A DNA stretch of 64,000 nucleotides, taken from contig NZ_CP023317.1 of NCBI RefSeq assembly GCF_009497655.1, forward strand, positions 4,121,501 through 4,185,500. The letters are read 5' to 3'. Position numbers and translations under genes: made by a program. The first letter of the stretch is position 1. Each line of letters begins with the position of its first letter. Shown piece by piece: positions 1-64,000 of this stretch. Origin of the DNA: Priestia megaterium (lineage in GTDB: Bacteria > Bacillota > Bacilli > Bacillales > Bacillaceae_H). A model generated the notes under the pieces. It was not told the DNA's origin. It did no database searches and saw nothing but the letters and a program-made list of their open reading frames with translations.

Positions 1-526
1 CATGTAAAATGAGCGGCGCAAATACGGAATACAGCGTCCACTTCGTTTTTTCCTTTCCTTCAGAAAACTTTGCTTTCCCTAAATAATACCCCATAATGAC
101 GCCGAATAAAGCATGACTAGATACGGGTAAAATGGCTCTTCCTAGCGCTGATTCTAAACCATTTGCAAATAAATATAAAATATTTTCAACGGTAGCAAAA
201 CCTAATGAAACAGCTGCCCCGTAAACAATTCCATCGTAATGCTCATCAAATTCCACATGCTGATAAATCGTGAAATATAAAATGAACCATTTGAAAAATT
301 CTTCTAAAAAGCTTGTCGTAAAAAATGCTTCAAGAAAAGGTGATTGAAAAACGTGTTCTTCACCAAATACATATTGAATAAACATAATTGGCAAAACAAG
401 CATTGCTCCAAAAATAAATGTTTTTAATACCATTGAAATAGGCTCAGTTTCATATTCATCTTTCAAATAAAAAAAACTTAACAATGCCAATCCTGGCGCA
501 ATGCCTGCAGATACAATCGCCAACAT
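1..526 (-). CDS. prsW: PrsW-type intramembrane protease, 3' part cut by window edge
   Basis: The 175 N-terminal residues are in the window; the C-terminus lies beyond base 1. PrsW is a polytopic membrane protease that performs site-1 cleavage of an anti-sigma factor (RsiW in B. subtilis). Visible family motifs: EExxK at residues 75-79 (EEFFK), FxxxE at 110-114 (FATVE) and HxxxG around H139 (HALFG), with hydrophobic membrane segments between. The ATG at 524-526 is chosen because a GAGG-type site lies upstream and the sequence opens directly into the first membrane helix. It is divergent from the asparaginase gene. Recognised from my own translation of the minus strand. Family assignment is secure; the RsiW substrate is inferred from the family. 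Confidence 0.9.
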
Positions 527-665
527 AAATAGCGCCTCATCTCCTCTATTTTTTTTAATAGTAACATGTTATCTTTAGGATGAAAATCTCCGTCTATAAT
601 GTCCTTATCTTTATATGTAAATGCTCACATAACTTGCTGTCGATTTACAAAGCCTAACAAAGACC

Positions 666-694
666 TTAAACAAGTATACCAAAAAATGTATCAT
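666..694 (+). promoter_or_regulatory. Candidate sigma-A promoter of the asparaginase gene
   Basis: TTAAAC (666-671) and TATCAT (689-694) are separated by 17 bp and lie just ahead of the ribosome site of the asparaginase gene. Both hexamers are imperfect, so this is a plausible but unproven promoter. Confidence 0.4.
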
Positions 695-724
695 ACTTAT
701 ACGAAAAATTGAAAGGAGCTCTCT

Positions 725-1696
725 ATGAAAACTGTTTATATTCTTCACACCGGCGGCACAATCTCGATGAAAGAAGACATGGAAACTGGAGCGGTAGCAC
801 CAGATATTCAAAACCCGCTTCACCGCTCAACATCATCTGTTTCAGGTATGGCCAATGTAATCGTAGAAGAAGCATTTCATCTGCCTTCTCCTCATATTAC
901 TCCTAAGGAAATGCTTATACTTTCAAAAAAAATACGCGATAAAATTAATGAAGGCAAAATTGATGCAGTCGTGTTAACCCACGGCACGGACACGCTGGAA
1001 GAAACCGCTTATTTTTTAGATTTAACCGTGCATACAGATATTCCAATTGTCTTAACTGGAGCTATGAGATCAAGCAATGAAATCGGTTCAGACGGTCCTT
1101 ATAATTTTATATCTGCGGTTCGGGTGGCTATTAGTGACGGGGCAAAAGGAAAAGGTGTCTTAGTTGTGATGAACGATGAAATTCATACCGCTGAAAATGT
1201 GACCAAGACCCACACAAGCAACGTGGCGACATTTCAAAGCCCTCAGTACGGGCCAATAGGATTAATCACAAAACGCGGCGTATCTTTTCACCACATGCCT
1301 ACAGAACATGAATTTTATCCTGTTAATCAAATAGATAAACAAATCACTTTATTAAAAGCTTATGCAGGAATGGACGACCATTTATTTCAAGCAGTGGCTT
1401 CAATGAATGTTGACGGACTTATAATTGAAGCCCTCGGTCAAGGAAATCTGCCTCCTCTCACCATTCCAGGAATTCAATTGCTTTTGAAGCGAAAGATACC
1501 CATCGTGCTCGTTTCTCGCTGTTTTAATGGAATTGCTCAAGATGTATATGGGTATGAAGGCGGTGGCAAGCTGTTAAAAGAGATGGGCGTTATTTTTTCA
1601 AATGGCTTAAATGGTCCTAAAGCACGCATTAAACTGTTGGTTGCTCTCCAAGTAACAACGAATCATGATGAGCTGCAGCAGCTATTTAATCATTAG
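725..1696 (+). CDS. ansA: L-asparaginase, AnsA-like
   Basis: Hydrolyses L-asparagine to aspartate and ammonia. The 323-aa product has the two asparaginase signatures: TGGTIS at residues 9-14, carrying the nucleophilic Thr, and HGTDTLEET near residue 86 with the second Thr-Asp pair. Length fits the cytoplasmic bacterial enzymes, and no signal peptide is visible. The ATG at 725 follows an AAAGGAG ribosome site. It stands alone: divergent from prsW and convergent with ypdA, sharing a terminator. No aspartase (ansB) follows, unlike the B. subtilis ansAB pair, so this looks like a single-gene unit. Confidence 0.93.
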   Translation: MKTVYILHTGGTISMKEDMETGAVAPDIQNPLHRSTSSVSGMANVIVEEAFHLPSPHITPKEMLILSKKIRDKINEGKIDAVVLTHGTDTLEETAYFLDLTVHTDIPIVLTGAMRSSNEIGSDGPYNFISAVRVAISDGAKGKGVLVVMNDEIHTAENVTKTHTSNVATFQSPQYGPIGLITKRGVSFHHMPTEHEFYPVNQIDKQITLLKAYAGMDDHLFQAVASMNVDGLIIEALGQGNLPPLTIPGIQLLLKRKIPIVLVSRCFNGIAQDVYGYEGGGKLLKEMGVIFSNGLNGPKARIKLLVALQVTTNHDELQQLFNH

Positions 1697-1699
1697 TAA

Positions 1700-1730
1700 A
1701 ACAACGCATAGAAGCCTATGCGTTGTTTTT
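1700..1730. terminator. Bidirectional terminator between ansA and ypdA
   Basis: A 12-bp stem (AACAACGCATAG with its complement) with a 4-nt loop and flanking A and T runs. It serves the two convergent genes; the ypdA stop codon lies inside the right arm. Confidence 0.85.
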
Positions 1731-2687
1731 GTTGATAATATGAGAAGCGATTGATTTCCCATGAAAACGTCCATTTTCAATAAAAATCTCATTAGCATTG
1801 TTTCCTGCAGCAATCACACCAGCGATATAAATTCCTTCCACGTTTGTTTCCATCGTCTCTTCGTTAAAAGAAGGGCGGCCTGTTTCATCATCTAATTCCA
1901 CACCCATTTTTGTTAAAAACGAGTGATCAGGGTGATAGCCAGTCATGGCAAAAACAAAATCGTTACTAATCGTAAATTCTTTCCCTTCCTGCTCATATGT
2001 TACCGCTTCATCCGTTATCTTTGTTACATGAGCGTTAAAATGCATCCCAATCGTTCCATTTCGAACCAGCGCTTCAAATTCAGGCAATATCCAAGGTTTT
2101 ACGCTAGGGGAGTAATCTGAGCCACGATAAATAACCGTCACCCTTGCATCACACTTCACCAATTCCAGAGCTGCATCGACGCTAGAGTTTTTTCCGCCTA
2201 TAACGACTACATCTTTATCAAAATACGGATGCGCTTCTTTGAAATAATGAAATACCTTTGATAAATCTTCACCAGGAACATTCATATAATTAGGATGATC
2301 GTAATAGCCCGTAGCTATAATGACATTCTCCGCTTCATATGTCTCTTTGGATGTTGTGACAATAATTTGGTTTTCCGCTTGTTTGTCTACCTGCAAGACA
2401 CGTTCAAACGGCTGAATTCGAACTTGCTTGCGCTTCACCACTTCTCGGTAGTAAGCAAGAGCTTGGTTGCGCACAGGCTTACGATTTTCGGTAATAAAAG
2501 GGACATCCCCAATTTCTAGTTTTTCACTTGAACTAAAAAACGTTTGGTGGGTCGGATAGTTATAAATTGCATTCACAATATTGCCTTTTTCAATTACAAG
2601 GGCATCAATACCTGTATGTTGAAGCTCAATAGCTGCTGAAAGCCCGCATGGTCCTCCGCCAACAATAATTACTTTTTCTTTCTTCAT
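1716..2687 (-). CDS. ypdA: Bacillithiol-disulfide reductase YpdA (Bdr)
   Basis: FAD/NADPH-dependent oxidoreductase expected to reduce oxidised bacillithiol. The N-terminus has a dinucleotide-binding GGGPCG loop; with the start chosen here its cysteine is residue 14, matching the redox-active Cys14 known for YpdA/Bdr. A second nucleotide loop (VVIGGKNSS) is near residue 160. An in-frame GTG three codons upstream (2694-2696) abuts the AAGGAG site, whereas the ATG at 2685-2687 has about 8 nt spacing, so the ATG is preferred (323 aa). It is next to gudB, as in B. subtilis, but a terminator separates them. Confidence 0.92.
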   Translation of the reverse strand: MKKEKVIIVGGGPCGLSAAIELQHTGIDALVIEKGNIVNAIYNYPTHQTFFSSSEKLEIGDVPFITENRKPVRNQALAYYREVVKRKQVRIQPFERVLQVDKQAENQIIVTTSKETYEAENVIIATGYYDHPNYMNVPGEDLSKVFHYFKEAHPYFDKDVVVIGGKNSSVDAALELVKCDARVTVIYRGSDYSPSVKPWILPEFEALVRNGTIGMHFNAHVTKITDEAVTYEQEGKEFTISNDFVFAMTGYHPDHSFLTKMGVELDDETGRPSFNEETMETNVEGIYIAGVIAAGNNANEIFIENGRFHGKSIASHIINKNNA

Positions 2688-2745
2688 GCCTGTCACTCCT
2701 TCAGTTGTAAACGCACCTTTTTTTTATTTTAACGCAGTGTAAAAC

Positions 2746-2780
2746 AAAAAAATCTCCTCATTAATGATAGGAGATTTTTT
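2746..2780 (-). terminator. Terminator downstream of gudB
   Basis: Stem AAAAAATCTCCT (2747-2758) and its complement (2769-2780) around a 10-nt loop, read on the minus strand after the gudB stop and ending in a T run. Confidence 0.8.
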
Positions 2781-2819
2781 CTATTTACGCAATTGCTCTG
2801 CTGTTCTGCTGTTCTGTTT

Positions 2820-4100
2820 TTAAATCCAGCCTCTGAAGCGAGAGCCTTCTGCCATTTTTCTTACGCCTATCATATAAGCAGCTAGACGCATGTCGACTTT
2901 TCGAGTTGTAGAAGTTTCGTAGATGTTATTAAATGATTTCACCATTACTTTTTCAAGCTTTTCTTCTACTTCTTCTTCCGTCCAATAATAACCTTGGTTA
3001 TTTTGCACCCATTCAAAATAAGAGACTGTTACACCGCCCGCACTTGCCAAAACGTCTGGAACTAATAAAATCCCTCTCTCTGACAAGATGCGCGTTGCTT
3101 CAAGAGTTGTTGGTCCATTTGCTGCTTCCACCACAATACTCGCTTGAATGTTATGGGCATTTTCTTCTGTAATTTGATTTTCAATCGCAGCTGGAACTAG
3201 GATGTCACAGTCAAGTTCAAGCAGCTCTTTGTTGCTGATAGTATTATTGAATAATTTCGTTACTGTACCAAAGCTATCGCGTCGATCTAATAAATAATCA
3301 ATGTCTAAACCATTAGGATCATGCAGCGCTCCGTATGCATCAGATATCCCTACAATTTTAGCACCAGCGTCGTGCATGAACTTAGCTAAAAAGCTTCCTG
3401 CATTTCCAAACCCTTGTACTACTACCCGTGCACCTTGTAATTCAATGCCTCGTTTTTTCGCTGCTTCACGAATACAAATAGTTACTCCTTTTGCAGTCGC
3501 TGTTTCACGGCCGTGCGAACCACCTAAGACAAGGGGCTTTCCAGTAATAAAGCCAGGCGAGTTAAATTCATCAATCCGGCTGTATTCATCCATCATCCAA
3601 GCCATAATTTGTGAATTTGTAAACACATCCGGCGCTGGAATATCCTTTGTTGGTCCAACAATTTGGCTAATCGCACGAACATATCCGCGGCTTAAACGCT
3701 CTAATTCTCCAAAAGACATATTTCGAGGATCACAAACAATTCCACCTTTTCCTCCACCGTAAGGAAGGTCAACGATTCCACATTTTAAACTCATCCATAT
3801 AGATAGAGCTTTTACTTCTTTTTCAGTTACGTTTGGGTGAAAACGAATTCCACCTTTCGTAGGACCAACTGCATCGTTATGCTGCGCTCGGTGACCTGTA
3901 AAAATCTTAACTGATCCGTCATCCATACGAACAGGAATTTTTACTGTCATCATTCGTAATGGCTCTTTTAATAGTTCATACACTTCATCAGGATAGCCTA
4001 GTTTTTCTAACGCTTTATGTATCACTGTTTGTGTAGATTTTAAAACATCATGCTTCTCTTCTTGACTATTTTTACTGTCTTGCATCTTGTCGGCTACCAT
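2820..4100 (-). CDS. gudB: NAD-type glutamate dehydrogenase GudB
   Basis: Catabolic enzyme oxidising glutamate to 2-oxoglutarate and ammonia; 426 aa, the usual hexameric GDH length. Visible are the glutamate-binding region with GPTKGGIRFH and the catalytic-lysine segment (LPYGGGKGGI), then a Rossmann domain with VVQGFGNAG around residue 240. The stretch EVKALSIWM has a single VKA, so the 9-bp duplication that inactivates gudB in B. subtilis 168 is absent and this allele should be active. The ATG at 4098-4100 follows AGGAGG at 7 nt. The gene has its own promoter and terminator. Confidence 0.95.
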   Translation of the reverse strand: MVADKMQDSKNSQEEKHDVLKSTQTVIHKALEKLGYPDEVYELLKEPLRMMTVKIPVRMDDGSVKIFTGHRAQHNDAVGPTKGGIRFHPNVTEKEVKALSIWMSLKCGIVDLPYGGGKGGIVCDPRNMSFGELERLSRGYVRAISQIVGPTKDIPAPDVFTNSQIMAWMMDEYSRIDEFNSPGFITGKPLVLGGSHGRETATAKGVTICIREAAKKRGIELQGARVVVQGFGNAGSFLAKFMHDAGAKIVGISDAYGALHDPNGLDIDYLLDRRDSFGTVTKLFNNTISNKELLELDCDILVPAAIENQITEENAHNIQASIVVEAANGPTTLEATRILSERGILLVPDVLASAGGVTVSYFEWVQNNQGYYWTEEEVEEKLEKVMVKSFNNIYETSTTRKVDMRLAAYMIGVRKMAEGSRFRGWI

Positions 4101-4167
4101 CTGTAAACCTCCTAAAATGTATCGAAAATTATTCGTTTTTAATTGAATGGTGCTTCTTTCATGACAT

Positions 4168-4195
4168 AGTATACACCCTTAGTTTTACATTGCAA
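4168..4195 (-). promoter_or_regulatory. Candidate sigma-A promoter of gudB
   Basis: On the minus strand TTGCAA (4190-4195) and TATACT (4168-4173) are 16 bp apart, about 70 nt upstream of the gudB start. A cre-like sequence lies upstream of it. Confidence 0.6.
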
Positions 4196-4235
4196 AGGAA
4201 AATATCGAACTTTTAGTATTTTTTGTGTTCTTCTA

Positions 4236-4249
4236 AGAAAACGCTTCCA
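4236..4249. promoter_or_regulatory. cre-like sequence upstream of the gudB promoter
   Basis: AGAAAACGCTTCCA matches the CcpA cre consensus TGWNANCGNTNWCA at 12 of 14 positions. It lies about 40 bp upstream of the -35 rather than over the promoter, so a role is uncertain. Confidence 0.3.
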
Positions 4250-4328
4250 ATAACTTTACAAGGTATGCTACAATGTTTTAAGTCTGCCTCTTTCCTAGTA
4301 TGCGTTAATCGTCTTAAAAAAATAAAAA

Positions 4329-4423
4329 ACACCCGGTGATAAAGAGCACTTTCAACAACTTTGTACAAGCTGAAAGTGCAGCCACTCTTATTTTAATAAA
4401 AGTGCTTTATCCTTCACGGGTGT
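4329..4423 (-). terminator. Compound hairpin downstream of mecB, ending in a T run
   Basis: Outer arms beginning ACACCC (4329) and ending GGGTGT (4423) also pair through ATAAAG/CTTTAT. Nested inside is a second perfect stem, GCACTTTCA (4346-4354) with TGAAAGTGC (4371-4379). The AAAGTGC segment can pair with either of two partners, so alternative folds are possible. On the minus strand the structure ends in a long T-rich run, which fits a terminator for mecB. It accounts for most of the 342-bp gap between gudB and mecB. Confidence 0.65.
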
Positions 4424-4442
4424 AATAATTTCAATTAAACAG

Positions 4443-5045
4443 TTAAGAAAAGACAGAGTTAATATACTCCAGAGCTCTCTTTTCTACTAATATTTTTCCA
4501 TATTCATTTACGCGGTGCTTTGTAATTGTAGAGGGATTTCCATACTCCGCCAAAACCGCAATCATATTCCCAACTTCAGCCGGTGACAGCATGTGATAAT
4601 CCAACAGCACGTAAAAACGTTTTTCGAATGAATAGAGTACGCTATCCGTATCGTAAAAGTTTGACATGCGCTTGGTCAGCTGAATGACATCTTCAAATGA
4701 ATCAAACTCAAAAAACATGTCTTCGCTTTCATCTAGCATGACCTGCATTTCAATGAAGTCCTCGAACTCGTCTTCATCGAACTCACCGTAGCTGGTTTCT
4801 TCTTCATACTGCTTTGTCACAAATACAACCATTCCCTGTGCTTGAAGTGAAAAAACTTCTACCGAAAGAGAATTTGTAGGTTCAAAGTTCAGTTCTTGAG
4901 AAGCTTGCTCTATCATCTCACGAAAGAGCTGTTTTACTTTGAATGTATCTGTCCATAGATCTTCTTTTGTTAACCCTCTTTCTTTTAAATCATCGTAGGT
5001 CAAAAAAACTTTTAGCTTATTATAGTTTAATCGTTCAAGCCTCAT
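4443..5045 (-). CDS. mecB: Adapter protein MecB (YpbH), MecA family
   Basis: MecA-family adapter that delivers substrates to the ClpC ATPase for ClpCP degradation. The 200-aa protein begins with the family N-terminal segment (MRLERLNYNKLKVFLTYDDL), has an acidic central linker (residues about 95-125) and the C-terminal ClpC-interaction domain. The position between gudB and ypbG matches the B. subtilis mecB paralogue rather than mecA. The start follows GGGAGG. Which proteins it recruits cannot be read from the sequence. Confidence 0.88.
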   Translation of the reverse strand: MRLERLNYNKLKVFLTYDDLKERGLTKEDLWTDTFKVKQLFREMIEQASQELNFEPTNSLSVEVFSLQAQGMVVFVTKQYEEETSYGEFDEDEFEDFIEMQVMLDESEDMFFEFDSFEDVIQLTKRMSNFYDTDSVLYSFEKRFYVLLDYHMLSPAEVGNMIAVLAEYGNPSTITKHRVNEYGKILVEKRALEYINSVFS

Positions 5046-5172
5046 TAGCGTCCCTCCCCGCTTGCACTCATAACCACATGGTTCGATAATGCAGTATATG
5101 TATTTTTTGGAAAACGGTTCGTGATGTTTACTTACGAGTTTACAGGTTTATGAAAGGAAAGACAAGCTATTC

Positions 5173-6084
5173 TCAATCAATTTCTGCTAATTTTTTTGTT
5201 AGCCAGCTGTTCCACTCTTCTTTTGTATTTCCTAAAATAAACGGCTGAGCCTCGCCTTTTCTTTTGCTATCTAAACCATCAAACACATAACCGCCTAATC
5301 CTACTTTAAGATGCGGGAATTTCTTTATCATTTGGTTCGTCAAATTCAGTGTTTTCTCGGCATTTTCCATCATTGTGCATGACATAAATAAAAACGTTGG
5401 GTCTACTTCTTTAACAATTAGCTCAACATCTTTATCTTCAATGCTGCTTCCTAAATAAATAACCTCAAACCCTTTACGGCGTAAAAATAGCGTAAAGACT
5501 AGAAGTCCAACTTCATGTGTCTCACTAGGCCCACATACAGCAATCGCTTTAGGCAATAAGCCATTTGAAGGCAGCGAATAAAAAATCATGCTGATACGCG
5601 TTTTTAATACTTGAGTCGTATAATGCTCATGAGCACTTGTGATTTGCCCTTTTTCCCACATATCTCCAACCGTCACGAGTAGAGAACCCAAAATATCAAT
5701 AACCACTTTTTCTACCGAATACAGGCTAAACGCATGATTAATTAAATCCTGTGCTTTTCCTTCTTCAAAAGATAGAAGCATCGTTAACAGCTCATCCCTA
5801 ATTTTCTGAGGGGAATCTACTTCTCCTTCTTCTTCAAACGCTCCTACTGTACTACTTTCCGTTTCTAATAACGAAACCGCTTGACTAATCGTAAAACCTC
5901 CGCTCACTTTTTCCGTGAGCCATTTTAATTTCCGCAAATCTTCCTCTGTATATAACCGATGCCCCGATTCATTGCGGACAGGATTTAAAATTTGATAGCG
6001 TCGTTCCCATGCACGCAAAGTTCCCGGCTGGATCCCGACCATATTTGAGATGGCTTTAATATTATACTTCCCTTCGTGAGCCAT
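5173..6084 (-). CDS. CarH/LitR-type MerR regulator with cobalamin-binding domain
   Basis: 303 aa. Residues about 7-75 form a MerR-type winged helix (AWERRY, GHRLYTEEDL). Residues 95-300 form a B12 four-helix cap plus Rossmann domain. The W-x9-EH motif of adenosylcobalamin photoreceptors is present (W143, E153, H154), and ExHxxG (E188, H190, G193) supplies the lower cobalt ligand. By analogy with Thermus CarH and the LitR described in B. megaterium, it should bind DNA as a tetramer in the dark and release it in light, derepressing carotenoid genes. No carotenoid gene is in the window. It is flanked by mecB and ypbG and has its own promoter overlapping a perfect dyad. Whether this is the characterised LitR or a paralogue I cannot tell, so no symbol is given. 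Confidence 0.88.
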   Translation of the reverse strand: MAHEGKYNIKAISNMVGIQPGTLRAWERRYQILNPVRNESGHRLYTEEDLRKLKWLTEKVSGGFTISQAVSLLETESSTVGAFEEEGEVDSPQKIRDELLTMLLSFEEGKAQDLINHAFSLYSVEKVVIDILGSLLVTVGDMWEKGQITSAHEHYTTQVLKTRISMIFYSLPSNGLLPKAIAVCGPSETHEVGLLVFTLFLRRKGFEVIYLGSSIEDKDVELIVKEVDPTFLFMSCTMMENAEKTLNLTNQMIKKFPHLKVGLGGYVFDGLDSKRKGEAQPFILGNTKEEWNSWLTKKLAEID

Positions 6085-6128
6085 ACGTAACCTCCAACTA
6101 CTCTTCGTGAACTGTTTCTATTAATTGA

Positions 6129-6157
6129 ATTATAGGATAAGTTATCCTGTGTGTAAA
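6129..6157 (-). promoter_or_regulatory. Promoter of the B12-MerR regulator with perfect operator dyad in the spacer
   Basis: TTTACA (6152-6157) and TATAAT (6129-6134) are spaced by 17 bp on the minus strand. The spacer contains AGGATAA-G-TTATCCT (6134-6148), a perfect 7-1-7 palindrome touching the -10. Its position suits repression, most simply autoregulation. Confidence 0.7.
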
Positions 6158-6191
6158 ATTTGTATATGCTATGTAAAGAGTTTGTTCAAGG

Positions 6192-6959
6192 CTATTCTTT
6201 CCTTTTTAAAGTGATATAATGCGTTTGTGCTCTAGCTTGTAAACGGAGAGGCAGGGAGGTTGTACCATATCCATTACTAACAAAAAGAGGAATCTGTCTT
6301 TTCTCTTTCAGCCCTCCTAATTCATACATACCAAAATTAAATAAGCGTATCTGTCCTCCGTGTGTATGTCCGCTCAAAATTAAATCTACTTTTGATTCTT
6401 CATCTACATAATAGATAACATCAGGATTGTGGCTTAGAAGAATGGTAAGCTGGTCAGGTTCAATGGAAGAAACAGCTCGCTTTAGATCCATCTCACCTTC
6501 GGATAAATCATCTACTCCCGCAAAATTGCATGTAGTACCATGTTTAGAAACTGCAGAGACATGCTCGTTTTTAAGGGTAATAACTCCCTCATCCTTAAGC
6601 ATCTGCTTCAATTGCACTTGACTTACTTCGTAATCATTATTTCCCCATACAAAATAGACCGGTCCAAGCGTTTTAAGCTTTTGAATATTTTGACGAGCAC
6701 GCAATAAAGGTACTCCTCCTTCTAGTAAGTCACCGCCTATGATCACAAAATCTACTTCACCAGGTATTTTTTCCAACAGCTTCGACGAAACTGTTCGCTT
6801 ATGTACATCCGATATAAAAAACAGGCGTAAAGGCTGCTGATTTCCGGGAAATTTTGATAAATGAATCGTTCTTTCTTCTACATATGTACGATGGGCTTCC
6901 GAAAACATAAAAATCAGCAGGCCTATGCCTAACGCTAAAATAATTAAAGAAATAACCAT
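6192..6959 (-). CDS. ypbG: Calcineurin-like metallophosphoesterase YpbG
   Basis: 255-aa membrane-anchored phosphoesterase. One hydrophobic helix at residues 2-20 is followed by the metallophosphoesterase core: FISDVHKR (near 48), GGDLLEGG (near 77), GNNDYE (near 107) and the C-terminal GHTHGGQIRL. These supply the two-metal ligand set, although the first motif reads SDVHK. Substrate unknown; relatives act on phosphodiesters or lipid-linked substrates. It follows the small membrane protein gene by 20 bp and is probably co-transcribed with it. Confidence 0.85.
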   Translation of the reverse strand: MVISLIILALGIGLLIFMFSEAHRTYVEERTIHLSKFPGNQQPLRLFFISDVHKRTVSSKLLEKIPGEVDFVIIGGDLLEGGVPLLRARQNIQKLKTLGPVYFVWGNNDYEVSQVQLKQMLKDEGVITLKNEHVSAVSKHGTTCNFAGVDDLSEGEMDLKRAVSSIEPDQLTILLSHNPDVIYYVDEESKVDLILSGHTHGGQIRLFNFGMYELGGLKEKRQIPLFVSNGYGTTSLPLRLQARAQTHYITLKRKE

Positions 6960-6979
6960 ATATTCTCCTTCTTTTCATT

Positions 6980-7354
6980 TTATACACGGTGTGTTTCTGT
7001 TAAAGAAGAAAGGGCATAAATTGTCGCAATTGTTAACAAACCTACTACTTGATAAAGCGCAACTGTACTTAACGATAAAACTCCTATCACACATAGACAT
7101 GAAACAAGATATTCATGCCATTTTACCTTATAGCCTTTTAGAAACAACCGACTTTGCAGAAACACTTTACGAACTGCCGCCGACAGACAAAAAAGAGCCG
7201 TGAAAAATAAGATTATAATACCAAACACATCTAACGGATGTAAAATCATTTGAATAAGTAAATAGGTTAACGAAGCTTTTGAGCCTACAGCCGTTAAACT
7301 GCTGATATAATAACTGCATAACCACGCAGCCAGCAAGTTAAACCAATCTCTCAC
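6980..7354 (-). CDS. Small membrane protein of unknown function
   Basis: 124 aa with about three hydrophobic segments (near residues 5-20, 30-60 and 80-115) separated by a basic stretch containing KVFLQSRLFLKGYKVKW. I do not recognise the family. The start is GTG at 7352-7354 behind an AAGGGGG site. It lies between ypbF and ypbG, so it is not a B. subtilis ypb gene that I can name, and it is likely part of the ypb transcript. Confidence 0.65.
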   Translation of the reverse strand: MRDWFNLLAAWLCSYYISSLTAVGSKASLTYLLIQMILHPLDVFGIIILFFTALFCLSAAVRKVFLQSRLFLKGYKVKWHEYLVSCLCVIGVLSLSTVALYQVVGLLTIATIYALSSLTETHRV

Positions 7355-7408
7355 AAAAAAACCCCCTTCACTAAACTTCTATGTAAAAAGAGGCTTTTTC
7401 ATGCGATT

Positions 7409-7864
7409 CTATTTATTTTCATGATATAAATTAATTCCATAAGTGGACTGCATCCAGCGGAACGTTTCTTTTCGGTTCTCCCATGTTTCAGGCGTCGCCC
7501 ATAGCTCTTTGCTTCTTTTAATAATCTCACAGCGCAAGTCTTGAAAAGTCTTTTCCGCTTTCTCGCTTTTTTTCTGCAGCTGTACAGTATAAAAATAAAG
7601 GGAGACGGTGAGCAATAGAAACATCAAATGCCCTATGTTACCTAACAAAAATGAGAAAAATTCGCTAAACGTCGTAAAAAAACCGCTTTGAAATATGAAA
7701 AAAAAGTAGCTAATAACAGCCGTTAAGCTGGCTAAAAACAAAAGCTTCCATCTTTTCTCTTTAGCTTTCAGCTTATTAACCGTCTCTTTTCTTTTGATAA
7801 CGCTCGCTAATATATATTGAAGTGTTTCATCGCTTTCAAAGTCTATCAACTTGTTTTCCAACAT
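7409..7864 (-). CDS. ypbF: YpbF, DUF2663 membrane protein
   Basis: 151 aa with a basic N-terminal helix, two membrane segments (about residues 43-62 and 75-92) and a charged cytoplasmic C-terminus ending YGINLYHENK. Recognised as the DUF2663 protein found at this position in Bacillus. Function unknown. The start follows GGGGGTGG. The LysM gene ypbE that normally precedes it in B. subtilis is absent here. Confidence 0.8.
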   Translation of the reverse strand: MLENKLIDFESDETLQYILASVIKRKETVNKLKAKEKRWKLLFLASLTAVISYFFFIFQSGFFTTFSEFFSFLLGNIGHLMFLLLTVSLYFYTVQLQKKSEKAEKTFQDLRCEIIKRSKELWATPETWENRKETFRWMQSTYGINLYHENK

Positions 7865-7952
7865 TCCACCCCCTCGTATGCTAGTACAACATATGAGTGA
7901 ATATAAAAGATTATGTGGATAACACTGAAAATAATGGCTGTTTCCTTAACCT

Positions 7953-8558
7953 TTACTGCATGAGTTCTTCTGGCTGTACAGATTTCCCTTTTGACTTTCG
8001 TATCTGCAGGCCTAATAAAAAATCAATGAGAAAATGAGTGAAAATCGTGACATACAAATTTTCAGTCCACCAAAACAGCAACCCTATTAAAAAGCTTAAA
8101 ACCACAACCGAAATAAAAAGAAACCACTTTTTTAAATATCGAATGTGAACGAGTGCAAATACGATACTCGCCCAAAAAAGGCCGAACTGAACTTGTATAA
8201 CCCCTCGAAATAATATTTCTTCTGAACATGCAACGATTAGGCAAATAAGGGCTAGATGAGGAATGGAACGATTAGCAAATAAACGTTCATTAATCCCTCC
8301 GTCATCATATAAATGCTCGGGTACACACTTCATTAGAAGCATATCTCCTCCTACTACCAAGAGAGCTGTACCTCCCCCGTACAATAAAATAGAAGCCCAA
8401 TCCAGCTCAAAAAACTGTAAAAAGGAATGCCACGAATCAAATGTGAAAAAACCGATGCCTAAAGCAATAAAGCAGATGAGCAGCTGCGTTACATATAAAT
8501 TTTTAACCAGCTCTGCATCCGTCATGGATGAAATAAGCTCTTGCTGTGACTTTGCCAT
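7953..8558 (-). CDS. ypbD: CPBP-family intramembrane metalloprotease YpbD
   Basis: Polytopic protein of the CAAX protease/bacteriocin-processing family. Motifs are SEEILFRG (the EExxxR pair) and FALVH further on, carrying the catalytic and metal-binding residues. The start is ATG 8556-8558, which overlaps the TAA of the upstream helicase gene (TAATG) and follows AAGGAG, giving 201 aa. A longer frame to 8618 would run into the helicase gene without a ribosome site. Translational coupling to the helicase is likely. Its substrate is unknown. Confidence 0.88.
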   Translation of the reverse strand: MAKSQQELISSMTDAELVKNLYVTQLLICFIALGIGFFTFDSWHSFLQFFELDWASILLYGGGTALLVVGGDMLLMKCVPEHLYDDGGINERLFANRSIPHLALICLIVACSEEILFRGVIQVQFGLFWASIVFALVHIRYLKKWFLFISVVVLSFLIGLLFWWTENLYVTIFTHFLIDFLLGLQIRKSKGKSVQPEELMQ

Positions 8559-10087
8559 TATATCTCTCCTTGACGAAGCAAACGAGCTAATTCTAATTCC
8601 CAGCCTTGAAATGTCCATTGCTCTTGCTCACCATTTGTTTTTTTATAGGCTTCTAAATCCAATCCGCAGCAATCGCAACAATTCTGAAGCTCTGATTTTC
8701 CCAGCTCATTGAAATAGCCAAGCAGCACCTGACGACGGCATTCTTTTGCCTCAATAAATTCCTTCATCGCACGGTACTTGTCATGTTTGTTTCGAAGACG
8801 TTTATTTACAGCTGCAACAATCGTTTCATGCAGCGATTCAGGGATTTTCCTAGGTTCAACATGTTCATTTTCCACTACATTTTCTCTGTACAAATAATAA
8901 CGAATAAATCGCCAATGTGTTTCTTGAATACCCACTGTATGAAGAAAATGAGACTCTACTTGTTTTAAAGGAATGGCCTGATCATGATTTCGTAAATACG
9001 ACAGGCAGTATAAGATGATATCTGAAGAAGGAAGCTCAATTTCAAGTAAAGAATGAGCAAAATCATCGTCTCCTTCAGCATAAAGCAAAATCGCAATACT
9101 GTTTTGCTGATCGCGTCCACTTCTTCCAATTTCCTGTACGTATGCTTCTAGCTGCGTAGGTGTATGAAAATGAATAACAAAGCGAACATTCGATTTATTA
9201 ACCCCCATTCCAAATGCACTTGTGCAGCAAATGATATCCAGCTGATTTTCTAAAAATTGCTGTTGAACAAGCATTCTTTCACTCGGTTCCATTCCCCCAT
9301 GGTAATACTGCACTCGCTGTATCCCATTTTCCTTTAGAAGCTGTGTTAATGCTTCTGTCCAAGATCGGCTGGAACAATAGATAATTCCTGGACTTTGCAG
9401 TTCACTAACGTACATCAGCAACTTCTCTTTTTTCTCTTCAATACTTGCAACAAAATCAACTTTCATCGCAATATTACTTCGATTCATGGAATAGATGTGC
9501 TCGTTGACAGCAGGCAGCGATAAGTAGCGCTTAATATCTTCCACTACTTCCTTAGTCGCAGTTCCTGTTAGTGCCAGACATAGCGGACTGCCAAGTTCCT
9601 TCCATATATCTCCTAACTGAAGATAATCCAAACGGAAATCATGTCCCCACTGAGAAATACAGTGCGCCTCGTCCACAACGAAAAGGCCTACCTTTGCCTG
9701 TTTTAATGCTTCTACCACAACAGCGTTTTGCAAAATTTCAGGAGATGCATAAATAAAACGATAAAAAGCTAAATCTTTTAGCGCCCGTCTTTTTTCTTCT
9801 TGTTGTAGGAAACTATTTAAGGCAATAACTCTCTTTTCTCCACTTGCCTTTAGTTGTTGAACTTGATCTTCCATCAGTGAAATTAAAGGAGATACAATCA
9901 GCACCGGTCGGTTCAACACATAAGCGGGGAGCTGATAGCACAATGATTTCCCTGTTCCTGTAGGAAGAACCGCTAACACATTATGACCTGTTAAAATATC
10001 TTGAATAATCTCTTTTTGTCCTAGTCGAAATTGGCTATAGCCAAATTGTTTCTGTAGAAGTTGTTCTATCTTCACATCAAACACCAC
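8558..10087 (-). CDS. recS: RecQ-family DNA helicase, short RecS type
   Basis: ATP-dependent 3'-5' DNA helicase of about 509 aa. Motif I is GTGTGKSLCYQLP (near residue 44), the DEAH box is DEAHC (near 138), SALTGTAT-type motif III reads CLALTGTAT, and motif VI has QEIGRSGRD. A C-terminal cysteine cluster (ECRRQ, CCDCC) is the RecQ zinc-binding subdomain. No HRDC domain follows, which matches B. subtilis RecS rather than RecQ. Several GTG starts are possible; one at 10075 has a better-spaced AAGTGG site. It is coupled to ypbB upstream (11-bp gap) and ypbD downstream. Confidence 0.9.
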   Translation of the reverse strand: MVFDVKIEQLLQKQFGYSQFRLGQKEIIQDILTGHNVLAVLPTGTGKSLCYQLPAYVLNRPVLIVSPLISLMEDQVQQLKASGEKRVIALNSFLQQEEKRRALKDLAFYRFIYASPEILQNAVVVEALKQAKVGLFVVDEAHCISQWGHDFRLDYLQLGDIWKELGSPLCLALTGTATKEVVEDIKRYLSLPAVNEHIYSMNRSNIAMKVDFVASIEEKKEKLLMYVSELQSPGIIYCSSRSWTEALTQLLKENGIQRVQYYHGGMEPSERMLVQQQFLENQLDIICCTSAFGMGVNKSNVRFVIHFHTPTQLEAYVQEIGRSGRDQQNSIAILLYAEGDDDFAHSLLEIELPSSDIILYCLSYLRNHDQAIPLKQVESHFLHTVGIQETHWRFIRYYLYRENVVENEHVEPRKIPESLHETIVAAVNKRLRNKHDKYRAMKEFIEAKECRRQVLLGYFNELGKSELQNCCDCCGLDLEAYKKTNGEQEQWTFQGWELELARLLRQGEI

Positions 10088-10098
10088 TTTTTTTAGTA

Positions 10099-11148
10099 TC
10101 AGGTAAAATGTTTTGCTAATACGAGACGAATCTGAAAATAGGTAACGTCGTCTTTTACTTCTTCCTTTATCGCCTTTAATTTATTTGTACGCAAACTTTC
10201 AAAAGCCGAGATAATTTCTTCCTGCTGCTTAGGCGATACGTATGCATCGATTGAAAAAGATGGAACAAACAGAGCTAATTCTGCAATATGATCTTCAATT
10301 GTACTTTCTTTTAAACGCCTTATATAAGCAATTTCTTCAAGCGTCTTTCCTTTTTGAAGCCAGCTATACGTTTTTAACGTCGAGCTTGTCAAAGGCAATT
10401 CTAAATATAGATCATGCAAAAAAGAAGAAAGTACATGAAAGCTTTCATTATTTTGACTCACTTTTTCAATGATATGATGAATAACCCCTAAAAGTTGAAT
10501 ATGCACATAATGCTCATCGAGTTCATATTGATATGCTAACTGATTTTTTGTAAAGCCTACTCTTTCGTATCCAGTCAGTTGCAAAACAAAAAGAGACGCA
10601 TCCCGTTCCCTACAATCTTTCAAGCACGTTCGGAGCTCTTTGAATAGCTCGGCGGCTAACTCTTGACGCGTTTGCTTTTGAGACATAATATACGTTTTGA
10701 CCCATTGAATGACCTCAGGATTTTTGGAAATGGGTAAAAACCCTTTTTGAAAATACTGTAGGTTGGATAAGGTCTGAATGAACAAAGTGATTCTTGCTAA
10801 AAATAATTGAGTACTGCTTGCGAATTTCCATCCGTCTAAAGCTGGATGAAAGGGCCGAGCCGTCAGTTCATCTTCAAGGCGTGTTCGTCCCTTATCTGTC
10901 ATCACATACTTTTGATTTTCAGTTTCTTCGATATACTGCTGTTCTTTTAAATATGCAACGCAGGTTTCAAAAGACCGTTTATCTAAGTAAAGAAATGACT
11001 GAAAAAGAAAAGAGATTCCAAAAATTTTTCCGTCTTGAATTGTTTGCGCTGACTTTTTACCTGTTAATAAATGATAAATACCATAGGCGGTTCGCTCACC
11101 TTTTAACTGTTTTATACAAAATAAAATGCTAACTTGAATATAATTCAA
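10099..11148 (-). CDS. ypbB: YpbB, RecQ-associated helix-turn-helix protein
   Basis: About 349 aa. The C-terminal 90 residues contain a predicted HTH (KGKTLEEIAYIRRLKESTIE, near residue 265), a module also found at the C-terminus of RecQ-type helicases. The N-terminal part looks like another winged-helix unit. The gene immediately precedes the helicase, as in B. subtilis, so the two products probably act together; this is inference. A TTG at 11146-11148 has AGGAAG at 9 nt; the upstream TTG at 11157 abuts that site and is less likely. Confidence 0.8.
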   Translation of the reverse strand: MNYIQVSILFCIKQLKGERTAYGIYHLLTGKKSAQTIQDGKIFGISFLFQSFLYLDKRSFETCVAYLKEQQYIEETENQKYVMTDKGRTRLEDELTARPFHPALDGWKFASSTQLFLARITLFIQTLSNLQYFQKGFLPISKNPEVIQWVKTYIMSQKQTRQELAAELFKELRTCLKDCRERDASLFVLQLTGYERVGFTKNQLAYQYELDEHYVHIQLLGVIHHIIEKVSQNNESFHVLSSFLHDLYLELPLTSSTLKTYSWLQKGKTLEEIAYIRRLKESTIEDHIAELALFVPSFSIDAYVSPKQQEEIISAFESLRTNKLKAIKEEVKDDVTYFQIRLVLAKHFT

Positions 11149-11372
11149 AGGTGTCAACTTCCTTTCTCATTCATTGTACCAAAAGTGACCAATAGCATGT
11201 GAGATAAAGGCTTTTTAGCTCTTTCCTTTATGTATCAAAACGTTTGGATAAGTGAAGAAACCTTGATTTGATAAGCATTCTCAGTGACTTTTCTATTGAA
11301 AAGTTTTATAAATCATTTTACAATGAATAAGGAGAAATTTCACTCTTGATTCGCGAAGAGATTATATAATAA

Positions 11373-11654
<282 letters not shown>

Positions 11655-11664
11655 GTATTGAACA

Positions 11665-11699
11665 AACCTGTAGTATAGTACATGCTGCAGGTTTTTTTA
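11665..11699 (+). terminator. Terminator of fer
   Basis: Stem AACCTGTAG with CTGCAGGTT, followed by a T7 run. Confidence 0.8.
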
Positions 11700-11705
11700 T
11701 ATATA

Positions 11706-11731
11706 AAAATCGCTCTCCCCGGGAGAGCGAT
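11706..11731 (-). terminator. Terminator of ribU
   Basis: A perfect GC-rich stem (ATCGCTCTCCC paired to its complement) followed on the minus strand by a T5 run. Confidence 0.85.
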
Positions 11732-11735
11732 TGAA

Positions 11736-12311
11736 TTAAACAGCAACGCGGCGCGTGATCCATTGCTTCATTTTTGAAAACAATAAGACAAAAATAACCC
11801 CTGTTGCTGCTCCTTTTATTAAGTTAAACGGCAAAATACCTGCAACGATATATTGACGCGCTTGTTCACTAGACATTTCTGGCGATTGTAAGAAGATTGT
11901 ATACGCCGGTAAAAAGACATAATAATTTAAGACAGCCATGAGTACCGTCATTACAACCGTACCCGTAACCAAACCTATCGTTACGCCTTTGGCTGTTTTA
12001 AATCGACGGAACATATATGATACAGGAAGAACGAACAGTAAACCAGCTACAAAGTTCGCCACTTGACCAACCGGAACCCCTGTAGCACTTCCTTGAATTA
12101 AATAATTCAATAAATTTTTTATTCCTTCTACTATAACAGCAGCCATAGGTCCAAATACAAGTGCTGCTACGAGTGCAGGAATTTCGCTAAAATCAATTGT
12201 TAAAAACGGAGGTAATCCAGGAATCGGAAAATTAATCATCATTAAAATGTAAGCAATACTGCTTAACATTCCTAGTATAACCAGCTTTTGAGTTTTCTTA
12301 CTTTGTTGCAT
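11736..12311 (-). CDS. ribU: Riboflavin transporter, ECF S-component RibU
   Basis: 191-aa integral membrane protein with about six hydrophobic segments. FLTIDFSEIPALVAAL and GPMAAVIVEGIKNLLNYL are typical of the ribU/ypaA substrate-binding component, which works with the energising EcfA-EcfA'-EcfT module encoded elsewhere. The start follows AAGGAGAG. Control by the FMN riboswitch upstream supports the riboflavin assignment. Confidence 0.93.
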   Translation of the reverse strand: MQQSKKTQKLVILGMLSSIAYILMMINFPIPGLPPFLTIDFSEIPALVAALVFGPMAAVIVEGIKNLLNYLIQGSATGVPVGQVANFVAGLLFVLPVSYMFRRFKTAKGVTIGLVTGTVVMTVLMAVLNYYVFLPAYTIFLQSPEMSSEQARQYIVAGILPFNLIKGAATGVIFVLLFSKMKQWITRRVAV

Positions 12312-12377
12312 CTTGCCTCTCTCCTTCTTTGTGATCCACTCTTCAAAGAAGAAAGGTTCAACTTCATATCCCCACGC

Positions 12378-12409
12378 AAAAACCTCCCAACAAATGATTC
12401 GTTGAGAGG
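12378..12409 (-). terminator. Leader terminator of the FMN riboswitch
   Basis: On the minus strand CCTCTCAAC pairs with GTTGGGAGG and is followed by TTTTTG. It sits between the aptamer and ribU, as expected for transcriptional attenuation. Confidence 0.75.
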
Positions 12410-12471
12410 AGACATGGCAGGCATATTTAATAAACGTTCATCACATTAGGTTTTGAACGCTGAACCTCCAC

Positions 12472-12605
12472 CTTCTCCCATCCAGACTGTACTGTCGGCT
12501 TTGGAATTTCACCAAATCTGCTCGTATGTATTACATATAAGCTCGCGGGCTCAAAACAATTTGTTTTTTTACCGCCGGTCGGGAATTTCACCCTGCCCCG
12601 AAGAT
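12472..12605 (-). ncRNA. FMN riboswitch (RFN element) controlling ribU
   Basis: Read on the minus strand, the conserved blocks appear in order: ATCTTCGGGGCAGGGTG, AAATTCCCGACCGGCGGT, AGCCCGCGAGC, GGTGAAATTCC with AAAGCCGACAGT, and AGTCTGGATGGGAGAAG. This is the full aptamer core. With the downstream terminator hairpin it should switch ribU off when FMN is plentiful. Confidence 0.97.
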
Positions 12606-12833
12606 AGACCAATATTTAATTATGAATTTATTATATGTTATCTCGAATTAAAAGTAAATAAAGAAGTTTTTTAATTCCTATTAAATTGATGTCTTTTATA
12701 AACTTCATTACTGTTTTATATGTAAAATAAGGAAATAAGTGCATAACCAACAGCATTATGACATATTTATAGTTTCAATTTTACGTTTACAATTGTGTAT
12801 TTGATAACTAATTGTAAAGTTTAAAAAATATAA

Positions 12834-12876
12834 TTGACAGAATTTTTTTAACATGGTAAATTATCAAATATTTGAT
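12834..12876 (+). promoter_or_regulatory. serA promoter with overlapping perfect palindrome
   Basis: TTGACA (12834-12839), 17 bp, TAAATT (12857-12862). Immediately downstream, at the expected start point, ATCAAAT-ATTTGAT (12863-12876) is a perfect 14-bp palindrome. The rest of the gap from 12606 is AT-rich with nothing further that I recognise. Confidence 0.6.
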
Positions 12877-12907
12877 GATAGTAAAATCCAAGGGAGATGT
12901 TCACGTC

Positions 12908-14482
12908 ATGTATAACGTATTAGTAGCTGATTCAATTAGCAATGAAGGTCTTGCTCCACTACTTGAAGCTCCTCATGTGAATCTTACGCGAAAAAAAGTT
13001 GAAGAAGTTGAGAATGATTTGCATACGTACGATGCGCTTTTAGTACGGAGTGCTACGACGGTTACAGAGGATTTGCTGGCAAAAATGCCGAATTTAAAAA
13101 TTGTTGCTCGCGCTGGAGTAGGTGTCGATAATATTGATATTGAAGCCTCAACCAAACGAGGGGTTGTCGTTATTAACGCGCCGAACGGAAATACCATTTC
13201 AACGGCGGAACATACATTTGCTATGATGGCTAGCTTGTTTCGGCATATCCCCCAAGGAAATGCTTCAGTCAAAGCGCGCGAATGGAACCGCTCAGCATTT
13301 GTTGGAACAGAGCTTAATCGCAAACACCTGGGCATTATCGGATTTGGACGAATTGGCTCAGAGCTTGCTAAACGCGCAAAAGCCTTCAATATGAGCGTTC
13401 ACGTTTACGATCCTTTTTTAACCTCTTCCCGAGCTGAAAAGCTAGGCGTAGAACTATTATCCCTGGATGAATTACTAGCAGCAGCGGATGTAATTACCGT
13501 ACACACTCCGCTTACGAAAGAAACCAAGGGATTGCTCAATCATGAAACATTAGCCAAAACAAAGAAGGGTGTATTTTTATTAAACTGCGCACGCGGCGGG
13601 ATCATTGATGAAAAAGCCTTAGTTCATTATTTAGAAATTGGCCATGTTCAAGGTGCAGCTATTGACGTATTTGAAGTTGAACCGCCGATTGATAACCCTT
13701 TGTTACATTTTGATCAAGTTATTACAACTCCCCATTTAGGAGCTTCTACAAAAGAAGCCCAGCTTAACGTTGCTGAAGACGTGGCACATGACGTTCTGCG
13801 TTTTCTAGAAGGTAATCCTGTAAGTTCATCCATTAATTTACCAACGCTTTCTAAAGAAGTTTTTGAAAAAATTCAGCCGTTTACGAGCCTTACTAAACAA
13901 ATGGGAGCTATTTTATCTCAATGCATGCGAGAACCCGTTCAGCATATCTCGATCTCCTACGGAGGTACAGTGACGGATTTAGAAACCACTTATATTACAC
14001 GGAGCTTGTTATCAGGCTTTTTAACCCATCGTATTGACTCACCTGTTAACGAAGTCAATGCTTCTATGATTGCCAAAGAACGAGGAATTACATTTGGTGA
14101 AAAAACATCGGAAGATACGCAAGGATATTCTAATATAATTGACGTTACAGTAACAGGCGAACAGCGTACATTTACCATTACGGGCACTTATATAGCAGGA
14201 TATGGACCTCGAATTGTTAATATTGATTCGTTTGATATTGATTTTTATCCGGAAGGACATCTTCTTTATATCCGTCACAGTGATCAGCCCGGAGTTATTG
14301 GAAATGTAGGGAAAGTACTTGGAGATTTACGTATTAACATTGCTACCATGCAAGTGGGCCGTAAGCAAAAAGGCGGAGAAGCCATTATGATGCTCACGTT
14401 TGATAAACTTTTAGATGATTCTGTCATCACTTCATTAAAACAAACAAGCGAAATTGTGACCATACAGCGCATTGAGTTGTGA
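12908..14482 (+). CDS. serA: D-3-phosphoglycerate dehydrogenase SerA
   Basis: First step of serine biosynthesis: 3-phosphoglycerate to 3-phosphohydroxypyruvate with NAD. 524 aa from the ATG at 12908, which follows AAGGGAG and gives the family N-terminus MYNVLVADSIS; an upstream in-frame ATG at 12872 lies in the promoter palindrome and is rejected. Visible are the NAD loop GFGRIGSELAK, catalytic Arg in NCARGG, Glu in DVFEVEPP and His in TPHLGAST. An intervening regulatory domain and a C-terminal ACT domain (RHSDQPGVIGNVG) follow, the latter a likely serine sensor. Confidence 0.96.
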   Translation: MYNVLVADSISNEGLAPLLEAPHVNLTRKKVEEVENDLHTYDALLVRSATTVTEDLLAKMPNLKIVARAGVGVDNIDIEASTKRGVVVINAPNGNTISTAEHTFAMMASLFRHIPQGNASVKAREWNRSAFVGTELNRKHLGIIGFGRIGSELAKRAKAFNMSVHVYDPFLTSSRAEKLGVELLSLDELLAAADVITVHTPLTKETKGLLNHETLAKTKKGVFLLNCARGGIIDEKALVHYLEIGHVQGAAIDVFEVEPPIDNPLLHFDQVITTPHLGASTKEAQLNVAEDVAHDVLRFLEGNPVSSSINLPTLSKEVFEKIQPFTSLTKQMGAILSQCMREPVQHISISYGGTVTDLETTYITRSLLSGFLTHRIDSPVNEVNASMIAKERGITFGEKTSEDTQGYSNIIDVTVTGEQRTFTITGTYIAGYGPRIVNIDSFDIDFYPEGHLLYIRHSDQPGVIGNVGKVLGDLRINIATMQVGRKQKGGEAIMMLTFDKLLDDSVITSLKQTSEIVTIQRIEL

Positions 14483-14486
14483 CATT

Positions 14487-14517
14487 GAAAAAAGAGCCTT
14501 AGCGGCTCTTTTTTTAT
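14487..14517. terminator. Bidirectional terminator between serA and the M23-LysM gene
   Basis: AAAAAAGAGCC pairs with GGCTCTTTTTT around a 5-nt loop. It overlaps the stop codon of the convergent gene. Confidence 0.85.
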
Positions 14518-15203
14518 GGACTTATTTTTAACACTTGTCCTGCATTTAAAGCGGTGTTCTTTAAATGATTCCACTTTCTTAGCTGCTCCACATCGACTCC
14601 ATATTTGGCCGCAAGTTCAGATAATGTATCTCCTTGATGGATAAGAATACAGTTATCAGAAGCCTGATGTAACTGCTGAAAAACCGTGGCAGCTAAATCG
14701 TTTTTTACGTATGCCGATAGTTTTTGCTTGTCCAATTTGGCAAGTGGGTTTACCGCATTGGTTTTATCCGGATTCCAACTTCCTTGATGAACTTCAAAAT
14801 GCAAATGTGCACCTGAAGATCGTCCTGTATTGCCAACCCATCCAATGTTTTGACCTGCGGATACAGAATTTCCTTCTGCAACAAGTCGTTTCTCTAGATG
14901 AGCATAGACCGTTTCGTATCCATTCGTTTGTTTGATAAAAACAACTTGCCCGTATGTATTTGAATAATAAGAGCGGCTCACCACTCCTTTTGCAACAGCA
15001 TACACCTGTGTACCAACAGGTGCTGCTATATCGATTCCAAAGTGTTTGGCGTGACGAGAACCAAATATATCAGTTAAGACTCCTTCAACCGGCCACTCCC
15101 ACTGCTTCTCTTCTGCCTTTACCATTTGCCCGCCCAAAAATAAAAGACCTATACACAATCCCATCACTAATACAACCAATATTCTTCTTAACACGTCAAT
15201 CAT
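14514..15203 (-). CDS. Secreted M23 peptidase with C-terminal LysM domain
   Basis: 229-aa putative cell-wall hydrolase. A signal peptide or membrane anchor spans residues about 4-29 (hydrophobic, ending MVKAEEK). The LytM/M23 domain shows SRHAKHFGIDIA (Zn-binding H and D) and SGAHLHFEVH (catalytic HxH), so it should be active, unlike degenerate M23 regulators. A LysM repeat at the end (HQGDTLSELAAKYGVDVEQL) would bind peptidoglycan. The start at 15203 follows AGGAGG; a longer frame has no site. It lies where B. subtilis has sigX-rsiX. Its role (endopeptidase, perhaps sporulation or growth) is not determined by sequence. Confidence 0.85.
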   Translation of the reverse strand: MIDVLRRILVVLVMGLCIGLLFLGGQMVKAEEKQWEWPVEGVLTDIFGSRHAKHFGIDIAAPVGTQVYAVAKGVVSRSYYSNTYGQVVFIKQTNGYETVYAHLEKRLVAEGNSVSAGQNIGWVGNTGRSSGAHLHFEVHQGSWNPDKTNAVNPLAKLDKQKLSAYVKNDLAATVFQQLHQASDNCILIHQGDTLSELAAKYGVDVEQLRKWNHLKNTALNAGQVLKISP

Positions 15204-15283
15204 GAAGAAAGAACCTCCTATGTAGATCATTGCACACAAAACATACTATATGCCAATTCCTTCTCTTTTAGACTTGTTTATAG

Positions 15284-15326
15284 AAAAAATAAAGAGATGT
15301 GATTCTCCAATGAATCACATCTCTTT
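15284..15326 (-). terminator. Terminator of resDE
   Basis: A perfect 15-bp stem (15291-15305 with 15312-15326) and T-rich tail on the minus strand, just after the resE stop. Confidence 0.88.
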
Positions 15327-15374
15327 GCTATTCTTAATATTTCAGCCGAAGACAAACTGTTATTTAGCATGTGT

Positions 15375-17147
15375 TTACTTTGGCAGTTTGATAAAGAAAG
15401 TTGTTCCTTCATTTAATTCACTTTCAACCGCAATAATCCCTTGGTGTGCCTCCACGATATTTTTAGCGATCGCAAGCCCAAGACCAGTTCCTGACTTTCC
15501 TCTCGTTCTGGCTTTATCAGCTTTATAAAATCGCTCGAATACAAACGGAAGATCTTCTTTTGGAATCCCTGCTCCCGTATCTTGAACAGAAAGATGGATT
15601 TCGGATTGACTTTTATCAAGATGCAGCTTTACTTCTCCGTAGTCATCCGTATGACGAATGGCATTATCAATTAAGTTTGTCAGCACTTGTTCCATACGGT
15701 CTGAATCAATCATCGCTTCAAATTCATCTTCTATTTTTCCATTAAGAGACAGTTTAATATGTTTTTCTTTAGCTAACCCTTGAAACTTGCGCAAAACACG
15801 TTCTGTAAATTCAACCATTGCTACAGATTCTAAGTGAAGCTGCACATGTCCCGCTTCCATTCGCGCTAAATCTAAAAGTTCATTTACAAGCCGGCCCATA
15901 CGGAGTGATTCATCATAAATCACCTGTGCAATTTCTTTCTTTTCTTCATCCGTACTTGCAATATCGTCAATAATAGCTTCACTATAACCTTGAAGCATAG
16001 AAATAGGTGTACGCAATTCATGAGACACGTTTGCAATAAAATCTTTTCTCGATTTATCAAGTTTACGCTCTTCAGACATGTCTCGCAGTACAGCTACAGC
16101 ACCGCGGATTTTCGTTTGATTATAGAGCGGTGACATTAAAATGACCCACGTTTTCCCTTGAATTTTCAACTCTGCACTTCGCTCCGTTTCAGTCTCTACT
16201 ACCGTTTGAAACAAATGCACGACGTTTGCTGGAAGCTCAGGCACCTGCTGGTTGTTCACATCCTGCTCGTAATACCAAGTCTGAAGAAAATGCTCCGCTG
16301 GGGGATTGGTAATTAAAATCGATCCGTCTCTACTAAACGTAATAACACCGTCTGCCATACTGCTTAAAATACTTGAAAGCTGTTCTTTTTCCTGATTGAG
16401 CGCATTGAGATTAAACTTTAACTGCCTGCCCATTTGATTAAAAGCAATCGCTAACTCTCCAATTTCATCGTGAGTTAAAATAGGTACTTTTGTATCAAAG
16501 TTCCCTTTTGTTACTTCAAATGCCGCCTGCCTCATTTTTCTAAGAGGTGCTGTAATTCGAGTAGATAAGAAAAAAGCAAAGATAGTAGTTAAAATAATAG
16601 CAATACCTGCAGCCAATAAAATGAACTTAGTCGTATATTGAGCGGGCTCTTCAATTTCAGAAAGAGATTGATACAGATAAACGCCGCCTGTCGGTTTATT
16701 ATCTTTCATTAAAGGTACACCGACAACAAACATTAAAGGCTCATCACTCGTGTCTTTCTTTGTGGTCATGTACATTTTTTCCCGTATTACTTTACCTTTT
16801 TCAACCACTTGATTTAGCTGATCGTTTTGTTTAACAATGGCCGAAATAGCTTTCTTATTTTCTTTATCAGGATGTGTGGAATGCCAATAGAAATCTTTAT
16901 CTTGAACAATAACTACACTTGCTTGATCTGCAAGTTCACGAGCAATGGATAGTCCTAGCTTTTCATCCTCTGTTTCCTGCACAATGGTAGAGATTTTAGC
17001 AGCCGTTTTAGTTAAACGGTTTTCTGCGTCTACAACATGATAATTTTCAAAAAACTGAAGCAGTAAAATGGTCAAAATAAATAAAACAAGCGTAACGAGC
17101 AATAGGATAGTAAACCATAGTTTACCAACTACACTTCTCCAAAACAT
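15375..17147 (-). CDS. resE: Redox/oxygen sensor histidine kinase ResE
   Basis: 590 aa, the usual ResE length. Two membrane helices (residues about 8-30 and 170-192) flank an extracytoplasmic domain. HAMP (about 193-245), PAS (about 255-350), HisKA with [12 protein letters not shown] carrying the phosphoacceptor His, and HATPase_c with N, G1 (DTGAGI) and G2 (GTGLGLAI) boxes follow. Its ATG overlaps the resD stop (ATGA), so translation is coupled. With ResD it controls anaerobic and nitric-oxide-responsive genes in Bacillus. Confidence 0.95.
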
Positions 17148-17863
17148 CAGTTATTTTCAACCTCAAATTTATACCCTACTCCCCAAACGGTTACGATCAT
17201 TTTCGCCGCTTGTGACGATACGCGATTTAACTTTTCACGCAAACGCTTGACGTGCGTATCTACCGTACGAAGATCTCCAAAGAAATCATAATGCCACACT
17301 TCACGCAGCAGCTGCTCTCTGTCGTATACTTTATCTGGCGTTTTTGCAAGGTAGCACAATAATTCATATTCTTTTGGAGTTAAGTTAACTTCTTTTCCGT
17401 CTGCTGTAACGCGATGTGCATCATTATCAATCGTTAAGTGATCAAAGACAATAAGGTTTTTCACGCTCGTTTCTGGCTGAATAAACGTTGCTTGAGAAGA
17501 ACGTCGAAGCAGTGCTTTTACGCGAAGAACCACTTCTCTTGGGCTAAACGGCTTAACGATGTAATCATCTGTACCTACTTCAAACCCTTGGACTCTGTTT
17601 ACTTCTTCACCTTTAGCTGTAAGCATGATAATAGGAGTTGCTTTTTTCTCGCGAATTTGTTTACAGACCTCAATACCGTCTATGCCAGGCATCATTAAAT
17701 CTAATACAATCAAATCATAATCTATGTGTAACGCTTTTTCGATTGCTTCATGCCCGTCGGCTGCTTCTTCAATGATGTATCCTTCTTTTTCTAAGTACAT
17801 TTTTAACAATCGTCTAATGCGATCTTCATCGTCTACTAGCAGTAATCTTTGTTCGTTTTGCAT
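17147..17863 (-). CDS. resD: Response regulator ResD
   Basis: 238-aa OmpR-family regulator. The receiver domain has the acidic pair DD near residue 11, phospho-acceptor D55 ([10 protein letters not shown]) and the conserved Lys in IVKPFSPRE. The C-terminal winged helix ends [20 protein letters not shown] precedes the ATG. In B. subtilis resDE is partly expressed by read-through from resABC; here a repeat with terminator-like structure separates the two halves, so a dedicated resD promoter is expected, though I found no convincing one in 17864-17980. Confidence 0.95.
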
Positions 17864-17980
17864 GTATTTTCAACCTCCTAGTCTTAGTGTACAAAAAAAA
17901 ACCGGCGAGTTCTACTTATGATACCCAAACAATGTGACAATTCGTGAACACCTTTAGGAAAAACAGCTTTTTTTACCAAA

Positions 17981-18331
17981 AAGAGGCTGAGACGCAACGA
18001 AATCCATTCAATCTAAAGACGAACAAATAAAATACAGGAGCTAGTAGGGATCGCTTATTCCATCGCTGTTGATTTCCGTGCAAGACTTTGCTTTCCGCGG
18101 GCGGCCGGTGAGCCTCCTCGTCGCTTCCGCTCCTGCGGGGTCTCACCTTTTCCGCTTTTCCCGCAGGAGTCTTCGCCTTGCCCTCCAATCAACAGCTAGA
18201 AGCACCTAGATATATGAAGCCTCCGTTCACCATGCAAATAAAAAAATCCGAACGAATGTGATTCTCCATCAAGAATCTCAACTCATCGTTCGGATCTTCT
18301 TCAACTAAAATATCTTTATTTCAGCCTCTAT
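17981..18331. repeat. Dispersed intergenic repeat, copy A (full length)
   Basis: About 350 bp. The ends carry inverted AGAGGCTGA (17982-17990) and TCAGCCTCT (18321-18329). Inside is a GC-rich core bounded by GCTGTTGATT (18065-18074) and AATCAACAGC (18187-18196). Next comes a hairpin, ATCCGAACGA (18246-18255) with TCGTTCGGAT (18286-18295). Core blocks at 18091-18124 and 18150-18193 are identical to copy B. Read on the minus strand the hairpin follows the resC stop and is trailed by T residues, so it can serve as a terminator. A spurious small frame inside (17973-18188) is not a gene. Confidence 0.9.
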
Positions 18332-18345
18332 TCTATTTTTAAAGG

Positions 18346-19524
18346 TTACGCATATGAATGTAAACCTGCAATAACTAGGTTCACGGCCACTAAGTTGAAC
18401 ATGATGATGGCAAATCCGCCAACTGCCAGCCAAGCTGATTTTTCACCGTGCCATCCTTTAGACAGCCGAAGATGAAGAAAAGCGGCATAAAATAAAAAGG
18501 TGATCAGCGCCCACACCTCTTTGGGGTCCCATCCCCAAAAGCGCGTCCAGGCCATCTGAGCCCAAATCATAGCGAAAATAAGTGCTCCTAATGTAAAAAT
18601 AGGAAATCCAATCGCCACTGCTCTGTAGCTTACTTCATCAAGCAAGTCGCTGTTTACCTGCTTCACAAGCGGCTGCAGTGCGGCTCCAATTCGCTTCCGT
18701 AAAATAAGACGAATCAGCCAATATAAGACAAACCCACCGGCTAACGACCAAATAACTGTATTTAATTTTTTAGCATTGATAATAGCCGGCATATCAACAA
18801 GCGGCTTTATGTCGTTCCCGTCTGTCCACTCACTTTGATGAGGCCCCACTAGCGGAACCATATGATATACGACTTGCTCTTGTTCGCCACTTTTATTAAC
18901 CCAATTAAATGATGACTCGTAGTGAGCCGCATTAAAAGCCAGCGTCACCGCTACAAATCCAAGCGTACTAATAAGCGTATACAGGATGAATTCCAGCCAA
19001 AATGCTTTTTTATTTCGCTTGGATTGATCAATTGTTTTGATTAAATAAATCAATCCTGCAACAAAGCTAATGGAAAGCACGGCTTCACCCGTAGCTGCGG
19101 TTGTAACGTGAATATGCAGCCAATTCGTCTGGAGAGCTGGTATCAGCGGCGTAATTTCAGTTGGAAACATGCTTGCATAAGCAATGATTAAAAGAGCCAC
19201 CGGCAAGGCAAAAAGTCCAAGCATGCTAAGACGATAAATAAAGTAAATAACAATAAATGCGCCAACAAGCATCATGCCAAAAAACGTCGTAAATTCAAAT
19301 AAATTACTAACAGGAGCGTGGCCTGATGCAATCCATCTTGTAATGAAATAGCCAATCTGTGCAATAAAACCGATGATGGTAACCGCAATTCCAAACGTTG
19401 CCCACTTTGTTTTCTTTTGAGCTGCTCGCTTATCTCGAATAGCTCCTCCGAAAAAAAAGGTTGCAACTAAATAAGCAATAAACGCCACATACAGTAAATT
19501 ACTACTTATACTCGCGTAATCCAT
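18346..19524 (-). CDS. resC: Cytochrome c biogenesis protein ResC (CcsA)
   Basis: 392-aa polytopic membrane protein with the heme-handling tryptophan-rich WWD signature [14 protein letters not shown] near residue 325 and conserved histidines in membrane segments. With ResB it exports heme and attaches it to apocytochrome c outside the membrane (system II). It follows resB by 11 bp. The repeat element begins immediately downstream of its stop. Confidence 0.94.
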
Positions 19525-19535
19525 GCTTTTTCCTC

Positions 19536-21158
19536 CTATTTTGTTTCTTTATCATTTTGGTCCTTCAGCTGTGTGAGGGATGTGGATTCTAATAAACCAT
19601 TTAATTCTTTTTTAAGACCATACCAGTTTTTATTTGTATGTGCGGCCAACCATATCTCATTATTGACTTTTTGAATCCACATGCGGCGATGATTCCAATA
19701 CATCCCTTGAATCACACCAATCATAAAGATGGCTCCGCCAATCCCTAAAAACCAAAGCGTATAGTCTCTGCGAACGGTTAATCCCGTTACATTTTTCGTT
19801 TCCACACCAGCAAAGGTCATTTTATAATCGTTATTTCCTAGCGGTTCCAAGTTCTCTCTAATTCCAACAAAAGCAACTTCGCCTTTTTTATGCTGAGGCG
19901 TAATCATTTTAAATACAAAAGCCGGGTTGTTAGGCACTCTTGTTTTTGTATTTGGGTTTCCTTCATCATCAAAGAAAAAGTCTGGAAAGTAGCTCATGAG
20001 CTTGACTTTATATCCGTTTTTTAAATCATATGTTGCTTTTGGATTATGTAAATCTACTGTAAGTGAACCAACGTTTTTATTTGCATTTTTATCTGTTAAA
20101 TGGAAAGACATAGAGCTAAACTCATTTAACTTGAAGTCCACTTGGTACATGGCATATCCTTCAAACTTAAGCGGCTGATTCACACGAATCTCTGAATCTT
20201 TTATTTTCTTTAGCTTTGGATCTGCTCCCGGTATAAGCTTTCCTTCGCGCTTATACAGACTAACATCCGCTTCATATTTTTTGGCTACTTTATTATTCCC
20301 TGCACGATCAATTGCTTCTTGAAACACGGCGCTTTCGCTATCTTTATCATACGTTTCCACAGTAAAACGATGGTTTTTCAAAAAATACTCTCCGTTCGTC
20401 CCAGGAATAACTTTTGTTTCACCTTCACGGATCCAAAGAACTTCATCTATATACATACCTGGTACAAATCTAAGCATAGCACCTAGTAAAAAGATAATGA
20501 GACCGATATGATTAACGTATGGACCCCATCTTGAGAAGCGTCCTTTTTCAGCCAGCAGATTGCCCTTTTCTTCGCGAATAGAGTATCTTCTTTTTTTCAG
20601 CATGCTTTTTACATGTTCATAATCTTGATCCGTCCACGATGATGAAGTGCTGTATAAACGCTGTCTCTTTAAGAAGTTTGGATGTTTTGTTACACTCTGC
20701 TTTTTTAGAGCTCGGTACAAAGGCACTACTCGATCTAAACTGCAAATGACTAACGACATTCCTAAAGCAGCAATTAAAAGCAAGTACCACCACGATTCAT
20801 AGAGATGATGAAAACCTAACTTATAATAAAGCTCTCCTGTCCATCCATATTCCTTTTGATAATACTCACCTGCTGTCACATTAGGAGGTATGTAAGCTTC
20901 TTGAGGATAAATGGTTCCGACTGCAGACGCAACAAGCGTCACAATAATGATCCAAATGCCTACCTTTACAGAAGAGAAAAAATTCCATATTTTATCGATA
21001 ACTGTTTTATTGTACGTTTGCGATCGCCTTGCGCTTCCTTCATAACGCATATCTACTAATTTTTCAGTTGTTTCTTCTGCAATTGGTTTACCACAGGCTT
21101 CACACAAAATCGTACCATGCGGGTTAACGTGTCCACATTCACATTTTACGTGTTTCAT
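19536..21158 (-). CDS. resB: Cytochrome c biogenesis protein ResB (Ccs1)
   Basis: 540 aa. An N-terminal zinc-ribbon-like segment with two cysteine pairs (CECGH and CEACGKP, residues 5-27) precedes three membrane helices, a large extracytoplasmic domain and a fourth helix near residue 450 ([15 protein letters not shown]). It is the partner of ResC. ATG 21156-21158 has GGGAG at 8 nt; the upstream GTG (21167) abuts the site and is rejected. Confidence 0.93.
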
Positions 21159-21170
21159 TGTCAACACTCC

Positions 21171-21692
21171 CTATGGTTTAATTTCTTCCATATATTCTTT
21201 TATTTTAGATTCTTCTAATCCGCCAATAAAGCTGTCTACAATCTTTCCGTTTTTATCAATTAAAAACGTAGTCGGAAGAGGATCTATCCCGTACGCACCC
21301 AACACTTGTGAATCTTTATCCATCAAAATTGGAAAAGATAGCCCATACTGTTTAGCAAACTGCTCTACCGCTATATTCGTTTCTGCAACGTTAACAGCTA
21401 AAATTTCAACGCCTTGCTTTTTATATGCTGCATACTGCTTTTCCATCGCCGGCATCTCTTGTTTACAGGGCTTGCACCATGTTCCCCAAAAATTCAAAAA
21501 AACTCCTTTGCCTTTGTAATCTGATAGCTGATGAGTTTCTCCATTAATATCTCTTAATATAAAGTCAGGTGCCTCATCTCCTACCGATACCTTTTGTTTA
21601 TCAGCAAAAAATTGAGCATAAAGGGTATATCCAACCGCGCACAGTAAAACTGCTAATATAACTGTTCGAATAATCAAGCGCTTTTTTTTCAT
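21171..21692 (-). CDS. resA: Thiol-disulfide oxidoreductase ResA
   Basis: 173 aa: N-terminal membrane anchor (residues 7-28) and a thioredoxin-fold domain outside the membrane that reduces the CxxCH cysteines of apocytochrome c. The active site is WCKPCKQE with C73, C76 and the cavity Glu at 79. B. subtilis ResA has CEPC, so the first intervening residue is Lys instead of Glu. First gene of resABC; the ATG follows AAAGGAG. Confidence 0.94.
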   Translation of the reverse strand: MKKKRLIIRTVILAVLLCAVGYTLYAQFFADKQKVSVGDEAPDFILRDINGETHQLSDYKGKGVFLNFWGTWCKPCKQEMPAMEKQYAAYKKQGVEILAVNVAETNIAVEQFAKQYGLSFPILMDKDSQVLGAYGIDPLPTTFLIDKNGKIVDSFIGGLEESKIKEYMEEIKP

Positions 21693-21865
21693 AGCACGAA
21701 CTCCTTTTAACCGCTTTCAATACGCTTTTTTTCTACCATTATATCATTTTTTTGGTAGTGGCTTTCCGATAATATTTCGACGTTTCTGTGAAGTCTTCCT
21801 CTCATTCTACAAGTTCGACATTTTTTCAAAAAACCTTGCTTGATTTTCTAATTCACGACATTTTT

Positions 21866-21904
21866 CATAAAAAAAACAGGTAAGTGAAAATTACTTACCT
21901 GTTT
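21866..21904 (-). terminator. Terminator of rluB
   Basis: A 12-bp stem (21874-21885 with 21893-21904) that includes the rluB stop codon and ends in a T8 run on the minus strand. Confidence 0.88.
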
Positions 21905-22616
21905 GAGACATTGAATATAATTGTTTGACTTCATGAGCCGTAAGCTCGCGTGCTTCTCCTGCATTTAATCCGCGTAAGTCTAAAGGTCCGTAGCGCTCAC
22001 GTTTTAACTTTAATACAGAATGTCCGATTGCATCGAACATGCGACGTACTTGACGATTTTTCCCTTCGTGAATCGTCAGTTCTACGATCGCCGTCTGCTT
22101 GCTTTTATCAATGGAAAGAACTTTTGCACGAGCTGGTGCTGTTTTTCCGTCTTCAAGCATCACTCCGCGTTGCAGCTGTCTGATGCTTTCACGACTTGGG
22201 ATTCCTTTAATTTTAGCTACATACACTTTATCCACTTCAAATTTCGGGTGCATTAGCTGATTAGCAAATTCACCATCATTTGTTAAAAGAAGTAGACCCG
22301 ACGTATCATAGTCCAGACGTCCAATCGGGTAAATTCTTTCTTCTACATGCGGAAAGAAGTCAACGACTGTTTTTCTTCCTTTGTCGTCGTTAGCAGCTGA
22401 AATCACGCCTCTTGGTTTGTATAGCATAAAATAAACGGGCGCTTCGCTTTCTACCGGCACTTCGTCTACTTCAATTTTATCGTTAGGACCTACTTTCGTG
22501 CCCAATTCTTTTACAACTTTTCCATTTACTTTCACTCGGCCTTGGCCGATTAATTCTTCAGCTTTACGTCTTGATGCTACACCTGCGTGAGCAATCACTT
22601 TTTGTAATCGTTCCAT
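21891..22616 (-). CDS. rluB: 23S rRNA pseudouridine synthase RluB
   Basis: 241 aa. An S4 RNA-binding domain (residues 1-60, RLQKVIAHAGVASRRKAEELI) is followed by the RsuA/RluB catalytic domain with catalytic Asp in GRLDYDTSGLLLLTNDG and the motif KNRQVRRMF. It modifies U2605-type positions of 23S rRNA. The ATG at 22614-22616 has AGGTG at 8 nt; the GTG at 22622 lies inside that site. Its position next to resA and spmB matches B. subtilis. Confidence 0.93.
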   Translation of the reverse strand: MERLQKVIAHAGVASRRKAEELIGQGRVKVNGKVVKELGTKVGPNDKIEVDEVPVESEAPVYFMLYKPRGVISAANDDKGRKTVVDFFPHVEERIYPIGRLDYDTSGLLLLTNDGEFANQLMHPKFEVDKVYVAKIKGIPSRESIRQLQRGVMLEDGKTAPARAKVLSIDKSKQTAIVELTIHEGKNRQVRRMFDAIGHSVLKLKRERYGPLDLRGLNAGEARELTAHEVKQLYSMSQTGK

Positions 22617-22702
22617 TAACACTTCACCTCTTGTAACATCTTACTTGTTTACGAAGTAATACACAAGTCTATTTGCCACACAGAGGTAGAATTTTCGATT
22701 TC

Positions 22703-23236
22703 TTACCGGCCAAATACAAGGATTACGATCACAACTGATGCAATAATCCCTACCAAATCCGCCAGTAAACCAACCTTCAGCGCATCTCCCATTTTTTTAA
22801 TACCTACTGCTCCGAAATAAACCGTTAAAATATAAAACGTGGTATCTGTACTTCCCTGCATGGTCGATGCCAAACGACCGATAAAAGAATCAGGTCCATA
22901 TGTAGAAATTAGATCCGTTGTGATACCAAGGGCAGCCGTTCCAGATATCGGTTTAATAAGAGCTAAAGGTACAATTTCAGCCGGAACGCCGACTGCTTGC
23001 AGCATAGGTTTTAAAACAGATAAGAAAAAATCAAGGGCTCCTGAAGCTCGAAAAATAGAGATGCTCACTAACATGCCGACTAAGTAAGGAATGATGGAAA
23101 AAGCAATTTGTAATCCGTCTTTCCCTCCCTCTACAAACTTTTCATACGTAGGAATTTTTTTGTAGGTTCCATAAAGTAAAATACAGCCTACGATAAGAGG
23201 AATAAACATCAATGATACTTGATTAAGCATCGTCAT
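22703..23236 (-). CDS. spmB: Spore maturation protein SpmB
   Basis: 177-aa membrane protein of the nucleoside-recognition/gate (Spm) family with FSIIPYLVGMLVSISIFR and a conserved LIKPISGTAALG segment. With SpmA it is needed for proper spore core dehydration. ATG overlaps the spmA stop (ATGA). Member of the dacB-spmA-spmB operon. Confidence 0.93.
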   Translation of the reverse strand: MTMLNQVSLMFIPLIVGCILLYGTYKKIPTYEKFVEGGKDGLQIAFSIIPYLVGMLVSISIFRASGALDFFLSVLKPMLQAVGVPAEIVPLALIKPISGTAALGITTDLISTYGPDSFIGRLASTMQGSTDTTFYILTVYFGAVGIKKMGDALKVGLLADLVGIIASVVIVILVFGR

Positions 23237-23832
23237 TTTCGTTTTCCTCCTTTTCGCGTACGTCGATAATAAAAGAAGCGATCGATGATGATAGCTCCTA
23301 TCGTAGCTACAACAGTTGCTAAAAGCGTAGTACCCACAATTTCAGTAGGATTAGCCGAGTTATACGTAATTCGAATGGCAATAACTGTGGTCGGTATAAG
23401 CGTTAAACTGGTTGTGTTAAGTGCTAAAAGTGTGATCATAGAACGGCTTGCTTCATCTCTGTCGCCGTTCAGTTTTTTAAGCTGCTCCATCGCTTTAATA
23501 CCAAGAGGAGTTGCCGCATTCCCCAGCCCAAACATATTCGCCATCATATTGGACAATATGTATCCTAAGGCCGGATGATCTTTTGGAACATCAGGGAAAA
23601 GTCTAGTAATAATGGGTCGAAATAGTTTCGCTAACTTGTCGAGAAGCCCTGCACTTTGAGCAATATTCATCATACCTAACCAAAAGACCAGCACGCTGAT
23701 TAATCCAATGCTGATGGTCACCGCTTCGCCTGCTCCTTGAAAAATTGCTTTGTTTACATCACCAATTTTCCCATTTATAATTGCAAAAACAATTCCGATA
23801 ATGGTCAGCAGCATCCAAATAATATTAACCAT
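23233..23832 (-). CDS. spmA: Spore maturation protein SpmA
   Basis: 199-aa membrane protein with NMMANMFGLGNAATPLGIKAM, the family signature, and about five hydrophobic segments. It overlaps dacB by 8 bp and spmB by 4 bp, indicating tight coupling. Confidence 0.93.
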   Translation of the reverse strand: MVNIIWMLLTIIGIVFAIINGKIGDVNKAIFQGAGEAVTISIGLISVLVFWLGMMNIAQSAGLLDKLAKLFRPIITRLFPDVPKDHPALGYILSNMMANMFGLGNAATPLGIKAMEQLKKLNGDRDEASRSMITLLALNTTSLTLIPTTVIAIRITYNSANPTEIVGTTLLATVVATIGAIIIDRFFYYRRTRKGGKRK

Positions 23833-24973
23833 CTGTTTTGGCTCCAGACTGAATAAACATTAATCGCTTCACTCGATTAAAGAAACCTTCTTGCTGCTCG
23901 GCCTGCTTTTCGAAATAAATAGGAACACTGTCAATCGTTTCTCCACTTCTATAAATATCGAGCTTCCCTACAACATTAGGAACTTTCCCTGTTTCTTCCC
24001 ACTGTTTTTTAGGCTGAATTAACGTTGTTTTCACTTCTACAGAGCTCTGTTCTTTCTTTGTAAGAGGATAGACGACATTTCGTTTAATATACAACTGATC
24101 TTTATAGAAAGAATCTTTTATATCTGCCAATTCGCCTTTTGCAGCTAAACTGGTCATATCATATTTATCAAATGCATTTTCATACATGGAAATGTGATCG
24201 TTCCAATCATCTGGCGCATTAATCGTTACGGCGATTAAATCCATTCCATCTTTTGTAGCAGTTGTCACAAGCGTTCGTTTTGCTAATTTTGTATATCCTG
24301 TTTTTCCGCCAGTACAGTATGCATATAGTGTTGTCAGCAGTTTATTTTTGTTTTTCCACACTCGATCCCATTTCTCTTCAGGGTGCTTCATTCGATAGAC
24401 TTTTGTTCCTGAAATCTCTTTGAAAATTTTATTATTCATTGCATAGCGCATAAGCAGAGCCATATCGTGCGCTGTTGAGCGATGATTTTCATGATCGTCT
24501 AATCCATGCGGATTTTGAAATGTTGTATTCGTCATGCCAATTTCTTCTGCTTTTTTATTCATCAAATAAACAAATCCATCTTCGCTTCCTCCAACGGCTT
24601 CTGCGATAGCTACAGCAGCATCATTACCTGAGCGAAGCATCAAGCCATACACTAAATCTTTTAATTTTATTTTTTCACCTTCAACTAAATACACAGAAGA
24701 ACCTTCAACGCCAACTGCGTTGTGGCTAACGGTAACTTTTTTATTTATTTTGCCAGATTCAATCGCCAGTATTGCTGTCATAATTTTTGTGATGCTAGCA
24801 ATTCGGCTAACTTGATCTGCATTTTTAGCGTATAACACTCTTCCTGACTTCTGTTCCATCAAAATAGCACTATGAGCACTTACACTCCCTGCTGCAGATG
24901 ATACGGAAGGCCAACCGCTGAGACATAGCAATACAATAAATAGATAGATGATACTTTTTTTGCTTCTTTTCAT
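23825..24973 (-). CDS. dacB: D-alanyl-D-alanine carboxypeptidase DacB (PBP5*)
   Basis: 382-aa serine DD-carboxypeptidase that trims spore cortex peptides. Signal peptide residues 1-28; SxxK at 60-63 (SITK), SGN at 115-117 and KTG in GGKTGYT near 217. A C-terminal beta domain follows. First gene of the dacB-spmA-spmB operon with a sigma-E-like promoter upstream. The B. subtilis neighbour ypuI is missing between scpB and dacB. Confidence 0.93.
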   Translation of the reverse strand: MKRSKKSIIYLFIVLLCLSGWPSVSSAAGSVSAHSAILMEQKSGRVLYAKNADQVSRIASITKIMTAILAIESGKINKKVTVSHNAVGVEGSSVYLVEGEKIKLKDLVYGLMLRSGNDAAVAIAEAVGGSEDGFVYLMNKKAEEIGMTNTTFQNPHGLDDHENHRSTAHDMALLMRYAMNNKIFKEISGTKVYRMKHPEEKWDRVWKNKNKLLTTLYAYCTGGKTGYTKLAKRTLVTTATKDGMDLIAVTINAPDDWNDHISMYENAFDKYDMTSLAAKGELADIKDSFYKDQLYIKRNVVYPLTKKEQSSVEVKTTLIQPKKQWEETGKVPNVVGKLDIYRSGETIDSVPIYFEKQAEQQEGFFNRVKRLMFIQSGAKTDG

Positions 24974-25003
24974 GTCATCCCCGTCCCTCTACCTGTTTGT
25001 ACA

Positions 25004-25031
25004 AGTTTATGCTCGTCTTTTTTGGTTATGA
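25004..25031 (-). promoter_or_regulatory. Candidate sigma-E promoter of the dacB operon
   Basis: On the minus strand TCATAAC (25025-25031), 13 bp, CATAAACT (25004-25011), resembling the mother-cell sigma-E pattern. dacB is a sigma-E gene in B. subtilis, which raises the prior; the spacer is at the short end. Confidence 0.45.
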
Positions 25032-25050
25032 ATGAAAAGATTTGTCCATA

Positions 25051-25084
25051 CAAAAAAGAACATAGAAAAACTCTATGTTCTTTT
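25051..25084 (-). terminator. Terminator of scpAB
   Basis: A perfect 13-bp stem (AAAAGAACATAGA with its complement), 5-nt loop and T run on the minus strand after scpB. Confidence 0.88.
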
Positions 25085-25090
25085 ACGGTT

Positions 25091-25663
25091 TCACTTCATT
25101 TCTTGAAACGATTGAAAAAATAAATCTGCCTCTTGATCGGTTCCTTCTTGTAACAAATCTTCTGGAAGCGGCGGCAGCTCTTCGATACTTTTAAGCCCAA
25201 AATAGCCTAAAAATTCTTTTGTCGTTCCGTATAAGATGGCACGCCCTGCGCCTTCCGCTCGTCCCACTTCTTTTAACAGAACCTTTCCAATTAAAGTTTG
25301 AAGAGGTCTTTCCGTTTTCACTCCGCGAATCTCTTCGATTTCAGCTCTTGTAATTGGCTGCTTATAAGCTACAATAGCTAACGTTTCAAGCGCTGCTTGT
25401 GACAATGATTGATTAGCAGGAGCTTCTACGAGCTTCTCAATATATGGTGCATGCTCTTTTTTTGTAACAAGCTGATAGGCCCCGCCTATTTCAACAAGTG
25501 TAACTCCTCTGGACTTACACTCTTGCTCTAAGCTTTCCAAAGCACCTTGAATGTCTTCATGAGGCTTTTCTATAATCTCAGCTAACCGGCTAATAGACAG
25601 ACCTTCATCACCAGAAACAAAAAGTAAGCTCTCAATAATAGCATGTAAATTATTCGTTGTCAT
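25091..25663 (-). CDS. scpB: Segregation and condensation protein ScpB
   Basis: 190-aa kite protein with two winged-helix domains, partner of ScpA and SMC in chromosome condensation. Segments ESLLFVSGDEGLS and LAIVAYKQPITRAEIEEIRGV are diagnostic. Its ATG overlaps the scpA stop (ATGA). Confidence 0.95.
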   Translation of the reverse strand: MTTNNLHAIIESLLFVSGDEGLSISRLAEIIEKPHEDIQGALESLEQECKSRGVTLVEIGGAYQLVTKKEHAPYIEKLVEAPANQSLSQAALETLAIVAYKQPITRAEIEEIRGVKTERPLQTLIGKVLLKEVGRAEGAGRAILYGTTKEFLGYFGLKSIEELPPLPEDLLQEGTDQEADLFFQSFQEMK

Positions 25664-26415
25664 TCCTCTTCATTCCTTTCTCGATACGATACATAAAGCT
25701 CGTCTAGATTGTGCTGCTGTTCCACAACGATTTCATTTTCTTTCATTAATTCCAGCACAGCTAAAAACGTTACAACAATATGATCACGCTCTTGATAAGG
25801 AAACAGCTGATAAAAACTTTTTTTCCCTTTAAAGGCTTTTAATTCATTCACAATTTCACTCATGCGCTTGTCAATTGGAATATCTTGTCTTGCTATTTTC
25901 GTCTGCATAGGCTTTTTGTTTTGCTTTCGTTTCATTAACTTTTGAAAAGCACTTAGCATATCATACAGTGATATATCCAATCCTTCGTCCTGAGGCTGCG
26001 TACGTTCTTCTGCATTTATTTGCACATTACTTGGAGGTTTTGTATACACATGACTTTGGTCTTCTTCCAGCTTTTGAAGCTCTACTGCCGCTTCTTTAAA
26101 CTTTCGATATTCAATTAAGCGCTGCATCAATTCTTCACGCGGATCTTCTTCATCGACCATTTCAATTTCATCCATATCTTCTTCATACGTAGGCAGAAGC
26201 ATTTTACTTTTAATTTGAAGCAAAGTTGCTGCCATGACTAGATACTCACTGGCAACGTCTAGCTGAAGCTCATTCATTGTATGTATAAACATCATATATT
26301 GCTCAGTAATTGTCGCTACTGGGATATCGTAAATATCAATTTCAAATCGGTTAATCAAATGCAGAAGAAGATCTAAAGGTCCTTCAAACGCATCTACTTT
26401 TACACTGTACTCCAC
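25660..26415 (-). CDS. scpA: Segregation and condensation protein ScpA
   Basis: Kleisin subunit of the SMC-ScpAB complex. N-terminal VDAFEGPLDLLLHLI and a C-terminal winged helix are visible, with a charged linker between. The GTG at 26413-26415 with GGTGAG 6 nt upstream gives 251 aa, the B. subtilis length; the longer frame from a TTG at 26439 has no clear site. Confidence 0.94.
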   Translation of the reverse strand: MEYSVKVDAFEGPLDLLLHLINRFEIDIYDIPVATITEQYMMFIHTMNELQLDVASEYLVMAATLLQIKSKMLLPTYEEDMDEIEMVDEEDPREELMQRLIEYRKFKEAAVELQKLEEDQSHVYTKPPSNVQINAEERTQPQDEGLDISLYDMLSAFQKLMKRKQNKKPMQTKIARQDIPIDKRMSEIVNELKAFKGKKSFYQLFPYQERDHIVVTFLAVLELMKENEIVVEQQHNLDELYVSYRERNEEE

Positions 26416-26613
26416 TTTTATCTCACCAACACTTTTCAATTGCTTATCATTTCTGCTGCTTTATATAACGTCACTATCATTAGTATAGAGGATTATAGAC
26501 ACATGTCCAATACAAATTAACGTAAAAATAGGTCATTTGCCCATACAAAAAGTTTAAACATACATATGATGTCAAGGTAATAACATTTTCAAATGGCTGA
26601 AGGAGGAACTCGC

Positions 26614-26712
26614 ATGGGTGAAAAATCTTGTGGATACGGTAGCGGTTTCGCTTTAATTGTTGTACTGTTTATTTTATTAATTATTGTTGGTTGTTCTTGC
26701 TTACGCTTCTAA
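26614..26712 (+). CDS. YjcZ-family sporulation micro-protein
   Basis: 32 aa. A Gly/Cys-containing head (MGEKSCGYGSG) precedes a single membrane helix with the family core FALIVVLFILLIIVG and the tail CSCLRF. AAGGAGG lies 7 nt before the ATG and a terminator follows, so it is a real monocistronic gene despite its size. YjcZ-type peptides are spore-associated in Bacillus; the exact role is unknown. It is not at this locus in B. subtilis. Upstream promoter motifs are ambiguous. Confidence 0.85.
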   Translation: MGEKSCGYGSGFALIVVLFILLIIVGCSCLRF

Positions 26713-26731
26713 CCACACATATTGAATAAAA

Positions 26732-26770
26732 ACAAACGTGTTCGCCATACCTTGAGCACGTTTGTCTCTT
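26732..26770 (+). terminator. Terminator after the YjcZ-type gene
   Basis: ACAAACGTGTTC pairs with GAGCACGTTTGT (one wobble), followed by CTCTTT. Confidence 0.65.
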
Positions 26771-26844
26771 TAAAGGCACAGCGCTGATGAATAGCTAATT
26801 TTTGTGATACACTACATATAGAGTCTTACCAGGAGGGAACAAGA

Positions 26845-27366
26845 TTGTATTCACAAGCCTATATTGATTATTTAGTTCATTTTCATGGCGACCGGGATTA
26901 CTTTGAATGTCATGAACTGCTAGAAGAACACTGGAAAAAAGACGAAAGAGGACACCGCAATATTATTTGGGTTGGCCTTATTCAAATTGCTGTTTCACTC
27001 TATCATCATCGACGTCAAAATTTCGCCGGAGCCAAAAGAACGATGCAAAAGGCACTGGCAATTTTAACGAAGGAAGAAGAAAACATTGCACAGCTTGGAC
27101 TTAATTATCCTTCACTGCTTAAACTTCTTCGCAAACAATTAGCTTTAATCGATACCTATCAGCCATATAAAAGCATTAACTTACCTATTGAAGATCCAGC
27201 ATTATTACGAGCTTGCAAACGAAGAAGCACTGATAAACAGCTTGTCTGGTTATCAGCTTCTAATCTGCAAAATGATGCGATTGTTCATCGTCACAGTACA
27301 CGAGATCGTTCAGATGTGATTGCGGAAAGACAAGCGAACTTATTGGCAAAACAAAACAACAGGTAG
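26845..27366 (+). CDS. ypuF: DUF309 protein YpuF
   Basis: 173-aa all-helical protein of DUF309. The signature is FECHELLEEHWK near residue 20 followed by GLIQIAVSLYHHRR near 50. Function unknown. A TTG start follows GGAGG at 8 nt. Divergent from scpAB, as in B. subtilis; convergent with ribT. Confidence 0.88.
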   Translation: MYSQAYIDYLVHFHGDRDYFECHELLEEHWKKDERGHRNIIWVGLIQIAVSLYHHRRQNFAGAKRTMQKALAILTKEEENIAQLGLNYPSLLKLLRKQLALIDTYQPYKSINLPIEDPALLRACKRRSTDKQLVWLSASNLQNDAIVHRHSTRDRSDVIAERQANLLAKQNNR

Positions 27367-27387
27367 CTAGAAGCTACCTGTTGTTTT
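27355..27387. terminator. Terminator between ypuF and ribT
   Basis: A perfect 14-bp stem (27355-27368 with 27372-27385) containing the ypuF stop; T run on the plus strand. Confidence 0.8.
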
Positions 27388-27441
27388 ATGATGACTAAGA
27401 TGTGAAAGACGCTTTCGCACCTCAACTAATCATGCTTTTCT

Positions 27442-27795
27442 TTATTCATCCGCCTGACACTTTTCATAAAAAGGAGCGATGATTTCACTCGGCTTAATTT
27501 GTGCAGTCGTATACATTTCTTTAAGAGCTTTAATCATTTTTTTGCCAATGCCCTGTTGGCGGTGTGAAGGGTTTACACTGACGTGTTGAACCTCAATCAA
27601 ACTTTTATCGAGCATGGAAATGCCAACAATTCCAATAATATCTTCTTCTTGCTTCCAAAGATACAGCTGCCAATGTTCGTTTTGCTCATATTCTTTCATC
27701 GTTTGTTGAAGTTTTTTTAAATCTTTTTCCGTAGGTACAAACGATAGAAGACCCATGGCAATTTTTTCATAGTTTCGTTTATAGCGAATAAGCAT
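27442..27795 (-). CDS. ribT: RibT, GNAT-family acetyltransferase-like protein
   Basis: 117 aa. The GNAT acetyl-CoA motif A reads VQHVSVNPSHRQQGIGKKMIKAL. The start MLIRYKRNYEKIAMGLLSFVP, with AGGGAG upstream, is characteristic of RibT, the last gene of the rib operon in B. subtilis. Here it stands alone between ypuF and ppiB: ribD, ribE, ribA and ribH are not in this window. Acetyl acceptor unknown. Confidence 0.88.
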   Translation of the reverse strand: MLIRYKRNYEKIAMGLLSFVPTEKDLKKLQQTMKEYEQNEHWQLYLWKQEEDIIGIVGISMLDKSLIEVQHVSVNPSHRQQGIGKKMIKALKEMYTTAQIKPSEIIAPFYEKCQADE

Positions 27796-27963
27796 ACGAT
27801 TCTCCCTCGTCCTCAAACTTTCCTACAAATTAATGCGCTGCGTTTTTTACTGCTTTTATCATACAAAATTTATAAGTAAATAGCAATATTACACAAAAGC
27901 TTGTCATATGTCACGCGTGTATGAGAAACCTAATCTATTACGCTTTTTGAGCTGTTGCGCGAA

Positions 27964-28007
27964 GAAAAAACGCCGTAACCCCCTGTAAAAGGTTGTTATG
28001 ACGTTTT
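27964..28007 (-). terminator. Terminator of ppiB
   Basis: On the minus strand AAAACGTCATAAC pairs, with one mismatch, to GTTACGGCGTTTT and is followed by a T run. Confidence 0.75.
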
Positions 28008-28039
28008 ATTAGCTGATATCCATTTATAGCAGTATGCTC

Positions 28040-28474
28040 TTATTCTTCCCAGACTTTTACTTCTTTCATTACGTCGCCATTTTTCATTTTCAACACTGTA
28101 TCAAGTCCTTCTGTTACTTTTCCAAATACAGTGTGAACACCGTTCAAATGAGGCTGTGGCTCATGAACAAGAAAGAACTGACTGCCGCCTGTGTCTTTAC
28201 CAGCATGCGCCATTGATAGAGAACCCGCTTCGTGTTTGTGAGGGTTTCCTTCTGTTTCACATTTAATTGAATAGCCAGGGCCGCCAGCACCTGTACCAGT
28301 TGGGTCTCCTCCTTGAGAAACAAATCCAGGGATAACGCGGTGGAACGTTACGCCGTTGTAGAATCCTTCATTAGCTAACTTTTCAAAGTTTTCTACTGTT
28401 CCTGGTGCTTCGTTCGGAAATAAATCGATTAGAATTTTTTCACCATTTTCCATTAAAATACTTGCTTTTTTCAT
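28040..28474 (-). CDS. ppiB: Peptidyl-prolyl cis-trans isomerase PpiB (cyclophilin)
   Basis: 144-aa cytoplasmic cyclophilin. Active-site segments are [19 protein letters not shown] and [22 protein letters not shown]. The ATG at 28472-28474 has GGAGGT at 7 nt; a longer frame to 28531 lacks a site. Confidence 0.94.
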
Positions 28475-28688
28475 ATAAATGACCTCCAATATATGTATTA
28501 GTACCGCTACAGGCTCTATCTTCCCCGTCAAAGCGGCAAAACGTAAAAGTTGTAAATGCCACCTAGAGGCAGAACACTTACATTTATAAACTCACTCTAT
28601 TCTACTACAAACAAGCTCATGAATTCAATGAATGCACTTTTTCACTTTCTTCTCATAGGGCTCTAAATAAAAAATAATAGTTGTGAGA

Positions 28689-28714
28689 TGAAACTTTTTA
28701 TAGTATCATCCGTC
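28689..28714 (+). promoter_or_regulatory. ECF-sigma-type promoter of ypuA
   Basis: TGAAAC (28689-28694), 16 bp, CGTC (28711-28714), an exact match to the ECF pattern recognised by SigM/SigX/SigW. ypuA belongs to the SigM regulon in B. subtilis. A second possible sigma-A promoter, TGTTAC-N17-TATAAT (28802-28830), lies closer to the gene. Otherwise the 389-bp gap 28475-28863 shows nothing that I recognise. Confidence 0.75.
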
Positions 28715-28863
28715 TAATACAGTGATGGAGATACATAGATTTCATTTTATATAGAAATCTACGCCTCTAGACTGATTTATGGGAAAATGATGAATTGACT
28801 CTGTTACTTCAGACCTGCCCGTATTATAATAGGGCAAGTATGGGATTAAAGGAGGAAAAAGGT

Positions 28864-29739
28864 TTGAAATTAACGATAAAAGCAATGATGGTGACATTAG
28901 GTCTTCTTCTATTCCTAACCGCACCCTTAAAAAGTTTTGCAGATGCTGCTCCGGGCGATGTGATTATTACATTAGGTCAGGACTTAACCAGCTCTCAGAA
29001 GCAACAGGTATTAAATGACCTTGATGCACCAAGCAATGCTCAAACAGTAACCGTGACAAACCAAGAAGAGCATGAATACTTAGGTGACTTTATTCCAAAG
29101 GCTACTATTGGATCTCGTGCTATTTCATCTTCTAGTATTACCCTTGGCTCAAAAGATTCTGGTTTAAGCGTATCAACTCAAAATATTAATGGTATTACAG
29201 ATGACATGTATATTAATGCTTTAATGACCGCCGGCGTTAAAGATGCAAAAATCCAGATTACTGCTCCATTTGAAGTATCTGGTACAGCCGCTTTAACAGG
29301 TATTATGAAAGCATATGAAGTTCAAACAGATCAAAAAATCCCAGAAGAAGTAAAAAAAGCAGCCAACGAAGAGATGGTCCAAACATCTGAACTTGGTGAA
29401 AAAATCGGTAAAGAAAAAGCAGCGCAGTTTATGGCAACGATTAAAGAAGAAATTGCTAAAGAAAATCCTCAAACAAAGGACGATTTACGCACGTTAATTC
29501 AGCGCGTGGCTGATGATTTAGGTATTAAATTAACAGATTCAGAGCTTAATACACTGGTTGACTTTTTCAATCGGTTAAAAGATATGAACATCGATTGGAA
29601 CCAAGTAAAAGACCAGCTTTCTGCGACAAAGGAAAAAGTAACAACATTTCTTCAGTCAGAAGAAGGCCAATCATTTCTTGATAAATTAAAGCAATTCTTT
29701 GTTGATATTATTGATGCTATTAAATCGTTATTCTCATAA
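28864..29739 (+). CDS. ypuA: Secreted DUF1002 protein YpuA
   Basis: About 291 aa. Starting at TTG 28864-28866, which has AAAGGAGG at 8 nt, the protein begins with a classical signal peptide (basic head, hydrophobic core, cleavage near SFADA). The mature part is DUF1002, with a repeated YpuA-type fold, a polar alpha-helical middle and a C-terminal segment rich in acidic residues. Function unknown; envelope-stress regulation by its ECF promoter suggests a cell-wall role (inference). An ATG at 28840 gives a longer head without a site. Confidence 0.85.
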   Translation: MKLTIKAMMVTLGLLLFLTAPLKSFADAAPGDVIITLGQDLTSSQKQQVLNDLDAPSNAQTVTVTNQEEHEYLGDFIPKATIGSRAISSSSITLGSKDSGLSVSTQNINGITDDMYINALMTAGVKDAKIQITAPFEVSGTAALTGIMKAYEVQTDQKIPEEVKKAANEEMVQTSELGEKIGKEKAAQFMATIKEEIAKENPQTKDDLRTLIQRVADDLGIKLTDSELNTLVDFFNRLKDMNIDWNQVKDQLSATKEKVTTFLQSEEGQSFLDKLKQFFVDIIDAIKSLFS

Positions 29740-29772
29740 AAAAGAGCCTCTTGAACAAGAGGCTCTTTTTTT
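29738..29772. terminator. Bidirectional terminator between ypuA and lysA
   Basis: AAAAGAGCCTCTTG and its complement, with A and T runs on both sides. Confidence 0.88.
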
Positions 29773-29786
29773 ACGTTAATCACTCG

Positions 29787-31106
29787 TTACTTTTTTACCG
29801 TCACTTTGTATTTCACGTCATTTTTTACAATGTCTTCATACGTTTCGCGTTTTACGACTAGCTGTGCTTCTCCATCTTCTACGAACACGACAGCTGGCTT
29901 TGGCAAACGGTTATAGTGACTTGCCATAGAATAACCGTATGCGCCTGTACAAAACATCGCTAATAAATCATCTGGGTTTGCTTTTGGAAGATGTACATCC
30001 CACATCAGCATATCCCCCGATTCGCAGCACTTACCTGCGATGGATACGAGCTCATCACTCTCATCATTCATTCGATTGGCAATGACCGCTTCATATTTCG
30101 CTTGATACAGTGCGGGACGAATATTGTCGTTCATGCCTCCATCAATCGCTACATATTCACGTACATTCGGTACGTGTTTACGAGAACCAATTGAATACAG
30201 GGTCGTTCCAGCATCTCCTACAAGAGAGCGCCCGGGCTCAATCCAAATTTCAGGAATTTCTACTTCTAACTGTTTGGACTGCTTTTTGACCTCTTCTATA
30301 ATAACTTCCACATACTGAGAAACAGGGATAGGCTGATCTTCTTCCGTATAACGAATGCCAAAACCCCCGCCTAAATTTAATACTTGCGGAACAAATTTTA
30401 TACGTTGTTTCCACTCTTTCATTTTTGCAAAAAGCTTTTGAGTCGCCATAATAAATCCCGTTGTTTCAAAAATTTGCGATCCTATATGACAGTGAATGCC
30501 TAAAAGTTCTAGCCCCTTGCTATTTTGCACAAGACGCACAGCTTCGTCTGCTTGACCGTTTTGAAGATCAAATCCAAACTTCGAGTCTTCTTGCCCTGTC
30601 AAGATATAATCATGTGTATGAGCTTCAATTCCAGGTGTTAATCTGAGAAGAACAGGCATCTTTTTTTGATACTGTTCCGTTATTTCCTCAAGCAATGCAA
30701 TTTCATAAAAATTATCAACTACAATGCATCCTACATCTTCTTTGACGGCCATTTCTAGTTCTGCTCGGCTTTTATTGTTTCCGTGAAAATGAATCCGTTC
30801 TTTTGGAAAGTCAGCTGCTAAAGCCGTATACAGTTCTCCCCCCGAAACAACGTCTAACGAAAGACCTTCTTCATGAACGACTTGGACCATTGCAATTGTC
30901 GAAAAAGCTTTGCTTGCATAAGCGACCTGTGCTTTTACCCCATGCTTTTCAAATGTTTCTTTAAATCCTCTAGCACGCTGCCGAATTAAAGCCACGTCAT
31001 ATACGTAAAGGGGTGTCCCAAAATTTGATGCTAATTCAACCGTATCAACTCCACCAATTTCCAGATGCCCCTGCTTATTTATGCGACTTGTTCCGTGTAA
31101 AAACAT
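29787..31106 (-). CDS. lysA: Diaminopimelate decarboxylase LysA
   Basis: 439-aa PLP enzyme converting meso-diaminopimelate to lysine. PLP lysine K66 is in AYASKAFST, the glycine-rich phosphate-binding segment is LNLGGGFGI, and CCESGDML carries the partner-subunit cysteine. It lies downstream of spoVAF, as in B. subtilis, behind a terminator. No lysine riboswitch was seen in the short leader. Confidence 0.95.
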   Translation of the reverse strand: MFLHGTSRINKQGHLEIGGVDTVELASNFGTPLYVYDVALIRQRARGFKETFEKHGVKAQVAYASKAFSTIAMVQVVHEEGLSLDVVSGGELYTALAADFPKERIHFHGNNKSRAELEMAVKEDVGCIVVDNFYEIALLEEITEQYQKKMPVLLRLTPGIEAHTHDYILTGQEDSKFGFDLQNGQADEAVRLVQNSKGLELLGIHCHIGSQIFETTGFIMATQKLFAKMKEWKQRIKFVPQVLNLGGGFGIRYTEEDQPIPVSQYVEVIIEEVKKQSKQLEVEIPEIWIEPGRSLVGDAGTTLYSIGSRKHVPNVREYVAIDGGMNDNIRPALYQAKYEAVIANRMNDESDELVSIAGKCCESGDMLMWDVHLPKANPDDLLAMFCTGAYGYSMASHYNRLPKPAVVFVEDGEAQLVVKRETYEDIVKNDVKYKVTVKK

Positions 31107-31133
31107 GTTTAGACCCCGTTCCTGTGTATAGTG

Positions 31134-31172
31134 TAAAAAAGACAGTTAACGGCAATTCGCTGCTAACTGTCT
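31134..31172 (-). terminator. Terminator of the spoVA operon
   Basis: AGACAGTTA (31140-31148) pairs with TAACTGTCT (31164-31172) plus inner GGC/GCT pairing, with a T6 run on the minus strand. Confidence 0.82.
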
Positions 31173-31244
31173 AAATATTTATTATTTTCCATATTTAAAA
31201 CAAATCTATCACATCTTCATACAGGTTTCAACCACATATTTTGT

Positions 31245-32726
31245 TTAAGGTTTTGCAGGCTGGCGGTCTTTATCCTGCGGATGCACAATACTAGGTCGCG
31301 GATTCGCTCCAGGAACCGGTGTGCGGATAAGAATCTGCCACAAAGCCTGCGGATTAAATGGAAGAAACGGCCACAAATAAGGCGTATTTAATGATTTTAG
31401 TCGCGCCATGTAGAGAATGATACACGTTGTCGCAATAAGAAACCCTGGAGTATGAAAGGCCGCCACGAAAATTAACAGAAACAATCGCAGCATTTTATTT
31501 GCTACCGCTAGCTCATAGCTTGGCGTCGCGAATGAACCAATTGCTGCAATAGCCACATACAAAATAACCTCCGGAACAAAAAGACCTACATCAATAGCAA
31601 TTTGCCCAATAAGCGCGGCTGCAATCAAGCCCATCGCCGTGGCAAGCGGTGTCGGCGTATGAATCGCCGCCATCCTCAGAAACTCAATCCCAAAATCAGC
31701 TAAGAAAATTTGAACAACAGTTGGAATATTTGTTTCTTCGTTTGGCCCAATAAATTGCAATTTTGCCGGCAGCAGATCTGGTTCAAGTACAAATAATAGC
31801 CATAGCGGTAATAAGAAAAGAGAAGCAAGAATTCCTAAAAAACGTATCCAGCGGATAAACGTTCCTACAGAAGGAGACTGCCTGTATTCTTCCGCATGCT
31901 GCACGTGATGAAACAGCGTAGTTGGCGTAATAATAACGCTTGGAGACGTATCGGTAATAATGATCACATGCCCTTCTAGCACATGAGCTGCTGCTGTGTC
32001 CGGTCGTTCTGTATAGCGTACCATTGGAAAAGGATTAATTCCTTGTTTGACTAAGAACTCTTCAATTGATTTGTCAGCCATCGGCAAACCATCTATATCA
32101 ATTGCTTCCAGTTCATCTTTTATCAGTTTAACCAGCCCTGGATCAGCTACGCCATTTATGTACCCAATCGCTACGTCCAGTTTTGATCGTTCGCCTACCT
32201 TCATAATTTCAAAACGAAATCTTCCGTCACGAATTCGTCTTCTTGTTAACGCTGTATTGATAATGATGTTTTCAGTGTATCCATCTCGTGCTCCGCGAAT
32301 CACTTTCTCTGTATCCGCTTCTTCAGGGGATCTGCCAGGATATGTACGCACATCGACTTCAAAGCCAACTTCTTCACCGTCAATTAAAACGAATAGCAGT
32401 CCTGATAAAACCGATACCATTCCATCATCCAGCGTCTTTAAAGGCTTGACTTGCTGATGAATAAGACGGTTTTCAACAATATCCTTTAACTTTGCTCGTT
32501 CAACTTCATTATCATTAATTTGAATGAGTACTTTTGCAATTTCAATAATAAATGAACTATCACACAGCCCCGTTACGTAGTAAATATGAACTTCTCGATC
32601 CAAAATAAGCAGTTTACGTACGCCCACATCAAAGCTTGTGTTCATACTAGCGTTTTCCTTGAACCACTGATCGTTTTTTTGCACTTTTGAAAAAATAGCT
32701 GTTTTCTTCTCTGCTAGCTTACCCAA
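31245..32726 (-). CDS. spoVAF: SpoVAF, GerA-type spore membrane protein
   Basis: 493 aa of the GerA/SpoVAF family: a large N-terminal soluble domain (to about residue 290) with [16 protein letters not shown]-type sequence, then about four to five membrane segments. It is related to the A subunits of germinant receptors and sits in the inner spore membrane, where it modulates germination. Last gene of the spoVA operon; overlaps spoVAEa by 8 bp. Confidence 0.92.
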
Positions 32727-33285
32727 ACGAACCGCTCCTTTCTAAAATAAGTCTTGCTGCTTTTTCAGTAATAGGACATCCCAGTTTGACATCATCCATC
32801 CTAGCCATTTTGCCGATATCTCCTATTCCTACAACTAAGGGAATATCGAGCTGATCCAAGCAGTAAACTGTATCTCCATTAATTCGTCCGACTTCTAACT
32901 CTTGAATTCCGCTTTTATCCACGCCGTAATGCGATATTTCCCCAAAACGATCAATGGTCACATCCACTCTTGTCCATTCGCTTTGATGAGTACGTGATGC
33001 AACGGCAATCACTCCAAGAACTTCTACTTGAGGATGCTTTGCTACATGCAGCAAAGCAATTTCCCCAGGTCCTTCCTCTAAGAAACCGCTATCGTCGAAC
33101 ATCACAAAGACGGGATCATATGGTGCTTGAAGAATTAAATCTACCGTTTGACTACCTGTTAACGTAGTAGGGTTTCCATATGACCTCGAAATGCACCTGC
33201 CACCAACGGATTTAGCTACATGCTCAATTGCTTTGCGCGCATATTCATCGCCATCGGTTACAATAATGATCCTTCTTTTTTTCAT
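32719..33285 (-). CDS. spoVAEa: SpoVAEa stage V sporulation protein
   Basis: 188-aa soluble protein. It opens [20 protein letters not shown] and contains [15 protein letters not shown]. Encoded between spoVAEb and spoVAF, as in B. subtilis; associated with DPA release in germination, where in B. subtilis it is largely dispensable. Confidence 0.9.
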
Positions 33286-33291
33286 AATCTT

Positions 33292-33642
33292 TTATCCTTT
33301 CGGTTTAAAGATTAACGCGATAATAAAAGCAAATAAAATAGCTGCTGAAATTCCAGCGGAGGTAAGTTCAAAAATTCCAATCCCAATCCCGATAAATCCA
33401 TGGTCATCCGCTTGCTTCATCGCTCCGTGCAACAAGGAATGACCAAAGCTTGTAATTGGAACCGTCGCTCCGGCGCCAGCAAATTCAATCAACTTATCAT
33501 AAAGACCAAATCCATCTAAAATCGCTCCCGCAACTACAAACGAACTCATAACATGCGCTGGAGTAAGTTTAGCAAGATCCAGCAGCAGCTGCCCAATAAC
33601 GCAAATGATTCCTCCTACAGCAAAAGCTATTACATACTCCAT
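33292..33642 (-). CDS. spoVAEb: SpoVAEb, DPA channel component
   Basis: 116-aa membrane protein with about three helices. The motif [19 protein letters not shown] is shared with SpoVAC, its paralogue in this operon. Part of the channel that moves Ca-dipicolinate into and out of the spore core. Starts inside the end of spoVAD (13-bp overlap). Confidence 0.93.
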
Positions 33643-34661
33643 TGATCATCCCCCTCCCCGATATGTTCTAAGACGACGCCATGAGCAATTGTTGGAATTG
33701 ACTCTTTTTGCTGAATCATCGTTGGACTTAAAAGAGCTCCTGTTGCCACCATAAACACTTTCTTTAAGTTTCCCGATTTTAATTCATTTAAAATATGACC
33801 ATACGTGACAATAGCCGAGCAGCCGCAGCCGCTTCCTCCTGCAAATACATTTTGGTCGGGGCGATATACCATTAATCCGCAATCATTATGATTGGTTGAT
33901 ATATCGTAGCCTTCGTCCTTGAGCAGCTGTTTTAAAATTGGACTGCCTACACCAGATAAATCTCCTGTTAAAATAAGATCATACTCGCTTGGCGCGACGT
34001 TTAAGTCTTCCAAATGCCTTTGAATGGTATCTGCAGCAGCTGGTGCCATAGCAGAACCCATATCGTTTGCGTTTTTAATCCCATAATCCATTACACGCCC
34101 AATCGTTGCAGACGTGAGACGCACAATACCTTTTTCTTTCGAGACCAGCGCTGCCCCTGCTCCCGTAATAGTTGCCGTTGCCGTATCTGGTTTTTGTCCT
34201 CCGTACTCGGTAGGATTTCGAAATTGGCGCTCAGCGGTTGCGTTATGACTGCTCGCTGATGCAATAACACGATTAGCAAATCCCGCATCCACAAGAGCTG
34301 CCCCTGTTGCCAGCGTTTCCATTGATGTGGAGCAAGCGCCAAACATGCATAGAAATGGAATTTGGTTATGTCGAGCTACAAAATTAGCCGTTACGTTTTG
34401 ATTTAATAAATCTCCAGCCAAAAACAAATCAATGTCTTCATAGGATAAATTTATTTTTTGCAAGCAGGAGTCAATGGACTCCGTCATCAGTCTTCTTTCA
34501 GCTAACTCCCAGTTGTCTTCTTCACAGTGCAAATCTTTATGTGTAATATCAAATGTTTCTCCCAACGGTCCATCTGCTTCTTTTGGCCCTACTGCTGTTC
34601 CTGTAGCATTAATGTAAATAGGATTTTCATAAACCCACGTTTGCTTTCCAGTTTTTCTCAT
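33630..34661 (-). CDS. spoVAD: SpoVAD, dipicolinate-binding protein
   Basis: 343 aa with a thiolase-like fold ([21 protein letters not shown] near residue 110; [14 protein letters not shown] near 270). In Bacillus it binds dipicolinic acid directly on the spore inner membrane. It matches the usual length. Middle gene of the spoVA operon. Confidence 0.94.
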
Positions 34662-34674
34662 AATCCCCCTCTTT

Positions 34675-35136
34675 TCATAGCAAATAAGTTTTAAAAAGGT
34701 AGCGAATGATTCCTACAACGTAAGCCGAAACCGTTCCAAATACAATGACGTTTCCAGCCAGCTTGAACATGTTGGTCGCAACGCCGAGAACAATTCCTTC
34801 ACTTCGATGTTCAAGCGCTGCACTCGTCATGGAATTGGCAAAACCCGTAACAGGAACGGCTGAACCTGCACCTGCGAATTGACCAATACGATCATATATC
34901 CCAAACCCGGTTAAGAGCGCAGATATTAAAATAAGGGTTGCGACGGTAGGATTACCTGCATTTTTTTCATTAAAGTCAAAAAATGCAATATAGAAATTTT
35001 GAATTGCCTGTCCTAATGTACAAATGATTCCCCCTACCAAAAAGGCCTTTAGGCAATTTGCCACATATGAAGGTTTAGGCTGAAATGGTTTAATGCTTTC
35101 TTGATAGTTATCTTTTAATTTTTGATTATTTGCCAT
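34675..35136 (-). CDS. spoVAC: SpoVAC, mechanosensitive DPA channel protein
   Basis: 153-aa membrane protein. After a polar N-terminus of about 25 residues come about four hydrophobic segments with GAGSAVPVTGFANSMTSAALEHRSEG, the SpoVAC/SpoVAE family signature. Implicated in DPA release. Confidence 0.94.
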   Translation of the reverse strand: MANNQKLKDNYQESIKPFQPKPSYVANCLKAFLVGGIICTLGQAIQNFYIAFFDFNEKNAGNPTVATLILISALLTGFGIYDRIGQFAGAGSAVPVTGFANSMTSAALEHRSEGIVLGVATNMFKLAGNVIVFGTVSAYVVGIIRYLFKTYLL

Positions 35137-35154
35137 GTTACATACATCCTTTTC

Positions 35155-35580
35155 TTATTGATTAACAAAATAAATCCAATGAAATAATGACCCGCATACT
35201 TTGCCTAGTACAATGGCCATTAACAATAAAATAAGCTTGCCTTCCATTCCTATTCGTTTCGTTAACGTCGGCAATACATTAAGCACTTCTGTTAACGCTG
35301 CTGCCAGCATCCCAATAAAAATACCGCTCGTTAGACCTATGATCATAATAAGCACCGCAGGAAACTGCCACGTGTATTGATGAAGACTGCACCAACCGCC
35401 TGTAACGGCACCACCTACGACTCCCCACTCATATGCTTGAATGTATTTCATGGTTTTGGTCAGCTGCATCAAACGCGGAATAATGCCCAGCACCGTTAAA
35501 AATGCTACAAATCCAGCACCTGCAGCCAATCCTCCCGCAAGTCCAATTACAATGGTCATCACAATGTTAATGATCATCAA
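35155..35580 (-). CDS. spoVAB: SpoVAB membrane protein
   Basis: 141 aa, four hydrophobic segments, family sequence GLAGGLAAGAGFVAFLTVLGIIPRLMQLT at the N-terminus. Required with SpoVAA for DPA uptake. It overlaps spoVAA by 14 bp; either of two adjacent ATGs could be used. Confidence 0.92.
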   Translation of the reverse strand: MMIINIVMTIVIGLAGGLAAGAGFVAFLTVLGIIPRLMQLTKTMKYIQAYEWGVVGGAVTGGWCSLHQYTWQFPAVLIMIIGLTSGIFIGMLAAALTEVLNVLPTLTKRIGMEGKLILLLMAIVLGKVCGSLFHWIYFVNQ

Positions 35581-36187
35581 TTTTTTTCATACTTTCTTTA
35601 TTCTCGTGCATAATGACGTATTGATCTAAGTCTTGCTGGTAATTAAACATTTCGACTTCGAGAGGACTAGGCTCTTCATTAATTCGTTTTCTAAAGACGT
35701 GGTTAAAAAACAGAATCATTCCCAACCCTAAACCGATAGAGTAAGGTACTTGAATCAGCAAAGGCTGCTTATCTCTCAGACCGGTCAGCATATAGAACAA
35801 TTTTTGATGTACTTGTCTCATACTCACATCTTCGTGAAAGTTCATAATTGCTAAAGCAGCTCCGATGAAGAGAAGAAACCAAACAGCTAGAAAAAACAAA
35901 AAGGAATATTGTCTCTTTTTATACACGACCTCTACAATTGTTTGAGCGGGTCCAATCGTCTGAATGTCTAAGTGCGGATACTGAGAGGCAACTTTTTCAA
36001 TTACCTTCATTAAATCAACAATGATAATATTTCGATCACTCATACTTACTTGATAGACAATTAGCTTTTCAATTTGCTTTTGAACAGAATCTCCTGCTAT
36101 AACCATTGCTAATTGTCCAATATTTACAGCTTCATCAGGTTTTACTTGAATACGATGCCTCATTTTAAGATAAAGAACGTTTTCCAT
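35567..36187 (-). CDS. spoVAA: SpoVAA, first gene of the spoVA operon
   Basis: 206 aa. A soluble N-terminal domain (residues 1-105) with VYQVSMSDRNIIIVDLMKVIEK is followed by two membrane helices near 112-132 and 158-178. Forms a DPA uptake subassembly with SpoVAB. Preceded by a strong sigma-G promoter match. Confidence 0.92.
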   Translation of the reverse strand: MENVLYLKMRHRIQVKPDEAVNIGQLAMVIAGDSVQKQIEKLIVYQVSMSDRNIIIVDLMKVIEKVASQYPHLDIQTIGPAQTIVEVVYKKRQYSFLFFLAVWFLLFIGAALAIMNFHEDVSMRQVHQKLFYMLTGLRDKQPLLIQVPYSIGLGLGMILFFNHVFRKRINEEPSPLEVEMFNYQQDLDQYVIMHENKESMKKIDDH

Positions 36188-36226
36188 TCATATCACACCT
36201 TACGATTCATTATCTCCCTGTACGTG

Positions 36227-36257
36227 TAGTATGGATTTTCTTAAATTTTCTAATTCA
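36227..36257 (-). promoter_or_regulatory. Sigma-G promoter of the spoVA operon
   Basis: Minus strand: TGAATT (36252-36257), 18 bp, CATACTA (36227-36233). Both elements match the forespore sigma-G consensus, and spoVA is a known sigma-G operon. Confidence 0.8.
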
Positions 36258-36284
36258 CGTTTCTGAACAGACCATTAATTACCA

Positions 36285-36340
36285 AATAAAAAAAGCAATC
36301 CGTTTCACTATTCTTCTTTGAATAGCAAAACGGATTGCTT
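36285..36340 (-). terminator. Terminator of the spoIIA (sigF) operon
   Basis: AAGCAATCCGTTT (36293-36305) pairs with AAACGGATTGCTT (36328-36340) and encloses a second small stem CTATTC/GAATAG. T7 tail on the minus strand. Confidence 0.88.
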
Positions 36341-36348
36341 CTTAAGTA

Positions 36349-37110
36349 TTACGTGTCATTCATATGCAGCTTCATTTGTTTTAAGATTTTCTTCTCAAGC
36401 CTCGATACCTGAACCTGAGAAATTCCTAGCCTTGCGGCCACTTCGGACTGAGTTTGATCTTTGTAATACCTCAAATAGACAATGAGCTTTTCACGCTCAT
36501 CAAGTTCTTCAATTGCTTCTTTTAAAGCAATTTTATCAAACCACTTCGCTTCCGTATGATCAGCAATTTGGTCAAGAAGGGTAATTGGATCTCCATCATT
36601 TTCATAGACGGTCTCGTGAATAGACGAAGGAGCACGATTAGCTTCTTGAGCCAGCACTACTTCTTCAGGAGTGAGATCCAAATGTTCTGCAACCTCAGCG
36701 ACTGTAGGGACGCGTCCAAGCAATTTGGAAAGCTCATCTTTTGCTTTACGTATTTTATTGCTCATTTCTTTCAGAGAACGGCTAACCTTTACCGTGCCAT
36801 CATCACGAATAAACCGCTGAATTTCACCAATAATCATCGGAACAGCATATGTTGAAAATTTAACATCATACGATAGGTCAAATTTATCAACGGACTTTAA
36901 TAGTCCTATACATCCAATTTGAAATAAATCATCGGGCTCATAACCACGGTTAATAAAACGTTGAACAACCGACCAAACGAGCCGCATATTTTTTTGGACG
37001 ATTGTATCTCGTGCAATTTGATCACCTTGCTGACTGCGCTTGATGAGGTCTTTAACTTCATGATCCTTTAAATACGGTTCGTTTTTATTTTTTTTGACCT
37101 CCACATCCAT
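36349..37110 (-). CDS. sigF: Forespore sigma factor SigF
   Basis: 253-aa sporulation sigma factor. Region 2 has YEPDDLFQIGCIGLLKSVDKF, the -10 recognition segment STYAVPMIIGEIQRFIRDDG, and region 4 has SEVAARLGISQVQVSRLEKKI. The start MDVEVKKN with AAGGAG at 8 nt is the conserved one. Held inactive by SpoIIAB and released by unphosphorylated SpoIIAA, both encoded just upstream. Confidence 0.96.
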   Translation of the reverse strand: MDVEVKKNKNEPYLKDHEVKDLIKRSQQGDQIARDTIVQKNMRLVWSVVQRFINRGYEPDDLFQIGCIGLLKSVDKFDLSYDVKFSTYAVPMIIGEIQRFIRDDGTVKVSRSLKEMSNKIRKAKDELSKLLGRVPTVAEVAEHLDLTPEEVVLAQEANRAPSSIHETVYENDGDPITLLDQIADHTEAKWFDKIALKEAIEELDEREKLIVYLRYYKDQTQSEVAARLGISQVQVSRLEKKILKQMKLHMNDT

Positions 37111-37122
37111 TGGCAAGTCTCC

Positions 37123-37566
37123 TTAATTACATAGCGCTTTACTATTTGTTAAGTGCTTTTTTAAATATAAGGTCGTACCTTCTAATACAGTAGACTCTAC
37201 TCGAATTTCGTCCATAAAGTTTTCCATTATGGTGAAACCCATTCCAGAGCGTTCTAGATCTGGTTTCGTTGTGTATAAAGGCTGCTTTGCTTCATCCACG
37301 TTATCGATACCAATTCCTTCATCACGAATCATCAGCTCCACTACACCGTCTTCATGAAGCGTCACAGAAATATATACCACACCATCCGGATTGCTTTCGT
37401 AGCCGTGAATAATAGCATTTGTTACTGCTTCAGATACGACTGTTTTAATTTCTGTTAACTCATCCATTGTTGGATCTAACTGTGTAATAAATGATGCTAC
37501 CGTGACGCGGGCAAACGATTCATTTTGACTAAGCGCGGAAAATTGGAGGTTCATTTGATTTTTCAT
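37123..37566 (-). CDS. spoIIAB: Anti-sigma factor and kinase SpoIIAB
   Basis: 147-aa GHKL ATPase-fold kinase. N-box [11 protein letters not shown] near residue 46, G1 box [10 protein letters not shown] near 80, and [12 protein letters not shown]. It binds SigF, and phosphorylates SpoIIAA. Its ATG overlaps the spoIIAA stop (TAATG). Confidence 0.96.
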
Positions 37567-37916
37567 TATGCCACCCCCAATTTTTGAAGCGCGTTTTCTT
37601 CATTAGGTTCAAAACGAATAATTTTAAATAAGCCTGACATATTAAACAAACGTTCTACAGCGGGAGAAATAGCGCATACAACCATTTCCCCACCGTTATT
37701 ATGAACTTGTTTGTATCTCCCTAAAATAACCCCCAAGCCAGAGCTGTCCATAAAGGTTAAATGCTGTAGATTTAAAATCAAATGGCTGATAGATTCCTTC
37801 TCTATCGCTTGGGTGATTTTGCTTCTTAGCTCTTCTGCCGTATGATGATCTAATTCTCCTGTTAATCGAACCAACAAGACATCTTGTTTGAATTCCAGTT
37901 CAATTGAAAGACTCAC
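37566..37916 (-). CDS. spoIIAA: Anti-anti-sigma factor SpoIIAA
   Basis: 116-aa STAS protein. The phosphorylated serine is S58 in [14 protein letters not shown]. The GTG at 37914-37916 with GGAGG at 8 nt gives the conserved start; a longer frame to 37988 would run through the promoter. Dephosphorylation by SpoIIE frees SigF in the forespore. Confidence 0.96.
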
Positions 37917-37950
37917 TATACAAACCTCCTCGGAAATCTTATAGTCAATC

Positions 37951-38007
37951 TTTCGCTGCCAACAGAATAGAATCCTTCTCACCGACAAAACTAGTTCTAT
38001 TTCGTCA
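37951..38007 (-). promoter_or_regulatory. Sigma-H promoter of spoIIAA with upstream Spo0A box
   Basis: Minus strand: GAAGGATTC (37970-37978), 14 bp, CGAAA (37951-37955), near the sigma-H pattern RWAGGAWWT-N14-HGAAT. Upstream, TGACGAA (38001-38007) matches the Spo0A core TGNCGAA. This is the expected architecture for the Spo0A-activated spoIIA promoter, sited between dacF and spoIIAA. Confidence 0.7.
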
Positions 38008-38018
38008 CATTTAGCTGT

Positions 38019-39185
38019 TTAAGATGTTTGAGAGAAAATAGAGAACGTACGTTTAAATAGCTTCCACCAAGAAGCAGCATCGATATCTTCTTTTGCAAGA
38101 AGCGGTGAAGAACTCATTACTTTGTTATCCTTCTTAATGGTCAACGTTCCAATTTTGTCGCCTTTTTGAATAGGCGCATTTAACTTCTCGTTCATTTTCA
38201 CTTCTGTTTTAACATCTTTGGCTGCATTTCCTTTTTTCAATAAAACAGAAATAGGCTCTGACGTAACGGCTGTTACCTGATCTTCACTACCCTTGTTTAC
38301 ATCTATCTTGGCAATAACGTCTCCTTTTTTGTATAAAGGCTTCGTTGTATATTGACTGAATGCGTAGTCTAACATTTTGGTTACTTGATTATTGCGATCT
38401 TTTGGCGTGCTTGCACCGAATACAACCGCTAACACACGCATATTTCCCTTTTTAGCGGTAGCTGTCAGGCAATACTTAGCTTGACCTGTAAATCCCGTTT
38501 TGAGTCCATCAACCCCGGGATAAAACTTCACTAAGCGATTCGTATTTACTAACCAAAACTTCTTATCTGTATCCGTGCGTAAATAAGCTTCGTATTTACT
38601 TGTATAGTTAATAATTTTTTCATACTTTAGTAGCTCTCTGCCCATCATGGCCATATCATGAGCTGTACTATAGTGATTTTCTACAGGCAGGCCTGTCGGA
38701 TTTTGAAATTTTGTATGAGTCAAACCAAGCTCTTTCGCTTTTTGGTTCATCTTTGCTACAAATTTTTCTTCTGATCCAGCTAAATATTCAGCCATTGCCA
38801 TAGAAGCATCGTTACCAGAACCTATCGCAATCCCTTTTAGCAAATCATTTACCGTCATTTCTTCTCCGGGCTCTAAAAAGATTTGTGAGCCTCCCATTGA
38901 AGCGGCATATTCACTTGCTCGCACTTTATCTTTTAAGGTAATTTTCCCTTTATCCAAAGCCTCCATAATTAAAATCATTGTCATAATTTTAGTCATACTG
39001 GCAGGGGGAAGTTCTTGATTACTATTTTTTTCGTATAGAATTTTTCCTGTATCCCGTTCAATTAAAATAGCTGACCTAGCACTGTCAGCAAGCTCAGAAC
39101 TCTTTTTTTCTGCGGCTAAAACAGGTTGCGTCATAAGTGGAAATAAAAATATGACAACGAGTAACTTTACAATAGTTCGCTTCAT
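38019..39185 (-). CDS. dacF: D-alanyl-D-alanine carboxypeptidase DacF
   Basis: 388-aa penicillin-binding protein, forespore-expressed in B. subtilis, which limits cortex cross-linking. Signal peptide residues 1-24; SxxK at 63-66 (SMTK), SGN near 118 and KTGF near 218. The start at 39185 follows GGAGG. It is upstream of spoIIAA, as in B. subtilis, with the spoIIA promoter in between. Confidence 0.93.
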   Translation of the reverse strand: MKRTIVKLLVVIFLFPLMTQPVLAAEKKSSELADSARSAILIERDTGKILYEKNSNQELPPASMTKIMTMILIMEALDKGKITLKDKVRASEYAASMGGSQIFLEPGEEMTVNDLLKGIAIGSGNDASMAMAEYLAGSEEKFVAKMNQKAKELGLTHTKFQNPTGLPVENHYSTAHDMAMMGRELLKYEKIINYTSKYEAYLRTDTDKKFWLVNTNRLVKFYPGVDGLKTGFTGQAKYCLTATAKKGNMRVLAVVFGASTPKDRNNQVTKMLDYAFSQYTTKPLYKKGDVIAKIDVNKGSEDQVTAVTSEPISVLLKKGNAAKDVKTEVKMNEKLNAPIQKGDKIGTLTIKKDNKVMSSSPLLAKEDIDAASWWKLFKRTFSIFSQTS

Positions 39186-39253
39186 CTCCACAAACCTCCA
39201 TTCTTTATACAACCTATTTTTTCCAAGGTATAATCGATTTATACTAAACGAAA

Positions 39254-39284
39254 TAAAAAAAGCATCGAGAAATTCTCGATGCTT
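39254..39284 (-). terminator. Terminator of drm-pupG
   Basis: A stem of AAGCATCGAGAA and its complement around a very small loop, T run on the minus strand, after pupG. Confidence 0.85.
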
Positions 39285-39301
39285 GAAGTCATATTTTCTT
39301 C

Positions 39302-40132
39302 TTATTTTTGATCAGCTGGAAGTTGCTTTACTACTTCTTTTACAAGCGATAAAAACTGCTGTTTTACTTTTTCAGTCGTTTCAATCACTTCTTCATGATT
39401 TAACGGCTGATCTAAAATACCAGCTGCCATATTAGAAATACAAGAAATACCCAGTACTTTCATACCTGCATGGCGTGCTACAATAACTTCTGGTACTGTA
39501 GACATACCGACCGCGTCTCCCCCGATAATGCGAAGCATTCGTACTTCAGCAGGCGTTTCATATGTTGGACCTGTATTTCCTACATATACACCTTCTTGTA
39601 AGGCGATATTTAAATCAGCTCCTACTTTCTTCGCTAATTGACGAAGGTCCTTGCAGTAAGCAGTTGACATATCCGGGAATCTTACGCCAAAATCAGAGTC
39701 ATTAGGTCCAATCAAAGGGTTCGTTCCAAAGTTATTAATATGATCAGAAATAATCATTAAGTCTCCTGGATTAAAGGATTCGTTTACTCCGCCTGCTGCA
39801 TTCGTTACAATCAACGTTTCTACACCGATTTCTTTCATTACGCGCACTGGAAATGTTACTTTATCAAGGGCGTACCCTTCATAAAAGTGAAAACGTCCTT
39901 GCATAGCTACAACCGGTACGTCATGAATAGTACCTATTACTAATTGACCTGCGTGACCTTCAACTGTTGAAACCGGGAACTCAGGAATGTCGTTGTACGA
40001 AATTTTTACCGCGCCTTCAATTTCGTCAGCTAATACCCCTAGTCCAGAACCTAAAATAAGCCCAATGGTTGGTGTAACAGCTGATTGATTTTTAATATAT
40101 GCTGCTGCTTTTTCAATATATTCTTTTTTCAT
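39302..40132 (-). CDS. pupG: Purine nucleoside phosphorylase PupG (PunA)
   Basis: 276-aa trimeric-type phosphorylase cleaving guanosine/inosine (and deoxy forms) to base and ribose-1-phosphate. GLILGSGLGVLAD is the phosphate loop; AMQGRFHFYEGY and TNAAGGVNESFNPGD bind substrate. Operon with drm (16-bp gap), which processes the sugar phosphate. Confidence 0.94.
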   Translation of the reverse strand: MKKEYIEKAAAYIKNQSAVTPTIGLILGSGLGVLADEIEGAVKISYNDIPEFPVSTVEGHAGQLVIGTIHDVPVVAMQGRFHFYEGYALDKVTFPVRVMKEIGVETLIVTNAAGGVNESFNPGDLMIISDHINNFGTNPLIGPNDSDFGVRFPDMSTAYCKDLRQLAKKVGADLNIALQEGVYVGNTGPTYETPAEVRMLRIIGGDAVGMSTVPEVIVARHAGMKVLGISCISNMAAGILDQPLNHEEVIETTEKVKQQFLSLVKEVVKQLPADQK

Positions 40133-40148
40133 ACTCCATTCCCCCTGC

Positions 40149-41330
40149 TTAATTCAGCTCTTGTAAAAAACTTTTTCCATGCTTAGGCATTGCTACGCCA
40201 AAATTTTCTGCTACCGTTGCGCCAATATCCGCAAACGTTTGACGAATAGAAAGTTCTTTTCCTTCTTTCATGCCTTTATTGTACACAAGAAGCGGCACGT
40301 ATTCACGCGTATGGTCTGTCCCATGATGAACAGGGTCATTTCCATGATCCGCTGTAATAATCAATAAATCATCTTCTTTTAATAAATCAAATACTTCTTC
40401 CAAGCGTGCATCATATTCTTCAAGCGCTTGCCCATATCCTTGTGGATCGCGGCGATGGCCATAGAGAGCATCAAAATCAACTAAATTTAAGAAGCTTAAG
40501 CCTGTGAAGTCCATGTTTAATGTATCAACTAGCTTATCCATGCCGTCCATATTCGACTTGGTACGAAGAGATTTTGTGACCCCTTCTCCGTCGTAAATAT
40601 CAGAAATTTTACCGATAGCAATAACATCGATGTCATTGTCTTTTAATTCATTCATTACTGTACGTCCAAAAGGCTTTAATGCATAGTCATGACGATTGGA
40701 TGTACGAGTGAAGTTACCTGGTTCACCTAAAAACGGGCGAGCGATAACACGTCCAATCATATATGGATCATCAAGCGTTAATTCACGAGCAATCTCACAA
40801 ATTTTGTACAATTCATCAATTGGAACAATTTCTTCATGAGCAGCAATTTGCAAAACAGAATCTGCTGATGTATAGACGATTAAGTCACCTGTTTCCATAT
40901 GCTGTTTTCCTAGCTCATCTAAAATTTCTGTACCAGATGCTGGTTTGTTTCCAATAATTTTACGGCCTGTTTTTTCTTCTAATTGTGAAATCAGCTCTTC
41001 TGGAAATCCGTCTGGAAACACATTAAAAGGCGTATCAATATTAAGACCCATAATTTCCCAATGACCTGTCATTGTATCTTTTCCGGCAGAAGCTTCCTGC
41101 ATTTTTGTATAGTAAGCCAACGGCTTTTCGGCTTTATCAATTCCTTTAATTTCACGGATATTGCTTAGACCAAGCTTAGCCATATTAGGCATATGAAGAC
41201 CGTTGCAGTGTTCTGCAATATGACCAAACGTATCGGCACCTTTATCATTGTATTTTTCAGCATCCGGTGATTCACCGATACCTACTGAATCCATGACAAC
41301 TAAAAATACGCGTTTATATGTATGCGCCAT
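40149..41330 (-). CDS. drm: Phosphopentomutase Drm (DeoB)
   Basis: 393-aa metal enzyme converting (deoxy)ribose-1-phosphate to the 5-phosphate. The alkaline-phosphatase-superfamily core has [10 protein letters not shown] near residue 10, [10 protein letters not shown] with the catalytic Thr, and [23 protein letters not shown] 41328-41330 has GGAGGG at 6 nt. First gene of drm-pupG, with a dyad at its predicted transcription start. Confidence 0.95.
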
Positions 41331-41408
41331 TTTATTCCCTCCAAATATCAATTTATTTATTCTCTATAAAATTCCCGTTTGGAAATAATTTAACCATCTT
41401 CTCTTATT

Positions 41409-41461
41409 GGTCAGAAGTCTGACCTCTCTATTAGTATAGACGCTTTTTATTTTTTTGTACA
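41409..41461 (-). promoter_or_regulatory. drm promoter with perfect dyad near the start site
   Basis: Minus strand: TGTACA (41456-41461), 17 bp, TATACT (41433-41438). GGTCAGA-N2-TCTGACC (41409-41424) is a perfect 7-2-7 dyad beginning 8 bp past the -10. Its position suits a repressor; the sequence resembles FadR-type GntR operators, but the regulator is unknown. Confidence 0.6.
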
Positions 41462-41484
41462 CAGGAATGAAAGTGTTTTCAATC

Positions 41485-41520
41485 AAAAAAACCAATGTCT
41501 ATGAACTTACTGGACATTGG
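41485..41520 (-). terminator. Terminator of yqzK-xerD
   Basis: CCAATGTC (41492-41499) pairs with GACATTGG (41513-41520); T7 run on the minus strand. Confidence 0.82.
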
Positions 41521-41527
41521 GATCTTC

Positions 41528-42421
41528 CTACGCTCGCGGGTGAAACTGATTGTATACATCTTTTAAACGCGCTTTTGTGACATGTGTATAAATTTGAGTG
41601 GTCGAAATATCCGCATGCCCGAGCATTTCTTGAACAGCTCTCAAATCCGCGCCGTTCTCTAACAAATGAGTAGCAAACGAATGGCGTAACGTATGTGGAG
41701 TTAATTCTTTTTCAATTTTTGCTTCAGAAGCTAACTTTTTTAATATTTTCCAAAACCCCTGCCTTGTCAAGCGCCTTCCATGATGATTAACAAAAAGTGC
41801 TTTGTCCTGTTCCTTTTGCTTTGTTAAAATACTCCGGCCATGCTGTAAGTACTCTTCAATCGCCTCTGTTGCCAACCTTCCGATGGGGACAATTCTTTCT
41901 TTATTCCCTTTTCCGATACACCGAATAAATCCCATCGTCAAATGTGCATCATCAATATTTAAGTTAACGAGTTCAGATACACGAATTCCAGTAGCATAAA
42001 GCAATTCAAGCATCGCTTTGTCTCGTATGCCAAAAGGCGTCGAAGTATCAAACACATTTAACAGCGCCTCTACTTCCTCTGCATTTAGCACTTTTGGCAG
42101 CTTGCGCTCAAGCTGCGGAGTATCAATATGAACGGATGGATCTGTATCCGCTGCTTTTTCCCTTAGTAAGAATTGATGAAAAGATCTAGTTGAAGCCACA
42201 TGTCTCGCAATCGTTTTAGATGATTTTTGCTGATCACTTAAATATTTCAGAAAATTAACGATGTGGAGTCTTGTTACTTCATTAAATGATTTCAGCTGCT
42301 CTACATGCTCTAAATATTGAGCATACTTTTTTAAATCTCGTTCATACGAATCAATCGTATTTTTCGCCAGTCCCCGCTCTACTACTAAATAATGAATAAA
42401 ATCTTGAATTTGATCATTCAA
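41528..42421 (-). CDS. xerD: Site-specific tyrosine recombinase XerD
   Basis: 297 aa. Resolves chromosome dimers at dif together with XerC/CodV. Catalytic Arg in [12 protein letters not shown], Lys in [10 protein letters not shown], HxxR in [12 protein letters not shown], His in [15 protein letters not shown] and the nucleophile Tyr in that last segment. The position between fur/yqzK and drm is the conserved xerD (ripX) place. Confidence 0.95.
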
Positions 42422-42427
42422 TAGCCT

Positions 42428-42655
42428 CTACTCCCCGTTTTGATAAAACATAAATAAACGCTCCAGCCACGTCTGATCTTTGTTCACACTTGCTTGCATG
42501 ACCTTAACTGCTGAACCCGACGGCTCATCATAACGTTTATAATTTTGATACTCTTGAGATACCCATATCATTCCAAAATAAAACAAAAGAGTAAACCCGG
42601 TAAATAAGATAAATACTTTACATGTATTATATACCATTTCAGCCCATGATTTCAT
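42428..42655 (-). CDS. yqzK: YqzK, DUF4227 small membrane protein
   Basis: 75 aa with one strong membrane helix (residues 13-32) and a cytoplasmic tail ending WLERLFMFYQNGE. Recognised by position and sequence as the DUF4227 protein between fur and xerD. Ends 6 bp before xerD begins, hence co-transcribed. Function unknown. Confidence 0.85.
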   Translation of the reverse strand: MKSWAEMVYNTCKVFILFTGFTLLFYFGMIWVSQEYQNYKRYDEPSGSAVKVMQASVNKDQTWLERLFMFYQNGE

Positions 42656-42820
42656 GAAACAATTCCTCCAATTTTTGATTCTATTAGAAGATATGCCAAT
42701 TGGGACAGGTTTTATACATGTTTCTTGCCTTTATACGCTGAGTTCTCTCCTTGTCATTTCCTTCCTTTCTATAAAACCATATAGCTTGTAACCTCGTTAT
42801 TTTTTCTATTTATGTACAAC

Positions 42821-42853
42821 AAAAAACCTTCTCCATTATGGAAAAGGCTTTTA
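42821..42853 (-). terminator. Terminator of fur
   Basis: On the minus strand AAAAGCCTTTTCC pairs with GGAGAAGGTTTT, then a T run; it includes the fur stop codon. Confidence 0.85.
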
Positions 42854-43303
42854 CTGCTTGTCTTCTTTATCCTGACAGCGATGGCAAATGCCATGAAATG
42901 TCAAGCGGTGATCTTTAATTTTAAAATTCCATTGCTTTTCCACAATTTCTTCAACGTCTTCAAGCAAATCTTCTTGAATTTCGTCCACAGATCCACATTC
43001 CATACACACAAGGTGATGATGAAAGTGTGCGGCTCCTTCTTGTCTTAAATCGTAGCGAGAAACGCCATCGCCAAAGTTTATTTTATCAACAATTTTAAGT
43101 TCAGTTAACAATTCTAACGTACGATAAACAGTTGCCAATCCAATTTCCGGAGACTTTTCCTTGACGAGGAGATATACATCTTCGGCACTTAAATGATCCT
43201 CTTCATGTTCAAGAAGTACTCTTACAGTCGCCTCACGTTGAGGTGTCAATTTATAGCTAGCTGAGTGCAACTGCTGCTTAATTCGCTCAATTCGACTTTC
43301 CAT
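42851..43303 (-). CDS. fur: Ferric uptake regulator Fur
   Basis: 150-aa iron-dependent repressor. Winged-helix N-domain with YKLTPQREATVRVLLE and GLATVYRTLELL, histidine-rich metal site HFHHHLVCMECG, and the structural Cys4 zinc site completed by CHRCQ at the end. The ATG at 43301-43303 follows GGAGGG; the longer frame to 43324 includes that site and is rejected. Confidence 0.95.
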   Translation of the reverse strand: MESRIERIKQQLHSASYKLTPQREATVRVLLEHEEDHLSAEDVYLLVKEKSPEIGLATVYRTLELLTELKIVDKINFGDGVSRYDLRQEGAAHFHHHLVCMECGSVDEIQEDLLEDVEEIVEKQWNFKIKDHRLTFHGICHRCQDKEDKQ

Positions 43304-43334
43304 AATTATTCCCTCCCTCGCCATTCACTAATCC

Positions 43335-43362
43335 ATTATATCAGATGTGTCGAGGGTGTCAA
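43335..43362 (-). promoter_or_regulatory. Sigma-A promoter of fur
   Basis: Minus strand: TTGACA (43357-43362), 16 bp, TATAAT (43335-43340), both perfect hexamers. Just upstream lies TTCTTA-T-TAAGAA (about 43369-43381), a perfect dyad that could be an operator; it does not match the PerR box well. Confidence 0.75.
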
Positions 43363-43415
43363 AATAAAGTTATTCTTAATAAGAAAAAAGAATTCTTTTT
43401 ATTTAATACTTATTC

Positions 43416-44060
43416 TTACTTATTTAATAGAGCCATTACACTTTTCATTAAAGTAGGTGATACGTAAGCTTCAACTGTAGCTGCACAGGCAACCAAACAT
43501 ATCATTGCAATCATCGTGCCGCTATAGCGTAAAAAGGATGCAGAAATAGGCTCCGCTGCTTTTTTAAAAAACTGCTGCCGCACGAGCTTCAAAGAAAAGG
43601 CAACTGAAGCTGCAGACAGAATCAGAAATGCCGGTATGAGAAAGATATTTTGCGGCATAACAGATACAAAAGATAGCGCAAACCCAGAGAGTCCCATTTG
43701 ATTGACTAAAAAGCCTACGGTAAAACCAATCACCATTCCTTTTAAAAACAGCAGAATTAACACTACAGGCAAACCAATAATAGCAATTCCTAGTATCCAA
43801 ATGAGCCCTAAGTATTTAACATTGTGAAAAAAACTTTGCTGAAACATTTCAACGCTGCTTGCTACTTCCCCACTCTTTACCTGTCCGAAAAACCGGTTTA
43901 AATAGAAGTACAGGTCTTCTTTTTGATCAAGCGTCAAACTATTTACAACAATAGCCCCAAAAATGATTCCCATTAAAAACAGCACGGTTACAAATAAATA
44001 AATAGAACTGTTTTCTTGAAAATGTCTTGCATACGATAATGGCAATTGTTTTTTTCTCAT
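43416..44060 (-). CDS. spoIIM: Stage II sporulation protein M
   Basis: 214-aa membrane protein of the DMP engulfment machinery (with SpoIID and SpoIIP). About five membrane segments and the DUF95 core LIWILGIAIIGLPVVLILLFLKG and GFTVGFLVNQMG are visible. It lies upstream of fur, as in B. subtilis. Confidence 0.94.
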   Translation of the reverse strand: MRKKQLPLSYARHFQENSSIYLFVTVLFLMGIIFGAIVVNSLTLDQKEDLYFYLNRFFGQVKSGEVASSVEMFQQSFFHNVKYLGLIWILGIAIIGLPVVLILLFLKGMVIGFTVGFLVNQMGLSGFALSFVSVMPQNIFLIPAFLILSAASVAFSLKLVRQQFFKKAAEPISASFLRYSGTMIAMICLVACAATVEAYVSPTLMKSVMALLNK

Positions 44061-44144
44061 CGTCTTCCTCCTATTAATCGCTTAATAGAGTGTATGATAG
44101 AGTACAAAAACTATGCCAAGAATCTTTTAAATCTATCACATAAA

Positions 44145-44482
44145 AAAGAGATTAAGACATAATGAAATTAATCTAATCTAAATAAGAACAAATGAGATAG
44201 TATGGATAGCTTGTGACACCGCTGTTGATTTTCATGCAAGGCTTCGCTTTCCGCGGGCGGCCGGTGAGCCTCCTCGTCGCGTACGCTCCTGCGGGGTCTC
44301 ACCTATTCCGCTTTTCCCGCAGGAGTCTTCGCCTTGCCCTCCAATCAACCGCTAGAACCAACTACATAAATGAAAGCTACGTTCACCATCAACTTAAAAA
44401 AAATCCGAACGAATTTGATTCTAAATCAAGAATCTCTATTTATCGTTCGGATTTTTCTTCAACTAAAATATGGTTGTCACAC
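44145..44482. repeat. Dispersed intergenic repeat, copy B (full length)
   Basis: About 340 bp between nudF and spoIIM. It shares with copy A the identical blocks 44247-44280, 44285-44304 and 44306-44349. The core is bounded by GCTGTTGATT (44221-44230) and AATCAACCGC (44343-44352; one mismatch). The hairpin ATCCGAACGA/TCGTTCGGAT begins at 44403, with A and T runs on both sides. The outer inverted ends are degenerate. The remaining bases of the 534-bp gap (44483-44594) show nothing recognisable. Confidence 0.9.
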
Positions 44483-44594
44483 ATTTTTTAAGCTAGAGAT
44501 ACGCGCATGCCTGTTTTTTCTCACATCAAATGACGTTTCAATGTAAACCTCTAAATTGCTAGATTGCCGTACGTATGTAAAAGAAAAAACTCTC

Positions 44595-45146
44595 TTACTC
44601 TCCTAATCCGCTTTTTAACTGTAAGTACTGCACAGCATATGCTGTTTTTGCATCGTAAATTTCTTTGTTTTGAATAAGAGTAAGGGCCTCATCTACAGTA
44701 ACTTCCATCACTTCAACAAATTCATCTTCGTCCAATTCCGCTTTGGTGGTCATCACTTTTAAATCTTCTGCTAAATAAACGTGAACCAACTCATCTGCAA
44801 AACCTGGCGATGTGTAAAAAGAAATAATATGGCTAAGGGAATCTGTTGTATAGCCCGTTTCTTCTTCTAACTCACGTTTTGCCGTTACAATCGGCTCTTC
44901 TCCTTTTTCTAGCTTTCCGGCTGGAATTTCCACTAAAATACGATCCATCGGTCTGCGATACTGTTTGACCATAACCATTTTATGATCGCTTGTTAACGCA
45001 ATGACAGCGACAGCTCCAGGATGCTTAACTACTTCTCTTGTACTCGTTTTTCCGTTCGGAAGCTCTACTTCTTCTAAGTACAAATCAATCACTCTGCCTC
45101 CAAACAGCTTTTCAGAAGACCGCATTTTTTCTGTTAAATGATCCAT
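44595..45146 (-). CDS. nudF: ADP-ribose pyrophosphatase NudF
   Basis: 183-aa Nudix hydrolase cleaving ADP-ribose to AMP and ribose-5-phosphate. The Nudix box GKLEKGEEP...RELEEETGY is complete, including REx2EE. It is preceded by VEIPAG, typical of ADP-sugar pyrophosphatases. ATG 45144-45146 follows GAGGTGG; an upstream in-frame GTG lies in that site. Confidence 0.92.
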   Translation of the reverse strand: MDHLTEKMRSSEKLFGGRVIDLYLEEVELPNGKTSTREVVKHPGAVAVIALTSDHKMVMVKQYRRPMDRILVEIPAGKLEKGEEPIVTAKRELEEETGYTTDSLSHIISFYTSPGFADELVHVYLAEDLKVMTTKAELDEDEFVEVMEVTVDEALTLIQNKEIYDAKTAYAVQYLQLKSGLGE

Positions 45147-45217
45147 TTTCTCCACCTCGTTCTATTTTTTTGACTCTTACATATATTCTATCATACGAAT
45201 CTTGGGAGGTAGAAAAA

Positions 45218-45385
45218 ATGAAAGTTTATGTTCACGAGAAGCAAATCATTTTAGTCGGTAAAGCATGGGAAATTAAGCAAAAGTTAAAAGAATACGGCGA
45301 ACAATTTCAGTATGTTGATGAGTGGACGAACGCTATCTCTCAAAATTTTAATTCTTACAAACAACAAGCAGACTGCAGACACTAA
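45218..45385 (+). CDS. yqkC: Small DUF2552-type protein YqkC
   Basis: 55 aa: begins MKVYVHEKQIILVGKAWE and ends QQADCRH. Recognised mainly by its size and position within the conserved yqk cluster. The ATG is preceded by GGGAGG at 8 nt, while the longer frame from 45038 is antisense to nudF and not real. Divergent from nudF. Function unknown. Confidence 0.75.
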   Translation: MKVYVHEKQIILVGKAWEIKQKLKEYGEQFQYVDEWTNAISQNFNSYKQQADCRH

Positions 45386-45402
45386 TTGTGCTGCAGTTTT
45401 TT
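45372..45402 (+). terminator. Terminator of yqkC
   Basis: ACTGCAG (45372-45378) pairs with CTGCAGT (45391-45397) plus inner CAC/GTG, then T6; it includes the stop codon. Confidence 0.75.
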
Positions 45403-45478
45403 AATCTTCTTATTTGAGTTTCTCTCTATCATAGCGCTACAATAGATAGAAACAAGTAAAAAATAAGGAGTGGCATAT

Positions 45479-46396
45479 ATGGAAAAAAGACGCTTAGGTA
45501 CTTCAGATTTGCTAGTCAGTACATTAGGTTTAGGATGCATGTCTCTTGGCACGGAACAGAAACACGCTGTCAATATGATTGATGAAGCTCTGGAATATGG
45601 CATTAATTATTTTGATACAGCAGATTTATATGACTTTGGCTTAAACGAGGAGTTTGTGGGACAAGCTTTAAAAAACCGCAGACATGATATTGTTTTAGCC
45701 ACAAAAGTAGGAAATCGCTGGAATGATGCAAAAGACAGCTGGACGTGGGATCCGTCTAAAGCTTACATAAAAGATGAAGTAAAAGAAAGCCTGCGCCGGC
45801 TTCAAACGGATTACATCGATTTATATCAACTGCACGGAGGGACTGTTGAAGACAATATTGAAGAAACGATTGAAGCATTTGAAGAATTAAAACAAGAAGG
45901 CGTCATTCGCTACTATGGTATTTCATCTATCCGCCCGAATGTGATTCGAGAGTATGTGCAAAACTCTTCTATTGTCAGTGTCATGATGCAATACAGCTTG
46001 TTAGACAGACGTCCTGAAGAAAGTGCACTTCCCCTTTTGCACGATAACGGCATTAGCGTTGTAGCCAGAGGTCCAGTAGCCAAAGGGCTGCTAACCGAAA
46101 AAGGAGAGCAAAAGCTTGCTGCATTCGAAGGTAAGGGATACTTAGACTATAGCGGTACGGAATTATCAAAAACGATTGAAGCATTTCGTCACGTACGACC
46201 AAATCACTCTCTGAATTCAACTGCACTTCAATACTGTTTAGCTAATCCTGCGGTAGCCTCAGTTGTAGCGGGAGCAAGCTCTTCTTCACAGCTTCGTGAA
46301 AACGTAAAGGCTGTCGAGACCTCCCCCCTACAGCCTACTGAAGTTAACAAACTGCACTCGATCTTTAAAGCAAACCAATATGAAGCTCATCGTTAA
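45479..46396 (+). CDS. yqkF: Aldo/keto reductase YqkF
   Basis: 305-aa NADPH-dependent oxidoreductase. AKR features: GYG-type N-terminal LGLGCMSLG, FDTADLYDFGLNEEFVGQAL with catalytic Asp and Tyr, ATKVGNRW with Lys, and DYIDLYQLHGG with His. The start at 45479 has AAGGAG at 8 nt. Substrate unknown. Confidence 0.9.
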   Translation: MEKRRLGTSDLLVSTLGLGCMSLGTEQKHAVNMIDEALEYGINYFDTADLYDFGLNEEFVGQALKNRRHDIVLATKVGNRWNDAKDSWTWDPSKAYIKDEVKESLRRLQTDYIDLYQLHGGTVEDNIEETIEAFEELKQEGVIRYYGISSIRPNVIREYVQNSSIVSVMMQYSLLDRRPEESALPLLHDNGISVVARGPVAKGLLTEKGEQKLAAFEGKGYLDYSGTELSKTIEAFRHVRPNHSLNSTALQYCLANPAVASVVAGASSSSQLRENVKAVETSPLQPTEVNKLHSIFKANQYEAHR

Positions 46397-46430
46397 AAAA
46401 TAAAAGCGCCTTTATCGGCGCTTTTATTTT
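46397..46430. terminator. Bidirectional terminator between yqkF and yqkE
   Basis: A 14-bp stem with GCGCC/GGCGC at its top and A/T runs at the base, shared by the convergent genes. Confidence 0.88.
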
Positions 46431-46672
46431 TTAAATTCGGACCAGTTCATATCACTTTCATTTAACAGTTCTTCAAACGATTTATTTTTTTCTTTTTCTT
46501 TTCGAATTCGAGCAGCTTCTTTACGTTCTGTTTCTTTCTGCTCTTCTTCTTTTAAAGAAAGCGCCTGTTTTTTAGCCTGAAGCTGTTTTAATAAGCTATC
46601 ATTTAGCTGATCTTTGATACTGAGCTGATTATTTTGTTTTTGTGCTGATTGTTTTTGCTTTTTTTTAGCCAT
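46424..46672 (-). CDS. yqkE: YqkE, DUF3886 protein
   Basis: 82 aa, extremely rich in Lys, Gln and Glu, predicted as one long coiled helix, ending LLNESDMNWSEFKK. Recognised as the DUF3886 protein of the yqk cluster. The ATG at 46670-46672 follows GGGGG. No terminator separates it from scoB, so it may also be read from the scoAB promoter. Function unknown. Confidence 0.82.
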   Translation of the reverse strand: MAKKKQKQSAQKQNNQLSIKDQLNDSLLKQLQAKKQALSLKEEEQKETERKEAARIRKEKEKNKSFEELLNESDMNWSEFKK

Positions 46673-46736
46673 CACAATTCCCCCGCTACTTTAATTGAGA
46701 GATATTGTATCATATTCTTGCTTTTGTTACCAAAAA

Positions 46737-47405
46737 TCAAAATGCATCTAGTTTTACATGTTCATCAATGATTAAAGTTGGCTCTGTAGACTGTTGAATA
46801 TCTTCTACCGTATAGCCTTTCGCTACTTCGACAAGTTTTAGGCCTTCTGCCGTAATGTCAATGACCGCTCGATCTGTAATAATACGATCTACTACCCCTT
46901 TTCCTGTCAGAGGGAGGGTGCACTCACTTAAGATTTTAGGTTGGTCTTTTCTCGTCACATGTTCCATAATAACAATGATGCGCTGCGCTCCATGAACTAA
47001 ATCCATTGCACCGCCCATTCCTTTAATCATTTTTCCAGGAATCATCCAGTTAGCTAAGTCACCAGTTTTTGAGACTTCCATGCCTCCTAAAATCGCAATA
47101 TTAATATGCCCTCCGCGAATCATGCCAAACGATTCAGCACTGTCGAAGTAAGAAGCCCCTTTTGTCGCCGTTACGGTTTCTTTGCCTGCATTAATTAAAT
47201 CAGGATCTACTTCTCCTTCTTTCGGATATGGTCCAATGCCTAACAGACCGTTTTCGGACTGAAGCACAACCGTTTTATTATCTGAGATATGATTAGCCAC
47301 AAGCGTTGGAATACCAATTCCAAGGTTTACATAAAATCCGTCCAAAATTTCTTTTTCAGCACGTTTTGCAATTCGCTCTCTCACGTTCACGCCGTTTTCA
47401 ATCAT
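46737..47405 (-). CDS. scoB: 3-oxoacid CoA-transferase subunit B
   Basis: 222 aa. Transfers CoA from succinyl-CoA (or acetyl/butyryl-CoA) to acetoacetate. The catalytic glutamate is E51 in the SENG motif; [11 protein letters not shown] and [10 protein letters not shown] are conserved. It follows scoA by 20 bp. Sequence alone does not fix the CoA donor; the neighbouring HMG-CoA lyase and thiolase support an acetoacetate role. Confidence 0.92.
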
Positions 47406-47425
47406 GAAAAATCTCTCCCCTTTTG

Positions 47426-48115
47426 TTATTTTTGAACGGTTAAACGCTCAATACGTTTTTCTTGTTCACCAATAATTAACGATTGAACATATACACTAGG
47501 TGTGTGGATAATATTTGGATCAAGTGAACCTGTTGGATGAAGTTCCTCTACTTCTGCTATCGTCACTTTTCCTGCTGCTGCAATCATTGGGCTGAAATTG
47601 CGCGCTGTCTTGTTATACACTAAATTCCCCATATGATCGGCTTTCCAAGCTCTAACCAAACTAAAATCAGCTTTTAACGCCTCTTCTAGTAAATATTCTT
47701 TCCCATCAAACACACGAACTTCTTTTCCTTCAGCAATGGGTGTTCCCACTCCCGCTGGTGTATAAAATGCAGGTATGCCCGCTCCGCCGGCGCGAATCTT
47801 TTCAGCTAGCGTGCCTTGAGGTAGCAATTCTACTTCAATTTCTCCTGACAATACTTGTCTTTCAAACTCTTTATTTTCTCCCACGTAAGAGCCAATCATC
47901 TTTTTAATTTGTTTGTTTTTCAGAAGCAGTCCAAGTCCCCAGTCGTCTACGCCGCAGTTATTTGAAATTACGGTTAAATCTTTTACCCCTGTTTCAACTA
48001 ACGCTAAAATCAAATTCTCCGGAATTCCACATAAACCAAAACCACCGACCATCATCGTAGCACCGTCGTGAATATCTTTCACCGCTTCTTTAAACGACGT
48101 ATGTACTTGTTTCAT
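47426..48115 (-). CDS. scoA: 3-oxoacid CoA-transferase subunit A
   Basis: 229 aa, with [15 protein letters not shown] near residue 21 and [16 protein letters not shown] near 115, the CoA-transferase family I alpha-subunit signature. Partner of scoB. Preceded by a -10 element and a cre, so likely repressed by CcpA on preferred sugars. Confidence 0.92.
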
Positions 48116-48139
48116 ACATAACCACCCCTTCGTTATTTT

Positions 48140-48164
48140 TGAAAACGCTTTCTAATCTATTATA
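48140..48164 (-). promoter_or_regulatory. scoAB promoter -10 and cre site
   Basis: Minus-strand TATAAT at 48159-48164 (with a weak TTTAAA -35 at 48182-48187). TGAAAACGCTTTCT (plus strand 48140-48153) matches cre at 13 of 14 positions and begins 5 bp past the -10, a position typical for CcpA repression. Confidence 0.7.
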
Positions 48165-48265
48165 AAAGATTTTTATTTCTTTTTAAATATATATATAACT
48201 AAAAATTATAATTTAATCATTTTTTTGTCAAAAAAGTTATATTAGTAGACAAAATTCAAAGAAAA

Positions 48266-48314
48266 ACAAAAACGCCACGAGTTCCAAAGCAGTATGTTTG
48301 GAATCTGTGGCGTT
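48266..48314 (-). terminator. Second terminator downstream of the thiolase gene
   Basis: AACGCCAC..GTTCCAAA pairs with TTTGGAAT..GTGGCGTT (48271-48288 with 48297-48314) with small internal bulges. T-rich tail on the minus strand. Confidence 0.8.
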
Positions 48315-48316
48315 AT

Positions 48317-48348
48317 GATATAGCTTTAATGTTTGTTAAAGCTATATC
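48317..48348 (-). terminator. First hairpin downstream of the thiolase gene
   Basis: GATATAGCTTTAA (48317-48329) and its perfect complement (48336-48348), immediately after the thiolase stop. No T run follows, so it may be a stabilising hairpin rather than a terminator. Confidence 0.55.
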
Positions 48349-48353
48349 AAAAA

Positions 48354-49541
48354 TTAAGGACGTTCAACGATTGTTGCAACACCTTGGCCTCCGCCAATAC
48401 ATAACGTTGCTAAACCAAGTTTTGCGTCGCGTTTTTGCATTTCATGAATAAGTGAAACTAGGACACGTGTACCACTTGCACCAATAGGATGTCCAAGCGC
48501 AATTGCTCCACCGTTTACATTTAAAATATCATGGTTAAATTGAAGTTCACGATCCACAGCGATTGACTGTGCAGCGAATGCTTCGTTTGCTTCTACTAAT
48601 TGAACATCTTCTAATGAAACAGCAGCTCTTTCAAGCGCCTTTTTCACTGCGCTTACAGGACCGATTCCCATAATGCTTGGGTCTACTCCAGCAGTTGCAT
48701 TAGCTTTAATAGACACTAATGGTGTTAGGCCTAACTCGTCTGCTTTTTTACGGCTCATTACCACTACTGCAGCTGCACCGTCATTGATACCAGATGCATT
48801 ACCAGCTGTTACTGAACCGTCTTTTTTGAAAGCTGGACGTAGCTTTCCTAGACTTTCAGCCGTTGTGCCTGCGCGTGGGAACTCATCTTGTTCAAAAATT
48901 GTTACTTGGCCTTTTCTTCCAGGCACTTCTACTGGCACAATTTCATCTGCGAAACGGCCAGATTGAATAGCTGCTTCTGCTTTTTGCTGACTTGAAGCTG
49001 CAAATGCATCTTGTTCGTCGCGAGTAATTTCATATTTATCACACAGGTTTTCAGCTGTAACGCCCATATGGTAGTCGTTAAATGCACACCATAATCCATC
49101 TTGGATCATGCTGTCGACTACTTTTTGATCGCCCATTTTAAACCCGTTGCGTGCATTTTTTAATAGGTATGGTGCTTGGCTCATGTTTTCCATTCCACCA
49201 GCAACAATCACATCAGCATCCCCAGCAAGAATCGCCTGTGTAGCGAGATGTACTGCTTTTAGTCCTGATCCGCATACTTTATTGATGGTTAATGCTGAAA
49301 CAGTTTCAGGTAACCCTGCTGCTAAAGTTGCTTGTCGTGCTGGATTTTGTCCTAAACCTGCTTGTAAGACATTTCCCATAATAACTTCATCTACTTCGTT
49401 TGCTGATACCCCTGCTTTGTTTAAAGCTTCTTTAATTACAGTACCACCTAAAGTTGTTGCGGATACATTTTGTAAGCTTCCCCCAAAGCTGCCGATTGCT
49501 GTACGTACAGCGCTTACAATGACTACTTCTGTTTGACCCAT
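48354..49541 (-). CDS. Acetyl-CoA C-acetyltransferase (thiolase)
   Basis: 395-aa degradative/biosynthetic thiolase. Nucleophile C90 is in [20 protein letters not shown] holds the His, and CIGGGQG the second Cys. In this setting it would cleave acetoacetyl-CoA from ScoAB to two acetyl-CoA. The gene has its own AAGGAG site and terminators, so it is a separate unit from scoAB. Resembles MmgA/AtoB-type enzymes; I cannot pick a symbol with confidence. Confidence 0.92.
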
Positions 49542-49649
49542 GTCGAAAACCTCTCCTTACTGTTTGATTACTGTGATTAACTGTCACTTGTATTAATTTC
49601 GACATCGCTTGCGAAATTCCTCTTTTTTTGTAAAAATTTATAATTTTTA

Positions 49650-49698
49650 TTGAATTTTAATTTTTTAGAATTAAAATAAATATTAGTAAGCGTTTACA
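49650..49698 (+). promoter_or_regulatory. HMG-CoA lyase promoter with cre
   Basis: TTGAAT (49650-49655), 16 bp, TAAAAT (49672-49677). A cre (minus strand TGTAAACGCTTACT, 13 of 14 matches) at 49685-49698 starts 7 bp past the -10, the same geometry as at scoAB. Confidence 0.65.
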
Positions 49699-49718
49699 TT
49701 GTGGGAGGAGAGCGGTTT

Positions 49719-50615
49719 ATGGGATTTCCTGAAAAAGTAACAATTATAGAAGTTGGTCCACGAGATGGACTTCAAAATGAAAAAAATTTTGTTCCAACTG
49801 ATAAAAAAATTAATTTTATCAAAAAATTAAAAGAAGCTGGACTATCTGAAATCGAAATTACATCCTTTGTTTCTCCAAAATGGGTTCCTCAAATGAAAGA
49901 TGCTTCTACTATTGCACCTATATTCCAGCCTGATACATGCCGAAACATTGTACTGGTGCCGAATCAAAAAGGCTTGGAAAAGGCACTGCAAGCTGATTGC
50001 CGCTCGGTTGCGCTTTTTATTGGCGTAAGCGATACTTTTAATCAAAAAAATATTAACAAAAACACCGAAGAAGCTGTCCAAACGCTGCTTCCTCTCATTC
50101 AGCAGCTTAAGCAGCAAGAATGTTTTATTCGCACCTGCATTTCCACCGCCTTTTATTGCCCATATGAAGGAAAAATAAATGAACGTGACGTGCTGAGCCT
50201 TTGCGAAAGCTTTGTGGAAGCTGGAGTAGATGAGCTAAGCGTTGCCGATACAATTGGCATGGCAAATCCTAAAGATGTATTTTCACTTTTCCCGAAATTA
50301 AAACAAAGTTTCCCCCACACGCTACTTGCTGCGCACTTTCACGATACGAGAGGATTGGCTATTGCCAATATCTATGCAGCTCTGCAAGCCGGTATTAACA
50401 GGTTCGATTCATCCGCTGGCGGGCTAGGAGGATGTCCATTTGCTAAGGGAGCAACGGGAAACGTAGCTACCGAAGATCTTGTCTTTATGCTTCATGAAAT
50501 GGGTATTTCCACTTCTATTAATGAAGAAAAGCTGCTCGAAGCGGTCGATTTTATCGCTCCTTACATTTCAAGACCGATTGAAAGCAAGCAATACTCTTTA
50601 TTTGCACAGCGTTAA
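49719..50615 (+). CDS. Hydroxymethylglutaryl-CoA lyase
   Basis: 298 aa. Cleaves HMG-CoA to acetoacetate and acetyl-CoA, the last step of leucine breakdown. EVGPRDGLQNE at residues 11-21 contains the catalytic Arg and metal Asp. HFHDTRG supplies metal His residues, and GGLGGCPFAKGATGN has the essential Cys. The ATG at 49719 has GGGAGGAG at 8 nt. Divergent from the thiolase gene. Confidence 0.93.
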   Translation: MGFPEKVTIIEVGPRDGLQNEKNFVPTDKKINFIKKLKEAGLSEIEITSFVSPKWVPQMKDASTIAPIFQPDTCRNIVLVPNQKGLEKALQADCRSVALFIGVSDTFNQKNINKNTEEAVQTLLPLIQQLKQQECFIRTCISTAFYCPYEGKINERDVLSLCESFVEAGVDELSVADTIGMANPKDVFSLFPKLKQSFPHTLLAAHFHDTRGLAIANIYAALQAGINRFDSSAGGLGGCPFAKGATGNVATEDLVFMLHEMGISTSINEEKLLEAVDFIAPYISRPIESKQYSLFAQR

Positions 50616-50683
50616 AAATTAGGTTTTTATGAGAGCGATGCTATAATAACTAATAGCTATATTAACAAAAGGAGCCGCTAATC

Positions 50684-51595
50684 ATGAAAAAATGGCTATT
50701 ATTAGTAGGAAGCGTTCTCGGAGCATTTGCCGCTCTTGGCATCTTTTTTACAAATCAAATGATGTACATCCGTAAAAAGACCGACAAAGTTATTATTGAC
50801 CGCGATACGGAAGATGGCTTTTATGATGAGAAAGTCTATAGCACTCTTCCTAAAGAAGCATTTGTACTTCCTTCTTCTCTAGGCTATAACATAGCTGGAA
50901 CCGTTATTAAACAACACGATAACAACCGATTTATGATTCTTTCGCATGGAGTCACAGTTCATTCACTGAATTCTATGAAATATGCTCGGCTTTTTCTGAA
51001 GCTTGGATGGAACGTCGTTCTTTATGATCATCGCCGTCACGGCAAGTCTGAAGGGAAAACAACGAGCTACGGCTATTATGAAAAGCTGGACCTTCAATCT
51101 GTTGTTCACTGGGTAAAAGAACAATTCGGTTCAACTATTTCCCTTGGGATTCACGGGGAGTCTATGGGAGCTGCGACCACTCTTTTATATGCTGGAATGG
51201 AAGACGGAGCTGATTTTTATATTGTCGACTGCCCTTTTTCAGACTTGGAAGAACTTCTTGCCTATCGCTTAAAACAAGATTTTCACCTGCCCAAACAGCT
51301 TGTGATGCCAGCAGCCAATATTATTTTAAAATGGCGAGAAGGCTATTCATTTAAAGACGTATCCCCCATTTCAGTCGTAGATCAAATCAAACATCCTGTT
51401 CTGTTTATCCATAGTAAAGAAGATGACTATATTCTTCCTAAAATGACGGAGCAGCTGCATGCAAAAAAAATGGGTGCAAAACGGATGTATTTGGCACCTG
51501 TAGGCACTCATGCCCGCTCGTATGCTGATAATCCAGGGGAATATGAACAAGTTATTGAATCATTTTTAGAAAAAATACAAAAAGAAGCGCATTAA
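50684..51595 (+). CDS. yqkD: Membrane-anchored alpha/beta hydrolase YqkD
   Basis: 303 aa: an N-terminal membrane helix (residues 4-26), then a hydrolase fold with oxyanion-hole region ILSHGVTVH, nucleophile elbow HGESMGAAT, acid in HSKEDDYI and base in PVGTHARSY. Serine hydrolase of unknown substrate. Conserved yqk cluster member. Confidence 0.88.
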   Translation: MKKWLLLVGSVLGAFAALGIFFTNQMMYIRKKTDKVIIDRDTEDGFYDEKVYSTLPKEAFVLPSSLGYNIAGTVIKQHDNNRFMILSHGVTVHSLNSMKYARLFLKLGWNVVLYDHRRHGKSEGKTTSYGYYEKLDLQSVVHWVKEQFGSTISLGIHGESMGAATTLLYAGMEDGADFYIVDCPFSDLEELLAYRLKQDFHLPKQLVMPAANIILKWREGYSFKDVSPISVVDQIKHPVLFIHSKEDDYILPKMTEQLHAKKMGAKRMYLAPVGTHARSYADNPGEYEQVIESFLEKIQKEAH

Positions 51596-51607
51596 AGCGC
51601 TTCTTTT
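51580..51607. terminator. Bidirectional terminator between yqkD and yqkB
   Basis: AAAAGAAGCGC pairs with GCGCTTCTTTT around a 6-nt loop. Confidence 0.87.
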
Positions 51608-51930
51608 GTTTTATCGATGAATGACATGCGCGGATTTAAAATTTGAGAAGGACATTTTAGCATAAACGCATATGCACTTTCATTGTAGTCAACCGTCATA
51701 TTATCATCTAGAAATACTTGCTTTGTTTTTTCGACAAGAACGGGAACAAAATTCGTCTCGATGGTCACATCATCGCTCTCTTTTTCATCAACAATCCATA
51801 GCGTCGTTACACCGCTCACCACACAGCCGCATCCATCCGTATCGTATTTCAATTTTAAATATAGTGAAGAATCTTTTCCGTACTTTTCTTGTATTTTTGT
51901 TATTGCTTTATCTGTAAAGGTAATATTCAT
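51592..51930 (-). CDS. yqkB: HesB/IscA-like protein YqkB
   Basis: 112 aa of the iron-sulfur biogenesis (HesB-like) fold. The cysteines are in DTDGCGCVVSG, with another in LKCPSQ; the strict IscA C-terminal CxC is not present, so it is a divergent family member. Function unproven. Confidence 0.82.
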   Translation of the reverse strand: MNITFTDKAITKIQEKYGKDSSLYLKLKYDTDGCGCVVSGVTTLWIVDEKESDDVTIETNFVPVLVEKTKQVFLDDNMTVDYNESAYAFMLKCPSQILNPRMSFIDKTKEAL

Positions 51931-52060
51931 TTTCCTTTAACTCCTTTTAAACTAATTGTATAAACAAACGAAAATTGCTTATATAATGAGTATAATACAC
52001 ATCTTGCTTTCATTAAACTCTGGCGCTTCATATAGGTGTGTACAAAAAGGAGGTTTTTCT

Positions 52061-52276
52061 ATGTCAAAAGTACAAATTAAAGTAATGGATAACGGTTCTT
52101 TCCGTGTCACTGGAGACGTTGAATTAATTGATGCAGACGGCAATAAATTTGAAACAAAGCCGACATTTTCACTATGCCGATGTGGCCAGTCGCAAAAGAT
52201 GCCCTTTTGCGACGGAAATCATAAAGGAAAATTCGACTCTTGTGTGCGCGCTGCAAAAGTTTTAGACGAGCAGTAG
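52061..52276 (+). CDS. CDGSH iron-sulfur domain protein
   Basis: 71 aa. The C-terminal half carries the [2Fe-2S] motif with C39, C41, C50 and H54 (CRCGQSQKMPFCDGNH). The start at 52061 follows AAAGGAGG; the longer upstream frame has no site. Small redox or cluster-transfer protein; not part of the B. subtilis yqk-yqj order as I remember it. Confidence 0.9.
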   Translation: MSKVQIKVMDNGSFRVTGDVELIDADGNKFETKPTFSLCRCGQSQKMPFCDGNHKGKFDSCVRAAKVLDEQ

Positions 52277-52328
52277 ATTCATAGAAATACAGCTTTACTG
52301 AACGAAAGCATTAACGAAAAACATTGAT

Positions 52329-52356
52329 AACCTGTGATTAAAGCACAGGTTATTTT
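52329..52356. terminator. Terminator between the CDGSH gene and yqjQ
   Basis: AACCTGTG pairs with CACAGGTT around a 7-nt loop, followed by ATTTTC; shared by convergent genes. Confidence 0.7.
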
Positions 52357-53144
52357 CTATTAAACGCATCCCCTGCCAATTTTTCTACGAGCCCCGGGGC
52401 AAGCTGATACACCTTCGAACCCATGTTCATCCACTTAGGCAAGTTGACTTCTCGTTTTGATTTCCCAATAATATTGACCGTTTTTTCAGCTACGTATTGA
52501 GGTTTTAACATAAACTTTTCTACACTTTTTTCATAGTTTCCTGACTGATCCGCTATTGAAAAAAAGTTGGTTTGAATAGGACCTGGATTCACTGCGGTTA
52601 CATAGATATCCGTTTTTGCTAATTCCATTCGCAGGCTGTTGGTAAACCCTAGCACGGCATGTTTAGAAGCTGAATAGCCACTGGATTTAGGCGTTGCCAG
52701 TTTGCCTGCTTGAGAAGCAATGTTAATAATATGTCCTTTGTTTTCTTTTAGCATATAAGCTAAAATTTCTTGTGTACATGCAATTAATCCAATAACATTG
52801 ACTTGAAACATTGATGCAATTGTCGAAATGGATGCTTCTTTCACTTCTTCAAATACACCAAAGCCTGCATTATTAATCAGCACATCAACACGCTTAATTT
52901 CACTTATCATTTTCTGAACAACACTTCTGACTTCCTCTACGTTCGCTACGTCAGCTTTATATATGTAAGAGGTAATCCCATACTTTTGATTAATTTGCTC
53001 AGCTACTCGCTGCAGCTTTTCTTCTGTACGTGCAAGTAAAACGGGGACGCCCCCTCTTTTGGCCACTTCATAAGCTAAATGTTCTCCAAGACCTCCTGAA
53101 GCGCCTGTAATCACGACATGTTGGTTCTTTAACGAGGATTTCAA
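52350..53144 (-). CDS. yqjQ: Short-chain dehydrogenase YqjQ
   Basis: 264 aa. Rossmann nucleotide loop TGASGGLGEHLA, NNAG structural motif, catalytic Ser in NIASQAGK and YxxxK in YSASK. TTG 53142-53144 with AAAGGTG upstream is the best start; frames extending to 53177 would overlap yqjP. Substrate unknown. Confidence 0.85.
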   Translation of the reverse strand: MKSSLKNQHVVITGASGGLGEHLAYEVAKRGGVPVLLARTEEKLQRVAEQINQKYGITSYIYKADVANVEEVRSVVQKMISEIKRVDVLINNAGFGVFEEVKEASISTIASMFQVNVIGLIACTQEILAYMLKENKGHIINIASQAGKLATPKSSGYSASKHAVLGFTNSLRMELAKTDIYVTAVNPGPIQTNFFSIADQSGNYEKSVEKFMLKPQYVAEKTVNIIGKSKREVNLPKWMNMGSKVYQLAPGLVEKLAGDAFNRK

Positions 53145-53167
53145 ATATAACACACCTTTTTTGTAAG

Positions 53168-54124
53168 TTAAGAGCACACAGAATAAATAAGCGTACTTTC
53201 CTTTTCATGTGTACTGATTTTATTTGCATCTTCTAAAAAATCGAGCTGACCAATTGTTTCAGAAAGAGTTAGCCCTAGTTCTTTTTCATAAATAGTAGGA
53301 AATAGCTGTTTGCAAATATCAAACGCTGTTTGAGGGCGTTCTTTTATCATGCTAAGCACTTTATCCGCTCGGTCGCTTTGCTTTTGTAACCTCTCTTGTA
53401 CAAGTTCACGGACATGTAATACTTCATCTCCATGACCTGTATAGATACAGCTTATCTCTAAGTCAAGCAGACGTCTTAACGAATGATTATATTGAAGAAG
53501 CGTTTTAGGCCGCTCGCCGCTTGGTTTCATAGGAGGTTCAATAAGCGGATTAGATGAAATATGCTTTAACAGCAAATCTCCTCCAATCATAACCGCTGTT
53601 TTTTCATTGTATAATGCAATATGGCTTTGAGCATGACCGGGCACTTCAAGCACTTTCCAACTCTCTAGGCCCGGAATGTAATCTCCTTCCTGCACAGAAG
53701 TCGTAAGAGAACGGTGACATGAATACTTCATTGATGCTTTTAAACGTTTTAAATAGGGGCGAAATCTTTCATCTACGCCCGCTTTCATAAAGTGATCTTC
53801 AAAAAACGCATCGTACCACTCAAAAAAATCCGGATTCTGAGAGATCCAAGGCTGATTTTTCGCATGACCGACTATGGCGATATCTTTATCAAAAAAATCA
53901 AGCATTCCTACGTGATCAGGATGGTGATGAGTTAGGACAACTTGTTTAATATCATCTGGTTTTAATCCTATTTCATTAAGCTTTTCTTTAAATACAGACC
54001 ACGCTGCCTCCGTTTTAATACCAGCATCGATTAGCGTAACGGTCTGACCTTTTATAACAAAAACATTCACATCTCCTACCGCAAAAGGAGTAGGCAGCAC
54101 AATTTTATACAATTGCTCATTCAT
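53168..54124 (-). CDS. yqjP: Metallo-beta-lactamase-fold hydrolase YqjP
   Basis: 318 aa. The HxHxDH metal motif is THHHPDH (66-71), with further ligands in PGHAQSH and TGHGDE. A C-terminal helical domain of about 90 residues follows, as in LACTB2-like hydrolases. Co-oriented with yqjQ, likely one operon. Substrate unknown. Confidence 0.87.
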   Translation of the reverse strand: MNEQLYKIVLPTPFAVGDVNVFVIKGQTVTLIDAGIKTEAAWSVFKEKLNEIGLKPDDIKQVVLTHHHPDHVGMLDFFDKDIAIVGHAKNQPWISQNPDFFEWYDAFFEDHFMKAGVDERFRPYLKRLKASMKYSCHRSLTTSVQEGDYIPGLESWKVLEVPGHAQSHIALYNEKTAVMIGGDLLLKHISSNPLIEPPMKPSGERPKTLLQYNHSLRRLLDLEISCIYTGHGDEVLHVRELVQERLQKQSDRADKVLSMIKERPQTAFDICKQLFPTIYEKELGLTLSETIGQLDFLEDANKISTHEKESTLIYSVCS

Positions 54125-54330
54125 CTGTATTTTTGCTCCTTTACCATCGCATTTTCTTTTAAGTTTACACGATTTCCCCCCTTATTTATACAATTGCTTT
54201 CGTTTTCTGAAAATTACATTGACATCCCTCTCTTTTTCATTGCATAATGACAGAAATATAGTGAAGTTTTATTCATATCTTTAGATAACTATGCATTTTA
54301 TAAAGAAGAGATACACAAACACAAACCTTT

Positions 54331-54358
54331 AACAGATACTGAAATTTCAGTATCTGTT
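54331..54358. promoter_or_regulatory. Perfect 28-bp palindrome upstream of proI
   Basis: AACAGATACTGAAA followed directly by its exact reverse complement, ending 34 bp before the proI start codon. It could be an operator or an RNA hairpin (only four T residues follow). No T-box sequence is present. Confidence 0.75.
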
Positions 54359-54392
54359 TTCATTGGATAGCAAATGACTGGAGGAAATTTTA

Positions 54393-55241
54393 ATGAAAAC
54401 GGATTTAAACATCGCCTTTATTGGAGCTGGATCAATGGCTGAAGCCATGATCTCAGGGCTGCTGTCAGATAAAAAGCTTCGCCCCAATCAAATCACCGTA
54501 ACAAATCATAGCAGCGATAAAAGACTTCACGAACTTCGAAACGCCTATGGAATTAACATTACGCGTAATCATGCCTTGTTAATAGAAAAAAGCGATATCG
54601 TCATGCTTGCTATTAAACCAAAAGACGTAGCCGAAAGCATCAATACGATTAAGTCCTATATTCGTCCCCATCACCTCGTTCTCTCTGTTTTAGCGGGTGT
54701 ATCGACTGCCACAATTGTAAACTTGTTTGACCAAGAAGTAGCGGTTGTAAGAGCTATGCCAAATACATCTGCTTCTATTGGATTATCGGCTACAGCCATT
54801 GCACCCGGGAAGTTTGCTACAGCGGAGCATATGAACGTTACTACTGCTTTATTTGAAACGATTGGTACGGTTACAACTGTAGAGGAAGAGCAGCTTCACG
54901 CTGTAACAGGACTATCTGGAAGCGGCCCAGCGTATGTCTATTATCTAGTAGAAGCAATGGAAAAAGCAGCTGAAAAACAAGGCTTGGATACGTCAGTGTC
55001 AAATGAACTAATTCTTCAAACGCTTATCGGTGCTGCAGAAATGCTGAAACAGTCACCTAAAACACCGGCCGTACTTCGAAAAGAAGTTATGAGTCCTGGC
55101 GGTACAACAGAAGCAGGTATCGAACAGCTTATTTCTCATAACTTCCAAGAAGCGATGATGCAGTGTATTGAACAAGCTACCATTCGCTCTAAATATTTAG
55201 GAGATACGATTGACGAAAAAATCTCGAGTAAACGTTCGTAA
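54393..55241 (+). CDS. proI: Pyrroline-5-carboxylate reductase ProI
   Basis: 282 aa. Final step of proline synthesis. The NADPH loop FIGAGSMAEAMI is at residues 10-21; VVRAMPNTSASIG and the C-terminal signature GSGPAYVYYLVEAM and SPGGTTEAGI are complete. AAATGACTGGAGG precedes the ATG. Monocistronic with a terminator. Confidence 0.94.
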   Translation: MKTDLNIAFIGAGSMAEAMISGLLSDKKLRPNQITVTNHSSDKRLHELRNAYGINITRNHALLIEKSDIVMLAIKPKDVAESINTIKSYIRPHHLVLSVLAGVSTATIVNLFDQEVAVVRAMPNTSASIGLSATAIAPGKFATAEHMNVTTALFETIGTVTTVEEEQLHAVTGLSGSGPAYVYYLVEAMEKAAEKQGLDTSVSNELILQTLIGAAEMLKQSPKTPAVLRKEVMSPGGTTEAGIEQLISHNFQEAMMQCIEQATIRSKYLGDTIDEKISSKRS

Positions 55242-55247
55242 AGGTTC

Positions 55248-55280
55248 ACCTCTTTCTAAAAAAAGAAAGAGGTTTTTTTT
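55248..55280 (+). terminator. Terminator of proI
   Basis: ACCTCTTTC pairs with GAAAGAGGT, then a T8 run. Confidence 0.87.
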
Positions 55281-55379
55281 ATGATTAAAAATGGATAAGC
55301 AGATTATGTGAAAGATATTTCAATGCGGTGATATAATAACTTTTGTTTAGAGTATCGAAATAATTGGAGGTTAAACCGA

Positions 55380-56396
55380 ATGACAACAAAACTATTTTCA
55401 CCTTATACAGTGAAAGACGTAACATTAAAAAACCGAATTGTAATGTCACCAATGTGCATGTATTCATGCGAAAAAGAAGACGGAGTAGTAACCGACTTTC
55501 ATATGGTTCACTACACAACTCGCGCGGTTGGACAAGTAGGTCTCATTATGGTTGAAGCCTCAGCTGTCGTCCCACAAGGTCGTATTTCAGCTCAAGACTT
55601 AGGGATTTGGAATGATGAGCAAAGAGATGGATTAACAAAACTTGTGACACAGCTAAAAGAAAACGGTGCAAAAACGGCCATTCAACTTGCACACGCAGGA
55701 CGTAAAGCAACTGTTGAAGGCGATATTTATGCTCCTTCTGCGATTGCTTTTGATGATAAAAGTAAAAAACCTGTGGAAATGACCACAGAACAAATTCATG
55801 AAACGATTTCTGCCTTTAAAGAAAGCGCTCGACGCTCAAAGGAAGCTGGATTTGATATTATCGAGCTTCACGCGGCACACGGTTATTTAGTACATCAATT
55901 CCTATCACCGCTAAGCAATAAACGCAGCGACGAATATGGCGGCAGCGCAGAAAACCGCTATCGTTTCTTAAAGGAAATTATTGACGCTGTGAAAACAGAG
56001 TGGGACGGTCCTTTATTTGTCCGTGTTTCTGCTTCTGACTATACAGAAGGCGGATTAACAGTCGATGATCACGTTGTATTTGCAAAATGGATGAAAGAAC
56101 AAGGCGTCGACTTAATTGACGTTAGTTCCGGTGCTCTTGTACATGCTCCAATTAACGTATACCCTGGCTATCAAGTTCCGTTTGCAGATAAAATTAAGCA
56201 GCAGGCAAATATTGATACAGGCGCAGTTGGATTAATTACAACTGGACGACAAGCTGAAGAGGTTTTACAAAGCGAACGCGCTGATTTAATTTTTGTTGCG
56301 CGCGAACTTCTGCGCGATCCGTACTTCCCGCGCACGGCGGCAAAAGAATTAAATGAAACACTTTCAGCACCCGTTCAGTACGAACGCGGATGGTAA
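55380..56396 (+). CDS. namA: NADPH dehydrogenase NamA (YqjM), Old Yellow Enzyme family
   Basis: 338-aa FMN ene-reductase. YqjM-class markers: C26 and Y28 in MSPMCMYS, the paired histidines in [16 protein letters not shown], and the C-terminal [13 protein letters not shown]. Induced by oxidative and xenobiotic stress in B. subtilis. Start follows GGAGG. Confidence 0.95.
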
Positions 56397-56427
56397 AAAA
56401 AGCCGAGGATATCCTCGGCTTTTTTTA
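56393..56427. terminator. Bidirectional terminator between namA and rnz
   Basis: A perfect stem of AAAAAAGCCGAGGAT and its complement. Confidence 0.9.
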
Positions 56428-57354
56428 TGAAATCGTAAACCTTTTTAAGTCTTCTGCTATATCGGTATTCGGAAAAATTTCTTTTGCTCCTTCTGCTAAC
56501 TGGCTGACTGCGTCTCCTTGGTAACGCGAACTGATATGAGATAAAATAAGACGCTCGGCCGATGCTGTTTTAGCAATTTCAGCGGCTTCTTTTGCAGTAG
56601 AATGAAAATAGTTGTAAGCAAGCTCCTCGTCTCCCGCTGCAAACGTAGCTTCATGGATTAACACATTCGCATGCATAGCAAGCTGAACACTTTGCGTGCA
56701 CCTTCTTGTATCTCCTAAAACCGTGATGACCTTCCCTTTTTTAGGTTCTCCTACAAACTCTTGTCCATTGATTAGACGCCCATCTTTTAATACTACTTCT
56801 TTCCCTTCTTTTAACTGCTGATAATGAGGCCCTGGGGGAATATTCATTTCTCTTAAACGCTGAACGTCCAGTGACCCTGGCAAATCTTTTTCGACAACGC
56901 GATATCCATAAGATAAAATGCCATGTTCAAGTTTGCCAAACTTCACTGAAAAAGTTTCATCTTCAAAAATCGTTCCACTTTCACTTTCCTCTTCTATTTC
57001 AACAACCTCTAGAGGATATTGCAGATGAGTTTGACTTACAGCCAGCGTGACTTCAATAAATTCTTTAATTCCTTTTGGCCCGTATACAGTAAGCAGCGAT
57101 TCTCCGCCTTGAAACGAACGGCTTCCAAGGAGTCCAGGTAAGCCATAAATATGATCACCGTGAAGGTGCGTAATAAAAATTTTCTCAATTCGTCTCGGTT
57201 TAACGGTTGTATGTAAAATTTGATGCTGCGTTGCTTCTCCGCAATCAAAAAGCCACACCGCCCCTCTTTCTTGCAAAAGTTCGAGCGCAAGAGATGAAAC
57301 ATTCCGCTGTTTTGCTGGTACTCCTGCACCCGTTCCTAAAAATAACAATTCCAT
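56425..57354 (-). CDS. rnz: Ribonuclease Z
   Basis: 309-aa tRNA 3'-processing endonuclease. HxHxDH is THLHGDH (63-68), an exosite-type arm lies around residues 150-185, and the C-terminal ligand motif is HEATF and ILSHISSRY. Located beside namA, as in B. subtilis (yqjK). Confidence 0.94.
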
Positions 57355-57379
57355 TTTCTACTTCCTCCTTCACACGCAC

Positions 57380-57412
57380 AAAAAGCCTGTAAGTATATTA
57401 TACAGGCTTTTT
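57380..57412 (-). terminator. Terminator of the aminotransferase gene
   Basis: AAAAAGCCTGTA (57380-57391) pairs with TACAGGCTTTTT (57401-57412). Confidence 0.87.
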
Positions 57413-57422
57413 GCAAACTTAC

Positions 57423-58781
57423 CTATTTGATGCTGTCAAGCGCATACGTAATAGTAGCTAATAACAGCTCAATATCACTTTCCTCAATGTTGAGCGGCGG
57501 CGAGAGCGTGAGAACATTATTATAGCCGGCTACCGTTGCTCCATTTTTCCCAATAATGACTCCTTTGCTTTTACATTTAGCAATCACTTCATTTACAAGA
57601 TTAACGTCTAGCGGTTCCTTCGTTTGCTTATCAGCTACAAGTTCAATTCCGATTAAAAGCCCTTTACCTCTTACATCTCCAACGTATGGGTGGCTATCAA
57701 TAAGCGGCGTTAGCTCACTTAATACGTAAGCCCCGAGCTGTTTAGAACGATCAAACAGATTTTCTCTTTCCATAATTTCTAAATTCTTTAATGCCAGTGC
57801 ACACGCAGCCGGGCTTCCTCCAAATGTATTAACGTGACGAAAATACTCGTACTGATCGCTATCTTTGAACGCTTCATAGATTTCTTTTTTAACAGCAGTT
57901 GCCGAGAGCGGAAGATATGCGCTTGTAATTCCTTTTGCCATGGTAATGATATCTGGTTTTACATCGTAGTTCATAAAACCAAAGGCTTCTCCTGTACGTC
58001 CAAAGCCGCAAATAACTTCATCTACAATTAGAAGTGCACCGTGTTTTTCACACGTTTCTTTTACGCCTTTCATATAATTTTGAGGCGGTAAAAGAATTCC
58101 TCCACCTGTAATAATTGGCTCCATAATAACAGCGGCAATCGTTTCGCTTAGCTCCCACGTCATGACATTGTCAATATCTTTTACAGATTGAAGCTCTTCT
58201 TTTGGCGCATGGTAGTCATCTTGCCCTCGGTATGAATCAGGCGGCGCAACGTGAATAAAGCCAGGAGCAAGCGGTTCATATTTATATTTACGCTGAGCTT
58301 GGCCCGTTGCTGCTAGTGCGCCCATTGAATTTCCATGATACCCTCGGTAACGCGAAATAAATTTGTAGCGAGAATGCTCTCCTTTTTGCTGATGGTATTG
58401 ACGCACAATTTTAAAAGCCGTTTCATTTGCTTCAGATCCGCTATTTGAAAAGAAGATAACATAGCCATCACCTAGCATTTCATTTAGCTTCTCTGCTAGT
58501 TTGATAGCAGGTACGTGAGATTGAGTGAGCGGAAAATAAGCCAGTTCTTTTAGCTGCTCGTAAGCTGCGAGCGCTAACTCATCCCGTCCATACCCGGTAT
58601 TTACACACCAAAGCCCTGCCATTGCATCTAAATAGCGATTTCCTTGTTCATCTGTAATCCAAGCACCTTTTGCTTTTGTAGCTACCATCGTTGCATCCGG
58701 ACTGTATGGTTTCATTCCATGCCATACATACTGCTCATCTTTTGCACGCAGATCTTTTTCATTTTGACTGACCTGTACCAT
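57423..58781 (-). CDS. Class III aminotransferase, probable beta-alanine transaminase
   Basis: 452-aa PLP enzyme of the omega-transaminase family. The start MVQVSQNEK has GGGAG at 8 nt. FFSNSGSEANETAFK near residue 115 binds PLP phosphate, LIVDEVICGFGRTG carries the PLP aspartate, and MAKGITSAYLPLSA the Schiff-base lysine. Between a semialdehyde dehydrogenase and a dihydropyrimidinase locus, the likely reaction is beta-alanine to malonic semialdehyde. Related enzymes accept many omega-amines, so the native substrate is an inference. It follows the dehydrogenase by 93 bp. Confidence 0.85.
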   Translation of the reverse strand: MVQVSQNEKDLRAKDEQYVWHGMKPYSPDATMVATKAKGAWITDEQGNRYLDAMAGLWCVNTGYGRDELALAAYEQLKELAYFPLTQSHVPAIKLAEKLNEMLGDGYVIFFSNSGSEANETAFKIVRQYHQQKGEHSRYKFISRYRGYHGNSMGALAATGQAQRKYKYEPLAPGFIHVAPPDSYRGQDDYHAPKEELQSVKDIDNVMTWELSETIAAVIMEPIITGGGILLPPQNYMKGVKETCEKHGALLIVDEVICGFGRTGEAFGFMNYDVKPDIITMAKGITSAYLPLSATAVKKEIYEAFKDSDQYEYFRHVNTFGGSPAACALALKNLEIMERENLFDRSKQLGAYVLSELTPLIDSHPYVGDVRGKGLLIGIELVADKQTKEPLDVNLVNEVIAKCKSKGVIIGKNGATVAGYNNVLTLSPPLNIEESDIELLLATITYALDSIK

Positions 58782-58825
58782 CTTATCCACTCCCAAATCG
58801 CTAGCGCGGTATTTTTTTCTGTATG

Positions 58826-58852
58826 AAAAGACTTCGACAAAATGCCGAAGCC
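58826..58852 (-). terminator. Weak terminator or attenuator between the dehydrogenase and aminotransferase genes
   Basis: On the minus strand GGCTTCG pairs with CGAAGTC (one wobble) followed by TTTTC. Probably partial termination, reducing aminotransferase relative to dehydrogenase mRNA. Confidence 0.5.
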
Positions 58853-58874
58853 ACTTGCTATATTCATCTATATG

Positions 58875-60344
58875 TTAAAAGTCAAAGCGTGATGTAACCA
58901 TCTTTTTACGTGTAAAGAAGTTCAAACCGTCTTTGCCGTTTACATGCAAATCTCCGTAAAAAGAGTCTTTCCAGCCGGAGAATGGGAAGAAGGCCATCGT
59001 AGCAGGTACTCCTACGTTAATGCCGAGCATACCCGCATCTGCTTCTTCTCTAAATTGACGCACCGCTTTTGCATCTTTTGTATAAATCGTTGCTCCATTT
59101 CCAAAACGAGATTTTTCCATATAGCGAAGTGCTTCATCTAATGTGTCAGCGCGAAGCAAGCTTAGTACAGGTGCAAAAATCTCTTCTTTAGCAATGGTCA
59201 TATCAAGAGTTACGCGGTCAAAAATGGTTGCTCCTAAGAAATTTCCTTCTGCATGTTCATCCATTTCTTTACGTCCGTCACGAATGAGTTCCGCCCCTTC
59301 TTTCATGCCAAGTTCAATATAATCCAGCACCTTATCACGGTGCTCTTTTCGAATCACGGGCGTTAGAAGCACTTCATCATCAAATCCGCTTCCCATAATT
59401 AATTCATCTGCTTTTTGCTTTAATTTCGCGACGAATTCATCTCCTTTTTCACCAACTACGACCACCGCGCTGCAAGCCATGCATCGCTGGCCGGCACTTC
59501 CATAAGCCGAGCTGATAATATGGGATACCGCTTTATCCATATCGCAGTCTGGCATCACAACATGATGATTTTTAGCTCCGGATAAAGCCTGAACTCGTTT
59601 CCCTTGAGCTGCAGCTTGTTCATAAACATACTTTGCTACCGGCTGCGATCCGACGAATGAAATCGCTTTAACTTTTTCGTGCTCTATTAATCCATTCACG
59701 ACATCATGTGCCCCGTGTACAATATTTAATAATCCATCCGGTGCTCCTGCTTCTGTAAAAAGTTCAGCAAGTCGCGTTGCTAAAAGCGGCGTTCGCTCAG
59801 ACGGTTTTAATACAAACGTATTTCCACATACAATGGCAAGCGGGAACATCCACAGCGGTACCATCATTGGAAAATTAAAAGGTGTGATGCCTCCGACAAC
59901 ACCAAGTGGGAAACGGAACATTTCAGAATCAATTTCTTCCGCTATGTTATTTAATGATTCTCCCATTAATAAAGTAGGAGCACCCGCAGCAAACTCCACG
60001 CATTCAATACCGCGCTGTACTTCACCGTAAGCTTCTTTAAAAGCCTTGCCGTTTTCTTGTACAACTAATTTCGCTAACTCTTCGTGATGCTTAACTAGTA
60101 AATGCTGAAACGCAAACATTAATCTTGCTCGTTTTGGAGCAGGAACGTTACGCCATGTTTCAAATGTTTTTTGCGCTGTTTCCACCGCATTGGCTACGTC
60201 TTCTTTTGTAGAAAGCGGTACTTTTGCAATTACTTCGCCCGTCGATGGATTAATTACCTCTCCAAATTTTTGCCCTGCCGTATCAACCCATTTTCCGCCC
60301 ACGTAATTTTTTAAAACTTGCGTATCATTATTCACAACTGACAT
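58875..60344 (-). CDS. mmsA: CoA-acylating (methyl)malonate-semialdehyde dehydrogenase
   Basis: 489-aa aldehyde dehydrogenase. GAPTLLMGESL and GGITPFNFPMMVPLWMFP are characteristic of the MmsA/IolA group; the nucleophile is in GSAGQRCMACSAVV. The group makes acetyl-CoA (or propionyl-CoA) plus CO2 from malonic (or methylmalonic) semialdehyde. Paired with the aminotransferase, it would complete beta-alanine breakdown. The start at 60344 has GAGGAGG at 9 nt; the longer frame to 60437 crosses the inverted repeat. Confidence 0.92.
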   Translation of the reverse strand: MSVVNNDTQVLKNYVGGKWVDTAGQKFGEVINPSTGEVIAKVPLSTKEDVANAVETAQKTFETWRNVPAPKRARLMFAFQHLLVKHHEELAKLVVQENGKAFKEAYGEVQRGIECVEFAAGAPTLLMGESLNNIAEEIDSEMFRFPLGVVGGITPFNFPMMVPLWMFPLAIVCGNTFVLKPSERTPLLATRLAELFTEAGAPDGLLNIVHGAHDVVNGLIEHEKVKAISFVGSQPVAKYVYEQAAAQGKRVQALSGAKNHHVVMPDCDMDKAVSHIISSAYGSAGQRCMACSAVVVVGEKGDEFVAKLKQKADELIMGSGFDDEVLLTPVIRKEHRDKVLDYIELGMKEGAELIRDGRKEMDEHAEGNFLGATIFDRVTLDMTIAKEEIFAPVLSLLRADTLDEALRYMEKSRFGNGATIYTKDAKAVRQFREEADAGMLGINVGVPATMAFFPFSGWKDSFYGDLHVNGKDGLNFFTRKKMVTSRFDF

Positions 60345-60422
60345 ATCGCTTGGCCTCCTCAAAAAATAAGAAATGACAAATCTACCTTTATTATTGAATA
60401 AATAAATGGTGGTTGCATTAGA

Positions 60423-60462
60423 CAAAATGTGAAACAACTCTAGATTCTCGTTTCACATTTTG
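60423..60462. promoter_or_regulatory. 13-bp inverted repeat upstream of mmsA
   Basis: CAAAATGTGAAAC (60423-60435) and GTTTCACATTTTG (60450-60462) are perfect inverted copies separated by 14 bp, about 80 bp upstream of the mmsA start. Probably an operator; the PucR-family protein encoded next to it is the obvious candidate. Confidence 0.6.
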
Positions 60463-60521
60463 CGCAGTGAACTCGGAGAAAGCATGAACTAAAATGAACA
60501 TATAGTAAAATCATCCTCAAC

Positions 60522-60549
60522 ATAAAAAAACAGCTGTTTCCAGCTGCTT
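60522..60549 (-). terminator. Terminator of the PucR-family gene
   Basis: On the minus strand AGCAGCTG pairs with CAGCTGTT around GAAA, followed by a T run. Confidence 0.8.
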
Positions 60550-60551
60550 AC

Positions 60552-62183
60552 TTATCCGTTTATAAATTCCGCACGCGACTTTTTCATCATAAACAAATAT
60601 TCATATGCCATAATCATAAATTCAATCGCCAATCGTTTTTCCGGCTCCATAAAATCTTCACCCAGCAGCTTTTCTAGTTTTTCAATGCGGTGATACAGCG
60701 TTTGCCGCACAATGTATAAACGCTTAGCCGTCTCTTGTTTAGATCCGTTGCATGCTAAATAAATTTTTAATGTTTCCATGAGTTTTGCATTGTACGTTTC
60801 ATCATATGTAATAACGGGCTGCAGATATTCAAACACCACTTCCTGTAAGTCTTCATGCTGATGTAAAAGCGAAATAATTCGGTACATATGCAAATCATCA
60901 TAAAAATGAATAATGGTTTGTTTTTGCAGCATTTCTTGAATCGAAATTGTTTCTTTAGCCGTTTCATAGCTTTTATGCATACAGTCAAGCTGTTCACAGT
61001 ATTGGCCAATTCCGATAAAGCTAATAGCGTTCCGCTTTGAGTTTTCATCCGATTCGTATTGATTCATCCAGCGGTGAAGGCTGCTTTCTAATCTCTCTCT
61101 CCACGTGCTAACCATTCGTTTGTTCAAAAGAATAAATAACACTTCGCGATTTCGCTCGGAGACTAATAAGTGAAAGCCTTCTTGTTCAAAGATGCTTCGT
61201 AAGATCAGCTTAAAATACGTTCGATCAAACTTTTCCCGTCTTTGCCACTTACAGCAAACAACGATACCCCCGCGAATAGGAGAATCTGAACACACCTCGT
61301 GCATAGAATCTTTTATTTGTTCAAGAGTTAGCTCTCCGTTCATCCATTTCGTCATCCATTCAGTTTCATCTACTCTTTTTTTCTCTTCGACATACAAGTC
61401 CTTCAAAAAATGCTGAGCAAGTGCAGTTGCCGTCCGATCAACGGTGAGCACTTCAAGTTCTGTTAACGCTTCATTTATAGAGGCGACATACAGCTGAGCA
61501 TAATCTTGTCCTAATAAATGAATAGGCTGCTCAGTAAAATGCGGACTCTCATTTTCCCTGCTTATATAATGAAGTAGAAGCTGCTGTTTGAGTAAGTCCA
61601 TCTCCGGAGCAAAGGTAAATAATTCATTTGAAACTTTAAGGCCGACAAGAAGCCCCGTAGATTCATATAAACACTGTAAGATAACGGCCGGGTCATTAAC
61701 TGTTAACAGCAGCTGATTTAGCCGATGAGAATACTGTTCTAAATCGGAAATCATTTGATAATGCTGATTAATTAAAAGTGAGTGAACATCTTGCGTAATT
61801 TCAACGAACGGAACTTCTTCGTGAAATAAAATAATCGGAAAATCACATTCGTTCGCTTTATCAATGACAATTTGCGGAATCTTAGAAGTATAAGTGCCAA
61901 GTTCAATACACAGTCCTGATGCCTTACAAGAAATTAATTGCTGAAGAAATGATAAACAAGATTGAGGATCTTCTCCCCAGCCTACCCCTGTTGATAAAAT
62001 GAGCTCGTTTCCTTTTAGCAGCTCATTAATGCGCGTCACTTCCATCACGTGCACCCACTTCACAGAATTAGTAAGCCCTTTCTCTCCAGCTATTACTTCA
62101 CAGTTTACAAAATGTTTCCTTGTTAAAATCTCTGTTACTGTTAAATATGATTTCAAGTCAACACCGCCCCTAGCGAATTTCAC
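60552..62183 (-). CDS. PucR-family transcriptional regulator
   Basis: 543 aa. The N-terminal PucR sensory domain (residues about 12-135; VTEILTRKHFVNCEVIAGEKGL) and a central GGDEF-like region precede the C-terminal HTH_30 (NGSKQETAKRLYIVRQTLYHRIEKLE near residue 490). The family regulates purine, pyrimidine and amino-acid catabolism. Its place between mmsA and a dihydropyrimidinase points to control of pyrimidine/beta-alanine degradation. GTG 62181-62183 with AGGAG at 7 nt is the start. Confidence 0.88.
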   Translation of the reverse strand: MKFARGGVDLKSYLTVTEILTRKHFVNCEVIAGEKGLTNSVKWVHVMEVTRINELLKGNELILSTGVGWGEDPQSCLSFLQQLISCKASGLCIELGTYTSKIPQIVIDKANECDFPIILFHEEVPFVEITQDVHSLLINQHYQMISDLEQYSHRLNQLLLTVNDPAVILQCLYESTGLLVGLKVSNELFTFAPEMDLLKQQLLLHYISRENESPHFTEQPIHLLGQDYAQLYVASINEALTELEVLTVDRTATALAQHFLKDLYVEEKKRVDETEWMTKWMNGELTLEQIKDSMHEVCSDSPIRGGIVVCCKWQRREKFDRTYFKLILRSIFEQEGFHLLVSERNREVLFILLNKRMVSTWRERLESSLHRWMNQYESDENSKRNAISFIGIGQYCEQLDCMHKSYETAKETISIQEMLQKQTIIHFYDDLHMYRIISLLHQHEDLQEVVFEYLQPVITYDETYNAKLMETLKIYLACNGSKQETAKRLYIVRQTLYHRIEKLEKLLGEDFMEPEKRLAIEFMIMAYEYLFMMKKSRAEFING

Positions 62184-62296
62184 ATCATGTCTCCTGGATC
62201 ATTAACGCGTATTTCGCATATGTGTAGAACAAAAGCTATATCTTCTTACATTATATTAAATATTTAGAAGAAATAAAATATTTAATAAAAGAAACG

Positions 62297-62331
62297 AAAA
62301 AAGCTGTAACGATAATGGATCGTTACAGCTT
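62297..62331 (-). terminator. Terminator of the 63-aa gene
   Basis: AAGCTGTAACGAT (62301-62313) and its complement (62319-62331), T run on the minus strand; overlaps the end of the reading frame. Confidence 0.85.
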
Positions 62332-62514
62332 CTGAGCCGTTTGCTGTAATTTATTAAAAAAACCGTGGCGCTTAACCGCTTGTTCTTTAATTCGGTGAAT
62401 TTCTTTTTTATAAAAACGCAAATCTTGTAGTGACACTGCATTTAACATTTCCATTTTTAATTTATCAATAATTTTTGTTTCTTCTTGTGTCATACACTGC
62501 GTAGCTTGATCCAT
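62323..62514 (-). CDS. Small protein of unknown function
   Basis: 63 aa, charged and helical (MDQATQCMTQEETKII at the start, KKEIHRIKEQAVKRHG in the middle). No family recognised. ATG 62512-62514 is preceded by a weak AAAGGGTG; a GTG at 62523 is the alternative. A strong terminator right at its end supports a real transcript. Confidence 0.55.
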   Translation of the reverse strand: MDQATQCMTQEETKIIDKLKMEMLNAVSLQDLRFYKKEIHRIKEQAVKRHGFFNKLQQTAQKL

Positions 62515-62760
62515 CCGTGTCACACCCTTTTTATATTTAATAGATTTATTGTGAAAACGTTCTACTATAATATTTACTACAATTTACTAGATAACTAAAC
62601 CTTTTCTCTTTCGATGTAAACGAAATGTAACAACTGTAATACAGTCAATGGATAATATCTAGTTATTTTGTTTCACATCCAAAACGAAAAAAACACAAAA
62701 ACGGATCACTTTTGTCAGCCAATATAGTAAAAAACTTATAGGTCTTAGTAAACAAAGAAA

Positions 62761-62905
62761 GGGATTGAGACATAACTAAATTACTTCCATCAACATCTAG
62801 GAGCTCCTGCATACGTGAAACCTACGTTCACCCTACCAATAAAAAAATCCGAACGATTCATCGTTCGGATCTTCCTTCAGCTAAAATAATTTTGTCTCAG
62901 CCTTC
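62761..62905. repeat. Dispersed intergenic repeat, copy C (core deleted)
   Basis: 145 bp. The outer shell is kept: inverted TGAGACA (62766-62772) and TGTCTCA (62893-62899), the GTTCACC segment and the hairpin ATCCGAACGA (62847-62856)/TCGTTCGGAT (62861-62870) with a T7 tail on the minus strand. The GC-rich core of copies A and B is missing, with a join resembling recombination between short ATC-containing sequences at the core edges. Together with 62515-62760, which shows nothing recognisable apart from a lone GTTTCACAT, it fills the 395-bp gap. Confidence 0.85.
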
Positions 62906-62909
62906 GTTT

Positions 62910-63122
62910 TTATACTTGTTGAATCAGTAAGGATGAAAAATACTTTCTAGCATCCGCCGTCAATATATGAAGCGTTTCTTGTTCGGTTTGATTCTTTTCG
63001 ATGCGTTCAAACGTCACAAACGCCCCGCTTAGATTCTCTGTTACAGCCGTTATTTTAAATCCTTTTTGCAGCAAAAAATCAATCTTTTCCCGCTCTGCCA
63101 TATATTCATGGTAACTTGACAT
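62910..63122 (-). CDS. Small protein of unknown function downstream of dihydropyrimidinase
   Basis: 70 aa, begins MSSYHEYMAEREKIDFLLQK and ends YFSSLLIQQV; a compact alpha-beta pattern, no signal or membrane segment. GGAGG precedes the ATG. It starts 33 bp after the dihydropyrimidinase stop without a terminator, so it is probably the last gene of that operon. Family not recognised. Confidence 0.65.
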   Translation of the reverse strand: MSSYHEYMAEREKIDFLLQKGFKITAVTENLSGAFVTFERIEKNQTEQETLHILTADARKYFSSLLIQQV

Positions 63123-63155
63123 TCCCCTGCCTCCAATCTATTTTGGCATCTGTTT

Positions 63156-64000
63156 TTATAACGTTAATTTTTCAGCTTCGTTAGCCGTGTTTAACTCATT
63201 AAACTTTGCTCTTTTTGTATACTGTCCATAGCCTTTTTGACCGACAAACTGCTTATCTTTTACGACAAATTCTCCTCGGCAAAGCACTGAAACCGGCTCA
63301 CCTGTAACTTTCATTCCCTCAAATGCGCTATAATCAACTGCCATATGATGCGTTTTAGCTGAAATCGCACGTTCAACAGAAGGGTCAAATATAAGCAGAT
63401 CCGCGTCTGCACCAACTGCTATCGTTCCTTTTTTCGGATACAGTCCGAACAGCTTCGCGATTTTTGTTGACGTTATATCCACAAACTGATTGATATTAAT
63501 TCGGTTTTTCACTACTCCTTCTGAAAATAAAAGGCTCATGCGATCCTCGATAATAGGTCCTCCGTTTGGAATCTTTGTAAAATCTCCTTTTCCTAGATCT
63601 TTTTGACCGTTAAAATCAAACGAGCACTGATCTGATCCAATCGTTTGCAAGTCGCCATTACGCAGGGCATTCCACAAAACATCTTGGTTCCATTTTTCAC
63701 GTAAAGGCGGCGACCATACGTATTTTGCTCCTTCAAAATCCGGTTTCTCTAAATAGGTTTGGTCAAGCGTCAAATACTGCGGACACGTTTCGCCCCAGAT
63801 ATTTACGCCTTTTTCCCTTGCTTCAGCAATCTTTTTAACTGCTTCAGCGCAAGATACGTGAACAACATAGAGCTGTGAGTCAGCAAGCTCGGTTAGCACT
63901 GCGGCTCTTCCCGTAGCTTCTCCTTCTATTTCCGGAGGACGAGTGAGTGCATGATAGATAGGATCAGTTTGTCCTTGCTCCAGCGCTTTTGCCGTTAAAT
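63156..64000 (-). CDS. hydA: Dihydropyrimidinase (D-hydantoinase), 5' part cut by window edge
   Basis: The C-terminal 281 residues are present; the N-terminus with the first metal histidines and the carboxylated lysine lies beyond base 64000. Opens dihydrouracil or hydantoin rings to N-carbamoyl amino acids. Seen are the metal His in YVVHVSCAEA, GETCPQYL, YVWSPPLREKWN and the metal Asp in GSDQCSFDFN. KGTIAVGADADLLIFDP marks the amidohydrolase end. The frame continues upstream of the internal Met at 63899 to the window edge. Its partners downstream suggest a uracil-degradation role. Confidence 0.93.
   Translation of the reverse strand, partial: LTAKALEQGQTDPIYHALTRPPEIEGEATGRAAVLTELADSQLYVVHVSCAEAVKKIAEAREKGVNIWGETCPQYLTLDQTYLEKPDFEGAKYVWSPPLREKWNQDVLWNALRNGDLQTIGSDQCSFDFNGQKDLGKGDFTKIPNGGPIIEDRMSLLFSEGVVKNRININQFVDITSTKIAKLFGLYPKKGTIAVGADADLLIFDPSVERAISAKTHHMAVDYSAFEGMKVTGEPVSVLCRGEFVVKDKQFVGQKGYGQYTKRAKFNELNTANEAEKLTL

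Follow-up and report, generated by a model that had tools for sequence, protein, structure and literature searches.

Insertion sequences (IS) of the IS1182 family include elements that take hairpins as targets. IS1272, a 1.9-kb IS with 16-bp inverted repeats and 14 to 15 copies per strain studied, replaces inverted-repeat targets without target duplication, as laid out in a stem-loop-removal model (PMC5678879). TnSha1 and IS1272 delete hairpins, five of which were confirmed as terminators by RNA-seq mapping; one terminator was hit repeatedly by TnSha1/IS1272, in both orientations, and the insertion data are read there as being without orientation bias (PMC4923244). Small intergenic repeats described as MITE-like, bcr1–bcr3, occur in the Bacillus cereus group (PMC3446304), and Bacillus halodurans harbors the Bhal-1 stem-loop family, of 74 bp and 36 copies (PMC2267715).

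The window, the whole stretch of 64,000 nucleotides of Priestia megaterium DNA that was analysed, contains at copy A one copy of an abundant element of about 340 bp. Like IS1272 and TnSha1 of staphylococci, the element has stem-loop or terminator targets, the hairpin being wholly or partly deleted and no target duplication being left; like TnSha1, it is seen in both orientations at one target, here at 2 of 29 syntenic sites. The likeness to IS1272 is one of published target behaviour. In contrast to IS1272, the element is small, gene-less and of high copy number, and it includes both a terminator-like hairpin and a GC-rich core that covaries; in contrast to both IS1272 and TnSha1 its orientation is almost locked to that of the gene. 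The repeats bcr1–bcr3 can be likened to it by description alone (small, intergenic, MITE-like), as can Bhal-1, an intergenic stem-loop repeat of a related bacterium that could be a core fragment. We found no published description of the element in open PMC papers, and one may be in print elsewhere; among open PMC papers that print core 11- to 14-mers, none concerns a Bacillaceae repeat, as judged by title and start of abstract. Most likely, the element is a non-autonomous MITE derived from an IS1182-family IS; it would move by replacing stem-loops and bring a substitute terminator with it.

Results

Architecture of the element

An earlier note, made from the letters of the window, had described copy A as a composite repeat, and all of its named parts are in place, among them the outer inverted ends AGAGGCTGA/TCAGCCTCT and a core bounded by inverted repeats (Table 1). 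What it missed is that the sense strand of the element is the minus strand and that the element lies just past a stop codon. Read in sense, the order of parts is outer arm, hairpin with U-run, spacer, 132-nt core, 3′ part, and outer arm with T-run; the hairpin that had been called downstream exists, but it stands at the 5′ side of the element. The outer arms read AAAAGAGGCTGGGACA at the 5′ end and TGTCTCAACCTCTTTT at the 3′ end, the spacer ends in CTTCTAGC before the core, and GGTGTCACAAGC follows directly 3′ of it. The inner part of the copy A 5′ arm is as in the inverted end of an IS at locus L159, described below (G and L numbers denote genomes and loci).

The hairpin has a z score of −5.2 against dinucleotide shuffles, none of which folded equally well, and by eye it is retained among own-genome copies though its sequence varies (alignment A1, comprising 38 of the 43 copies selected for core matches of 120 nt or more). 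A scan for short-loop terminators detected none at this hairpin. The core has a z score of −5.8 against dinucleotide shuffles. The element is short, with only small frames and without a transposase gene; the two small frames tested have no Pfam or NCBIfam family match, in agreement with the proposed lack of a credible coding frame. The earlier note likened copy A to GC-rich Bacillaceae repeats that are not known to have an assigned function. Mis-annotation of such repeats as small ORFs, mentioned there, was seen in the one plasmid record looked at, a Priestia megaterium plasmid in which the repeat (NZ_CP069400.1, L257, 1523-1705) is annotated as hypothetical protein WP_080754389.1.

In sense, the element profile match begins 14 bp past the ccsB/resC gene, and the next ORF encodes a response regulator that we take to be ResD from its position in the res operon. 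Elsewhere the window holds an FMN riboswitch (RF00050, 12466-12609, minus strand, 131 bits).

Table 1. Coordinates of the element copies, the parts of copy A and the neighboring genes in the window.
Feature	Position	Strand	Evidence
Copy A, whole element	17978..18332	-	Matches to the profiles of the three segments
5′ outer arm, sense ATAGAGGCTGAAATAAA, family consensus AAAAAGAGGCTGGGACAAAA	18315..18331	-	Sequence and own-genome alignment
Terminator-like hairpin, then T7 in sense	18240..18297	-	Fold, −24.4 kcal/mol
GC-rich core, 132 nt, bounded by GCTGTTGATT/AATCAACAGC	18065..18196	-	Alignment, fold and covariation
Conserved 3′ part of shell	17979..18063	-	Profile match; resembles right end of likely parent IS
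3′ outer arm, sense GTTGCGTCTCAGCCTCTTTTT	17978..17998	-	Sequence and own-genome alignment
CcsB (ResC), cytochrome c biogenesis, upstream gene in sense	18346..19524	-	TIGR03144, 254 bits (cut-off 187.6)
Response regulator, next gene in sense	17147..17863	-	PF00072 and PF00486
Copy B, full element, core 44221-44352	44144..44481	-	Profile and covariance-model matches
Copy C, without core, 3′ part shortened	62758..62904	-	Profile matches

Copy number and placement at gene ends

The full copy near 44145 and the core-less copy near 62761 that had been pointed out are both real, and the repeat extends far beyond these three copies. A full count by profile search in a contiguous 360 kb of the same chromosome gave 29 elements, one copy per about 12 kb, 12 of which retain a full core together with the two shell parts; the count for G008 is 26 elements in 400 kb. 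Extrapolation of the density suggests about 400 elements per chromosome. The own genome has at least 40 core matches (the best 40 of 110 candidates were scored), the other 39 scored being 92–98% identical to the window core, and the shell varies more than the core among copies. A two-part core pattern has 22 exact matches in this genome versus 0 for a reversed control, and a covariance model of the core finds at least 93 (best 150 of 1359 candidates scored), numbers well above chance expectation. Three successive core matches on one strand are also found at L177 (1314-1827, spacing about 187 bp) and at L163 (1056-1649, spacing about 220 bp).

The placement relative to genes was read from 81 distinct own-genome elements, a sample that leans to well-kept copies because it was drawn from the best-scoring loci; 2 lie at a locus edge and 79 were classified, with ORFs called by a simple longest-frame rule without a gene finder. 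A co-oriented ORF lies upstream in 75 of the 79, and in 65 of these 75 the element starts −5 to +25 bp from the stop codon. The contiguous samples together with the window, with some overlap among samples, give 55 of 58 elements co-oriented with the upstream ORF. We infer that this fixed orientation reflects selection for a working terminator in the gene direction.

Hairpins at element-free sites

Comparison with related genomes supplied the empty-site polymorphism that had been proposed as a check. All 29 own elements of the 360-kb stretch have a syntenic place in G008, where 7 are element-free, 2 carry the element in the opposite orientation and 20 in the same orientation, often shortened; at the two opposite-orientation sites the sequence of the element differs between the two species (by eye). 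Conversely, of the 26 G008 elements, 2 lack a syntenic counterpart position within the stretch compared; at 2 others the own genome is without an element, at 2 it has one in the opposite orientation and at 20 in the same orientation. At all nine syntenic element-free places a hairpin lies between the same flanks, with folding energies of −13.7 to −27.7 and at most 2 of 200 simple shuffles folding equally well. A T-run of at least four follows at 8 of the 9, and the ninth (920185) has T3. No target duplication was seen by eye at the compared sites.

Two sites were compared in more genomes. Site 786072 is matched in 8 of the 10 genomes; the comparison covered the own genome, G001, G003, G006 and G008, the three further matches being weaker. 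Because the four sisters share one and the same simple terminator and the element is present in the own genome only, it is a gain in the own lineage. At the window site, G001 and G006 have a shell without a core, the core within the G008 shell has suffered an internal deletion, and G002, G003, G004, G005, G007 and G009 have no element and, by eye, a simple terminator-like hairpin. Loss of the core is sometimes precise and sometimes lies within a larger or internal deletion, and because its extent varies we claim no clean excision unit.

A likely parent in the IS1182 family

An IS with related parts is found at L159 of G009 (Bacillus sp. CGMCC 1.16541), where 21-bp inverted ends TAAAATAAGGCTGGGACATAA/TTATGTCCCACTCTCATTTTA, 1638 bp overall, enclose a left hairpin, an inverse core, an IS1182 transposase gene broken into two frames and a second core in sense orientation, opposite to the first (core-model E 8e-9). 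A search with NF033551 reports the transposase gene with internal stops, and the left end starts 4 bp past an ORF. The element resembles this IS in its inner end sequence, the hairpin near the left end, the core, the right end and the start close after an ORF; unlike the element, the IS is 1.64 kb long, has a broken transposase gene and holds two cores inverted to each other. Among 19 loci searched, the 3′-shell profile matches the right ends at L159 (E 6e-5), L172 (2e-7) and L097 (1.2e-4), while the left-end profile match is weak (E 0.012–0.019, with 0.012 at L159); core and right-end profile matches occur together at L159/L258. The ends of element and IS agree in the inner GGCTGGGACA part and not over all 21 bp, and by eye the element ends have the inner 10–15 bp in common with the ends of L159 and L298. 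These sequence comparisons make the L159 IS the likely parent of the element. A second locus of G009, L172, shows a similar pair of ends, separated by 632 bp, that enclose a core and a core-like copy in inverted orientation; it is a plausible intermediate.

Of 66 loci found with one L159 transposase frame, 4 have a core match at E ≤ 0.01, namely L258 (the L159 locus itself), L264, L298 and L314. Beside IS1182-type transposase genes, the core is present in two Peribacillus plasmids, Peribacillus acanthi, Mesobacillus subterraneus and a second locus of the L159 genome. In the two plasmid elements it lies between the left hairpin and the transposase gene; the Peribacillus IS with a core has other ends, AGACTGTAGACAAA, and an IS at L228 (G004) whose transposase is 88% identical to the Peribacillus one has no core. 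In Mesobacillus subterraneus, the IS1182-type element (L314, about 1755-2100) opens with a hairpin immediately past what looks by eye like a stop codon, and the core comes next. IS1182 copies at L233 (2195-4007) and L228 (1227-2848) lie between two copies of a whole hairpin, which is hairpin duplication instead of replacement; at L233 the flanking hairpin is that of the target, which counts against the stem-loop-replacement account. At L234 the hairpins on the two sides differ. As sources of the element, the transposase loci L227–L232 were set aside, their ends not matching the window arms, as were the L159-transposase relatives L259–L263, in which a core is absent (E up to 0.05) and the scan used gave no convincing pair of ends.

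The own genome has no matches to an IS1182 transposase with PF05598 and NF033551, nor do G001, G003 and G006, and G008 has a weak match only (4.7e-4, in a 1942-aa frame), even though the copy at 786072 was gained in the own lineage. The partner transposase, not found in the own genome, G001, G003 and G006, could therefore have arrived by plasmid or have disappeared since; its absence is the chief weakness of the account.

The earlier suggestion of a MITE-like element is thus supported, with a likely IS1182-family parent and terminator hairpins as targets. The hairpins at element-free places, the position and orientation of the copies and their similarity to an IS are all apparent from the genome sequences. 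We infer the identity of the enzyme and its action in trans. The outer arms would be the terminal inverted repeats of the parent IS, and the hairpin, core and 3′ part its end regions, the transposase gene having been lost. An IS1182-family transposase supplied in trans would recognise the terminator stem-loop at a gene end, remove it and join the element between the leftover A-run and T-run; a target duplication would be absent because the stem-loop is replaced, as in the published mode of IS1272. The new copy would supply a terminator-like hairpin and U-run in the gene direction that presumably terminates transcription in vivo, and the insertion would therefore be tolerated, termination being kept.

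Covariation and spread of the core

The core fold covaries strongly. Within Priestia (38 sequences), 8 of 41 core pairs show changes on both sides. Across genera, in a model-fitted alignment of 64 rows (three of them partial and one antisense), both-side changes are seen at 29 of 40 pairs versus 17.7 in shuffles and at most 17 in slid controls, and both-side-change cells number 265 versus 61 in shuffles and at most 60 in slid controls; when 60 of these rows are aligned without fitting, the figure is 32 of 45 core pairs. The covariance check proposed for the core was therefore positive. The further pairing that had been proposed inside the core, CTCCTGCGGG/CCCGCAGGAG, is present as sequence, but these segments hardly vary and the covarying consensus fold pairs them otherwise. 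Folding of alignment A1 gave zero pairs outside the core; other settings show outer-arm pairing. The covariation might also have arisen by template switching in palindromes. Between the orthologous element hairpins at own 739141 (L117) and G008 743774 (L136), the differences are compensatory and one loop resembles the reverse complement of the other (both by eye), which suggests that template switching occurs inside hairpins.

The core reaches well beyond Priestia, the core model matching 13 of 16 genomes of the family and 151 of 199 sampled genomes of the order, in 77 of 97 genera. At least three kinds of ends surround it in 28 order-level loci (by eye), among them a third end type, GGCTGTGTTAAAG...TTTAACAGAGCC, seen by eye in other families of the order (L199, L200 and L208). 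The core may act as RNA or as DNA, or may simply be carried along. A rather unlikely reading of this spread is that the core is a functional structured module in its own right, belonging to hairpin-targeting IS1182-type lineages with GAGGCTGGGACA, AGACTGTAGACAAA and GGCTGTGTTAAAG ends; acting in stem-loop-replacing transposition as folded DNA or RNA, it might for example help the transposase to find or mimic terminator hairpins, and it would have spread through the order on that account.

Still less probable, we think, is that the core, or possibly the entire element, is retained for its action as a structured RNA in 3′ UTRs, for instance in mRNA stabilisation or in completing termination, with mobility secondary. 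The structured-RNA idea of the earlier note stands as regards compensatory change, which is strong, and the RNA function itself is putative. Both alignments agree with such a role in their covariation, GNRA-like tips are frequent in the sense core (by eye), and G-U pairs outnumber A-C in sense within Priestia (28:12, a hand count with one constant U-G pair excluded) and in the fitted diverse alignment (57:33). The unfitted diverse alignment, however, gives 53:60, so that the counts do not agree on a strand; in the outer arms, where one column is largely G-U and another largely C-A, the ratio is 70:49. Consensus energies of the core are also close in sense and antisense (−96.9 vs −89.0, and −92.3 vs −89.0 in the unfitted diverse alignment), several copies have lost the core, and Rfam release 15 gave chance-level matches only on the element at gathering and relaxed thresholds. 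Palindrome template switching can mimic covariation, and a flipped loop between orthologues is seen by eye at 739141. Because the U-run hairpin precedes the core in sense, little transcription from the gene would be expected to reach the core.

Discussion

The element is best described as a MITE of the known IS1182-type stem-loop-replacing kind, unusual in its copy number, its own terminator-like hairpin and its shared core. A transposase might be dispensed with if terminators were exchanged by microhomology-driven template switching between their A-runs and T-runs during replication. Most element junctions do lie in A- and T-runs (by eye), element 955904 ends at the T-run of its own internal hairpin, and 70 of 79 elements are in leading-strand sense with the terminus assumed at 2.51 Mb. 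Gene orientation explains part of this strand bias, however, because own ORFs between 700 and 1060 kb number 224 versus 98 in the leading-strand direction. The copies moreover belong to one family by sequence, their ends are IS-like, and the same modules recur in an IS1182 relative; we regard exchange by template switching as quite improbable. A REP/RAYT-like repeat mobilised by an HUH (Y1) transposase would also be palindromic, at gene 3′ ends and biased to the leading strand, but PF01797 is present only in G009 and absent from the other 9 of 10 Priestia genomes, including all five carriers of this element type seen (G000, G001, G003, G006 and G008), which leaves this explanation scarcely credible. 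Group IIC introns target terminators as well; they were dropped since the hairpin is replaced here and not kept.

With stem-loop replacement by an IS1182-type miniature as the preferred account, the findings suggest that such a miniature has supplanted the terminators at what may be several hundred genes of a single genome, the total being extrapolated. The element brings its own hairpins, which suggests that a transposon can exchange the 3′ ends of genes. Its family offers a high-copy natural record for the study of stem-loop-replacing transposition, and it draws attention to a GC-rich module that is widespread, covaries strongly and is unmatched in Rfam release 15.
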